From a virus: DNA of 39,959 nt. Of this stretch, positions 1 through 39,959 are shown in pieces; position 1 is the first letter of the stretch, and each line of letters begins with the position of its first letter. A model generated the notes under the pieces. The model was not told the DNA's origin. It worked only from the letters and a program-made list of their open reading frames with translations, and did not search any database. Location of the stretch: positions 1-39,959 of the IMG/VR virus record IMGVR_UViG_3300044726_000244, one strand, 5' to 3'. Made by a program: the position numbers and the translations under genes.

Positions 1-127
1 GTCGAGGTGAGTGGCGCAGGCCGCACCGTCATGTACCACCTTACGGCGTTGGGCTATAACGCGCACACCCTACCCGCCCCGGCGACGCAGACGTGTAATA
101 TGGTCGCGTTTGGCGGGACGCTCTGGG
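1..127. repeat. Assembly-end direct repeat (copy 1)
   Basis: Bases 1-127 are identical to bases 39833-39959. The repeat lies inside one continuous reading frame and has no regulatory features. Its exact length of 127 suggests the k-mer overlap left by a de Bruijn assembler when it closes a circle, not a physical terminal repeat (inference). The unit genome is therefore 39,832 bp. Confidence 0.95.
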
Positions 128-531
128 CGGCGACCGGCGTGCAGGATGGCTCCCAGATGTCTGTGTGGTCGATCACGCCTGGGATCGGGCTGGCGGGAAG
201 ATGGGACCGGCGCTTTACCTTTACGGGTCTCACGAACCAGCAGCCGGGGTGCCTGGGCGTCTTTGGCGGGCGCCTCTACCTGGGGCGGTTTTCGACCAGC
301 GCGACGCCGATGCTCGAAATCGTGAGCAGCACCGACCCGGCCAATGGCTGGACCATCGAGTTTGACCTGGCCAGTATTGCGAACTTTGGCGATCCGGACA
401 ACAACCAGGGCATCACCGCCATGGTCGCGGCACGCGGCAAGTTCTATGCGGCCACCTCGACGCTCAACGACAATGGCCTGCAAAACGGTCTGCGTGTCTA
501 CGTCCATCCCATCCAGGAGGACCCCGTCTAA
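1..531 (+). CDS. Tail-tip/baseplate protein, C-terminal part (continues from 38186-39959)
   Basis: This is the 3' end of a gene cut by the window edges. The reading frame is open from base 1 and matches the frame of the gene starting at 38186. Across the circle junction the product is 725 aa. This part carries repeated short beta-rich blocks with Gly-x-Leu-Tyr/Trp signatures (GTLWAA, GRLYLG, GKFYAA), the pattern of a beta-propeller or Kelch-like fold. I infer a receptor- or glycan-facing tail-tip domain. No catalytic motif is visible. The stop TAA overlaps the next ATG (TAATG), so translation is probably coupled. Confidence 0.8.
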   Translation, partial: VEVSGAGRTVMYHLTALGYNAHTLPAPATQTCNMVAFGGTLWAATGVQDGSQMSVWSITPGIGLAGRWDRRFTFTGLTNQQPGCLGVFGGRLYLGRFSTSATPMLEIVSSTDPANGWTIEFDLASIANFGDPDNNQGITAMVAARGKFYAATSTLNDNGLQNGLRVYVHPIQEDPV

Positions 532-1157
532 TGTTCGCCGAGTGGGAATGGTTTTACGCGCACCCCACGCAACAGGCCTATGTGGATGTGACCGCCCCGC
601 TGGTGGGGACCGGCTCCCTGCGCCTGGTCGGGTCCGCCGATGGCCCAGGCGCCCTCTGCGGCCGCTGGGCGCAGGCGAGCAACCGCGGTTTTCGGCAGGG
701 GCGCGTCACGACCCTGATCCAGCCCGTCGCGGGCGTCGCGGGCGAGGATATGTACGGCGTCTACGGGGCCACCTCGCAGGATGATCTCACGGGAACGACG
801 GGCACGGCGTACGCCGTGCTGCTCGTCGTAGGCGACACGCCGGCGATGTGGGAGGTGCGCCTGGTGAAGGTGACGGCGGGCTTTGGCAGTGCGCTGACGG
901 TGCTGCAAACGACACTGGTGGCGATGGCCTTTGGCCAGATCCTGGCACTCCAACTGCAGTGGCTCTCCGAGTCGTCGTTTGGCACCGCGCTCCGTGTCGC
1001 CACGGGCCGCGCGCTCGATTATACCGACTTGGTGGCACAGCCTATTGTGCAGGAGCCTGGGGTCCTGCTCCAATCGTCGGCCGGCGAAGGGCCGGTGGCG
1101 TATCTGACCGCGAGTGGGGATTGTCGCTGGGACCAGAGTCAACTAGAGGAAATTTAA
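531..1157 (+). CDS. Tail-associated protein, unknown, beta-rich
   Basis: The product is 208 aa. It starts at an ATG overlapping the previous stop, with an AGGAGG site at about 515-520. The sequence is beta-rich and low in lysine and shows no signal peptide or membrane segment. Alternating hydrophobic strands and phrases such as GSLRLVGSADG and TALRVATGRALDY resemble a jelly-roll or concanavalin-like sandwich (inference). It lies between the tail-tip gene and the tail fibre, so a baseplate or fibre-connector role is likely. I do not recognise the family. Confidence 0.75.
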   Translation: MFAEWEWFYAHPTQQAYVDVTAPLVGTGSLRLVGSADGPGALCGRWAQASNRGFRQGRVTTLIQPVAGVAGEDMYGVYGATSQDDLTGTTGTAYAVLLVVGDTPAMWEVRLVKVTAGFGSALTVLQTTLVAMAFGQILALQLQWLSESSFGTALRVATGRALDYTDLVAQPIVQEPGVLLQSSAGEGPVAYLTASGDCRWDQSQLEEI

Positions 1158-1160
1158 CCT

Positions 1161-3848
1161 ATGTCCCTCACCATCACCCGTCCATCCATCCAGGTCCCCC
1201 TGCCCCTCACCCGTGGCGGCACCGAAGCCACGACGCCGGCGGGCGCCCGTGCGAAGCTCGAGCTCGGGGACCTCGCCCTGCTCACGGCGCCAGGCGGCAC
1301 GGCGACGTTCCTGCGCGCCGATAACACGTGGGCCGTCCCTCCTGGGGGCGGCGGGGGTGGCGGTGATGTCAGCTCCAGCGCTGGGCTCTCGGTCGATAGT
1401 GAACTGGCGCTGTTTGACGGCACGAGCGGCAAGCTCCTCAAGCGCGGCACGGGCACGGGCCTGGCGCGGCTCACGAGTGGCGTCCTCGGCACCGTGGCAG
1501 CGCCCACCGGGGCTGTGGTTGGCACGACCGATACGCAGACACTCACCGGCAAAACCCTCAGTGGTGCCAGCAACACGCTGACGGTGCGGGATCTCGATCT
1601 GGCCTTCACCGATGTGACCACCGCGAACGTATCCACCACGCAGCATGGCCTGACGCCAAAAGCGCCGGGCGGGACGACGCAGTTCTTGCGCGGGGATGCC
1701 ACCTGGGGCGTGCCGCCGGCAGGGGTCAGTACGTTCCTGGCCTTGAGCGACACGCCGGACGCCTATACGGGCCAGGCCGGGAAGTTCCTCAGTGTCACTG
1801 CCGGCGCCACGGCCCTGGAGTTTGTTGATGCGCCGACGGGCGGCGGGGGGTTCGAGCACGAGTGGACCTGGACCACCGCGACCTCGGGCGCCGTGGTCAA
1901 CAAGCATATCGGCATCAACCATGCGGACCCGACCCTGGCCACCCAGATTCGCGCCACCGATCTCACCCTGGCCAATGCCGACGCCAGCAACCTGTTTCGT
2001 CTCCTGGCAGCCGGGGCGACATGGTACATCCAGGACGTGAACAACGCCGCCACAGCGGTCGAATATCAGCTCACTGGCGCGGGGACGGACATGACCGACT
2101 GGTGGACCTTCCCGGTGGTCTACGTGCGCGGTGGCAGCGTCGCGATCAGCAACAATCAGGACTCGTTGTCGTTCCTGGCACTGGCCGGGAGCGGCGGCGG
2201 CGGCGGCGGCGGCGGCGAGAGTTACTGGAGCCGCGTGGACCTGGGGCAATCGACCCTGGCGACCGGGATTCGGGCCTTCTGGACGCTCGACGAGGCCACC
2301 GGCACCCGCCTGGATAGCGTCGGCACCACGCATCTCCTCCCGACCGGAAGCCCACCCCAGGTGACCAACGCGGTCGGCAAAATTGGCCAGGCCCTCGCCA
2401 TGAACGGCACCAACAACACGTACCTCAGTGTGCCCGATACGGCCCTCCTGTCGGCCGGCGCCAACCAGAGCTTTACGGTGGCATGCTGGGTCTATGTCGC
2501 CACGACGGCGAGCAACATGGGGTTTGTCGGCAAAGGGTCCGCCGTGGTCGATACGAAGAATGTCGAGTATATGCTCTGGCAGTACCAGGATGCCTGGAAC
2601 TTTGTGGTGGGCAATGGCGTGTCGTTTGTGAATCTGGCGTCACCGACTCCTCCCGTGATCAATCAGTGGAGCTTACTCATTGGCTGGTATGATGCCGACA
2701 CCGATATGCAGTATCTCCAGGTGAATAATGGCACGGCAGCGCAGGTGAGTAACCCCGGGGGGTCCTATGACTCGACGCTGCCCTTTGAGGTCGGACGCAC
2801 CGTGGGTTTCGCGACGCAATCGCTCAACGGTCGGCTCGACATGCCGGCGTTTTGGCCACGGGTGTTGACGCCAGCGGAGCGTGCGGATTACTGGCAGAAT
2901 GGCAACGGGCTCGCCTATCCCTTTGGGACTCCCGCCCGACTCTCGCCGACGACGGCAAGCGATCATCTCCTGCTGGCGGCCAGTGCGGTCAGCCAGGAGC
3001 GCCTCGAAGTCGACGGCGCCATTAAGCTCGGCAATGCCGTGGGGACGGTGGATGGGACCCTGCGCTGGACTGGCACGGACTTTGAGGGCCGCAAGGGCGG
3101 CGCGTGGGTGCCGCTGGCGAGTCCGACACTGCCGCTTGCCATCGCGGACGGCGGCACCGGCGCCACGACCGCGGCGACGGCGCGCACGAACCTGGGGCTG
3201 GGGACGCTGGCGGTGCAGAACGCCAACGCAGTGGCGATGACGGGGGGGACGGCGGTCCTCACGACCCTGTATGCCGAACGGCTCGGTGTGGGGGCGACGC
3301 CGCCAGCAACGCCCAATTTTACCCAGTTAAACGGCCCCGTGGGGATTCAAGAAAATGCCAACGGCCTCTTTGCCCTGGCTCTCACCTATAACAAACTCGC
3401 GCAGTATGGCCTCGCGGTGCATACCGTGGGGGGCGACACCGGCAATCTCACCGTGGCATTCGTCAATGTCGGCGGGAGCGTCGTCGGCTCGATCAATGCC
3501 ACGGCTGCTGCCACGGCCTTCAACACGTCCTCCGACGTGCGCCTCAAATTCGACATCCAACCCCTCACTGGCGTGCTCGACGTCATCCGCGCGCTGCGTC
3601 CCGTCGCGTTTCGCTGGCAGGCTGACGGCTCCCCAGGCACTGGCTTTCTGGCGCATGCACTCCAGCAGGTGATTCCTGACGCCGTGACGGGCGAACCGGA
3701 TGCGGTGCACGCCGATGGCAGCGTCAAGCCACAACAGGTGGATCATAGTAAACTGGTGGTGTGGCTCGTCGCTGGCATGCAGCAACTCCTCGCGCAGCTC
3801 GACGCCTTAACCGCCCGTGTCGCCACACTAGAGGCGGCCCTTACCTAG
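1161..3848 (+). CDS. Tail fibre with LamG-like domain and C-terminal peptidase S74 chaperone
   Basis: The product is 895 aa. Two fibre repeats of the type PGGTxxFLRxDxTWxVPP lie at residues 44-62 and 168-187. A LamG/concanavalin-like domain covers about 370-585, preceded by a Gly8 linker encoded by a GGC run near 2191-2216. A GGTGATTAAxARTNLGLG fibre repeat follows at about 655-695. The last 106 residues match the intramolecular chaperone (peptidase S74): the SSDVRLKFDI catalytic Ser-Asp block at 790-799, then GF-A and a terminal coiled coil. In this family the chaperone trimerises the fibre and then cuts itself off. It is the likely host-binding fibre. The ribosome site AGAGGAAA lies just upstream. 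Confidence 0.93.
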   Translation: MSLTITRPSIQVPLPLTRGGTEATTPAGARAKLELGDLALLTAPGGTATFLRADNTWAVPPGGGGGGGDVSSSAGLSVDSELALFDGTSGKLLKRGTGTGLARLTSGVLGTVAAPTGAVVGTTDTQTLTGKTLSGASNTLTVRDLDLAFTDVTTANVSTTQHGLTPKAPGGTTQFLRGDATWGVPPAGVSTFLALSDTPDAYTGQAGKFLSVTAGATALEFVDAPTGGGGFEHEWTWTTATSGAVVNKHIGINHADPTLATQIRATDLTLANADASNLFRLLAAGATWYIQDVNNAATAVEYQLTGAGTDMTDWWTFPVVYVRGGSVAISNNQDSLSFLALAGSGGGGGGGGESYWSRVDLGQSTLATGIRAFWTLDEATGTRLDSVGTTHLLPTGSPPQVTNAVGKIGQALAMNGTNNTYLSVPDTALLSAGANQSFTVACWVYVATTASNMGFVGKGSAVVDTKNVEYMLWQYQDAWNFVVGNGVSFVNLASPTPPVINQWSLLIGWYDADTDMQYLQVNNGTAAQVSNPGGSYDSTLPFEVGRTVGFATQSLNGRLDMPAFWPRVLTPAERADYWQNGNGLAYPFGTPARLSPTTASDHLLLAASAVSQERLEVDGAIKLGNAVGTVDGTLRWTGTDFEGRKGGAWVPLASPTLPLAIADGGTGATTAATARTNLGLGTLAVQNANAVAMTGGTAVLTTLYAERLGVGATPPATPNFTQLNGPVGIQENANGLFALALTYNKLAQYGLAVHTVGGDTGNLTVAFVNVGGSVVGSINATAAATAFNTSSDVRLKFDIQPLTGVLDVIRALRPVAFRWQADGSPGTGFLAHALQQVIPDAVTGEPDAVHADGSVKPQQVDHSKLVVWLVAGMQQLLAQLDALTARVATLEAALT

Positions 3849-3861
3849 AAGGAAGAGACCT

Positions 3862-4146
3862 ATGCCGATGTCAGTCTTGGAAAACGATAGTGTCGCCAAA
3901 ATTTGTGCGCTCTCCAAGAGCGTGCTGGCCGACCTACGTCCACGCCTGTCCAGTATCAACGAACTCTACAACAGCGCGGGCGGTATTAAGGAAACGCTGA
4001 CACAAGAGGAACTTGATGAGGTTACAGCCTTGAGTGGCCTGACCAAGACGACGCTTGACGACACCGTGTTTGCGTTCAGCGCCATGCTCTCAGCGATTGA
4101 CGCGGCCCAGGCTGCGATCAATCAGACGGCCGCGAGGTTCCTATGA
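3862..4146 (+). CDS. Small helical protein after tail fibre
   Basis: The product is 94 aa, predicted mostly alpha-helical, with no membrane segment, signal peptide or cysteine-metal motif. GAAGGAAGA precedes the ATG; a second in-frame ATG lies 6 bases later. The stop overlaps the next start (ATGA). Its position directly after the fibre suggests a fibre-assembly or attachment accessory protein, but this is only contextual. I do not recognise the family. Confidence 0.7.
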   Translation: MPMSVLENDSVAKICALSKSVLADLRPRLSSINELYNSAGGIKETLTQEELDEVTALSGLTKTTLDDTVFAFSAMLSAIDAAQAAINQTAARFL

Positions 4147-4388
4147 GCGCGGCGCTGCGTCTCGCCGCCGAAACGCGCCTCGCGCAACTCCGGCAGGACC
4201 TCGTCACGGGTGGCACCCAGGTCACGCGCTTGCAGGAGACGCTCCTGCGTATCGAGGGTGCGGTGCAGATCCTGGAAGAGGTCCTCGCGACCCCCGAACC
4301 GGTGGACGCGCCTGCGAACGGCGCCACGCCAGAGGAGACAACGCCATGCCCGAACCCCAACGCGGCCGCGCCTACGAGTTCTCGTTGA
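4143..4388 (+). CDS. Small coiled-coil protein
   Basis: The product is 81 aa. Residues 1-50 form a heptad-like amphipathic helix (LRLAAETRLAQLRQDL, then LQETLLRIEGAVQILEEVL) followed by a disordered Pro/Thr-rich tail. It begins in an ATGA overlap with the gene before and overlaps the following gene by 43 bases. It is probably translationally coupled to its neighbours. No function can be assigned; a structural accessory to the fibre or baseplate is the simplest guess. Confidence 0.65.
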   Translation: MSAALRLAAETRLAQLRQDLVTGGTQVTRLQETLLRIEGAVQILEEVLATPEPVDAPANGATPEETTPCPNPNAAAPTSSR

Positions 4389-4984
4389 CCTTGATCGCCA
4401 CCGCCACCGGCCAACTCCTCGCCAGTCCCCCGCTCGCGGCCGGCGACTTTCGCGTCTCCAAGGATCACGCCGCCTTGACCACGCTGGCCACGCTGCCGAC
4501 CGTCGCGCCAGCAGGCTCCGCCATCGTCCGCGTGCAGCTCTCTGCCGCAGAGATGACGGCGAACCAGGTGGACGTCTACGCGCATGATCCAGACGGCGTC
4601 TGGGAGGACGTGTCCGTGCAGATCCAGCCGACCGTGACGCTCGGGACGGATAACCGCGTGCTCCTCTCCGCCGACCCACAGCCCGCCCTCACGCTGGCGG
4701 TGGGCGCCATCACGGCGGCGCAGCTGGCGCTCGATGCGTGTCAGAAAATCGCCGATATTCTGGCCAGACGCCATACGAACGATATCGAAGCCTCGGGGTA
4801 CGGGGATGCGCTCGACGTCAATTCGCTCTACGGCGCGCTGGCGATGACGACCGGCCATAAGCGCGATACGACGACGCACGCGGATGCGCTGACGGTCTAC
4901 CAGAGCAACGGCACAACCGAGCTCGCGCAGGTCCCACTGCTGACAGACGTGGACGCGGCGCCGATCGTCGAGGTGGGGGGATAG
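4346..4984 (+). CDS. Phage tail/baseplate-type protein, unknown
   Basis: The product is 212 aa. I chose the ATG at 4346 because AGAGGAGA lies 7-14 bases upstream; the frame is open further upstream without a good ribosome site. Residues 5-95 (RGRAYEFSLTLIATATGQ, then GDFRVSKDHAALTTLATLP and VDVYAHDPDGVWED) resemble a beta-sandwich domain I associate with upper-baseplate or fibre-base proteins. The C-terminal half carries NSLYGALAMTTGHKR and a second strand-rich block. Its place in the fibre cluster supports a virion role. Confidence 0.72.
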   Translation: MPEPQRGRAYEFSLTLIATATGQLLASPPLAAGDFRVSKDHAALTTLATLPTVAPAGSAIVRVQLSAAEMTANQVDVYAHDPDGVWEDVSVQIQPTVTLGTDNRVLLSADPQPALTLAVGAITAAQLALDACQKIADILARRHTNDIEASGYGDALDVNSLYGALAMTTGHKRDTTTHADALTVYQSNGTTELAQVPLLTDVDAAPIVEVGG

Positions 4985-5005
4985 CGGTGCAGGGAAGGGC
5001 AGCGC

Positions 5006-5386
5006 ATGGCCGAACCGACGACCGCCGCGACTCCAGCGCCGGCCTCGCCGCCGACGAAGATCTGGCAATACTTGATCCTGTATCCCACGCTGGCACTGTC
5101 GATTGGTGGGAGTATCCCGACCGTCTGGAATGAGCTGAAGGCGATCAGGCTTGGTGTGGCACGGTCAGAACTCCAGCTCGCGCAGGAGCAAGAAAAGTTA
5201 TGGCGGTCGAATCTGGACTGCATCCAGCAGCAGGGCATCTACGAGGCAGACGGGGTCGATGGGCTCATTGTCAAGGTGACATTGTGTCCCAGTGGCGATG
5301 TGTTGCTGCGCTACTACTCTAACGATTGGACCCCGCAATTTAAGTGGGTGGGTCGTCCGAAACCCCCAAGAAAGGCGCCAGCATGA
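5006..5386 (+). CDS. Single-pass membrane protein (lysis or moron candidate)
   Basis: The product is 126 aa. A disordered Pro/Ala N-terminus (1-17) precedes one membrane segment at about 19-40 (IWQYLILYPTLALSIGGSI), then a charged helix and a small beta-rich domain. It sits where phages often keep holin/endolysin genes, and its stop overlaps the start of the OmpA-like lipoprotein gene (ATGA), so the two are probably made together. A holin would more often have a shorter, simpler C-terminus, so holin is only one option. Other options are an envelope anchor or a superinfection-exclusion protein. Confidence 0.7.
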   Translation: MAEPTTAATPAPASPPTKIWQYLILYPTLALSIGGSIPTVWNELKAIRLGVARSELQLAQEQEKLWRSNLDCIQQQGIYEADGVDGLIVKVTLCPSGDVLLRYYSNDWTPQFKWVGRPKPPRKAPA

Positions 5387-5961
5387 CCGCCGTGCTGCTC
5401 CTGCTCTGTGCCCTCCTCACCGCCTGTGCCGCGCCACGCGACCAGGTCGTACTCCTCGCCGTGACGGAGGCTGGCGGCCAGCTCACCGTGCAGACGTCGG
5501 ACAAGACGCTCACGCTCGACGCGGCGTACCAGACGGCGCAGGCGCAGCCGCGTGGGCGCCTGGAGGCGGGCCTCACCACGGCGGCACAGGTGCAGGCACG
5601 CTACGGGGCCGTGCTGGCGACGCTGCCAGCGGCGGGGCGGCTGTGGACGTTGCGCTTCGCCACCGGCGCCACCACGCTCGAGCCGGAGAGTCAGGCCGAG
5701 GTGCCGGCGCTGCTGGTGGCGATTGCGGGCCGGGCCGCCGTCGAGGTCCTCCTGGAGGGCCACACCGACCAGACGGGCGAGGACGCCGACAACGACGCGC
5801 TGTCCCTGGCGCGGGCGGAGGCAGTACGGGATCTGCTCGTGGCGCAGGGGCTGACGGCGACGTTTGTGCGCGTGGTGGGACGCGGCGCCAGGTCCCCGCT
5901 GGTCAATGCCCCAGGCCAGGACGAGCCACAGAACCGCCGCGTCGAGGTGCTCGTGCGTTAA
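5383..5961 (+). CDS. OmpA-family peptidoglycan-binding lipoprotein
   Basis: The product is 192 aa. The N-terminus is a lipoprotein signal with lipobox LTAC, making Cys15 the acylation site; the residues after it are Ala-Ala, compatible with outer-membrane sorting. The C-terminal domain (about 85-192) is a clear OmpA/Pal domain: LRFATGATTLEPES, GHTDQTG, an exact NxxLSxxRAxxVxxxL block (DNDALSLARAEAVRDLL) and NRRVEV. In this family the conserved Asp and Arg bind diaminopimelate in peptidoglycan. I infer a periplasmic protein anchored in the outer membrane. A phage copy could stabilise or disrupt the envelope. It ends convergently with the - strand gene at 5958. Confidence 0.92.
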   Translation: MTAVLLLLCALLTACAAPRDQVVLLAVTEAGGQLTVQTSDKTLTLDAAYQTAQAQPRGRLEAGLTTAAQVQARYGAVLATLPAAGRLWTLRFATGATTLEPESQAEVPALLVAIAGRAAVEVLLEGHTDQTGEDADNDALSLARAEAVRDLLVAQGLTATFVRVVGRGARSPLVNAPGQDEPQNRRVEVLVR

Positions 5962-6047
5962 GGCGCCCCCAGAAACAGCGCCACCAGCACCAGCGCGATC
6001 GCGCCCACGACCGCCAGCGCCAGCAGCGCGGCGTCCACGTCACGCAT
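5958..6047 (-). CDS. 29-aa membrane peptide
   Basis: The product is 29 aa: a short charged N-terminus (MRDVDAA) followed by one hydrophobic segment filling the rest. The start overlaps the stop of the gene upstream (TGATG), indicating coupled translation. It is the last gene of the long leftward cluster and overlaps the end of the convergent lipoprotein gene by 4 bases. Such tiny single-pass proteins in phages include holin and regulator peptides; nothing more specific can be said. Confidence 0.5.
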   Translation of the reverse strand: MRDVDAALLALAVVGAIALVLVALFLGAP

Positions 6048-6187
6048 CAGCGGCCCAGCGGGATGGCGCGCAGCAGCTCGATGACGCACAGGATGAGCAC
6101 GGCTGGCCACAGCGGACAGCGCTGCATGGCGCTCACGATCGTCACGACGAACGCGGCGACTGCCAGCAGCACGAATACGGTTAACAT
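6047..6187 (-). CDS. 46-aa two-helix membrane protein
   Basis: The product is 46 aa from an ATG at 6187 with a strong GGAGGAGGA site upstream. It has two hydrophobic segments, about 2-18 (LTVFVLLAVAAFVVTIV) and 25-41 (PLWPAVLILCVIELLRA), so a hairpin membrane topology is likely. It overlaps both neighbours. Small hairpin membrane proteins can be class II holins. However, this gene belongs to the early leftward cluster rather than the late operon, so a holin call is speculative. Confidence 0.6.
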   Translation of the reverse strand: MLTVFVLLAVAAFVVTIVSAMQRCPLWPAVLILCVIELLRAIPLGR

Positions 6188-6396
6188 ACGCGTTCCTCCT
6201 CCTTCTCGTCCTTCTCGTACCCCGCCAGTTCGTACACCGCCCGCCACCGCGCCAGACAGGCCAGGCAGGCCATCGGCACGACCACCAAGGGGCCATGCAC
6301 ACGCAGGGATCCAAAGCGCCGCGGCGGGCTCCCACAGTACGGACAGCAGCGCCCACCCGCCGCCGCGTAGCTTTCCGGGGACAGGGGCTCAGCCAT
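6181..6396 (-). CDS. Small zinc-finger protein (tandem paralogue 1)
   Basis: The product is 71 aa. It has CCPYCG near residue 17 and a second pair CLACLARW near 44, a likely Cys4 zinc ribbon, then RAVYELAGYE and an acidic/basic tail. It is a close paralogue of the next gene upstream (6389-6595): both start MAEP-SPE-YAAAGG and share CLACLARWRAVYELAGYE. The stop overlaps the next gene's start. Ribbons of this kind are common in phage early regions, probably binding nucleic acid or a host enzyme; the function is unknown. Confidence 0.72.
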   Translation of the reverse strand: MAEPLSPESYAAAGGRCCPYCGSPPRRFGSLRVHGPLVVVPMACLACLARWRAVYELAGYEKDEKEEERVC

Positions 6397-6595
6397 GCGT
6401 CTCCTCCGCCGGCTCGTAGCCGGCGAGCTCGTACACCGCCCGCCACCGCGCCAGGCAGGCCAGGCAGGCCTGGGGCACGAGGATTGCCGCCCCAGAGACA
6501 TGCAGGGGCCCACAGCACTGCACCGCGCCGCCACAGGAGGGGCAGCAGACACCGCCCGCCGCGGCGTAGCCTTCCGGGGACATGGGCTCAGCCAT
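6389..6595 (-). CDS. Small zinc-finger protein (tandem paralogue 2)
   Basis: The product is 68 aa, with CCPSCG and CLACLARW metal-binding pairs plus an extra Cys-Cys between them. It is the tandem twin of 6181-6396, with which it shares the first 15 residues (three differences) and a block of 18 identical residues. The pair arose by local duplication, as the DNA around 6231-6270 and 6432-6471 is also nearly identical. GGAGGAGGAGAC precedes the ATG. Confidence 0.72.
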   Translation of the reverse strand: MAEPMSPEGYAAAGGVCCPSCGGAVQCCGPLHVSGAAILVPQACLACLARWRAVYELAGYEPAEETHG

Positions 6596-6698
6596 GCGTC
6601 TCCTCCTCCTGTACGCCATCCTCCAGCACCTGGTCAATCAGCACATCGACGCGCTCGACAATGCCCTCCAGGACGATTTTCTGTGGCGAGAAGCACAA
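6588..6698 (-). CDS. Possible 36-aa acidic helical peptide
   Basis: A short frame reading FSPQKIVLEGIVERVDVLID then an acidic tail. It would start at a TTG (6698) with an AGGAGGA site about 9 bases upstream. It overlaps both the zinc-finger gene below and the frame at 6634-6768 above. The coherent amphipathic helix suggests real coding. It may instead be the end of the 6634-6768 gene reached through a frameshift. Low confidence. Confidence 0.35.
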   Translation of the reverse strand: MCFSPQKIVLEGIVERVDVLIDQVLEDGVQEEETHG

Positions 6699-6768
6699 AC
6701 CGGTCGCATTCCTCCTGCAAGTCATTGGCAAGGCCGCAGAGGACGTCAAACAGGATGCGCTTCGTCAC
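6634..6768 (-). CDS. Possible 44-aa peptide
   Basis: A GTG-started frame (VTKRILFDVLCGLANDLQEE, then CDRFVLLATE) preceded by a GGGAGG-rich stretch. The N-terminal 30 residues look like a plausible helical protein. The last 14 (PGGHCRARRCAD) do not, while the +1 frame at that point becomes coherent (see 6588-6698). The two may be one gene with a frameshift or two overlapping genes. Confidence 0.35.
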   Translation of the reverse strand: MTKRILFDVLCGLANDLQEECDRFVLLATENRPGGHCRARRCAD

Positions 6769-6852
6769 CGCCTTGCCTCCCCCCTCCCGCCGGCGTCTCC
6801 TGCCCACGCTGGCGCGGGTGCGCCGGCCGCCTTCCTCAGGTCCCGCGCCGCC

Positions 6853-7074
6853 TCAGGCATGGCCGGCCCGGGTGGCGACTTCCGCCGCGCGCCGCCGCGC
6901 CTCTTCCTCGCGCCACACGGCCGCGTCGACCTCCAGGCGTTGCGCGCACCCGTCAAAGCCGCAGACGACGTACACCACCAGGCCGGACGCCGCCTCAGTC
7001 GGGGTGTGCGCCTGGTCGAGCGGGTGATGTTTCTTGTCGTGCGCGTCGCTGCTGCGGATGCCGTCTACGAGCAT
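6853..7074 (-). CDS. Small conserved protein, paralogue of 10177-10500
   Basis: The product is 73 aa. It shares the arrangement MLV-GIRS-DAH, HHPLDQAHTPTEAASGL, VYVVCG, GC-QRL-VDAAVWREE with the product of 10177-10500. A 48-base stretch (6979-7026) is identical to 10405-10452, so the duplication or recombination is recent. One Cys pair is spaced VCGFDGC, which may bind metal with other residues. Function unknown. It overlaps the gene upstream by 10 bases. Confidence 0.7.
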   Translation of the reverse strand: MLVDGIRSSDAHDKKHHPLDQAHTPTEAASGLVVYVVCGFDGCAQRLEVDAAVWREEEARRRAAEVATRAGHA

Positions 7075-7325
7075 GGCGGTGTCAACTCCTCTCTGGCCAG
7101 CCGCCTTCCCATCGGCCCTAGGATGGCCGCCATGCGACGGTAGCGTGCCTCGGCTTCCGGCGTCCCCCGAATATCGCGGACCTCTTCTGGCCAGTGCACT
7201 TCCTCTGGCGTGAGCCGGCGTCGAATGTGATAGGCAAAGCCGCTCCATTCGTGCCATTCGTGCGTGCGGTCGCCCACGCCTTCGAGGGCTTTCAAGGCAC
7301 GGGAATGCAGCGTCGGCTTCAGCAC
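7065..7325 (-). CDS. Hypothetical early protein, 86 aa
   Basis: The start is taken as GTG at 7325 with AGGA about 10 bases upstream; no in-frame ATG fits. The sequence is hydrophilic and helical, with a His/Trp-rich block (THEWHEWSGFAYHIRRRL) and an acidic EEVHWPEEV segment. There is no Cys motif or membrane segment. It is translationally coupled to the gene at 6853-7074. I do not recognise the family. Confidence 0.6.
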   Translation of the reverse strand: MLKPTLHSRALKALEGVGDRTHEWHEWSGFAYHIRRRLTPEEVHWPEEVRDIRGTPEAEARYRRMAAILGPMGRRLAREELTPPCS

Positions 7326-7388
7326 GATATGTCCTGCTGTCGGAGCAACTGAGGCGTGCCAGACCGCACCCCCAAAGTTGGCTTCGAT

Positions 7389-7523
7389 TCATTCATAGCC
7401 GATGTTGACCGTGACGATCACCGACACTTTACCGCCAGACGCGACCCGGCAGTAGCGCGGGTGGGTGCATTCAAAGGCGAGCAGGCACGGAGCCATCCAT
7501 GCGGTGCGTTGTGCTGGTGTCAT
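7389..7523 (-). CDS. Small hypothetical protein, 44 aa
   Basis: The ATG at 7523 has GGAGGACGAGG immediately upstream and overlaps the stop of the zinc-finger gene 7520-7714. Residues 12-28 read LLAFECTHPRYCRVASG, with Cys and His spaced as a possible partial metal site, followed by a beta-strand pair (KVSVIVTVNIGYE). Function unknown. Confidence 0.55.
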   Translation of the reverse strand: MTPAQRTAWMAPCLLAFECTHPRYCRVASGGKVSVIVTVNIGYE

Positions 7524-7714
7524 GCCTCGTCCTCCCCCCGCGCCGCCTGGCGAACCGACCGGTCGTCCCGCGTGTAGCACCAATCAAAGCAGGGATCGCA
7601 GAGGATCTGCCCTGCAGGCGGCACCGAGGTGGCCAGCACGGCCCGCCGGCAGCGCACACAGACCGCGTCGCCTACCCCGGCGGTGGGGCAGCAGGAATAC
7701 CACAGGCCGGTCAT
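7520..7714 (-). CDS. Small cysteine-rich zinc-binding protein
   Basis: The product is 64 aa. It contains CVRC near residue 19 and CDPCFDWC near residue 39, plus Cys-Cys near the N-terminus, consistent with a Cys4 zinc ribbon. The C-terminal tail is charged. Start and stop overlap its neighbours. It is one of many small zinc-finger genes in this cluster; a nucleic-acid or protein-binding regulator of host metabolism is plausible but not shown. Confidence 0.65.
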   Translation of the reverse strand: MTGLWYSCCPTAGVGDAVCVRCRRAVLATSVPPAGQILCDPCFDWCYTRDDRSVRQAARGEDEA

Positions 7715-7929
7715 AGCTCCCGCTCCCTGAGGTCCGCCAGCACCACTTCGAGGTCCGCCAGCACGGCGTCCAGGTGCAGCCAGAGCGCGTCCCTGGATGG
7801 GGCTCCAGGCCTGCCCTGGGACTCCATCCAGGGGCAGGCCTGGCGGTACGTCGTCTCCCGGATGGCCGTGAGCGCGGTGCCCATGGCGTAGAGGCGGGCC
7901 ATCAGTGCCCTCCTGCGGTCACTCGGCAT
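7711..7929 (-). CDS. Small helical protein, 72 aa
   Basis: I chose the ATG at 7929 because GGAGGGACGACG precedes it; the frame is open further but without a ribosome site. The product is helical: an N-terminal basic helix (SDRRRALMARLYAMGTALTAI) and a C-terminal Leu/Asp-rich helix (LHLDAVLADLEVVLADL). It overlaps both neighbours in the operon. No family recognised. Confidence 0.6.
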   Translation of the reverse strand: MPSDRRRALMARLYAMGTALTAIRETTYRQACPWMESQGRPGAPSRDALWLHLDAVLADLEVVLADLREREL

Positions 7930-8182
7930 CGTCGTCCCTCCACTCACTGTGCCATGTGCGGCAGAAGCCACAGAACTTCTCCGCGATATCGTGGGGATTG
8001 GCACTCCCCAGCCCGCAGCACAGGCAGACGATCGCCGCCTGGCCGCCCCGCATCCCGACCGTATACGTCTGGCACCCGGCGGCCTGAAGCGCCGCGCGCC
8101 GCCGCTGCGCGTCCGCCCGCAGGCGCGCGGGGTCGTGGATCTCCGGGGGCGTCGCCCAGCGGCGGGGTGGGGTTTCAGGCAT
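7919..8182 (-). CDS. Phage zinc-finger protein, 87 aa
   Basis: A basic helical N-terminus is followed by a zinc module: CLCCGLGS, NPHDIAEKFCGFC and a terminal WH. The signature Cys-x2-Cys-Gly-Leu-x-Ser-x-Asn-Pro-x-Asp-Ile ... Cys-Gly-x-Cys is one I recognise from small proteins in many tailed-phage early regions, where its role is unknown. The start overlaps the 3' fragment of the interrupted gene upstream. Confidence 0.75.
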   Translation of the reverse strand: MPETPPRRWATPPEIHDPARLRADAQRRRAALQAAGCQTYTVGMRGGQAAIVCLCCGLGSANPHDIAEKFCGFCRTWHSEWRDDDAE

Positions 8183-8751
8183 GGGAGGCCTCCTCCAGCT
8201 GGCGCCGCGCGGCCCGTGCTTCGGCCTCCAGCGCCATGCGAAGATTGTGCAGCGCCGTCAGCTGCGCCGCCGCGTCCGTCCCCGTCAACACGTAAGCAAC
8301 CCCATAGCTCAAGCTAGGGGCTTTGCACTCCCGATACTGCTGGGGCGCATAAATGAGGCCAGCTTACAAGGTGGCCCTAGTGGCAAACACCCCGGAGGAT
8401 GTCGCCGCGTGTCGAGATACCGTTGACCTGAGCAACAAGGATGGTGGTATAAGACCGCATACCTAACCGTTTCTCCCCGTAGGCGAGTGCCTTTGGTATG
8501 TTGAAAGAAGTATACATGGTATTTTGTAACCTATGCTCTCGAAATGTGCCGTTGGCACACAAGGAATTGCCCCGTTGGGGCAACCTCCTCTTCCTCCCCA
8601 TGGATAAATCCAGGGGCTTCCCGGAGGTTTGGTGATAATGCGCGGCCAGCATGCCCACGAGACGCCCCCAGGGGGTGCGTGGGTCCGCGTCCACCAGGGT
8701 CGCGGGAACCCACCAGACGGGCGCCGTCGGCCGTGCGGCTGGTTCAGCCAC
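8175..8751 (-). pseudogene. Early gene split by element A (5' part 8632-8751, 3' part 8175-8291)
   Basis: The 5' part starts at GTG 8751 behind GGGAGGAGGGAGG and encodes AEPAARPTAPVWWVPATL through LAAHYH. It then runs into element A and would stop at 8377 (124 aa, with a foreign tail). The 3' part encodes VLTGTDAAAQLTALHNLRMA through EEASHA, has no ribosome site of its own, and ends overlapping the next gene's start, as is usual in this operon. Deleting 8292-8631 (340 bases) joins both parts in frame as about 78 aa. I infer an insertion that broke the gene. Function unknown. Confidence 0.6.
8292..8631 (+). mobile_element. Element A: HEARO/omega-RNA-like structured element without ORF
   Basis: A 340-base non-coding structured segment read on the + strand. 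Its 5' end is GTAAGCAACCCC with a hairpin at 8300-8320. Its 3' end has three hairpins (8546-8558, 8567-8583, 8596-8616), then CCCGGAGGTTTG, and it is followed at once by GTGA. A long-range stem pairs 8458-8463 with 8495-8500. Element B has the same ends and the same stems with compensatory changes, plus an identical AGCATAGGTTACAAA segment read on the opposite strand. HEARO RNAs (the omega-RNAs of IsrB elements) insert before ATGA or GTGA, as I recall. No IsrB, TnpB or TnpA gene is present. Confidence 0.6.
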
Positions 8752-9037
8752 GCCTCCCTCCTCCCTTACTCCTTCGCCCTAGACGCCCGCCGGCGCGAAG
8801 GCCGTGGGGCCGCAGCCTGGACAGGACCGGCGCGGGACAAGGGGGACGGCAGGCATGGCTGTCCTCCGCACGTGGCTGGTCCGCAGACGCGAGTCCCAGG
8901 TCCTGGGCAGCACCCAGCAGGGTGTACTGGGGCCGTAACGTCATCCAGGAGCAGTACGCCTCGACGATCAAGCCGCGGCAGGCGCGCTCGATGGCGCTCA
9001 CTCCCTTCCTCCCTTCCCGCTCCCCTGCCTCCCTCAT
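8744..9037 (-). CDS. Hypothetical early protein, 97 aa
   Basis: The ATG at 9037 overlaps the stop of the gene upstream (ATGA) with GGGAGGACACCT before it. An alternative GTG at 9001 also has GGAGGAAGGGA. Residues 13-50 (VSAIERACRGLIVEAYCSWM and following) look like genuine helical coding sequence. The C-terminal third is Arg/Gly/Pro-rich and may be less constrained. No motif recognised. Confidence 0.5.
   Translation of the reverse strand: MREAGEREGRKGVSAIERACRGLIVEAYCSWMTLRPQYTLLGAAQDLGLASADQPRAEDSHACRPPCPAPVLSRLRPHGLRAGGRLGRRSKGGGRRG
8779..8856 (-). CDS. Possible 25-aa CxxC peptide
   Basis: A short frame with a very good ribosome site (CGGAGGACAGCC before ATG) encoding MPAVPLVPRRSCPGCGPTAF and five more residues. 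It is nested in another frame inside the 3' end of 8744-9037. The CPGCG motif fits the zinc-ribbon theme of the cluster, but the size and nesting make it uncertain. Confidence 0.3.
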   Translation of the reverse strand: MPAVPLVPRRSCPGCGPTAFAPAGV

Positions 9038-9504
9038 AGGTGTCCTCCCGCGAGCGCCGCCACCCCACAGCGGGTGCCATACCGGCAGTCGGCCAGGGCG
9101 AGGGCCTGGCAGCGCCGGCAGAGATGGCCACAGGGCAAGCCGTCGCTGTGGCAGCCGGGGAGATACCCCAGCCAGGTCAACTGGTTGTCCCACAGACGCC
9201 CATGGCCTATGAGGGGCTGGCTGAAATACGGCATCGCATCGATGCGGTAGACGCCTGGCAGGGCGATGCACGCTTCGTAGGCGTCAAAGACCACCAGCAA
9301 GACATGCTGGTAGTCGTCGTCGTCATCGTCCTCGCACCAGCAGCAGGTAAACTCGTAAAACTCGCGGTAGCACTCGTCGCACAGCGCGGCCTCGTGCTCC
9401 CCGCCCAACGGGGCATCGCGCTCGGCCTGGTCGAGCTCCTCGCCACACGACGTACACATGATGATGATCTGGGTGCCCTCAGCCTCTGGTGTGGTCTCGC
9501 TCAT
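9034..9504 (-). CDS. Phage Cys-rich zinc protein, 156 aa
   Basis: Residues 16-56 hold MCTSCGEELD, LCDECY and CCWCE, a likely two-zinc arrangement, followed by a run of six Asp. The second half (PGVYRIDAMPYFSQPLIG, later CGHLCRRC) resembles a phage family of unknown function that I recall with a PGIYRI-type motif. The ATG at 9504 lies exactly where element B ends, and the element supplies CGGAGG as the ribosome site. Without B the frame upstream of the ATG is continuous with the truncated gene at 9795-10184, so this may be the second half of a longer protein. Confidence 0.72.
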   Translation of the reverse strand: MSETTPEAEGTQIIIMCTSCGEELDQAERDAPLGGEHEAALCDECYREFYEFTCCWCEDDDDDDYQHVLLVVFDAYEACIALPGVYRIDAMPYFSQPLIGHGRLWDNQLTWLGYLPGCHSDGLPCGHLCRRCQALALADCRYGTRCGVAALAGGHL

Positions 9505-9890
9505 CAAAAATCCTCCGAGAAACCACTCCGTTCAGGGAGTGGAGGACAGGAGGTTGGCTCGTAGAGCCAATTCCTCGTGTGCCAAAGGCACATTGGTGTA
9601 GCATAGGTTACAAATAAACTACTATACTTTATCCAGAGCTGAAGGCACCCGCATGCGGGCTAACACGGTTGGGCTCTGGTGTTGTTTGACAACTGAGCTA
9701 GGGAGTTCCCGGCTGAATACGTTGCCGGGGTAAAAGTCTCAGCGTCAGTACTTCTGTACTGTACACGCACTCGTGAGAGTGCTTACGGCTGCGGTCAACC
9801 AGCCGATGGTCGCGCATGGATGTCAGTCCTCCGGGACTGGCTGCCTGTAAGGCAGCGACAAGCTCTGCCCTTCAGGGCGGAGTCGTTGAC
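9505..9890 (-). mobile_element. Element B: HEARO/omega-RNA-like structured element without ORF
   Basis: A 386-base non-coding element read on the - strand. The 5' end is GTCAACGACTCCGCCC with a CTGAA hairpin (about 9871-9882). Several further perfect hairpins include those near 9828-9840, 9850, 9770-9782 and 9748-9762. The 3' end has stems at 9575-9587, 9554-9570 and 9523-9542, then CTCGGAGGATTTTTG, and abuts ATGA. A long-range stem pairs 9634-9639 with 9673-9678. Its layout matches element A end to end, with compensatory changes in at least three stems. It cuts the gene at 9795-10184. No transposase or nuclease gene accompanies it. Confidence 0.62.
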
Positions 9891-10184
9891 GGCGCAAGGA
9901 TGGTAGTCTGTCTCGGGGTTTACCAGTTGACGGCCATAGTCGATGACGGTCCTGTCGCGTTCTTCACGGCAGGCGCGCCACCAAATCTCCCAGATGTGCT
10001 CCGGGTCTATGGTTCGCCGGACGTGAGACCCCAAGGGGAACTGGAATCCCAGCGTGTCTTTCCGCACGGCCTGGGCGGCGGCCTCCCAGCTCCGCTGCTC
10101 ATAGGCGGGGAGCAGCGACCACGGCAGGGGGGCGCCCTGATGGTACGCCGCGTAGGCGATCTCGCCGGGGGTGGGGCTAGCCAT
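9795..10184 (-). CDS. Early protein truncated by element B
   Basis: The ATG at 10184 has GGAGGACGACACGC upstream. Ninety-eight native residues (MASPTPGEIAYAAYHQ through ETDYHPCA) are followed by 31 residues read from element B (VNDSALKG onward). Native signatures include GEIAYAAYHQGAPLPWSLLP and WE-AAQAV, a compact helical domain also reminiscent of other phage early proteins; function unknown. Deleting 9505-9890 continues the frame into the zinc protein at 9034-9504, giving a 254-residue frame. It is therefore either a split fusion gene or a gene that lost its end. Confidence 0.65.
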   Translation of the reverse strand: MASPTPGEIAYAAYHQGAPLPWSLLPAYEQRSWEAAAQAVRKDTLGFQFPLGSHVRRTIDPEHIWEIWWRACREERDRTVIDYGRQLVNPETDYHPCAVNDSALKGRACRCLTGSQSRRTDIHARPSAG

Positions 10185-10500
10185 GCGTGTCGTCCTCCTC
10201 CCCCTGCTCCCTGGCGCGGCCGTCCGCCTCCGGCACCAGCCCGTCGACGTTGGGCGCCACCGGCACCAGCCGATCGCCCCGGGCGTGCCACACCTGCACC
10301 CCCTCGGACTGCGTCCCGCGCCGGCGTCTCTCCTCGCGCCACACCGCCGCGTCCACCGCCAGGCGCTGCGGGCAGCCACGGGCGCCGCAGACGACGTAGA
10401 CCAGCAGGCCGGACGCCGCCTCAGTCGGGGTGTGCGCCTGGTCGAGCGGGTGGTGCTGCGTGGCGTGCGCGTCCGTGCTCCGGATGCCTTCTACGAGCAT
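10177..10500 (-). CDS. Conserved early protein, paralogue of 6853-7074
   Basis: The product is 107 aa. The first 57 residues (MLVEGIRSTDAH, HHPLDQAHTPTEAASGL, VYVVCG, GCPQRLAVDAAVWREE) are nearly the same as those of the 73-aa protein at 6853-7074. The C-terminal 50 residues (GVQVWHARGDRLVPVAPNVD and an acidic tail) are extra. Start and stop overlap the neighbours. The paralogue lies over 3 kb downstream beyond both mobile elements, which suggests past rearrangement of the cluster. Confidence 0.7.
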   Translation of the reverse strand: MLVEGIRSTDAHATQHHPLDQAHTPTEAASGLLVYVVCGARGCPQRLAVDAAVWREERRRRGTQSEGVQVWHARGDRLVPVAPNVDGLVPEADGRAREQGEEDDTHG

Positions 10501-10667
10501 GGCGGCTCCTGCGTGCGCACAGCGGAGAACGCTCTGAACAGCTCCTCCCCAGCCAGCCGCGCACTCACGCTGGTGAGATAGACCTCCCAGCCAGGCCGTT
10601 CCACCGCCAGATGCGCCAGCGCGAGCAGGATCACCTGGCGTTCGTCTTCGGGCAGGTCAACGAGCAT
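10491..10667 (-). CDS. Small helical protein, 58 aa
   Basis: The ATG at 10667 follows GGGAGGAGGAGGCGC. The product is amphipathic-helical: an acidic start (LPEDERQVILLALAHLAVER), then PGWEVYLTSVSARLAGEELF. The stop overlaps the next gene, and it overlaps the XRE gene upstream by 11 bases. The family is unknown; it may be a partner of the regulator before it. Confidence 0.6.
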   Translation of the reverse strand: MLVDLPEDERQVILLALAHLAVERPGWEVYLTSVSARLAGEELFRAFSAVRTQEPPCS

Positions 10668-10893
10668 GCGCCTCCTCCTCCCTGGCCCACGGCTGCGCCG
10701 GCGCCTCGACGTCTTCCAGCAGTCCCCGCGTCTCCACCCCCAGCGCCTGCGCCAGGCGCCGTCTTTGCGCCGGCGTCGGTGCCACCAGGCCGCGCTCGAT
10801 GCGTGAGAGCACCGGCGGGCTGATGCGCACCGCGTAGCCCAGCGCCCACAGCGATCTGCCACGCCGGATGCGCACGAGGCGCAGGCGGGTCAC
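10657..10893 (-). CDS. XRE-family helix-turn-helix regulator
   Basis: The product is 78 aa. Residues 10-60 form a Cro/CI-type HTH (RIRRGRSLWALGYAVRISPP, VLSRIERGL, PTPAQRRRLAQALGV). The GTG start overlaps the stop of the replication gene (GTGA), so the two are coupled. It is probably a small DNA-binding regulator of the early operon or of replication. No C-terminal dimerisation or cleavage domain is present. Confidence 0.8.
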   Translation of the reverse strand: MTRLRLVRIRRGRSLWALGYAVRISPPVLSRIERGLVAPTPAQRRRLAQALGVETRGLLEDVEAPAQPWAREEEAHAR

Positions 10894-12161
10894 GGGGCCG
10901 GGCCGTGGTCGGTGGCGCGGGCCCGGGCCGCGGCCTCCCCAGGCCAGGTGTAGCCCTGCGCCTGCACGGCCTGCACCACCTGCGCCAGCTCATGGGGGCA
11001 CTGCAGCAGCCAGCGCACCTCCGCCCCGTCGTACACCGTGAGCTGGCCGTCCGGATCGCAGTAGGGACACGCCTCCCGCGCGGCCCGGGCCCCCTGACGC
11101 CTCCCCACCGCCGCGGCATGTGGTCCGTGCGTTCGCGAGCCCTTGGTCGCCCCAGACGGCACAGACGCCACGCTGGGCTCGTGCACCGGCGACGTGGCGG
11201 CAGTGTCTCGCGCGGCATCGTCTCCCATGGAAAAGCACCCGGCGGTGGGTGGCGCGGGGCCGCCTTCGCCCAGACCGGGGGGCGCGCCGGGCCAGGTGTA
11301 GGCGTGACTGGCGACGTAGGCCAGGATTTTCGGCAGGTCGTGGGGGCAGCGGGCGTCCCAGCGCGTCTGGTGGGCGTCGAAAAACGTGATCCAGCCATGC
11401 ACGTCGCAGTAGGGACACTGCGCCATGGCCTCCTCCACCTGGTGCTGCGCCGCGTCAGCGCGTTGCTGCTCCAGGGCACGGGGGTTGGTGCCGTCGGCGC
11501 GGCTGGGGCGGCCCTGGAGGGTGTCCAGGGCAGGCTCTGGCGGTGGCGCCTCTGGTGTGCTGGTGATAGAACTTTCATCACTACTGAACACGTTATGTTC
11601 CCCTATGGTATCGGCATTTTGTTCCCTAGATTGAGGATCAAAATGTTTTGTTCCCCCATTCATGGGGGTTAGGGGGGAATTCCCTCCTTCAAAATCCAAT
11701 TCCTTAAAACCAATTCCTTCGGGGTCAATGGTTGACCTACCCCCGGTCAATGGTTGACCTACCCCCCCGTCAATGGTTGACCCACCCCTGTCAATGGTTG
11801 ACACCCCTGGGTCAATGGTTGACCTACCCCCTGCTGACGCGTCAGGACTGGTGGGGATGGGGAGGAGGGTATAGAGATGGGAGCTGGGATTGCCGTCCTC
11901 ATCGAGCCGTGGGGTCCACGCGATGAGTCCACGGCTCACCAGAAGCGCGAGGTACTTTTTGATGGTGTTGCGGGAGGCGTCGCCCATGAGCTCCTGGAGT
12001 CGGCGTAGGGAAGGGTAACATTGGCCATGGCGATCGGCATGGCGCGCCAGCACCATATACAGCGCCAGCCCGAACGACCCGAGCGCGGTCGCGTGCGCGT
12101 CGATCACCGCGTCATCGATCCAGAACCAATGTTTGTCGCGCCGGTCGCGTATCTCGTTCAT
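10890..12161 (-). CDS. Replication initiator with embedded iteron origin
   Basis: The product is 423 aa. Residues 1-105 are a winged-helix domain (DDAVIDAHATALGSFGLALY, PSLRRLQELMGDASRNTIKK, LVSRGLIAW) of the kind found at the start of phage and plasmid initiators. Residues 113-147 are a repetitive linker (GRSTIDPG, STIDRGG, STIDGG, QPLTGG) encoded by the iterons. Residues 150-200 come from AT-rich DNA. The C-terminal half has two copies of a CPYCD ... CPH module (Cys249 and Cys365 start them) ending in YTWPG. The layout mirrors lambda O: DNA binding, origin inside the gene, then a partner-binding C-terminus. No phage helicase is encoded, so it likely recruits the host's. Confidence 0.85.
   Translation of the reverse strand: MNEIRDRRDKHWFWIDDAVIDAHATALGSFGLALYMVLARHADRHGQCYPSLRRLQELMGDASRNTIKKYLALLVSRGLIAWTPRLDEDGNPSSHLYTLLPIPTSPDASAGGRSTIDPGVSTIDRGGSTIDGGVGQPLTGGRSTIDPEGIGFKELDFEGGNSPLTPMNGGTKHFDPQSREQNADTIGEHNVFSSDESSITSTPEAPPPEPALDTLQGRPSRADGTNPRALEQQRADAAQHQVEEAMAQCPYCDVHGWITFFDAHQTRWDARCPHDLPKILAYVASHAYTWPGAPPGLGEGGPAPPTAGCFSMGDDAARDTAATSPVHEPSVASVPSGATKGSRTHGPHAAAVGRRQGARAAREACPYCDPDGQLTVYDGAEVRWLLQCPHELAQVVQAVQAQGYTWPGEAAARARATDHGPAP
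11580..11823. other. ori: Candidate replication origin: five iterons plus AT-rich segment
   Basis: Five copies of the interrupted palindrome GTCAATGGTTGAC lie at 11724, 11746, 11769, 11790 and 11811 (starts), spaced 22, 23, 21 and 21 bases, about two helical turns each. Next to them, 11580-11720 is clearly AT-richer than the rest of the gene and includes repeated TGTTCCC blocks. Iterons followed by an easily melted segment inside the initiator gene is the lambda/lambdoid origin plan (known). That this is the origin is inference. Confidence 0.75.
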
Positions 12162-12173
12162 GGGTGCTCGCCC

Positions 12174-12389
12174 CTAGCCTGGCTCGTGTAGGAGCGTCGT
12201 GTTGGCGCTGAGCTGGCGGAGAACCTGCTCGACTTCTGCAGAGGGGTAGCCCGTTTTCTGGGAGAGGAGCGCTACATTGAGCACCTCTGGTGGCCAGACA
12301 TCGGCGTCATCCGCATACGCCAGGAGGATGAATTTTTCCCTGGCTGGCAACTCCAGATCCCAGACTTGCGCCATCAGGTGCATGGTCAT
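12174..12389 (-). CDS. Small winged-helix protein, replication-associated
   Basis: The product is 71 aa. The pattern VWDLELPAREKFILLAYADD, then VALLSQKTGYPSAEVEQVLRQL, matches the N-terminal helix-turn-helix half of phage replication or primosomal proteins, without further domains. AAGGAGCAGGT precedes the ATG at 12389; a second ATG is two codons later. It lies directly upstream of the initiator and may assist it or regulate it. Confidence 0.7.
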   Translation of the reverse strand: MTMHLMAQVWDLELPAREKFILLAYADDADVWPPEVLNVALLSQKTGYPSAEVEQVLRQLSANTTLLHEPG

Positions 12390-12667
12390 ACCTGCTCCTT
12401 CGCCTCGTCAAACAACTCCCCCTGCGCCCGCGCCCGCCGCGCCCGATGCGCCTGCACGGCGGCTTCGGCGGCCTGGCGTCGGGTCAGGCCCTCCGGATCA
12501 CCCTCGTCTGCGCCCGGCACGAAGCAGCCGCAGCGCCCTTCCACATGCGCCACGGACCCGATCACCTGCCGGAGCGCACAGACCCGGTGCGCCAGGGGCC
12601 CGTTGGCGAAGCGCCAGCAGCGTTCGCCGGCGGCGATGGGTTCCAGGCACCAGACGCACGTGCGCAT
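12386..12667 (-). CDS. Small zinc-finger protein, 93 aa
   Basis: Residues 3-35 read CVWCLEPIAAGERCWRF, then AHRVCAL: a CxxC ... C ... HxxC arrangement typical of a small treble-clef or ribbon. A second Cys pair (GRCGCF) follows. The C-terminal helix is basic (RRQAAEAAVQAHRARRARAQ). I chose the ATG at 12667 because it follows GGGAGGGGACGAG. It overlaps the next gene by 4 bases. Probably nucleic-acid binding; family not recognised. Confidence 0.68.
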   Translation of the reverse strand: MRTCVWCLEPIAAGERCWRFANGPLAHRVCALRQVIGSVAHVEGRCGCFVPGADEGDPEGLTRRQAAEAAVQAHRARRARAQGELFDEAKEQV

Positions 12668-12684
12668 CGCTCTCGTCCCCTCCC

Positions 12685-12960
12685 TCAGTACTTCGCCCTC
12701 GACGCCCGCCGGCGCCGGGGCGGCAGCGCGTGCAGCGCGGCGCGGGGGGTCGGCGGGGGAGGCAAGGGGCCGGGGTCGCTGGTGGACGTGCGGGTCTGCT
12801 CGTCGACCCACGCATCCAGATCTCCCTGCGCATAGAGCACCCGGTCCCCGAGTTTCACGTAGCGCGGTCCCCCACCCCTGACCCGCCAGTTCTGCAGCGT
12901 GCGATACGACAGGCGCAGGTACGCTGCAGCGTCGACCGTATTCAGGAGCGTGTCAGGCAT
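12685..12960 (-). CDS. Excisionase-like HTH_17 DNA-binding protein
   Basis: The product is 91 aa. Residues 5-58 are a MerR-like winged helix of the excisionase type: LLNTVDAAAYLRLSYRTLQN, WRVRGGGPRYVKLGDRVLY, LDAWVDE. This is the usual Xis/AlpA signature. The C-terminal tail is Pro- then Arg-rich. AGGAG precedes the ATG at 12960. It is the second gene of the leftward operon from the immunity promoter, about 1.9 kb from the integrase. It could act as recombination directionality factor or as an early regulator. Confidence 0.78.
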   Translation of the reverse strand: MPDTLLNTVDAAAYLRLSYRTLQNWRVRGGGPRYVKLGDRVLYAQGDLDAWVDEQTRTSTSDPGPLPPPPTPRAALHALPPRRRRASRAKY

Positions 12961-13189
12961 GCGAGGGCTCCTGGCCGTTGGAAGGAAGCACATCTGCATG
13001 CGGTATAGGCTCAAAGAATTTCTGGATAGGCACAGATAAAAATTGCGCAATCTTGAAGAGATCTTTGGCCCTGATGTCTGCTTTGCCTTGCTCATAGCGC
13101 GAGATCATCGTCGTCGTCAGCCCGAGAAGCGTTGCCAGATCTTTTTGTTCAAGATCGCGCAACCGCCGATAAAACCTGATGGTTTTCAT
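12953..13189 (-). CDS. XRE-family regulator (Cro/CI-like), first gene of the leftward operon
   Basis: The product is 78 aa with a full XRE helix-turn-helix at 10-60 (RRLRDLEQKDLATLLGLTTT, MISRYEQGKADIRAKDLFKI) and a short acidic tail, with no protease domain. I chose the ATG at 13189 because GGGGAG precedes it. It is transcribed from the promoter at 13247-13219, which contains and is followed by TTGATTG-type operator sites. By position it is the Cro-like partner of the divergent gene at 13337. Which of the two maintains lysogeny cannot be told from sequence. Confidence 0.82.
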   Translation of the reverse strand: MKTIRFYRRLRDLEQKDLATLLGLTTTMISRYEQGKADIRAKDLFKIAQFLSVPIQKFFEPIPHADVLPSNGQEPSHA

Positions 13190-13200
13190 GTGCTCCCCAT

Positions 13201-13240
13201 CAATCAAATTGATTGCTGAATATAAAAGCAATTTGATTGC
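13201..13240. promoter_or_regulatory. Pair of palindromic operators
   Basis: The first site is CAATCAAATTGATTG (13201-13215), a perfect 7+1+7 inverted repeat. The second is GCAATTTGATTGC (13228-13240), built on the same TTGATTG half-site. One lies near the leftward start point and one between its -35 and -10. They are probable targets of one or both flanking XRE proteins (inference). Confidence 0.65.
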
Positions 13241-13247
13241 GTTTCAA
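13219..13247 (-). promoter_or_regulatory. Leftward early promoter
   Basis: On the - strand, TTGAAA (13247-13242) and TATATT (13224-13219) are separated by exactly 17 bases, a good sigma-70 promoter. The spacer contains the palindromic site GCAATTTGATTGC (13228-13240), so bound repressor would block it. It drives the XRE gene at 13189 and probably the whole leftward cluster. Confidence 0.7.
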
Positions 13248-13302
13248 GCACTTTTTTTGATGCCACTTTTCTTGATCTTACGTACAATTTTTTAACAGTA
13301 GG

Positions 13303-13332
13303 TTGAAGAGACTTTCCGTCTGGATGTATAGA
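13303..13332 (+). promoter_or_regulatory. Rightward promoter of the repressor gene, leaderless
   Basis: TTGAAG (13303-13308) and TATAGA (13327-13332) are 18 bases apart. The ATG of the following gene begins only 5 bases after the -10, so the transcript would start at or next to the ATG. No Shine-Dalgarno is present. This matches a leaderless repressor mRNA such as lambda cI from PRM. Confidence 0.55.
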
Positions 13333-13336
13333 CCCT

Positions 13337-13729
13337 ATGCGACGACAGGATAAGATCAGACAACTCATTGACGAGCGACTGCGTGAGCTGCATCTGCCAC
13401 GCAAAGCCTTAGTGCCCGTGCTCAACGTGAGTGCATCGGCCATTACGCGCAAGATGAGAGGCGAGACGCCTTTTACCGATGACGAAGTGAAGAAAGTCAG
13501 CGCGTTCTTGCGGATTCCCGATTTATTCGATTATCCGACGCTGGACGTGGATCTGGTCCCGGCGTATGAGACCTATGATCCGGGCTTGAAGGTCTTGAAT
13601 GATGCGATGATCCTGTTGCCATCACGCGAGAAAAACGAGATGTATTTTATTCTAGCAGTGTTGATCGAGGGGAAATTACCGCGCACCAACTTTGGTCCTA
13701 TTCTGCGTGCGCTTGCCGCGCAAACGTAA
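13337..13729 (+). CDS. Candidate lysogeny repressor, HTH protein
   Basis: The product is 130 aa. The HTH covers about 20-58 (PRKALVPVLNVSASAITRKM, then TPFTDDEVKKVSAFLRIPDL), followed by a non-catalytic acidic C-terminal region. There is no LexA/CI protease motif. It faces the Cro-like gene across a shared control region and has AT-richer DNA than its surroundings. It appears to be translated from a leaderless message. The 3' end overlaps the convergent integrase gene by 32 bases, so integrase and repressor transcripts would be antisense to each other there. Confidence 0.75.
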   Translation: MRRQDKIRQLIDERLRELHLPRKALVPVLNVSASAITRKMRGETPFTDDEVKKVSAFLRIPDLFDYPTLDVDLVPAYETYDPGLKVLNDAMILLPSREKNEMYFILAVLIEGKLPRTNFGPILRALAAQT

Positions 13730-14888
13730 TGTGCCCCTCCCCCACCAGTGCCCTCTCCACCGCCTCCCCGACCAGGCTCGCGGCCTGGGACACCGGGTCC
13801 GGTGCCAGATGCGCGTAGCGTTGCGTCGTCTGCGTATCCGCGTGCCCGAGCAAGCGCCCGACCACCTGCAGGGACAGCCCCAGCGTGGCTCCAAACGACG
13901 CGAACGTATGCCTGAGATCATGCGGCCGCAGATTGGTGATCCCTGCCGCCGCACACAGCCGCCTCCACTGCCTGAGCGGATGTGCCCGAGGCTTCTCCTT
14001 CCGCCCTGGCAGCACCAGGCCCTGCGTAGAGCGCCCGAGCTCCGCCAGGACGGTCAGCGCCGCTGGGGCCAGGTAGAGTGTTTTCGCCCCCGTCTTCGAC
14101 TCCGGCAGCCGGGCCACGCCACGCTGCCAATCGATCCACTCCCACCGGAGCGTGCGGATTTCCCCCCAGCGGGCCCCGGTGAGGAGCAGCAGACGCACCA
14201 GGGCAACGGTCCAGACCGACGCCAGCCCCTCTGGGACGGCCCGCAGGAGCACGGCCCCCAGCCGCGCCAGCTCGGCCGGCGTCAAATACCGCTCCCGTGC
14301 CACTTCCCGGAAGCGCGCAATCCGTCTGGCAGGATTCGACCCCTCCGGACGCAGCCCCCACGCTTCGGCCACCTGAAACAGGGTAGAGCACAGCGCCAGC
14401 ACCCGGTTAGCCTGGGTCGGGACGTGCGCCAGGTGGGAGTGCAACGCCTGCACGTCAGCCCGCGTGACGGCGGCAAGCGTCAAATATCCGAGTGCCGGCA
14501 GCACATGGCGCGTGAGCAGGCCCTGGTAGTTGTGCACGGTCTGCGGACGCAGCGCGTGGGCCTGGGTGTCCAGAAACGAGGTGGCGAACGCGGCCACGGT
14601 CGGCTGCACGCGCGCCGCCTTTTTCTCCTGGGCCGGGTCGCCGCCGGCGCGGACCCGTGCCAGGTGGGTCTGGGCGAGGGCGCGGGCCTGCTCCGGCGTG
14701 AGCACCCCATGCGGACCGAGGGCCAGACGCCGCGTGCGCGCGCTAGCGTCGCGGTACTGGATGAGGTAGCTTTTGCGGCCACTGGCGTACACACGCACGC
14801 CAAAGCCGGGCGTGTCCGACTCCCAGACAAAGTAATCGCTGGGAGATACGCGCAGCTGCTCGACGAGACGTTTGGTCAGTTTCGGCAT
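13698..14888 (-). CDS. int: Tyrosine-type site-specific integrase
   Basis: The product is 396 aa. An N-terminal arm-binding domain (about 1-90, with GFGVRVYASGRKSYLIQYR) is followed by a SAM-like core-binding domain (95-185) and a catalytic domain. Catalytic residues visible are Arg240 (TGARWGEIR), Lys265, His323-x-x-Arg326 (PHDLRH), His349 (LLGHA) and Tyr358 (QRYAHL). All are present, so it should be active. I chose the ATG at 14888 because GGGAGGACGT precedes it, although the frame is open upstream. It integrates and excises the phage DNA; attP probably lies just upstream at 14889-15238. Confidence 0.95.
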   Translation of the reverse strand: MPKLTKRLVEQLRVSPSDYFVWESDTPGFGVRVYASGRKSYLIQYRDASARTRRLALGPHGVLTPEQARALAQTHLARVRAGGDPAQEKKAARVQPTVAAFATSFLDTQAHALRPQTVHNYQGLLTRHVLPALGYLTLAAVTRADVQALHSHLAHVPTQANRVLALCSTLFQVAEAWGLRPEGSNPARRIARFREVARERYLTPAELARLGAVLLRAVPEGLASVWTVALVRLLLLTGARWGEIRTLRWEWIDWQRGVARLPESKTGAKTLYLAPAALTVLAELGRSTQGLVLPGRKEKPRAHPLRQWRRLCAAAGITNLRPHDLRHTFASFGATLGLSLQVVGRLLGHADTQTTQRYAHLAPDPVSQAASLVGEAVERALVGEGHITFARQAHAE

Positions 14889-14937
14889 ACGTCCTCCCGT
14901 GTCGCAGGATGCCCTATCGTACCACCACTGGCACGCG

Positions 14938-14959
14938 TGCGGAAGCATAGCGGAAGCAC
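14938..14959. repeat. 22-base repeat, copy 1
   Basis: The motif is two GCGGAAGCA units separated by two bases. Copy 2 is at 15183-15204; the copies differ at two positions. Both flank the candidate attP interval at its two ends and may be protein-binding sites. Confidence 0.55.
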
Positions 14960-14970
14960 GCGAAAAGGAA

Positions 14971-15010
14971 ATACAGCGTATCACAGAGTAATACAGAGTA
15001 CTAGGGAGTA
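14971..15010. repeat. Four 10-base direct repeats (putative arm-type integrase sites)
   Basis: The units are ATACAGCGTA, TCACAGAGTA, ATACAGAGTA and CTAGGGAGTA, spaced exactly 10 bases, one per helical turn. They lie 83-122 bases upstream of the integrase start. Helical phasing suggests cooperative protein binding on one DNA face, by integrase or an accessory protein. Confidence 0.55.
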
Positions 15011-15182
15011 GTTGTATGGTGTTGAAAGAGTGTACTCTAGCGTCGGAGAGAGCATGAGAGCGTCCCACAGCGTAGAGAGGGAGAAGTGTCATGGAGACAG
15101 TTGGACTCCAGGGGGTTTGTGCGCAGGAATGTGCCCTGAAATCCTGACGATGCCGCTCGAAAGACTCCCCTTGCCTTTCGCA

Positions 15183-15204
15183 TGCGGAAGCAGGGCGGAA
15201 GCAC
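15183..15204. repeat. 22-base repeat, copy 2
   Basis: This is the second copy of the double GCGGAAGCA motif, 245 bases from copy 1 and in the same orientation. It lies 35 bases before the lipoprotein start. Confidence 0.55.
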
Positions 15205-15238
15205 CGCACGCAGAACCCTTTCACCGCAGGAGCAGACA

Positions 15239-15547
15239 ATGCGAGACGCCCCGCACCCGTGGACCTATGGCAGGAGGGTCCTCCTGCTCCTCCTGATGCT
15301 GGCGCTCAGCATGGCGTGTGCGAACACCGGCGACGACGAGACGCCCGATGCGCCTGGCGCGCCGCCGCCGGGGGGCTTCCAGCAGACGCCCTTTGAGATC
15401 CCGCCCCCGGACAATCCGCTCAATCCGAACCTGCAGGGCTGTTGCCGGATCTGTCTGGCGAGTCAGGCCTGCGGGGATGTGTGTATTGACCCGACGGTGG
15501 TCACGTGTCCCACGCCGCGGCCCACCGGGTGCGCCTGCCAGGGCTAG
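15239..15547 (+). CDS. Cysteine-rich secreted/lipoprotein, candidate lysogenic conversion gene
   Basis: The product is 102 aa. It has an N-terminal signal with RR then a Leu-rich core and a near-lipobox SMAC at Cys27 (the -3 Leu is replaced by Ser). A Pro-rich linker leads to a compact Cys-rich domain: GCCRICLASQACGDVCID, then C, then GCAC. The CC-xx-C ... CGD-CI ... C ... GCAC pattern is one I recognise from small exported bacterial proteins of unknown function. AGGAG precedes the ATG at 15239. The gene stands alone beside int/attP, a usual place for morons expressed from the prophage. Confidence 0.75.
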   Translation: MRDAPHPWTYGRRVLLLLLMLALSMACANTGDDETPDAPGAPPPGGFQQTPFEIPPPDNPLNPNLQGCCRICLASQACGDVCIDPTVVTCPTPRPTGCACQG

Positions 15548-15591
15548 GGGCCTGTCGGTCTTTCCCTGACACGCGCCGCCGGCGGGCGGTG

Positions 15592-15610
15592 GGGCGCCGC
15601 GTGGGCGCCC
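15592..15610. terminator. GC hairpin between convergent genes
   Basis: A perfect 7-base inverted repeat, GGGCGCC/GGCGCCC, with a 5-base loop lies in the 72-base gap between the convergent genes 15239-15547 and 15620-16015. No T-run follows on either strand, so it is at best a weak or factor-dependent terminator. Confidence 0.3.
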
Positions 15611-15619
15611 GGTGCGTCG

Positions 15620-16015
15620 TTAGCCGTGTGCCAGCAGGGCGTCGAGTTCGTCCGGGCTGGTGTCTTGCCAGCGTGGATCGTCCATGCGTCCCCCGTCCAA
15701 GAGGGTCGGCGCATACCCGACGGCGTAGGAGGTCCCGTCCGTGAGTATGCACTGCTCGTCGTCTGCCTCCCAGGCGGCGAGCGCGGCCTGGGGAACGTCG
15801 GTGAGGAACACGGGACCGATGGGGTTGCCGTAGCGCACGGCTGCCACCGCGTAGCACTCGTAGTGCGCCGTGAACGTCGCCGCACACGCCTTGCAGCGCA
15901 GCGTGAGCGCATAGAGCGTCCAGGCGGTGCGGTCCTGGTCGTCGTCTACGGCCACCTGCACGCTGTCGCACACCGGACAGCGGACAAAGACAGGGGGGTT
16001 GTGCTGGATACGCAT
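15620..16015 (-). CDS. Zinc-ribbon protein, 131 aa
   Basis: A zinc ribbon lies at residues 13-46 (CPVCDS ... CKAC), followed by a mixed alpha/beta region (YAVAAVRYGNPIGPVFLTDV and an acidic C-terminus with DTSPDELDALLAHG). GAGGAGACGACCC precedes the ATG at 16015. It is the last of three - strand genes read from the control region at 16942-17120. Function unknown; a DNA- or RNA-polymerase-binding role is possible for such ribbons. Confidence 0.7.
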   Translation of the reverse strand: MRIQHNPPVFVRCPVCDSVQVAVDDDQDRTAWTLYALTLRCKACAATFTAHYECYAVAAVRYGNPIGPVFLTDVPQAALAAWEADDEQCILTDGTSYAVGYAPTLLDGGRMDDPRWQDTSPDELDALLAHG

Positions 16016-16065
16016 GGGTCGTCTCCTCGTGTATGGGAAAGGGGGAGCCATCGCTCCCCGTGGGG

Positions 16066-16713
16066 TTATTTTTTGGGGAACTTCTCTTTGCAAAACGTGC
16101 CATCGCCCATGCGGCTGGGGCAGTAGAACGTGCCTTTCACTTTCGTACTCTCGCGCATGGCGCCGTGGTAGAGGCACGTCGGCGTCTCGCCTGACGCGGG
16201 CGCGCTCGCCTCGCTCGTCGTCTTCGCCTGCTGCGGAAACCGTGCCAGCAGCGCCTGCAAGCGCTCGACCAACCGCGCTTCGTCGCTGTCGCGCATGGTG
16301 AACTGGCACTCATGCCCAAAGACGCACAGCCGCACGTTGACACTCGCCGGCGCTTCGGGCAGCGCGGCCGCTGCAGCCGCCGGCGTGGCGCCGCCCTGCT
16401 GCGCGAGCAGTTCGCTGGCGCGCCGGTACAAAGCCACGGCGAGGCGGTGCTTACAGAGCCCTTGCGGCGCGTGCGTGACACCCATGCACGTACAGTGGCC
16501 GTTGCAGACGTACCACGTCTGGCCGTCGGACGACAGGACCTGGCCATGCCGGCCGTCCTCGTCCATCCACACATGCCGGTGGATGACGAGCGCTGTCGCC
16601 CGCTCCAGGTGGCCGTGCAGCTCCGGGGGGAGTTTGGCGTGTGCCAGGGCCGAGACACGCTCGACGGCCTGTGTGAAGGTGGTGAGCCGCTCCTCAGCGG
16701 CGGTGAGGTCCAT
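16066..16713 (-). CDS. SWIM-type zinc-finger protein
   Basis: The product is 215 aa. Residues 66-98 (WYVCNGHCTCMGVTHAPQG, then LCKHRLAVALYRRA) fit a SWIM zinc finger, CxC ... CxH, known for DNA or protein binding. A C-terminal zinc site (CLYHGAM ... FYCPSRM ... FCKEKFP) fits a short ribbon. Between them lies an Ala-rich linker and a small alpha/beta unit. Phage proteins with this SWIM plus ribbon layout are, as I recall, common and uncharacterised. It starts directly after the stop of the gene upstream. Confidence 0.78.
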   Translation of the reverse strand: MDLTAAEERLTTFTQAVERVSALAHAKLPPELHGHLERATALVIHRHVWMDEDGRHGQVLSSDGQTWYVCNGHCTCMGVTHAPQGLCKHRLAVALYRRASELLAQQGGATPAAAAAALPEAPASVNVRLCVFGHECQFTMRDSDEARLVERLQALLARFPQQAKTTSEASAPASGETPTCLYHGAMRESTKVKGTFYCPSRMGDGTFCKEKFPKK

Positions 16714-16941
16714 CTACACATCCTCCAGCGCGGCGCGTACCAGCGCTTGCATCGGGGCGTTCGCGTCCAGGCCATACTCCGCCCAGCTCCAGGACCGGCC
16801 TTCATCCTCTTTCAGTGTAATCGACTCCGCCACGAAACGCGCCTTGCGTTCGGGCGTGAGCCGCGTCGAGCGGTGGTAGGCGGCACGGTGCAGGCGCTTG
16901 GCGCGCTTGTAGTACGCGGGGGCATCGCCTATACTTTGCAT
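16714..16941 (-). CDS. Hypothetical protein, 75 aa
   Basis: A strong AAAGGAGATG site precedes the ATG at 16941. The product is a basic/amphipathic helical protein (YYKRAKRLHRAAYHRS, then FVAESITLKEDEGRSWSWAE) with no Cys motif. It is the first gene of the three-gene - strand operon (16941 to 15620) controlled from the region shared with the XRE gene at 17121. Its stop is directly followed by the next ATG. Confidence 0.68.
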   Translation of the reverse strand: MQSIGDAPAYYKRAKRLHRAAYHRSTRLTPERKARFVAESITLKEDEGRSWSWAEYGLDANAPMQALVRAALEDV

Positions 16942-17037
16942 CGTTCATCTCCTTTATACGGGGTGAGGAACACCGGGGCGCTGGATCATCTTTTGCGGGG
17001 TGGACAGCGCCTTTGTTATATCTATATTCTATCCTGA

Positions 17038-17104
17038 TTTGTATAGTAATGCCACATTAAAACATCCCTAATTGCAAAAAATAAATCATATTTGTATACT
17101 AATG
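17038..17104. promoter_or_regulatory. Divergent control region with repeated TTTGTATAsTAATG sites
   Basis: Two near-identical 14-base direct repeats, TTTGTATAGTAATG (17038-17051) and TTTGTATACTAATG (17091-17104), differ by one base. They lie in an AT-rich 179-base gap between divergent genes. The second overlaps the -10 of the + promoter TTGCAA (17072-17077), 17 bases, TATACT (17095-17100). They are likely operators of the XRE protein encoded at 17121. Confidence 0.6.
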
Positions 17105-17120
17105 AGAGGAGGTGCCTGGC

Positions 17121-17378
17121 ATGAACCTTGGTGAGCGTGTGCATTTATTGAGACGGCGTGTGGGGTGGACCCAGCGCGAGCTTGGCGAAGCAGCCGGAAT
17201 TAACACGAATACGATTGCACGCATTGAGCGGTCAGACGTCAAAGACCCTGGCGGGCAGATGGTGGCTCGCTTGGCACGGGCTCTAGGGACCACCACGGAT
17301 TATCTGCTGGGCTTGTCGGAAGAGTCTGGTGTCAACAGCGAGATATTGCCCACCGCCCTGGTCCTGGCGGTCACCTAA
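17121..17378 (+). CDS. XRE-family transcriptional regulator
   Basis: The product is 85 aa. The HTH at 5-62 is classic: LGERVHLLRRRVGWTQRELG, GINTNTIARIER, VARLARALGTTTDYLLGLSE. No C-terminal protease domain is present. I chose the ATG at 17121 because GAGGAGGTG lies 6 bases upstream. It is transcribed away from the 16941 gene from a repeat-containing control region and likely represses its own and the divergent promoter. Together with 12953, 13337 and 10657 the phage has four HTH regulators of this kind. Confidence 0.85.
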   Translation: MNLGERVHLLRRRVGWTQRELGEAAGINTNTIARIERSDVKDPGGQMVARLARALGTTTDYLLGLSEESGVNSEILPTALVLAVT

Positions 17379-17454
17379 CCAGGGCGGCAGTACCCTCCGG
17401 CGCCAGCACAGTGCACCAGAGACCCGGCAGAGTATAGCAGAAACGGAGACGGCG

Positions 17455-17724
17455 ATGGACCCGACCATGCGTGAGGTGCTCACGCATCTCGACGGAACCT
17501 TGACCCAGATGAGCCATGACCTTGGCTGGTTCTTCACGCTCAACGTGGGGCTCACGGCCGTGGTGTTGATTGCTGTGGTGGTCGTCTGGTGGCGTCAAAG
17601 CGTGAGCCAGTCCCGCATGCACGGCGAGACGGCCAAAGCGTTGTCCGACATCACCGCCATCGCGCAAACCATCGCGGCGCAAAACCGCGACGTGCTGCGC
17701 CGGCTGGAGGAGAGGGGGCCATGA
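17455..17724 (+). CDS. Single-pass membrane protein, 89 aa
   Basis: A short cytoplasm-like N-terminus (1-27) precedes one membrane segment at about 28-47 (FTLNVGLTAVVLIAVVVVWW) and a helical charged C-terminus with coiled-coil character (AKALSDITAIAQTIAAQNRD). GGAGAC precedes the ATG. The same layout is seen in the products of 27486-27683 and 28247-28471. A spanin-like or holin role, or an envelope sensor, is possible. The stop overlaps the next start (ATGA). Confidence 0.7.
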   Translation: MDPTMREVLTHLDGTLTQMSHDLGWFFTLNVGLTAVVLIAVVVVWWRQSVSQSRMHGETAKALSDITAIAQTIAAQNRDVLRRLEERGP

Positions 17725-18377
17725 CACGCGCCCACACACCACCAGCCCCAGCCCACGTCTCTGTCGCCGGCCTCAAGGCCCGCGGCTGGACGCCGGCGCT
17801 CATCACCACCTTCCTGGGCGAGCCTGACACGCTCGTCGCCAACCCCCACTACAGGAGCGCCGCACCGATGCGCCTGTACGCCGTGGCGCGCGTCGAAGCC
17901 GTGGAGGCCTCACCCGCCTGGCAGGAGACGCAGGAGGCACGCCACGCCCGCAAAGCCGCCGCACAGCGCGCCACGCAGACGAAACGCGCGGCCTTGCTCA
18001 GGGAGGTGGCGGCCCTGGACATCCTCGTGGCCGTGCTGCCGGAGGCGGAACTCACCGCCCGCGCCTGTGCCCACTACAATGCCCTGCAGGACGACCGTGA
18101 GCGCTGGGACCGCCTGCCAGCCACCCCGGAGAGTCACCCGGATTTTTTGCGGCGCATCACCGTCAACATGCTCAGGCATCGCTATAGCTCGTATGAGCGG
18201 CGGCTCGCCGACGTGTACGGCAAGGTGGGCGTGCGCGAGGCGTATGCGCAGATCAACCAGAACGTCTATGGCGCGATTGCTGCAGCCTACCCCGCCCTGG
18301 CAGAGGAATGCGCGGCGCAGCTCGCCAGGAAACAGGCGCAGAGGGAAGAACTCGTGGATATTCAATATCCAACATGA
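17721..18377 (+). CDS. Conserved protein of unknown function, 218 aa
   Basis: The N-terminal domain (about 12-62) has the pattern LKARGWTPALITTFLGEPD, NPHYRSAAPMRLYAVARVE, which I recognise as a widespread uncharacterised bacterial domain. The middle is a long basic helix (ARHARKAAAQRATQTKRAAL). The C-terminal region carries PDFLRRITVNMLRHRYSSYE and GKVGVREAYAQI, also typical of that family. There are no catalytic or metal motifs I can name. It is translated coupled to the membrane protein before it. A nucleic-acid-binding role is a guess. Confidence 0.72.
   Translation: MTRAHTPPAPAHVSVAGLKARGWTPALITTFLGEPDTLVANPHYRSAAPMRLYAVARVEAVEASPAWQETQEARHARKAAAQRATQTKRAALLREVAALDILVAVLPEAELTARACAHYNALQDDRERWDRLPATPESHPDFLRRITVNMLRHRYSSYERRLADVYGKVGVREAYAQINQNVYGAIAAAYPALAEECAAQLARKQAQREELVDIQYPT
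18355..18371. promoter_or_regulatory. 17-base perfect palindrome, operator candidate
   Basis: TGGATATTCAATATCCA is an exact 8+1+8 inverted repeat. It spans the end of the gene at 17721-18377 and lies 18 bases before the start of the ribbon-helix-helix gene. Such genes are often autoregulated through a palindrome at this position (known). Confidence 0.55.
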
Positions 18378-18389
18378 TACCCTTTCACC

Positions 18390-18596
18390 ATGGAAACGAC
18401 TGACCCAAAACGCGGTCCCGTGCCGCGCGGCTACGTCGACATCCACATCGACCTGCCGCGCCCTCTGCGCGATTGGGCGAAGCGCCAGCCCGAGGGCGTC
18501 TCGGCGCTGGTGCGGCGTCTGCTTGCGGCGGAGCAGCGGCGGCGGACGCACAAGGAGTCGCATGACGGACACGTGTCGTGTACCACACGCTCCTGA
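18390..18596 (+). CDS. Ribbon-helix-helix-like protein, 68 aa
   Basis: Residues 15-48 (YVDIHIDLPRPLRDWAKRQP, then GVSALVRRLLAAEQRRR) give the strand-helix-helix pattern of Arc/CopG-type regulators, with a basic C-terminus. No Shine-Dalgarno is seen before the ATG. A 17-base palindrome lies just upstream. It sits at the gate to the late operon, so it may regulate packaging or late genes. It overlaps the next gene by 35 bases. Confidence 0.65.
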   Translation: METTDPKRGPVPRGYVDIHIDLPRPLRDWAKRQPEGVSALVRRLLAAEQRRRTHKESHDGHVSCTTRS

Positions 18597-18768
18597 CCCC
18601 GAGTTCCCGCGCCTGACTCAGGCCATCGTCCAGATGGCCCACGTGGCCGGGGCCACTGCCGAGACCTTGCGCACGGCTTTTCTCCAGGCAACGCGTGCGG
18701 CGCAGCGGTTCGCCGCCGTGTGGCAGGCGCAGGCGCGTCCGGAGGACGAGGGGGACGCCGCCCCTTGA
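18562..18768 (+). CDS. Small helical protein before terminase
   Basis: The product is 68 aa from an ATG at 18562 with AAGGAG 5 bases before it. It is a helical protein (PRLTQAIVQMAHVAGATAET, LRTAFLQATRAAQRFAAVWQ) with an acidic end. The position immediately before the terminase genes suggests a packaging accessory, but no family is recognised. Confidence 0.62.
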   Translation: MTDTCRVPHAPDPEFPRLTQAIVQMAHVAGATAETLRTAFLQATRAAQRFAAVWQAQARPEDEGDAAP

Positions 18769-18793
18769 CACCCCGCGCGGCGCTTGGCATGCT
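18765..18793 (+). promoter_or_regulatory. Possible late promoter
   Basis: A consensus -35 TTGACA (18765-18770) is followed after 17 bases by CATGCT (18788-18793), a weak -10. A 9-base inverted repeat CCCCGCGCG/CGCGCGGGG (18771-18779 and 18805-18813) brackets it. It lies between the regulatory genes and the terminase, where a late promoter is expected. The poor -10 suggests an activator would be needed. Confidence 0.35.
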
Positions 18794-18872
18794 CCTCCCT
18801 GTCGCGCGCGGGGTGCGCCTGTGATGGCGCGGGCAGCCTGACGCGTGCCGGTGCGACACATGGAATGCGACA

Positions 18873-19454
18873 GTGGCTAATCGTCGCCCTCGAACTGCGA
18901 CCCACGATCCTGCGCCGGTCATGGCCCAGCGCCAGCGCCGCGTTGCCGAGCTGCGCACGCGGGGCTATAGTGTGCGGGAGATTGCCGAGGTCCTGGCGGA
19001 GGAGGGTGCCGTCAATCCCAGCACGCGCAAACCCTGGGACCATGCCACCATCGGCCGCGACGCCCAGCTCCTGCTCGCCGACTGGAAGCGCGACGCGGCG
19101 CGTGACACCGCCAGCCACCAGGCGCAGCACCTTGCCGACCTGCGCGCGGTACGGAAGGCGGCCTGGAGCACTGGCGAGCTGGGCGCCATCTTGCGTGCGC
19201 TGAAACAAGAAAGTGAGCTGCTCGGCCTGAACGCCCCGCAGAAGGTTGCCCCCACGACACCGGCCGGCGATCAGCCCTGGCAGCCGGACACCACAGGGGC
19301 CACCGATGCCTTCCTCCACGAAGTTGCGACCCTCCTCGCCCAGTTCGGCGGCGCTGGCACGGACGAGGCTCTTCCAGGGTCTCCGACTCCATCGCTACCT
19401 CCCCTACTTCCCGACGCCGAAACAGGCCGCGTTTCTCCTCCTCCCGCATCGTGA
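18873..19454 (+). CDS. terS: Terminase small subunit-like HTH protein
   Basis: The product is 193 aa. Residues 17-70 form a helix-turn-helix (RQRRVAELRTRGYSVREIAE, then DHATIGRDAQLLLADWKRD), followed by long helices (AQHLADLRAVRKAAWSTGEL, LRALKQESELLGL) as in small terminase oligomerisation domains, and a Pro-rich tail. It starts at GTG 18873; no better start is seen. Small terminases recognise the packaging site and activate the large subunit. Its 3' end overlaps the start of the large terminase in another frame. Confidence 0.78.
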   Translation: MANRRPRTATHDPAPVMAQRQRRVAELRTRGYSVREIAEVLAEEGAVNPSTRKPWDHATIGRDAQLLLADWKRDAARDTASHQAQHLADLRAVRKAAWSTGELGAILRALKQESELLGLNAPQKVAPTTPAGDQPWQPDTTGATDAFLHEVATLLAQFGGAGTDEALPGSPTPSLPPLLPDAETGRVSPPPAS

Positions 19455-20622
19455 AGCCTTGTTTGGCGGTGCGGCCGGTGGGGGGAAAAGTATCGCGCTC
19501 CTGATGGCGGCCCTGCAGTACGTCGATGTGCCAGGGTACGCGGCGCTCCTGCTGCGGCGACACTACACGGATCTCGCCTTGCCCGGCGCGCTGATGGACG
19601 TGGCGCATGCCTGGCTCGACACAAAAGATGCGCACTGGAACGGCGCCGACCACACGTGGACCTTCCCCACCCGTGGCCGTCCATCCACCCTCTCCTTTGG
19701 CTACCTGGCCAACGTCAACGACCAGTATCGCTACCAGAGCGCACAGTTGCAGTTTTGCGGCTTCGATGAGTTGTCGCAGTTCCGGGAGTCGCAGTACCGC
19801 TACCTCTTCTCGCGTCTGAGAAGGCCGCTCGGCATGCCCGTGCCCCTGCGCATGCGCGGCGCCAGCAATCCCGGCGGGACTGGCCACACCTGGGTGAAAC
19901 AACGCTTCATCACCGAAGGCCTGCACGAGGGACGTCCCTTTCTGCCCTCACGGCTGGACGACAACCCGCACCTCGACCGCCCCGCCTATCTCGCCACGCT
20001 CGCCTACCTCGATCCCCTGACCCGCCAGCAGCTTCTCGATGGCAATTGGGACGCGGAGGTGGAAGGGGAGCTGTTTCGCCGCGAGTGGTTTCCCATCGTC
20101 GAGCATGGTCCGCGCGAGGGCCGTGTGGTACGCTATTGGGACCTGGCTGCGACCGCGCCACGGCCAGGGGCCACCGACCCGGATTGGACGGTAGGAGGGA
20201 AGGTGCGCGGGCAGCGCGGGCAGTACTGGATCCTCGATGTGCGCCGTATTCGCACCACGCCCAAAGGGGTGGACGACCTGGTGGCGCAGACTGCCAAAGA
20301 AGACGGCCCGAGCGTCGAGATTCACATCGAACAGGAAGGTGGGGCGAGTGGCAAGCTGGTCATTGATCGTTTCCAGCGTGACGTGCTGCCAGGCTATACG
20401 GTGTCTGGGCATCCACCTTCGGGCGACAAGGTGACACGCGCGCGTCCGGCGTCTTCTGCCGCCGAAGCCGGGAATGTTCTCTTGGTTCGTGGGCCATGGA
20501 TCACGCCATTCCTCGATGAGCTGGGACTCTTTCCCTACGGTGATCACGACGATCAGGTCGATATGCTCTCAGGTGCCGTGGCCGTGCTGACGCAAGAGCC
20601 GCGCCGTATCCGCGCCTGGTAA
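19306..20622 (+). CDS. terL: Terminase large subunit
   Basis: The product is about 438 aa; the start is uncertain, since the frame is open further upstream and overlaps the small terminase. I chose ATG 19306 with AGGGG upstream. The ATPase domain has Walker A GGAAGGGKS (54-62) and Walker B LQFCGFDE (Asp154, Glu155). The RNase H-like nuclease has acidic residues Asp279 (RYWDLA), Glu342/344 (IEQEGG) and the DHDDQVD cluster (413-419). All hallmark residues are present. It pumps DNA into the prohead and cuts it. A headful or site-specific mode cannot be decided from sequence. Confidence 0.93.
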   Translation: MPSSTKLRPSSPSSAALARTRLFQGLRLHRYLPYFPTPKQAAFLLLPHREALFGGAAGGGKSIALLMAALQYVDVPGYAALLLRRHYTDLALPGALMDVAHAWLDTKDAHWNGADHTWTFPTRGRPSTLSFGYLANVNDQYRYQSAQLQFCGFDELSQFRESQYRYLFSRLRRPLGMPVPLRMRGASNPGGTGHTWVKQRFITEGLHEGRPFLPSRLDDNPHLDRPAYLATLAYLDPLTRQQLLDGNWDAEVEGELFRREWFPIVEHGPREGRVVRYWDLAATAPRPGATDPDWTVGGKVRGQRGQYWILDVRRIRTTPKGVDDLVAQTAKEDGPSVEIHIEQEGGASGKLVIDRFQRDVLPGYTVSGHPPSGDKVTRARPASSAAEAGNVLLVRGPWITPFLDELGLFPYGDHDDQVDMLSGAVAVLTQEPRRIRAW

Positions 20623-20632
20623 GGAGCCACGC

Positions 20633-21991
20633 ATGGCTTTAACGAACGGCCACACCCTCACCCCCGACGCCCACGGTCTCCTACGCCAGTTCGCCGCGGC
20701 GACCGCACGCACGCTGCGCGAGGCCTTCGCCCCGCTCTCGTGGCAGCCGCGCCGCAACCTGGCGGATATCCTGGGCTACAAGCCCGATCTCACCTACGAG
20801 GACTATAAAGCGTGCTACGAACGGCGCGACCTGGCGCATCGCCTGATCCGCGCCTATCCGGAAGCGACGTGGAGCCAGCCGCCGACCGTGCAGGAAGACG
20901 ATCAGGACGACGTCGAGACGCCGTTCGAGGTCGCCTGGCAGGCGCTCGTCATGCGTCTGGGCGTCTACGCCAGGCTGGTGCGCGCGGACGTCCTCGCCAA
21001 CCTGGGACAGTACAGCGTGCTCCTGATCGGCGTGCGCGGGCAGCCCGACCTGGCAGCGCCGGCCAGACCGGTGCGCAGTCCTGACGACGTGCTCTTTCTG
21101 GCGCCCTACTCTGAAGAGTTTGCGGAGATCGAGGCGTTCGAGACCAACCCGGCGTCGCCGCTCTTTGGCCAGCCGTCCGTGTACAAGGTCAATTTCAATC
21201 GCCAGACCACGTCGTCTTCGCGCACACTCCCGCGGAAAATCGGGTTCGTGCACGCCAGCCGCGTGCTGCACGTGGCGGAAGATTGTCTCGATGATGACGT
21301 GTACGGCATTCCGCGGCTCAAGCCGGTGTTTGACCGCCTGGAGGACCTGCTGAAAGTCGTGGGGGGCAGTGCGGAGTTTTTTTGGCGCGGGGCGAGTCGC
21401 TTGATCGGATTAGAGGGTCGTGATGATTATCAACTCCAGCCCGGGGACGAGGAGGTCTTCAAGCAGGCCATCGAGGAGTTTCAGTTCCGCTTGAAAGATT
21501 ACATCCGAGTCGAAGGCGCCACGATCAAGGAGCTGAGTGGCCAGGCCGCGAGCCCGCGCGATCATTTTGACGTGCTCATCGATCTCATTGCGGGGACGAC
21601 GGGCATTCCCAAGCGCATCCTCACCGGGAGCGAAAGGGGCGAATTGGCCTCTACTCAAGACCAGGAAGCGTGGCTGCAGCGTATCAGTCGCCGCCAGACG
21701 ACGTTTGCGGAACAGAGCATGCTCAGGCCGCTGATTGACCGGCTGCTGCTGCTGGGGGCGCTGCCTCAGCCGGCGCAGCCGTATACGGTGGTATGGGAAA
21801 ACTTATTTGCCCTCAGTTCGGCGAAACAAGCCGAGGTGGCGCAGCACATTGCCACCGCCCTCAATCAATACGCCCCAGGTATGGCAGACACGATCGTGCC
21901 CCCTGAAGAATTTCGCCAGACGTACTTGGGGTTAAGCGCGGAGTCAGACTATGCCATCCCGGACGCGCTCCCGGATGACGAGGACCTCTAG
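20633..21991 (+). CDS. Portal protein (DUF1073-type)
   Basis: The product is 452 aa with AAGGAG before the ATG. The start of the conserved region (YKPDLTYEDYKACYERRDLA, RLIRAYPEATWSQPP) and the middle (GGSAEFFWRGASRLI, then TGIPKRILTGSERGELASTQ) match the DUF1073/gp6-like portal family. It follows terminase directly and precedes the minor head protein, the standard order. The portal forms the dodecameric ring for DNA entry and tail attachment. Some databases label relatives 'Acb1 family'; that name comes from a distant phosphodiesterase and does not fit this context. Confidence 0.9.
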   Translation: MALTNGHTLTPDAHGLLRQFAAATARTLREAFAPLSWQPRRNLADILGYKPDLTYEDYKACYERRDLAHRLIRAYPEATWSQPPTVQEDDQDDVETPFEVAWQALVMRLGVYARLVRADVLANLGQYSVLLIGVRGQPDLAAPARPVRSPDDVLFLAPYSEEFAEIEAFETNPASPLFGQPSVYKVNFNRQTTSSSRTLPRKIGFVHASRVLHVAEDCLDDDVYGIPRLKPVFDRLEDLLKVVGGSAEFFWRGASRLIGLEGRDDYQLQPGDEEVFKQAIEEFQFRLKDYIRVEGATIKELSGQAASPRDHFDVLIDLIAGTTGIPKRILTGSERGELASTQDQEAWLQRISRRQTTFAEQSMLRPLIDRLLLLGALPQPAQPYTVVWENLFALSSAKQAEVAQHIATALNQYAPGMADTIVPPEEFRQTYLGLSAESDYAIPDALPDDEDL

Positions 21992-21994
21992 CCT

Positions 21995-22942
21995 ATGCCC
22001 CTGACCATCCTCGTCGCCGCGCGCCCGGCCCAACGCCGCTTCGTCGACACGCCGTCGCGCCTCGAGGCGTGGCAGCTCCTGCACCGTGAGGCCGACCGCG
22101 CCTATCCGCAGCTCCGGACAGTCTGGGCAACCGTCTTTGCCGACTACCGCGCCGACCTCGACACGGCCGCCATGCGCGCGGCGCTGCGCAGCGGGAACCT
22201 GCTCTTCGTCGAGCGCCTCATCGCGCCGGCCTGGCGTCAGGTCAGTGACGCGGTGCGGCTGCCGCTCGAGCTCCTCCTACGCGAGACGGCGCAGCGCAGC
22301 GCAGAGGCCGTCCTCCCGGCGACGGAAGCGACGCTCGGAGCCCAGATCACCGTGCAGTTCGGGCGGGTCGTCCCCGAAGCCATCACGGCCATCGAGACCT
22401 ACGCAGGCGCCCAGATCCAGGGCATTGGCGAGACGACGCTGCGCACCGTGCGCGCGGTCATTCGGAGCGGGTTCGAGCAGGGGCGCAGCATGACGCAGAT
22501 GATGCGCGACCTCGAAGCGTTCGTCGGCCTCACCCCGCGCCAGACGGACGCGCTCGAAGCGCTGCGCCAGCGGCTCCTCGACGGAGGCACGACGCGGGCG
22601 CAGGCGCAGGCGCAGGTGGACCGGGCGGCCAGGCGGGCGCTGCAGCTGCGGGTGGAAAATATCGCGCGGACGGAAAGCCTCTGGAGTGCGCACGCCGGCA
22701 ATCAGGCATTGCTTGAGGAAGCCGCGCGGCAGGGGACTCTAGATCGTGAGCGTTTCAGGCGCTTCTGGCTGCTCACGCCTGACGAACGATTATGCTCCAG
22801 GATATGTCAACCTATCCCATCAATGAACCCGAACGGCGTGCGTCTCGATGAGCCGTTTCAGACGCCCGTAGGGTCGGTCATGTTTCCGCCAGCGCACCCG
22901 CAATGTCGGTGTAGCGTCAACGGGAGGGTCCTCCATGCCTGA
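21995..22942 (+). CDS. Minor head / head morphogenesis protein (Mu F / SPP1 gp7 type)
   Basis: The product is 315 aa. A long helical N-terminal region leads to a C-terminal domain (about 220-315) with ARTESLWSAHAGNQALLEEA, LTPDERLCSRIC and FPPAHPQCRCSVNGR, the Cys/His pattern typical of Mu gpF-like proteins. These enter the capsid in small copy number and may act during DNA ejection. The gene starts 3 bases after the portal stop. Confidence 0.88.
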   Translation: MPLTILVAARPAQRRFVDTPSRLEAWQLLHREADRAYPQLRTVWATVFADYRADLDTAAMRAALRSGNLLFVERLIAPAWRQVSDAVRLPLELLLRETAQRSAEAVLPATEATLGAQITVQFGRVVPEAITAIETYAGAQIQGIGETTLRTVRAVIRSGFEQGRSMTQMMRDLEAFVGLTPRQTDALEALRQRLLDGGTTRAQAQAQVDRAARRALQLRVENIARTESLWSAHAGNQALLEEAARQGTLDRERFRRFWLLTPDERLCSRICQPIPSMNPNGVRLDEPFQTPVGSVMFPPAHPQCRCSVNGRVLHA

Positions 22943-23186
22943 CCACGCCCTCTCCCTCCTGTCGATGTTGGCCAGGCACGGCGTCACGCGTGAGGTCCTC
23001 GAATTCTGGGTGCACGTGCTGGAGAGCCGCACGAACGGTTCTCTGACCTTTCACCACAATGCCCAGGGCTATCTCGGCAAGTGCGAACTGCGCCTGACGG
23101 GGCAGGCCGACACGCTCGATGCGCAGGCGCGCTTGACAAATCTGTTGACGTCACCCATACTTCGCCAAAATTGTCGCTCCTCCTAG
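22935..23186 (+). CDS. Small hypothetical protein in head cluster
   Basis: The product is 83 aa, overlapping the end of the minor head gene by 8 bases, with GGGAGGGTCC upstream. An N-terminal helix (ALSLLSMLARHGVTREVLEF) is followed by a short beta region (GSLTFHHNAQGYLGKCELRL). No family recognised. It may be a small head accessory or regulatory protein. Confidence 0.6.
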   Translation: MPDHALSLLSMLARHGVTREVLEFWVHVLESRTNGSLTFHHNAQGYLGKCELRLTGQADTLDAQARLTNLLTSPILRQNCRSS

Positions 23187-23271
23187 AGGGGTGGACGCGC
23201 CTCTGGAACGCCCCACGCGCCACTGTCCTGGCATAACGCCCGATGGTGGCGCTTTTTTTGTGGACACACGC

Positions 23272-24708
23272 ATGCCACGCACGACACGGCGTCTTACCAT
23301 CCAGACTGCTCTCACGGTCCCCCCTGCGCGTCTCACCCTGAACAACCGCGAATACCTCACTGCTCCAGCTGTGCTCATTGTGGAAGGCGTCCTCAATGGT
23401 GCCTACATTCCCGGCAGCGAACTCCTTGCGCCAGACTGGAACAACGTACCAATAGTCCTGAATCACCCGCTCGATGCGCAGGGTGTCCCCATGAGCGCGC
23501 GCACCCCCGAGGTCCTCGCGGCGTCGGGCGTCGGGCATCTCTACCATGCCTCACTCGGCACAGGCCAGCGCCAGGGGCACACGGTCACCAGCTTGCGCGC
23601 GGAACTCTGGCTCGACGTCGCGCAGGTGCTCTCTGTCGGCGGCGAAGCCGTGCAGGCCATGACGATGCTCGAAGCGCAGACGCCGCTCGAGCTCTCGACC
23701 GGCTTTTACTCCTACGCCGAAGAGACCTCTGGCGCCTTTTACGGTGTGCCCTACAGCGAAGTGCATCACGATCTCCGGCCTGACCATCTCGCCCTCTTAC
23801 CCAACGGCATCGGCGCCTGCGACTGGCAGAGTGGATGCGGGAGTCCACGCCTGAACCAGCAGTGCACCTGCCATCAGGAGACGCCTATGGACCATGTTCA
23901 GGCGCGCGGCTGGCGCGGGTTTATGCATACGCTGAAGACCTTTGTGCAACAGGAAGAGTCCGGGAGCGCAGCAGGAGCGCCAGCAGTCTTTGTGAATGGC
24001 TACTACGTGGGCGATGGCACGAAGGAGCAGGTCTGTGCAATGGCACGTGCGCTGCCGACACCCCCCGTACGCACGAACCAGACCGACGCTGACACACGCG
24101 AGGCGCTCTATGGCGCGCTGGCGCGTGAGATGGCCGTTGATTTCACGCCTATTTTTATAGACGCGGTGGATATGACGAATCACACCTTCACCTACCGCCA
24201 GGGCGAGCGCTTGCTGCAACGGTCTTGGACCGAGACGGACGGCCAGATTGCCCTCACCGAGGGCGCCACGGACGTCCAACGGCAGACCACCTATGTCCCC
24301 GTCACCCAAGCAAAGGAGGACCCTCCTATGGCCTCAGACGCGGTGAAAGCGCGTGTCACGGCGCTGATTACCAACACCCAGACGAAGTGGAGCGAGAGCG
24401 ACCGCGCCGCACTCGAAGCGATGTCTGAAGCGCAGCTCGCCTACCTCGAACCGGACACGGACGCGCTCGCCGCGCTCCAGGCGCAAGAGACGCGCAAGGC
24501 CGCGGTGATCGCGGCGCTTGTCGGGAATACGTGGTGTGTCCTGAGTGAGTCCACGCTGAAGGGCATGAGTGTGGAGGACCTCGACAAGCTCACCGCCATG
24601 GGACCGCAGGACGCGTCCTACGCCGGGCAGGGTCTCCCTGCGGTGCGCGCACAGGCGGACGGCGAGGAGGCCTGGCTGCCGAAATCCATTCTGGCCAAGA
24701 AGGAGTAG
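23272..24708 (+). CDS. Prohead protease-scaffold protein (DUF2213-like)
   Basis: About 478 aa from ATG 23272; GTG 23191 and GTG 23260 are alternative starts. The N-terminal domain (about 30-192) matches the DUF2213 type of head maturation protease: NNVPIVLNHPLDAQG (His65), ELSTGFYS (Ser142), PDHLALLP (Asp171-His172) and GACDWQSGCG. The His/Ser pair is the likely catalytic pair. The middle holds a small beta domain and the C-terminus is helical, scaffold-like. Two strong internal in-frame starts (23887 and 24328) suggest nested products. The protease trims scaffold and capsid during head assembly. Confidence 0.82.
   Translation: MPRTTRRLTIQTALTVPPARLTLNNREYLTAPAVLIVEGVLNGAYIPGSELLAPDWNNVPIVLNHPLDAQGVPMSARTPEVLAASGVGHLYHASLGTGQRQGHTVTSLRAELWLDVAQVLSVGGEAVQAMTMLEAQTPLELSTGFYSYAEETSGAFYGVPYSEVHHDLRPDHLALLPNGIGACDWQSGCGSPRLNQQCTCHQETPMDHVQARGWRGFMHTLKTFVQQEESGSAAGAPAVFVNGYYVGDGTKEQVCAMARALPTPPVRTNQTDADTREALYGALAREMAVDFTPIFIDAVDMTNHTFTYRQGERLLQRSWTETDGQIALTEGATDVQRQTTYVPVTQAKEDPPMASDAVKARVTALITNTQTKWSESDRAALEAMSEAQLAYLEPDTDALAALQAQETRKAAVIAALVGNTWCVLSESTLKGMSVEDLDKLTAMGPQDASYAGQGLPAVRAQADGEEAWLPKSILAKKE
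24328..24708 (+). CDS. Nested scaffold protein (internal in-frame start)
   Basis: ATG 24328 lies 7 bases after AAAGGAGGA (24312-24320), the strongest ribosome site in this gene, and is in frame with the protease. The product would be the last 126 residues: a helical, charged protein (ASDAVKARVTALITNTQTKW, then AQLAYLEPDTDALAALQAQE). A second internal start, ATG 23887 after AGGAG, is also in frame. This copies the lambda C/Nu3 plan, where scaffold is made from inside the protease gene (known). Expression here is inferred. Confidence 0.6.
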   Translation: MASDAVKARVTALITNTQTKWSESDRAALEAMSEAQLAYLEPDTDALAALQAQETRKAAVIAALVGNTWCVLSESTLKGMSVEDLDKLTAMGPQDASYAGQGLPAVRAQADGEEAWLPKSILAKKE

Positions 24709-24712
24709 CCCG

Positions 24713-25165
24713 GTGGCAAACGAGCAGATCTTTCGGACGGATTCCACGGGGGCGCGGCATGCCACCGCCCAGGCGGCCATCACGCCAGGCGATTTGATTG
24801 AAGTGATCCCGACCGCTGGCGCTGATCTCGGCAAAGTGCGCCCGCACTCAACGGCCGCCGGGCGGGCCGCGCCGCTCTTTGCGGACGGCAACTGGCAATT
24901 CGGCAAGGGTCAGGACGATGCCTACGCGGCGGGCGACACCGTGTCCTACCGGGCGCCGGCGCCGGGCGAGGCGGTGTTCGCGCGCTGTGCCTCGGGCACC
25001 GCGATTACCGTTGGGACGCCGCTCGAATCGGCCGGGGCGGGCCTGCTCCGCGTCTTAACCACCGGGGTCACCCCCGGGGTGGCCGTCGCCGAGGCCCTGG
25101 AAGCGGAACTCGCCAGCGGGGACCCGACACCGGGCCGTATCCTTGTGCGCGTGATTGCGCAATAG
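24713..25165 (+). CDS. Capsid decoration-like protein
   Basis: The product is 150 aa from GTG 24713 with AAGGAG 7 bases before. The sequence is beta-rich and Ala/Gly-rich (ITPGDLIEVIPTAGADLGKV, FADGNWQFGKGQDDAYAAGD, TVSYRAPAPGEAVFARCASG), typical of small capsid-stabilising proteins placed directly before the major capsid gene (DUF2190 or gpD-like by context). There is no signal peptide. It probably binds the outside of the expanded capsid. Confidence 0.75.
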   Translation: MANEQIFRTDSTGARHATAQAAITPGDLIEVIPTAGADLGKVRPHSTAAGRAAPLFADGNWQFGKGQDDAYAAGDTVSYRAPAPGEAVFARCASGTAITVGTPLESAGAGLLRVLTTGVTPGVAVAEALEAELASGDPTPGRILVRVIAQ

Positions 25166-25176
25166 AAAGGGCTCAC

Positions 25177-26175
25177 GTGACCGTTGCTCTCGAAACCCAG
25201 GCCCTGCGCGGTGGGCCGCCCGCGTCTATTCTCTCCCCGCAGGGCATTGCGCGTCTGCGCCTCCACGCCGCGCAGCGCTCGGACACGCTGTACACGCATG
25301 CGACGCTCCTCAAAGAGCACTGGCTGGAGCTGGATAATCTCTGGCTCAGCGTGGCCGATCAGTACATGGGCGCCGTCCTCGATCTCACCAGCCGAGGGCT
25401 GACGCAGACGATCCCCTCCCTCGGCATTGCCGCGTCGCAGTATACGGCGATCGGCCGTATGGAACCCGCCACGACGGATATGCGCGCCAGCGCGGCCGGC
25501 AACAACCAGCGCCTGACGGTCACCCCGCATCTGGTCCCACTGCCGTTTGCCTTCGAGGATTACGAGTTCGACATTACGGAACTCGAAGCCGTGCAGCGGC
25601 TCGGCGGGGGCTTAGAGACGGCCTATGCGGAAGAGGCGATGCGCTCGGTCTCCGAGACGTTCGAGGCGTGGCTGGTGAACGGCGCGCCAGCGTTCTCGGT
25701 CGATGGCAACACGATCTATGGCTACCGCACGCATCCCCAGCGTGTCATTGGCACGGGCACCACGTGGGCGACCCCGGACAATGTGTACGCGACCGTGCTC
25801 AAGATGTACACCGACATGCTGACGCTCAGGCGTCCCGGTCCCTACGGCCTGTATATGCACGTCCTGCAATTCGGGCAGATGCACGCCGAGGAAGGCGTCG
25901 ACCGGGCCTGGAACGTCTACCGGCGCATTGTGGAGTCGTTTCCGCAGATCGTCTCGATCAAGCCATCTTTTGCCGTGCCTGTCGGGGAACTCGTGCTTGT
26001 CGAGCTGCAGCGGCGCACGGTCGATGTGGCGGTCAAAATGGACCCGGCCAATGTGCCGTGGGAGATGATGGGCGGGCTGGCGCAGCACGTGCGTGTCATC
26101 GGGTCCCTCGTGCCCCGCATCAAGGCGGATGGCGAGAACAAGGTGGGCCTTGTGCACTATACGGGCGTCGCCTAG
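25177..26175 (+). CDS. Major capsid protein (HK97/encapsulin fold)
   Basis: The product is 332 aa from GTG 25177 with AAAGG upstream. The arrangement of an N-terminal arm, PLPFAFEDYEFDITELEAVQ, a central P-domain-like part and a C-terminal block (VDVAVKMDPANVPWEMMGGL, HVRVIGSLVPRIKAD) resembles encapsulin-like major capsid proteins. It is the expected size and lies in the expected place after scaffold and decoration. I rate the capsid role as very likely; the exact family needs a profile search. Confidence 0.85.
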   Translation: MTVALETQALRGGPPASILSPQGIARLRLHAAQRSDTLYTHATLLKEHWLELDNLWLSVADQYMGAVLDLTSRGLTQTIPSLGIAASQYTAIGRMEPATTDMRASAAGNNQRLTVTPHLVPLPFAFEDYEFDITELEAVQRLGGGLETAYAEEAMRSVSETFEAWLVNGAPAFSVDGNTIYGYRTHPQRVIGTGTTWATPDNVYATVLKMYTDMLTLRRPGPYGLYMHVLQFGQMHAEEGVDRAWNVYRRIVESFPQIVSIKPSFAVPVGELVLVELQRRTVDVAVKMDPANVPWEMMGGLAQHVRVIGSLVPRIKADGENKVGLVHYTGVA

Positions 26176-26188
26176 AGAAAGGGTTGCT

Positions 26189-26401
26189 ATGGCTGAGACG
26201 ATTGGGCCGCATCGCTTGCTTTCTCCCATCTCGCGCGTCGAACCGGACGCGGAGGGGAAGCCCCAGACGAAGCAATACCAGGCTGGTGATGTGATCACGC
26301 CGACGGAGGCCGAGCTGGCGGCGTTTGGCGACCGCCTGGAGCCGGCGCCCGACGTGCCCGCGCCGGCACCCGACGAACCGACGACGCGCTCGCGCCGGTA
26401 G
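26189..26401 (+). CDS. Small acidic protein after capsid
   Basis: The product is 70 aa. Residues 15-50 (ISRVEPDAEGKPQTKQYQAG, then TPTEAELAAFGDRL) fit small head proteins that follow capsid genes in many siphoviruses. The tail is Pro/Asp-rich and disordered. AAAGGG precedes the ATG at 26189. It may link capsid to connector; no family name is assigned. Confidence 0.65.
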   Translation: MAETIGPHRLLSPISRVEPDAEGKPQTKQYQAGDVITPTEAELAAFGDRLEPAPDVPAPAPDEPTTRSRR

Positions 26402-26409
26402 GAGGTCTC

Positions 26410-26757
26410 GTGCCGCAGCGCACCAGCATTGACGATGTGCGTCTCATCTGTCCGACGACGGCGACGGATGCGCAAGTCCAGCAGTGTATCGACATGGCGT
26501 CCATCATGGTGGACACGTATCTGGCACCGACCGGCACGGTCGAGCCGACGCTGGAGGTGATTGAATGTTACCTCGCTGCCGACAATGTGTGTCTGATTGA
26601 CCCCCGCGCCACGGACATCGGCGACGGCGATACGCGTGTCGCGCTGCAACGAGGCAAGGAGGCGCGGCCGTATTACGACCGAGCGCTCGCGCTCGACGCG
26701 AGTGGCACGCTGCGAGCGCTCGGCACGCGCAAGCGGACGGTGATCAAGTTGTACTAG
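26410..26757 (+). CDS. Head-tail connector (adaptor) protein
   Basis: The product is 115 aa from GTG 26410 behind TAGGAGG. It is helical (TDAQVQQCIDMASIMVDTYL, LEVIECYLAADNVCLI), with a conserved-looking C-terminus containing RVALQRGKEARPYYDRALAL. Size, helix content and position after the capsid gene match the gp6/gp15-type adaptor that extends the portal ring. Confidence 0.75.
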   Translation: MPQRTSIDDVRLICPTTATDAQVQQCIDMASIMVDTYLAPTGTVEPTLEVIECYLAADNVCLIDPRATDIGDGDTRVALQRGKEARPYYDRALALDASGTLRALGTRKRTVIKLY

Positions 26758-26766
26758 GGGACGCCT

Positions 26767-27111
26767 ATGCTCTCCCAGATGGCCATGGATCAACTTGGCA
26801 TGCACGCGGTGTCGATGTACGGCACGCTCATGGAGCCGCTGACGTACCGCAACCGCAGCGCGCCGAACGCCACACCGACCGTGTATACGGACGTGCCGGC
26901 GCGGCTCAAGCACTTTCGGGCGAGCGAGATCGACCTGGAGCAGATCCTGCGCAACGACCTGGAGTGCCGCATCCAGACGTGTCTCGTCACGTGGACGCCG
27001 ACGCGCTACGACGATTTTGACCGGGCGGACGGCACGACGTGGCAGGTGCTGAACATCGTTGGTGGGAAGGGTCATCCCTGGTGGAAGAGCCAGGTGAGGC
27101 AGGTAGGGTAG
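26767..27111 (+). CDS. Head-closure-like protein
   Basis: The product is 114 aa. It has beta-rich blocks (GTLMEPLTYRNRSAPNATPT, VYTDVPARLKHFRASEIDLE) and a C-terminal TWQVLNIVGGKGHPWWK typical of gp16/HK97 gp7-like stopper proteins. It follows the adaptor and precedes the gp10-like gene, the usual order. Its stop TAG is directly followed by the ATG of the next gene. Confidence 0.72.
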   Translation: MLSQMAMDQLGMHAVSMYGTLMEPLTYRNRSAPNATPTVYTDVPARLKHFRASEIDLEQILRNDLECRIQTCLVTWTPTRYDDFDRADGTTWQVLNIVGGKGHPWWKSQVRQVG

Positions 27112-27489
27112 ATGAGAGATCCCTTTACGGCTGATTACTTTATTCGTCGCATGCTGGAGGAGAGTGGAGTCATACCAGATGTTGGTATAGAGGAAGAGAT
27201 GGTTTGCACTTCTGGGAGGGCAGATAGTACAGAGTTTTTCTTCTTGAGTGATTTGCGCTCAACCAAAGCATTAACGCATACGCCCATTTTAGCGTTCATT
27301 ATGAAATTTGATTGTACGCTTGAGGTACGCATCATAACAAATCCTTGCGACTTATTAGCCCTCAATGATTGCGTAAAATGCATGGGGCAATGGCGTGGCA
27401 GACATCGCAGTGACTTTTTCCAATTTACGATAGGTGACCTGAGAGCACATATTGCACAATATCCCAAGAAAGACTATCAGGTGATCTAG
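27112..27489 (+). CDS. AT-rich inserted gene, unknown (moron candidate)
   Basis: The product is 125 aa. Base composition drops sharply: the gene is visibly AT-rich and uses AT-ending codons, unlike all its neighbours. The product has Lys, Ile and Phe in place of Arg and Ala, with FIRRMLEESGVIPDVGIEEE, EFFFLSDLRSTKALTHTP and a C-terminal DFFQFTIGDLRAHIAQYPKK. Cys residues at CDLLALNDCVKC may bind metal. It interrupts the conserved head-tail gene order and is followed by a reverse-strand membrane gene. I infer recent acquisition; function unknown. The opposite strand is also open, which lowers certainty. Confidence 0.6.
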   Translation: MRDPFTADYFIRRMLEESGVIPDVGIEEEMVCTSGRADSTEFFFLSDLRSTKALTHTPILAFIMKFDCTLEVRIITNPCDLLALNDCVKCMGQWRGRHRSDFFQFTIGDLRAHIAQYPKKDYQVI

Positions 27490-27683
27490 TCGCGGTCTTT
27501 CAGGATGGTGCAGTTTTCCCGGAGCAACGTCTTGAGTTCGAGGTCTTGCCGGTCATGGTAGCGTTCTTGCTGGCGCATATGGCGGTACAAGAGCGCAGAG
27601 AGCACCAGTATGGCGACAATCGCTAGCGTGTAGAAGATCGTCTGCACGATGTTGAGCACCGTCTGTGAGTGCTTCGGGGGCAC
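27486..27683 (-). CDS. Reverse-strand membrane protein, 65 aa
   Basis: It starts at GTG 27683 with GGGAGGTGCGAC upstream. A membrane segment at about 14-33 (IFYTLAIVAILVLSALLYRH) is followed by a charged amphipathic tail (RHMRQQERYHDRQDLELKTL). It runs against the late operon between the AT-rich gene and the gp10-like gene. Its layout resembles the products of 28247-28471 and 17455-17724. Being antisense to late transcription, it may be expressed in the lysogen, for example for exclusion, or be a lysis gene. Confidence 0.62.
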   Translation of the reverse strand: MPPKHSQTVLNIVQTIFYTLAIVAILVLSALLYRHMRQQERYHDRQDLELKTLLRENCTILKDRD

Positions 27684-27743
27684 GTCGCACCTCCCTTCGT
27701 ATGCCGGGCGAGGGGTAGCACAAACCTTCTGAGAGGCAGCATT

Positions 27744-28250
27744 GTGGCTGAGCCCTTCATCACCTACAAGCTGACGGTCCCGAACATTCCACTCCTGCAC
27801 GCCGAGCAGAGCCGCCAAGTCATCTATCGTGAGGCGGCTCTGGCGGTGCGCGCCATCGTTGAAGACGTCGCCAGCGAAGCGAGGAGCCGCACCCCCGTCG
27901 GCGCCAGCGGCCTGCTGCGGGCCTCGATTTACACCGACGTGACCACGGGCACCTCGCTCAGCGCCGCCATCCGGGGCACGGTCTTTACGGGGGCCCAGGC
28001 ACCCTACGCTTCTGCTGTGGAAGAGGGGACGGCGCCGCACTGGGCCCCTATCGGCCCGCTACTCCTGTGGGCGCGGCGGGTGCTGGGCAACGAACGGGCG
28101 GCCTACGCCGTGCAGCGGGCGATCGCCCGGCGCGGCACACGCGGGCGGCATATGTTTCGCGATGCCATCTCCGCGGTCAGACCACGCATGGAGGGCATGC
28201 TGCGCCAGGCGATGGACCGGGCGGCCAGGTTGCTCCAGGGGGGAAGTTAG
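27744..28250 (+). CDS. Neck/tail-completion protein (HK97 gp10-like)
   Basis: The product is 168 aa from GTG 27744. The pattern is typical of HK97-gp10-like proteins: an N-terminal strand-helix unit, SRTPVGASGLLRASIYTDV, ASAVEEGTAPHWAPIGPLLL, then a C-terminal helix (MEGMLRQAMDRAARLL). These join the tail to the neck. Only a weak GAGAGG lies upstream. The last 4 bases overlap the convergent membrane gene at 28247. Confidence 0.8.
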   Translation: MAEPFITYKLTVPNIPLLHAEQSRQVIYREAALAVRAIVEDVASEARSRTPVGASGLLRASIYTDVTTGTSLSAAIRGTVFTGAQAPYASAVEEGTAPHWAPIGPLLLWARRVLGNERAAYAVQRAIARRGTRGRHMFRDAISAVRPRMEGMLRQAMDRAARLLQGGS

Positions 28251-28471
28251 GGTTGGCGCCGGACCTCAGCCAGGATCGCCTGAAGACGCGCTTCGGCCTG
28301 GCCCGCATAGGTTTCCATCTCCTGACGGATGCGCGCGGTGGTCAGCCAGCCCCAGACGAACATGGCCGCAACGAGGGCCAGGGTCGCCAACGTGCTCCAC
28401 AGGGCAATGAGGTACGTCGTGTGAAAGTCCTGCTGCATGGCTTCGAGGAACGTGCGGAGTTCGGGGGACAT
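28247..28471 (-). CDS. Reverse-strand membrane protein, 74 aa
   Basis: A strong AGGAGGTGTCGC precedes the ATG at 28471. The N-terminus is a short amphipathic helix (SPELRTFLEAMQQDFHTTYL), then one membrane segment at about 22-44 (ALWSTLATLALVAAMFVWGW) and a coiled-coil-like tail (RIRQEMETYAGQAEARLQAI). It is the second reverse-strand membrane gene in the late operon, with its own intergenic region upstream. Possible roles are holin, spanin-like protein or exclusion protein. Confidence 0.7.
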   Translation of the reverse strand: MSPELRTFLEAMQQDFHTTYLIALWSTLATLALVAAMFVWGWLTTARIRQEMETYAGQAEARLQAILAEVRRQP

Positions 28472-28630
28472 GCGACACCTCCTGTACGGTGTGGGTGAAC
28501 CGGGTTTCAGAGTACAGGCCCCGAACTTAGAGGGTTGATCAGACCCTACCCGGTCGGCGCCAGTGTACCACCTGGTACTCCAGAATTGTACCTCGTATAT
28601 TGTGCCCTATGCTAGGAGATTGGAGCACCC
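28472..28630. promoter_or_regulatory. Divergent intergenic region with promoter and palindrome
   Basis: This 159-base gap separates 28247-28471 (-) from 28631 (+). It contains a perfect palindrome GTACCACCTGGTAC (28565-28578). A + strand promoter candidate has TTGTAC (28586-28591), 16 bases, then TATGCT (28608-28613). It is one of few non-coding gaps in the late module and probably drives the tail genes, the reverse membrane gene, or both. Confidence 0.4.
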
Positions 28631-29557
28631 GTGCCACTCGCTGACATCATGACCGCGCTCCTGACACCGCTCCAGGCCATGCCTGACATCGGCCACGTGT
28701 ACGGCTACGACCGCATCGCCCTCGACCCGACCGCGCTGGGCGGCGTCATGGGGCCACTGCCGACGCTGCGCTACTGGTGCCTGTCGCGTGCCGGTACCGC
28801 CGAAATCTGGCGCGGCAACGCGAGCGTCGAGCGCCTGCACCGGTTGCGGCTGCGGGGCTTTCTCGCGCTGGACGATCCGCACGCCTCAGAACGGGTGTGT
28901 CAGGATCTCCTGGATGCCGTGATGGACACGCTCAGCGCCGTCGTCACCGTCCCCGGCAGTGCGGAGTATCTGAGCGCGCCGGTGCTGGAGCGCCAGGAAC
29001 CGCGCCGCCTGTCAGACACGGTAGACGTCCACTTCAGTGAGACGTTCGTGGTGGCGTCCGAGTATCTCACTCTCACCTCACAGGAGGTGCCTGACGACAC
29101 GATCACGACGTATAGAGCACTAGGAGACTGGCTCAGCGCACAACTCGCCACCATCCCGCAGATCGGCCTGGTGCATCCCTACGAGCGTCTCACTGTGGAG
29201 CCGGACCTGGCGTCCGGCGTGTTTGGTGACCCACAGCGCATCCGAGCCTGGACGCTGACGCGGGAGAGTGTGCAGAACGAACGCAACCCTGGCCTCGAAC
29301 AGCGCGGGCAGGAACGGCTGGTGTTGCGCGGCTTTCTCAGCGTGGACGACCTGCAGGCGAGTGAGCTGGTGTTCCAACACTTGTTAGAACAGATCGCCGA
29401 GCTGCTCAGGCCGGTGCATACGGTGGGGACGTTTGACCGCGTCGGGCCACTGCAGATCGAGCAGGTGGCGCACAGCAGGGTTGGACAAACGCACCTCTGT
29501 CACTTTGCGCAATGCGCCTGGCCGGTCGACGCGTTCGCGCTGGCGCCTACCGCATGA
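28631..29557 (+). CDS. Tail-terminator-like protein, internally duplicated
   Basis: The product is 308 aa from GTG 28631. It consists of two homologous halves, about 4-148 and 164-300. MPDIGHVYGYDRI aligns with IPQIGLVHPYERL; RLRLRGFLALDDPHAS aligns with RLVLRGFLSVDDLQAS; CQDLLDAVMDTL aligns with FQHLLEQIAELL. A single half (about 140 aa) is the usual size of a tail terminator (gpU/gp17 type). The protein would cap the tail tube at the neck. The duplication implies a ring of fused dimers. Confidence 0.72.
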   Translation: MPLADIMTALLTPLQAMPDIGHVYGYDRIALDPTALGGVMGPLPTLRYWCLSRAGTAEIWRGNASVERLHRLRLRGFLALDDPHASERVCQDLLDAVMDTLSAVVTVPGSAEYLSAPVLERQEPRRLSDTVDVHFSETFVVASEYLTLTSQEVPDDTITTYRALGDWLSAQLATIPQIGLVHPYERLTVEPDLASGVFGDPQRIRAWTLTRESVQNERNPGLEQRGQERLVLRGFLSVDDLQASELVFQHLLEQIAELLRPVHTVGTFDRVGPLQIEQVAHSRVGQTHLCHFAQCAWPVDAFALAPTA

Positions 29558-29628
29558 CGGGCGATCTCGTAATCATCATGGCGCTGCTCGCGCTGGTCGG
29601 GTGTGCGCTGTACATCTTCTTGCTGTAG
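29554..29628 (+). CDS. 24-aa membrane peptide
   Basis: It starts in an ATGA overlap with the previous stop. The product, MTGDLVIIMALLALVGCALY followed by IFLL, is one hydrophobic helix with a single acidic residue near the start. It precedes the tube gene by 9 bases. It is too short to assign, but the overlap, stop position and clean hydrophobicity suggest it is real. Confidence 0.45.
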   Translation: MTGDLVIIMALLALVGCALYIFLL

Positions 29629-29637
29629 GAGAGCCGC

Positions 29638-30816
29638 ATGGCCGAACCACCAAGTGTGACAAGTATCGGGTACCTGACCAGGATCGGTGTGGCGGAAGAA
29701 AATCCCTACGGTACGCCAGCACTCGCAACACAAGTGCTGCCAAGTATCAGTGAATCACTGAATGATGTCTACGCAGAGATCCCTGATGAATCCTTGCAGG
29801 GGAGCCCTGTATACGGCACACCGGAGCAAGGCAATTTCTCCGCCACAGGCGATATTGTTGTCCCGATGCGCTATGCGAACGAGTGGGTGTTGCTGAAACA
29901 CTTTTTTGGCGCGTTTGCAGCGGGACGCTACGACCTCGTCGATAGTCTGCAAGGCCAGGGACTGACGATCTCCATCGACAAGCAAGTGCTCGGGGTGTGG
30001 GACTACAGCGGCTCGAAGGCCACCCAGATCCAGTGGACCAGTAATGCTGATGGCGTCATCCTGACCACGAGTGTGGTCCCTGGTGCCCTCCAGCTTAATT
30101 CGACGGTCAATACCCATGCCCACCTGGTGACACTCCTCCAGGACTCCAGGAGACTGCTGCATCACCATCTCCAACTGCTGGTCGGGACACAGGATCATGC
30201 CCTGTCGCCCACGACCGATGATCTGTGTTGTAGTGAACTGACGCTCACCATGGCCAGACCCTACGCCATCGATTACACCAATTGTTCCCAATCGCCTATG
30301 GAGCCCATCGAGAACGCCTTCCTGACGTTTCGTCTGGCCATCACGTTCCCGCGCTTCCGCACGGAAGAGGAGCAAATCATCACCTGGCGCCAGAACTATA
30401 CGCAGCTCCAGGCGCGGCTCCTCTACACGCATCCCACGACCGGGCAGACGAAAACGCTGGTGATCCCCAACCTCACGTTCGTCACGGCGACGGCGCCGAC
30501 CGCGGGGCCTGGGCCGCGCGTGCTCACCACCGAGGCCTCGATTACGCGGGGCGCTGCGGCGACCACCAGCGCGCAGATCGCCATTGCCTCGAATGTGCTC
30601 ACGCTCACCGGCGGGACCTTTCCCCAGGTGGCACCTGGCGGGCAGGTGACCATCAGTGGCGCGGCGACGCCGGCCAACAATGGGACCTTTGAGGCGACGG
30701 CCTGGACGCCGACGTCCCTCACGCTCGGTACGCCGCCAGCGCTGACGGATGAGGCGGCTGGCGCGACGATCACGGTGAGTAGCGCGAACCCGGTCGTCTA
30801 TATGACCGAGACGTAG
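29638..30816 (+). CDS. Major tail tube protein
   Basis: The product is 392 aa with AGGAG before the ATG. The N-terminal signature (IGYLTRIGVAEENPYGTPAL, VLPSISESLNDVYAEIPDES, LQGSP) and the tube-fold blocks (GDIVVPMRYANEWVLLKHFF, NAFLTFRLAITFPRF) match siphovirus tail tube proteins. The C-terminal 90 residues (TASITRG-type start, SNVLTLTGGTFPQVAPGGQV) look like an added immunoglobulin-like surface domain. Position before the second tube-like gene and the tail chaperone supports the call. Confidence 0.8.
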   Translation: MAEPPSVTSIGYLTRIGVAEENPYGTPALATQVLPSISESLNDVYAEIPDESLQGSPVYGTPEQGNFSATGDIVVPMRYANEWVLLKHFFGAFAAGRYDLVDSLQGQGLTISIDKQVLGVWDYSGSKATQIQWTSNADGVILTTSVVPGALQLNSTVNTHAHLVTLLQDSRRLLHHHLQLLVGTQDHALSPTTDDLCCSELTLTMARPYAIDYTNCSQSPMEPIENAFLTFRLAITFPRFRTEEEQIITWRQNYTQLQARLLYTHPTTGQTKTLVIPNLTFVTATAPTAGPGPRVLTTEASITRGAAATTSAQIAIASNVLTLTGGTFPQVAPGGQVTISGAATPANNGTFEATAWTPTSLTLGTPPALTDEAAGATITVSSANPVVYMTET

Positions 30817-30820
30817 GCCG

Positions 30821-32023
30821 ATGCCACGTGGCGATCTGCGCGGCCTGGCGCTCGGTCTTGGCCTGTTTCGCTGGGGCCGGGGTACGCATGTGCCGCCGGT
30901 ACCGGTGCCGACGCTCTCGATCGGGACGCAGACGCTGGCAGGCTTCGCGCACGAATCCGCGACCGACGGCCAGCAGTGGCCTGCTTTGGTCTCGGCGCTG
31001 GTGCGGGACATCTGGCCGATTCTCACGGCGGACTTCGACGCGGGGGTGCAGCAGGTCCCGGTCGTCACTCGGGCCCACGCGCTCGGGCCACAGGCCCTCG
31101 ATGTCGTGAGCAAAGCGCCCAGCGTGCGGGTGGCCTTTCGCTGGCGCTATCAGGGGCTCGAGGCCCTCCTGGCGTGTGCCCTGGGCTATATGCCGGCGGC
31201 ACTACCCCAGACGCTCGGTGGGGGTGCGTACCGCCATCTGTACGAAGTGAGCGCGGACCTGGCATCCGAGCCCTGGCCCGTCGAAGGTGGCCAGCCGACA
31301 GGCACCAGGCTGGTGCGTCGGGGCACGTTCGCCGCCTGGCGTCAGGTCAGTGTGTGGGAGCTGCTGAGTGGCATGGTGCAGTCGCTGGCGCTGACGAGCG
31401 ATGGGCTGACGGTGAACGGGGAGGTCGTGCTGGTTGGGGAGTCGCTCTCTCGGAGCTCCGCCGTCAATACAGTGACCACACTCCAGGCCCTGCCACCGTA
31501 TGGCTGGCCCCTCCTCAGCGTGCGCCATGGCCGCTTGCGGCTCGGGCCACGCAGCGCCACCCAACCGCTGCAGGCGGCCCATGACGTGTGCTACCGCACG
31601 TTGGAGGTGCGGCTGGAGAATAACCTGGTGGCGACGTCTGGCCCACGCGCGGGCCTGGCACCGGAGGAATATACGCGCACGGCGCCGCCTATGCTGACGC
31701 TCGCGTTCGAGATGCCGCGGTACGCCAGTGACGCCTGGCTGGAGACCTGGGGCGCGGACACGCCGCTCATGGGTGCACTCGAGTTCACCGGGCCGGCGAT
31801 CGGCGGCGCATCCCAGCCCTATCACCTGACCTGGTCCCTGCCGGCGCTGCGCCTGACGGACGTGCGGCCCAGCCCGGTGCAGGTGGGGCTGCCCAGCGTG
31901 CAGCATGTGGTGCAGGCGGAGGTGCCGGACGCGCCGGCGGCAGGCATGCCGACGACGACGTTCGGGGGGCCGTGTGCGGTCGAGGTGGTGTGTGGGGTCG
32001 CGAACAATCCACTCTTACGCTAG
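30821..32023 (+). CDS. Second tail-tube-like protein
   Basis: The product is 400 aa. The second half carries tube-like elements: LEVRLENNLVAT, MLTLAFEMPRYASDAWLETW, PLMGALEFTGPA, each similar in pattern to tube-fold strands. The N-terminal part has SAPSVRVAFRWRYQGLEALL-like blocks and ELLSGMVQSLALTSDGLTVN. It lies between the first tube gene and the chaperone. It may be a tube variant, a tube-tip protein, or a paralogue specialised for the neck. Confidence 0.65.
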   Translation: MPRGDLRGLALGLGLFRWGRGTHVPPVPVPTLSIGTQTLAGFAHESATDGQQWPALVSALVRDIWPILTADFDAGVQQVPVVTRAHALGPQALDVVSKAPSVRVAFRWRYQGLEALLACALGYMPAALPQTLGGGAYRHLYEVSADLASEPWPVEGGQPTGTRLVRRGTFAAWRQVSVWELLSGMVQSLALTSDGLTVNGEVVLVGESLSRSSAVNTVTTLQALPPYGWPLLSVRHGRLRLGPRSATQPLQAAHDVCYRTLEVRLENNLVATSGPRAGLAPEEYTRTAPPMLTLAFEMPRYASDAWLETWGADTPLMGALEFTGPAIGGASQPYHLTWSLPALRLTDVRPSPVQVGLPSVQHVVQAEVPDAPAAGMPTTTFGGPCAVEVVCGVANNPLLR

Positions 32024-32032
32024 GAGCGAGGT

Positions 32033-32491
32033 ATGGCAGAAGGGACGAACGGGCAGGCAACACCAGCGACGCCGCTGAAAAAACCCGTCTTTCTCATCAC
32101 GGACAAAGAACGGCTGAGCTTCACGTTTGAAGAGAGTACGTTTTGGTATCGACGTTTACCGCCCTCCAAGCGCCATGAGCTCCTCACGACGCATGCGCAA
32201 CGCGGCACCTTTGATATGCAAGGCGTGGCAGGCCTGCAACTGGCGATTGCGACCTATTGTATCCGTGGCTGGGAGAACGTCCTCGATGCGCAGATGCAAC
32301 CTGTGCCCTTTCTCGAAGAGATTATCCCGTATCTCCCCTGGGCCGTGATCCAGCGTATTGATGAGCTGGCCATGGAGACGTCTCCTGAGCAGCTACGCGA
32401 GAGGTATACCGATTTTTTGATGCACGCTTCGCCCTCGTCTCCCCTCGCACCGGCCAGTCCATTACCTGTTGGGACTGCAGAGCGCAACTAG
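32033..32491 (+). CDS. Tail assembly chaperone (gpG-like), zero-frame product
   Basis: The product is 152 aa. It is a soluble helical protein with FTFEESTFWYRRLPPSKRHE and PYLPWAVIQRIDELAMET, placed just before the tape measure. A slippery heptamer at 32413-32419 near its 3' end allows a -1 extension (separate entry). In lambda, G and GT proteins bind the tape measure and recruit tube subunits (known). Confidence 0.78.
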   Translation: MAEGTNGQATPATPLKKPVFLITDKERLSFTFEESTFWYRRLPPSKRHELLTTHAQRGTFDMQGVAGLQLAIATYCIRGWENVLDAQMQPVPFLEEIIPYLPWAVIQRIDELAMETSPEQLRERYTDFLMHASPSSPLAPASPLPVGTAERN

Positions 32492-32769
32492 GGGAAGAGG
32501 GCGAGGAGATTCCCTGCGACCTGGGCGGGCTCAAGGCGTGTCACTACTGGCGCACGCACGGGTACAGTCCTGGCACGCCGGTGCATGCGGACGACCTGCA
32601 GGCCTGGGAAATCTTCTGGCAAGTGCAGAAAATTGGCTGGGACGCGGTACGCATCTTACGCAAGCTGGATGACCTGGATGCCTACGCCGCCGACTGGCTG
32701 CTGACGCGGCTGGTCATCCTCGCGGAGTATGTGCAGGCGCAGAGCCAAGCTATGCAAGAGCAACGGTAG
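32033..32769 (+). CDS. Tail assembly chaperone, -1 frameshift product (gpGT-like)
   Basis: Translation shifts -1 at T TTT TTG (32413-32419). It then reads FDARFALVSPRTGQSITCWD, EEIPCDLGGLKACHYWRTHG, QAWEIFWQVQKIGWDAVRIL and a helical end, giving about 245 aa. The extension frame is open from before the heptamer through 32769 and has no convincing start of its own, which is what a programmed frameshift predicts. It contains CWDC and a WEIFWQVQ helix as in gpT-like parts. Confidence 0.72.
32413..32419 (+). promoter_or_regulatory. Slippery heptamer for -1 frameshifting
   Basis: The sequence T TTT TTG is in the correct zero frame (GAT TTT TTG) and fits X XXY YYZ. It lies 72 bases before the zero-frame stop. 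It sits at the position where nearly all siphovirus tail chaperone genes shift frame. Confidence 0.72.
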
Positions 32770-32778
32770 GAGCATTGT

Positions 32779-35700
32779 ATGCCTCCGGTCGTGCTAGAAA
32801 TAGTCGTAAACGCAGACAAGGGTATTGCCGAGCTCCGGCAACTCGACAAGGCCCTGAGTGAGACCACCAAAGCGACGCAGCAGCAGACGCAGGCGCAGAA
32901 CCAGGCGACGCAGAGTAGCACGTCGTTTGCCTCCAGCCTGGCGCAGAGCGCCAAGTCTGCAGCGGGGCTCGCGCTCGGCTTCGCCGGCGTGGCCGGCATC
33001 GCGACGACGCTCAGTGCCGCGGCGACGGCCGCCACGGGTTTTGAGGCCGCGCTCAACGCCATCAGTGCGCTCGGGACGGTGAGTACCCAGCAACTGAGTC
33101 AGTTGCGTGAACAACTGCTGGCACTTCCCCCAGCCCTGGGCTCCTCGACCGAACTGGCGAAGGGGCTCTACGACATTCTGGGCGCCAACGTGCCGGCGGA
33201 CAACGCCATCACGGTCCTGACGCGTTCGGCAGAACTGGCGAAAGGCGGGCTCGGCAACCTCGATACGGCCATTAATGCCGTCACCAAATCCGCGGCCGCG
33301 TTCGGCATCCCCCTGGAACAGGCGCAGTATGTCACCGACGTGTTTGCGCAAACCGTCGTGCGTGGGCAAGGACGCTTAGAAGAGTTTGCCCAGGCCTTCC
33401 CGCAAGTGGCGGCAACGGCGGCCGCGACCGGGGCGTCGTTCATCGACACCAATGCGGCCATCGCCGTGCTGACGCAGACGTTTAAGAATGCCGACACGGC
33501 CGCTACCGGCCTCAATTCCTTCTTCCAGCAACTCATTCAGAACAGCGCAAAATTCGCCGCTGAGGGCATCAACGTCAAGCAGGTCCTCGCTGAGGAAGGC
33601 TTAACGGGGATCTTTCGGCGATTGAACGAGGTGACTGGCGGCAGTGCCGAACGCCTGAAGGAGTTAATTAACGATTCGGAGGGCTTTCGGGCCGCTCTGA
33701 CCCTCACCGGCACGCAGTTCGAAACGTTTAACGAGACGGTCGGGTCGTATGCCAACGTGACTGGCCTGGCGCAGCAAGCCGCCAGCAAGAACCTGGCCGG
33801 GGCGGGGGCGGCCTGGCAGACGTTCATCAACACGCTGGACCGGCTGGTGCAGGAAGTGGCCCCACCGCTGCTCAGTGTCTTTACGAGCATCACCGGCGCG
33901 GCGGCGACGCTGGCGGCCGATGTCACGAAGCTCTGGCGGGCGTTTGCGCAGAGCGAGACGCTCAAGACGCTGACGGCGGATTTGACCGCGTTCTTTCGCA
34001 TCCTGGGTGATACGGCGGCCGTGCGAGACTTTGCCGCCGCCATGGGGGAACTCAACGCCAGCATGCTCACCGCCACCGGGAGCGCCGGCGAGACGTACAA
34101 CGCGCTCGATGTCCTCGACCAGCTCCTCAAGGGCAACGTGCGGCCCGCCATCGACTTCGTGACCGCAGGGTGGGACCTGCTCAATGCGGCGTTCGACTAC
34201 ACCACTGCTGGCGTGATCAAGCTCGGGCAGTACCTCGTCGATGGCCTGGTGACCCCGCTGGCGCAGGTGGTCACGGCGCTGGATCAGGCTGCCAGCGCAC
34301 TCGGGCTCTCGGATGGGCGCTTCAGCCAACTCGCCGCGACCAGCAAGCAACTGAGCGCTGGGCTGGAACTGGCCAGCGCCACGTTCCAACAGATGGCGGA
34401 TGACTTTGTCCTTGGGACGAACCGGCTCGGGACTGCGCAGGAAGGCACGAGGAAGACGGTCAGTGCGACGTCGGAGGCGGTCAAAACGCAGAGCGCGGTG
34501 TTGCCGCAGCAGGGGAAGGCCGCCAGCGCTGCGGCGCAGCAGACCGAGCAGCTGAGCGACGCGCAGAAGGCCCTCAATAAAGCCTTTGACGATGCCAACA
34601 ATGCCGCCAGCGGACTCAAGGCCACACTCGAAAAGCTCAAGCTAGGCGACGTGATCAAGGCCATTTCGACGGAGGAACTGGAGCGCTCCGTGAAGACCGT
34701 CATCACGCAGCTGAAAACCATGGAAGAGAGCGGGAAGTTTTCGGCCCGCCAGATCAGCCAGGCGTATGAGGATGCCGCCGATGTCTTGCGGGCGCGCTTT
34801 GGTGCGTTACCGGCGGCCTTTCAACAAGCCTTTGACGCCATGCGGACCCGTGCGAGTACCACGGCGGACGGGATTCAGGCCGCGTTTGAGCGCCTGGGGC
34901 TGGCCACCCGTGCCGAGCTGCAGCGGACGGCCACCGAGGCCCTGGCCGATTTCACGACGATCCTGGACGCTGGCACGGCCACACCGGAGCAACTGCTCGA
35001 TACGTGGCTTGACGTCGTGGAGCAGATCGACAAGGCGGGTTTTCAGCAACTCCCGACCGATTTTCAGGCCGTCAATACGCGCATGCTCGACATTGCCAGG
35101 AAGGCCGGCGTCGAACTCCCGAAGCCTTACGTCGATGCTTTTGGCGACATTGCCCTGGCCGGAAAGCAGGCGGCCGAGCAGATTGATACCTCATGGCTCC
35201 AAAGTCGCGGCGCGCTCGAACGTGCGAAAGGGACGGTCGAAGAACTTGCGGCATCTGTGGTCAAATTAAGCGACGAAACGCAGCGTCTGATGGATCTCCA
35301 GATCTCTGTCGAAACCACATTTGCCAGTGATGTGCCTGGCTTACTCAAGCAACTCCAGCAAGCGCGCCAGGAACTGCAAGGCATACAGAGCAACGTCATT
35401 ACCGCAGCAGGCGGGGCTCCAGGCGAGCGTGACTATCGCATCGCGCGGCAGCTTGAAACGATCGCGGCCCTGCAAGCCGCCTTGGCGAAACTGGGCGTTG
35501 ACGAACTTGGGAGACCGCTGCCTGGCACCCGCACCGCCACCGGCACCACCGGCACCGGCACCACGGCCACCGGCACGGGCACGACCGGGACGCGGCCGAC
35601 GGGGGGTGGCAGTGGCGTTGCTCCCACGGGACCCCTGGCGCCGACGGGACCGCCGAGCGGCTCCCTGGTCATTGGGGGTGGGACGGCGGCGCGGCCAGGC

Positions 35701-35844
35701 GGGATCCCAGACACGACGACGCAACGCACGAACGTGTACCAGCTCACCATCAATACCCAGGCGCAGGACGCCGCCTCGCTGGCGCGGGACCTGGTGCCGT
35801 ATTTGCGCCAGGCCGATCTGTCCAGACGGCCATTGACAGGATAG
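32779..35844 (+). CDS. Tail tape measure protein
   Basis: The product is 1021 aa, the longest gene. The N-terminus (VVLEIVVNADKGIAELRQLD) and the coiled-coil start are typical. Residues about 60-380 match the TP901-like core (GFEAALNAISALGTVSTQQL, AELAKGGLGNLDTAINAVTK, AATGLNSFFQQLIQNSAKFA). Long helices follow, then a Gly/Thr repeat region (about 912-975) and a short C-terminal domain. No peptidoglycan hydrolase motif is visible. At about 0.15 nm per residue the tail should be near 150 nm (inference). Confidence 0.92.
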   Translation: MPPVVLEIVVNADKGIAELRQLDKALSETTKATQQQTQAQNQATQSSTSFASSLAQSAKSAAGLALGFAGVAGIATTLSAAATAATGFEAALNAISALGTVSTQQLSQLREQLLALPPALGSSTELAKGLYDILGANVPADNAITVLTRSAELAKGGLGNLDTAINAVTKSAAAFGIPLEQAQYVTDVFAQTVVRGQGRLEEFAQAFPQVAATAAATGASFIDTNAAIAVLTQTFKNADTAATGLNSFFQQLIQNSAKFAAEGINVKQVLAEEGLTGIFRRLNEVTGGSAERLKELINDSEGFRAALTLTGTQFETFNETVGSYANVTGLAQQAASKNLAGAGAAWQTFINTLDRLVQEVAPPLLSVFTSITGAAATLAADVTKLWRAFAQSETLKTLTADLTAFFRILGDTAAVRDFAAAMGELNASMLTATGSAGETYNALDVLDQLLKGNVRPAIDFVTAGWDLLNAAFDYTTAGVIKLGQYLVDGLVTPLAQVVTALDQAASALGLSDGRFSQLAATSKQLSAGLELASATFQQMADDFVLGTNRLGTAQEGTRKTVSATSEAVKTQSAVLPQQGKAASAAAQQTEQLSDAQKALNKAFDDANNAASGLKATLEKLKLGDVIKAISTEELERSVKTVITQLKTMEESGKFSARQISQAYEDAADVLRARFGALPAAFQQAFDAMRTRASTTADGIQAAFERLGLATRAELQRTATEALADFTTILDAGTATPEQLLDTWLDVVEQIDKAGFQQLPTDFQAVNTRMLDIARKAGVELPKPYVDAFGDIALAGKQAAEQIDTSWLQSRGALERAKGTVEELAASVVKLSDETQRLMDLQISVETTFASDVPGLLKQLQQARQELQGIQSNVITAAGGAPGERDYRIARQLETIAALQAALAKLGVDELGRPLPGTRTATGTTGTGTTATGTGTTGTRPTGGGSGVAPTGPLAPTGPPSGSLVIGGGTAARPGGIPDTTTQRTNVYQLTINTQAQDAASLARDLVPYLRQADLSRRPLTG

Positions 35845-35847
35845 GGT

Positions 35848-36225
35848 ATGGCGTATCCCCAGTTCGTCAAAGCAGGCGTGCCCACCGTGACGCTCACCAG
35901 AGGCCAGAGTTGGCCAGCGCAGACCAGTATCGAGACCGGGCAGGTGGTCGCCCTGACGGACGGCATGGCGGCCCTGGCGCTGAAATTCGCGGCACCCCGG
36001 CCGCGCTACACCGTGCAGCTCCCTGGCCTGTCCCAGCGCGATTTCGACGCCCTGTGGGCGTTTCTCTGGCATCCCTTGATCGACGGCAGCCAGCAGCCCT
36101 TTACCTGGATTGATGAGCGCGGACAAAGCCGCCAGGTGCGCTGGCTCCTCGACACGGCGTTCACCTGGGAAGAAACGTCCGCTGGACGCCTGAGCGTGAC
36201 GCTGGTACTCAGGGAGGAGGGCTAA
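35848..36225 (+). CDS. Minor/distal tail protein
   Basis: The product is 125 aa. It is beta-rich, with TVQLPGLSQRDFDALWAFLW, PFTWIDERGQSRQVRWLLDT and SVTLVLREEG at the end. A short beta protein with FxWxDxxG and a final LREE directly after the tape measure resembles minor tail proteins that cap the tube tip (lambda M or distal-tail type). The following ATG lies 3 bases after its stop. Confidence 0.7.
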   Translation: MAYPQFVKAGVPTVTLTRGQSWPAQTSIETGQVVALTDGMAALALKFAAPRPRYTVQLPGLSQRDFDALWAFLWHPLIDGSQQPFTWIDERGQSRQVRWLLDTAFTWEETSAGRLSVTLVLREEG

Positions 36226-36227
36226 GC

Positions 36228-38171
36228 ATGCGCGAGGTCTCGGACGCCTGGGCGCCCCTGGTGGCCACCTACAGGCAGGGGCTGGGGGTGGAAGACTTTC
36301 TGGCGGTCCTCATCCCGAGCCGCAACCTGGTCCTCACGGCCCGGCCCTGGCCGGACGGCTGGCTCCCCGCTGGGATGCTCGTCTACCCGTACCTCGCGCC
36401 CATGGGACAGGGCGTGGGCTCCATCAGTATGGAGCTGGCGGACGATCGATCCTCGCGGCTCGGCACGGTCACCTGCCAGGTGCGCGTGCAGGCCGGGCAG
36501 GTGGGCGCCCCGCTGGACTCCGTGCAACAGCTCCTCCTCACCCTCAGTGAACAGCCCGCCGTGGTCTGGGGTGGGTTTCTGGGCGGTGTGACGCATACGG
36601 ACAGCCAGATTCTCACGCTGTTTAGTGGCCGGGTGGCCACGCCCCGCCTGACGCGCGGCGTCCTCACGTTCACCATCGTGGACGGTAGCCAGCAAGATCA
36701 CCGCGACATCGAAGTGCCGCTTGGCACCAGCGTCTTTCCCGGTGCGCCGCTTGCGGCCCATGGCCTGACGATTCCCTTCATTATCGGGACGGCGCTCGGG
36801 GTGTCCCCGACGCTGGTCTCGTCCGTCGCCAATGGCACGCTCGCCACCCCACTGCCCGCGGCGGCGGTGGAGACAATCAACCTGCAAGAGACGGGAGCGA
36901 ACTTCCCGACAGCCGGGGCCATTGTGGTGGGCAGCGAAACGATCACCTATAGTGGCCGGCGGGTCGGGCTGCTCCTTGATGGGGCGTCCACGCTGCAACT
37001 GCTCGCGCCGGTCCGCAGTGCGCCCGTGGTCCATCTGGCGGGCGAGGCGGTCACCCTGGCGCCGCCGATCGTCTACCGCTACCTCATTGGACTCGGCCTC
37101 TCACCCCTCGAACTCCTGGCGGTACGCGACCAGGACGGGGTGATCGACACGTATACATTCGTGACGGACGCCCCGGGGCTGCCGGCAGGCACGGCGGTAC
37201 TCGATCTGCCCGAGCCACACGAGGGTGTGCAAGTGGATGTCCAGGTCATTCCCGACCCGCCACTGCCCCCGCTCCTCAATGGCGGCTTTGAGGCCGGGGA
37301 GCTGGCGCCCTGGACGCCGCTCCCAGGCACCACGGCGGCGGTGGTGCTGCAAGAGGTGCAGGCGGGGTCGTATAAACTCCAACTGCAAAACGTCGACACC
37401 ACGCTCGTGGGCGTGACGCAAGACATCGCGGTCGAGGTGGGCGAGCGCTATGTGCTGCTGTTCAACTGGCGCACGCCCGTCAAGATGATCGAGAATTTGC
37501 TGGGCAATGGTGATTTTACGTTCCCCCCTGATCCGGAAGATGAGGAGGTGTTTCGCTGGGAGATCACGATCGAGGGCATGGAGCATGCCATCCCGGAGTA
37601 TGTTCCCCCACCGCCGGAACCGCTGCCGCCCCCGGAACCGCCCCCGGAACCACCGCCGCCGTCTGCCGTCAATGAACACGGCAGCCAGACGTTTACCTTG
37701 CCCGTCGCGCCCTTGTATGTGGACGAGCCTGCCCCTGACACCTCGTTTGGGTACCGGGCCGCGGGCTATGCGTCGTACCATGTGAGCATGGAACAACCGC
37801 TGACAGTCACACCCGGGCAGGCCCTCGCGCTCGATGTGCGCGTCTTCGCCTTTCTGTGGGCGGGGCGCACGGATGTCGTCTATGCCGCCGGGGGAGGAGC
37901 CGGCGGCGTGACACTCGGCAGCCTGCCGCCGCTCAGTGAGGTGACGGTGGAGGTGCAGCTGTGGCCAGCGGGGGGCGGGCCGCCAGAGTATCAGCGCTAT
38001 CTGCAGCCCGATCAGCCGGCGAGCCCGTATGGCCGACAGGCAGAGTTTAGGTTGCAGAGTACAATGACGCCGGCGGGCGGGGCGTACCGCTTCGTTATCG
38101 CCATCAGTGGCCGCTATGGTGGCCAGATTCCCCCGATTGAAGTGACCACCGCCGTGGTCTCAGTGGCCTAG
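36228..38171 (+). CDS. Tail hub/baseplate protein with carbohydrate-binding-like domains
   Basis: The product is 647 aa. The first 350 residues form a beta-rich hub-like region (MLVYPYLAPMGQGVGSISME, SGRVATPRLTRGVLTFTIVD, TIPFIIGTALGVSPTLV). Residues 352-400 (PLLNGGFEAGELAPWTPLPG ... SYKLQLQN) are a CBM-type jelly-roll start. A second fragment begins LLGNGDF near 425. A PPPEP-repeat linker lies at about 463-480, then another beta sandwich. It is placed between the distal tail and tip genes. I infer a baseplate hub with glycan-binding side domains. Confidence 0.75.
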   Translation: MREVSDAWAPLVATYRQGLGVEDFLAVLIPSRNLVLTARPWPDGWLPAGMLVYPYLAPMGQGVGSISMELADDRSSRLGTVTCQVRVQAGQVGAPLDSVQQLLLTLSEQPAVVWGGFLGGVTHTDSQILTLFSGRVATPRLTRGVLTFTIVDGSQQDHRDIEVPLGTSVFPGAPLAAHGLTIPFIIGTALGVSPTLVSSVANGTLATPLPAAAVETINLQETGANFPTAGAIVVGSETITYSGRRVGLLLDGASTLQLLAPVRSAPVVHLAGEAVTLAPPIVYRYLIGLGLSPLELLAVRDQDGVIDTYTFVTDAPGLPAGTAVLDLPEPHEGVQVDVQVIPDPPLPPLLNGGFEAGELAPWTPLPGTTAAVVLQEVQAGSYKLQLQNVDTTLVGVTQDIAVEVGERYVLLFNWRTPVKMIENLLGNGDFTFPPDPEDEEVFRWEITIEGMEHAIPEYVPPPPEPLPPPEPPPEPPPPSAVNEHGSQTFTLPVAPLYVDEPAPDTSFGYRAAGYASYHVSMEQPLTVTPGQALALDVRVFAFLWAGRTDVVYAAGGGAGGVTLGSLPPLSEVTVEVQLWPAGGGPPEYQRYLQPDQPASPYGRQAEFRLQSTMTPAGGAYRFVIAISGRYGGQIPPIEVTTAVVSVA

Positions 38172-38185
38172 AGGGAGGTCTTGCA

Positions 38186-39959
38186 GTGGCAGAAGACGCC
38201 AGACAGGGCAGCGGGATCATCTCCCTCGGGACGCCGACGAACCCGACCCTGTACACGGCCCGGGTGGTGCGCGGGCCGTCCGAGTGGCAGCGCCTGGCCC
38301 TGGCCTTTGTGGCGACCGAGCCCACGCTGCGGATCTCCCTCCAGGGACAGGCGTCAGCAGCCGGAAATACGGTCGAATATGACGGCATCCGGTTTCTGCC
38401 GCCAGGCCGCAACCCGGTCTTGCTCATGGCCGCCATCTTTGCGCGCTTTCTGCCCCATCTCACGCTTGATCCCGTCAGCGTGGCGGCATCGGCCGAGCGG
38501 CGCAACGAGTGGCTCTTTAGTGGGTATATTCCGGATCCTGGGCGGACGGACCAGCTACTCACGCGCATGTCACAGGAGTGCTTCTGTACGGTGTTCAAGG
38601 ACCTCGATGGCGTCTACAAAATCACGGCCGATGATCCTGACCACCTCCCTGTGCTCCACCTCGACAGCCAGCACGACGTGTTCCAGGAGACCCTGGAGGT
38701 GCAGGGGCTCCCCATGGAGCAGGTCTACACGGATTTTTACCTGTGGTATCAGCGCGTCTCGACGCAGGTCACGACCAGCCAGGCCGGGCAGTATGCCGCC
38801 GTGCTCTACGTCACGCCAGACGATTCGATCAGCCAGTACTCCGAACTCCAGACCCTCTGCGGCCAGGCCGCCGACACCTTGCATACGCGCACGCGCTTTG
38901 ATTTCTTCTGCGACTTCATCACGGACCCTGCCACCGCCGATTTGCTCCTGTCGCGGTTCGTGCGGCAGCTCAGTGTCATCCGGCGGGAGGTGTCCCTTGA
39001 GGCGGCGCTGCCGGCGCTCCCCTTGAGCGTCACGGACCACGTCGCGGTGCGGGCTCCACTACTGGGGCTTACGCCGTTTGTCGGGGAGCTGCGGCAGGCG
39101 ACGCTGGCGTTCACGCCGCAGGCCACCGGCCTGGCGCTGGGCCTGACGCTGCGGGAATCCGGGCTCCTGCGCGGGGTGTGGGAAAGCTGGGACGTGGGAA
39201 GCCTGTCAAACCTGCCGGGCAGTCTGCCGCCCGGGGCCCCGCGGGTCCGTGAAACCTGGCCGGCGCCGGAGGGGGCGCCGTGGTTTCTGCACACGGCGTT
39301 TGGCAGACCGGCTGCCTGTTATGCCCTCCTGGCGGTCGGGACAGACCAGCTCGATCTGGGCGCTGGGCAACGCCTCACACAGCCGGTCGATACGCCGCAG
39401 GCCGGGCCACCGGTGCGCCTCTTTCGCCAGAGCAATGTGGTCTCGGACCTCTGGAGTCTGGGGTTGCCCATGGAGGGCCTGTGCTCGGCACTGGGGCTCT
39501 CGCAAGGGGAGGTGTATGCGGCCATCCAACCCGCCTCCACGCCAGGCGTCTCACAACTGTGGCGGCTCCACCCGAGTGCCAGTGGGGACGGGACGGGCGA
39601 GGTGGTCGCCTCCTTGCCCACTGACACGCGGGTCTGGGCCATGGCCGCGTATGATTTCAGCGATGGTCGAGGCCCCGGCCTCTACCTGGGGACGGCACCC
39701 TTTGCGCGTCTCTACCGCTGGGAGCCGGGCGAGACCCCCACAGTCGTCCTCGACGAAGGGGCCTTCATGCGGCGCTTTCGATCCCTGACGATTGATCCAG
39801 GCACGGGGGTCTTATGGGCTGCCCAGGATAATGTCGAGGTGAGTGGCGCAGGCCGCACCGTCATGTACCACCTTACGGCGTTGGGCTATAACGCGCACAC
39901 CCTACCCGCCCCGGCGACGCAGACGTGTAATATGGTCGCGTTTGGCGGGACGCTCTGGG
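38186..39959 (+). CDS. Tail-tip/baseplate protein, N-terminal part (continues at 1-531)
   Basis: It starts at GTG 38186 with GAGGGAGGT 7 bases upstream and runs off the window; across the circle it is 725 aa. The N-terminal 65 residues resemble a jelly-roll (RVVRGPSEWQRLALAFVATE, LRISLQGQASAAGNTVEYDG). A hub-like part follows (PGRTDQLLTRMSQECFCTVF, DLDGVYKITADDPDHLPVLH). From about residue 330 onward blocks such as PWFLHTAFGRPAACYALLAV, GLYLGTAPFARLYRWEPGE and GVLWAAQDNVEV suggest beta-propeller blades. Likely role: tip structure that contacts the cell. Confidence 0.8.
   Translation, partial: MAEDARQGSGIISLGTPTNPTLYTARVVRGPSEWQRLALAFVATEPTLRISLQGQASAAGNTVEYDGIRFLPPGRNPVLLMAAIFARFLPHLTLDPVSVAASAERRNEWLFSGYIPDPGRTDQLLTRMSQECFCTVFKDLDGVYKITADDPDHLPVLHLDSQHDVFQETLEVQGLPMEQVYTDFYLWYQRVSTQVTTSQAGQYAAVLYVTPDDSISQYSELQTLCGQAADTLHTRTRFDFFCDFITDPATADLLLSRFVRQLSVIRREVSLEAALPALPLSVTDHVAVRAPLLGLTPFVGELRQATLAFTPQATGLALGLTLRESGLLRGVWESWDVGSLSNLPGSLPPGAPRVRETWPAPEGAPWFLHTAFGRPAACYALLAVGTDQLDLGAGQRLTQPVDTPQAGPPVRLFRQSNVVSDLWSLGLPMEGLCSALGLSQGEVYAAIQPASTPGVSQLWRLHPSASGDGTGEVVASLPTDTRVWAMAAYDFSDGRGPGLYLGTAPFARLYRWEPGETPTVVLDEGAFMRRFRSLTIDPGTGVLWAAQDNVEVSGAGRTVMYHLTALGYNAHTLPAPATQTCNMVAFGGTLW
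39833..39959. repeat. Assembly-end direct repeat (copy 2)
   Basis: This is the second copy of bases 1-127. Joining base 39832 to base 1 keeps the tail-tip gene open, which supports a circular or circularly permuted molecule. Confidence 0.95.

Follow-up and report, generated by a model that had tools for sequence, protein, structure and literature searches.

Two ORF-less elements, e1 (340 bp, 8292-8631, minus strand) and e2 (386 bp, 9505-9890, plus strand), were located in the window, by which we mean the whole 39,959-nt stretch of the linear IMG/VR virus record IMGVR_UViG_3300044726_000244, whose terminase, portal and tail proteins indicate a tailed phage. Both very probably belong to the IS200/IS605 type, and they are probably non-autonomous TnpB-type elements in which a promoter and a guide-like RNA of their own are all that is left, mobilized and used in trans. 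That this RNA guides a TnpB supplied in trans is, in our judgment, slightly favored. The evidence for the elements themselves comprises the boundaries, an empty site in a relative, a left end common with a tnpB element, covarying RNA, a strand bias and a promoter motif. The first-pass annotation had described mobile ORF-less elements with a conserved guide-like RNA of the HEARO/IsrB kind, possibly moved in trans; the elements and their RNA, as part of the IS200/IS605 world, are upheld and mobilization in trans is probable, but HEARO/IsrB membership and the proposed strand are not supported.

Architecture of the Two Elements

Sequence inspection agrees with the earlier delimitation of both segments, with their common ends and with their shared core, and the two-sided stem changes between e1 and e2 were found again at the same coordinates. 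Read in the sense orientation, each element consists of a left end with the hairpins E, D, C and B, a promoter and a structured RNA body. The left end of e1 (8537-8631, minus), which is common to the tnpB element of contig L058, bears hairpin E at 8584-8588/8623-8627, D at 8596-8616 and C at 8567-8583, besides B, while that of e2 occupies 9505-9600 (plus). The family promoter motif follows as GCATAGGTTACAAAATACCATGTATACT in e1 (8509-8536, minus) and as GCATAGGTTACAAATAAACTACTATACT in e2 (9601-9628, plus). The RNA body of e1 (subtype delta, 8292-8508, minus) contains stem A at 8459-8464/8495-8500, a closing stem S1 at 8292-8297/8362-8367 and a right-end hairpin at about 8300-8320, and that of e2 (subtype alpha, 9629-9890, plus) contains stem A at 9634-9639/9673-9678, a P/Q core at 9693-9741, S1 at 9794-9799/9885-9890 and a right-end hairpin at 9863-9882. 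The middles of the two elements differ because e2 carries the P/Q core and e1 another module that is also present in L191 and L198; modules are swapped between copies. The TAM at the left end is TCAC for e1 (8632-8635, minus; GTGA on the plus strand) and TCAT for e2 (9501-9504, plus), and the putative guide flanks, assigned from their position, are GTGTTGACGGGGACGGACGC (8272-8291, minus) and GGCGCAAGGATGGTAGTCTG (9891-9910, plus). The NTGA neighbor noted earlier does adjoin both segments; reverse-complemented, it gives YCAY, a 5′ TAM of the TnpB type. Searches of this record, a linear fragment, with PF14239, PF07282 and PF01797 gave no match and revealed no tnpA, tnpB or iscB/isrB, in line with the earlier observation that nuclease and transposase genes are absent from it; PF14239 was silent in all ten family records searched, but its absence is weak evidence, as its control genomes were silent too.

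Insertion Sites and Family Members

Element e1 lies within a minus-strand phage gene. Joining the flanks of e1 and of e2 gives an uninterrupted minus-strand frame over both junctions, and therefore both look like insertions. A search for relatives of the e2 host gene, which could have given an e2 empty site, found none. An empty site was found for copy L006b, the flanks of which align uninterrupted to L057 (93% over 396 nt) and also to an empty site in L206 at 67%. The junction follows directly after CCAT with no target duplication, and the right boundary lies one base beyond its first delimitation (GATCAC). YCAY (TCAT, TCAC, CCAC or CCAT in sense orientation) stands at the left junction in 18 of the 20 ORF-less copies, the other two being L057 and L203, and the left flank of the tnpB copy ends in TTAC; the right flanks are different in every delimited copy. 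A right-end hairpin is present in the copies and the left-end helices covary, indicating subterminal hairpins at both ends. The precise empty site, with a short fixed motif at the insertion and no target-site duplication, together with the terminal hairpins, fits IS200/IS605, and the ends are common to elements with tnpA and/or tnpB.

The best such case is L058, in which the covariance model R1, built on the conserved end of 128 nt, matches with 104.6 bits directly upstream of an intact 375-aa tnpB, whose ATG lies 6 nt past the -10 box. The left end of this element is 76-81% identical to those of two ORF-less copies, and the identity stops at the tnpB start codon. Pfam and NCBIfam both identify the protein as TnpB, and in our own reading its motifs GFDFG, LETLNL and DREVNAA suggest an intact RuvC site. 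It is the one copy found with a high-scoring left end next to tnpB, and a search of IMG/VR for close relatives of the protein returned only the L058 TnpB itself. A contig with both tnpA and tnpB, L049, has a weaker copy of the family left end (40.7 bits). In the TnpB of L049 (6744-7796, minus), the RuvC-II region reads LIAVGNVSS and the usual glutamate is apparently absent. A tblastn comparison detected no tnpB coding remnant in these RNAs of the ORF-less copies (best E 0.02), so their body did not arise from the L058 gene by simple deletion.

Core-motif scans of IMG/VR extended the family to at least 15 other contigs, several of which hold more than one copy, and led to the delimitation of 20 complete ORF-less copies of 340-477 bp in addition to the tnpB copy. 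Four scan candidates (L050, L051, L052, and L054) were rejected as chance, as were core-pattern matches within coding sequence of 15 bacterial genomes. A DNA-level search of phage and plasmid records gave no relatives, and model searches of samples from Nitrospirota, Pseudomonadota and the phylum to which a Syntrophaceae genome belongs yielded nothing real. The family is so far represented in viral contigs only, and its copies sit in unrelated phage genes in either orientation.

Promoter Motif and Strand of the RNA

The first-pass annotation had also pointed out a AGCATAGGTTACAAA core in both segments. The shared core is present and invariant, and the best interpretation is a sigma70-like promoter lying opposite to the strand first proposed for the RNA, where the core reads (T)TGCATAGGTTACAAAANACTAGGTACACT, that is a -35 box, 18 bp and a -10 box TAYRMT. 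A hairpin formed from this core (helix 1) was considered and rejected, since it exhibits no two-sided change and the -35/-10 boxes explain its conservation. The identical motif also occurs without an element before phage genes, in intergenic positions of other contigs. In the window it appears once in this form, at 28585-28612 (minus, 0 mismatches, with none expected by chance), upstream of a small ORF of 74 aa (28250-28471, minus). The stretch from 28612 to 28472 (minus) comprises the motif, a hairpin-rich leader of ~110 nt and a Shine-Dalgarno sequence ahead of this ORF, and L184, L190, L195, and L209 have comparable leaders downstream of the motif.

As the promoter core lies on the opposite strand, the RNA should be read opposite to the strand proposed earlier, from the minus strand in e1 and from the plus strand in e2, a reversal that we consider highly likely. 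The tnpB gene and the G-U bias are on this side as well. Within the RNA body, G-U exceeds A-C on the sense strand by 30:7, in pairs that were predicted without allowing G-U, and by 17:4 (binomial p 0.0002 and 0.007, values that are optimistic because the cells derive from related sequences and are not independent). The left-end hairpins are strand-neutral (G-U to A-C 27:24). Matches of the R2 model fall on the sense strand of the element in the loci searched. A folding-energy test of strand was dropped, as the raw difference vanishes after correction for composition.

RNA Structure and Known RNA Families

In every copy a structured body, beginning with stem A, lies downstream of the promoter; it measures 217-262 nt in e1 and e2. 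The conserved RNA structure postulated in the first-pass annotation from the two segments holds in the homologues, in which covariation is present and two-sided changes are far above those in shuffles. At the left end, two-sided change affects 20 of 30 pairs, with 145 such cells where shuffles give 45. The P/Q core has 95 two-sided cells against 31, with 94.5% of its cells paired against 54% in shuffles and a collapse of the slid versions, and the closing stem S1 has 21 against 5.8, although counts for these two lean toward structure, the P/Q sequences having been trimmed by hand and the S1 arms picked by eye and typed by hand. Through S1 the RNA interior pairs with the six terminal bases of the element, directly before the putative guide flank, and its arms pair as GTAAGC/GCTTAC, GTCAAC/GTTGAC, GTCAGT/ACTGAC and GTTGAA/TTCAAC.

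An Rfam search of e1 and e2 gave nothing at threshold. With the HEARO model (RF02033), the search suggested earlier, there was no match even at E ≤ 5, whereas the positive controls upstream of six IscB genes in viral contigs scored 90-157 bits. The 5′ end of the elements on the first-pass strand, GTCAAC..CTGAAGGG..GCTTG..GTTGAC, does resemble the HEARO consensus, and the RTGR flanks would fit the IsrB TAMs NTGA/NTG/NTGG (PMC9581776).

The guide would then lie upstream of GTMA and the TAM NTGA downstream, and the right ends of IscB elements weakly match R1. Those weak matches stem mainly from the terminal hairpin, however, and although the end with GTCAAC..CTGAAG..GCTTG bears a real likeness to HEARO, terminal hairpins of this sort also occur in the family's TnpB elements. 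HEARO-like matches in L049 reach 12 bits and are sub-threshold, the autonomous relative carries tnpB and not iscB or isrB, and promoter, tnpB and G-U bias all favor the other strand. An omega-RNA of the HEARO/IsrB type, which shares with our elements an ORF-less guide-like RNA, a terminal stem and a TAM-like flank, is accordingly already disfavored and very improbable. Standalone omega-RNAs are known (PMC9581776).

Among Rfam families, HgcC (RF00062) comes closest to the 3′ ends of two copies, the L058 tnpB element and the ORF-less L204, with matches of 24.5 and 21.7 bits, far below the 50-bit cut-off, that lie on the same strand and extend into the flank. We take HgcC to be a TnpB RNA. The likeness covers the 3′ terminal hairpin and the GGAG..GUCA end before the flank, and the rest of the RNA is unrelated. 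A group I intron or IStron was rejected, as neither e1 nor e2 has such an Rfam match and the sense strand of e2 opposes the gene downstream. A literature search found no paper on the RNA of this family or on its use in phages.

Proposed Mechanism and Alternative Explanations

The predicted transcription start corresponds roughly to the tnpB start of the autonomous copy, and RNA would be made from stem A onward, through the right-end hairpin and into the flanking phage DNA. Such read-through would add a variable 3′ segment, as in the TnpB reRNA (omega-RNA), with the adjoining flank as guide and YCAY as TAM. TnpA and TnpB acting in trans, from another element, the host or a co-infecting phage, could move the element, and TnpB bound to the RNA could cut the element-free site beside the YCAY TAM, so that the insertion would be kept or copied; cutting of element-free sites has been proposed as the role of TnpB (PMC8612924). 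Like the TnpB elements of the ISDra2 type, e1 and e2 have terminal hairpins, a left-end TAM and no target duplication, the structured RNA would terminate at the right end and take the flank as its 3′ segment, and the family left end is common to a tnpB element. Unlike them, they are without tnpA and tnpB and their promoter would drive the RNA directly; the RNA has no overlap with a tnpB 3′ end, bears large extra modules and is longer than the ISDra2 reRNA of ~150 nt (PMC8612924).

Ends-only IS605 elements that lack ORFs have been described (PMC7290912), and e1 and e2 resemble these in being short, ORF-less and presumably mobilized in trans. A described PATE retains 58 nt of tnpB and the right end (PMC7290912), whereas our elements have a dedicated promoter and RNA in place of any tnpB remnant. 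Elements e1 and e2 might be inert MITEs or PATEs, with ends conserved for TnpA and RNA structure as a by-product of DNA hairpins, and the strand-neutral left-end hairpins agree with this. The internal RNA helices, however, covary strongly and with strand bias, and the promoter is conserved ahead of the RNA start; we regard inertness as improbable. Somewhat less unlikely is a phage regulatory RNA gene captured or flanked by IS200/IS605 ends and acting for the phage (in regulation, packaging or defense) without TnpB. The promoter motif common to phage genes, the swapping of modules, the confinement of the family so far to viral contigs and the copies in L185 and L194, which keep promoter and RNA core and have lost the left end, speak for it. 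Against it, the RNA terminates precisely at the right end of the transposon, with which it also pairs, copies occupy unrelated phage genes in either orientation, and the copies without a left end may be fossils.

If the reduced TnpB-type element is the true reading, a TnpB-world element has been stripped of both genes, keeping its promoter and a dedicated guide-like RNA, and has come to occupy phage genomes in several copies each. Its scaffold has no Rfam match at threshold and swappable modules, and its promoter motif is common to the phages' own promoters. One could then test whether a guide RNA can by itself behave selfishly, by exploiting nucleases in trans, and whether phages turn such RNAs against rivals. 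More speculatively, and with less than even likelihood by a wide step, this could be a guide-RNA-only, phage-adapted transposon with a phage-type promoter and a large, modular, undescribed scaffold, co-opting a TnpB in trans or an undescribed effector to cut the genomes of competing phages that lack the insertion.

Variant Copies and Element Ends

Promoter and RNA without left-end hairpins were observed in L194, L185, and L198, which may be fossils or domesticated RNAs. In L160, two nested or tandem copies occupy 8358-9330 (minus), and a gene-less HgcC-like right end (40.8 bits) lies near them. The phage contig L210, which has a family member, also bears two close group I introns (758-987 and 1033-1266, minus). 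Finally, the TAM-side end has a Shine-Dalgarno-like sequence just before a flank RTG in 17 of the 20 ORF-less copies (8620-8635 and 9501-9515 in the window), by which insertions at gene starts may be made harmless; in several (e2, L006b, L162, L186, L188, and L204) this RTG starts an ORF of >40 aa.
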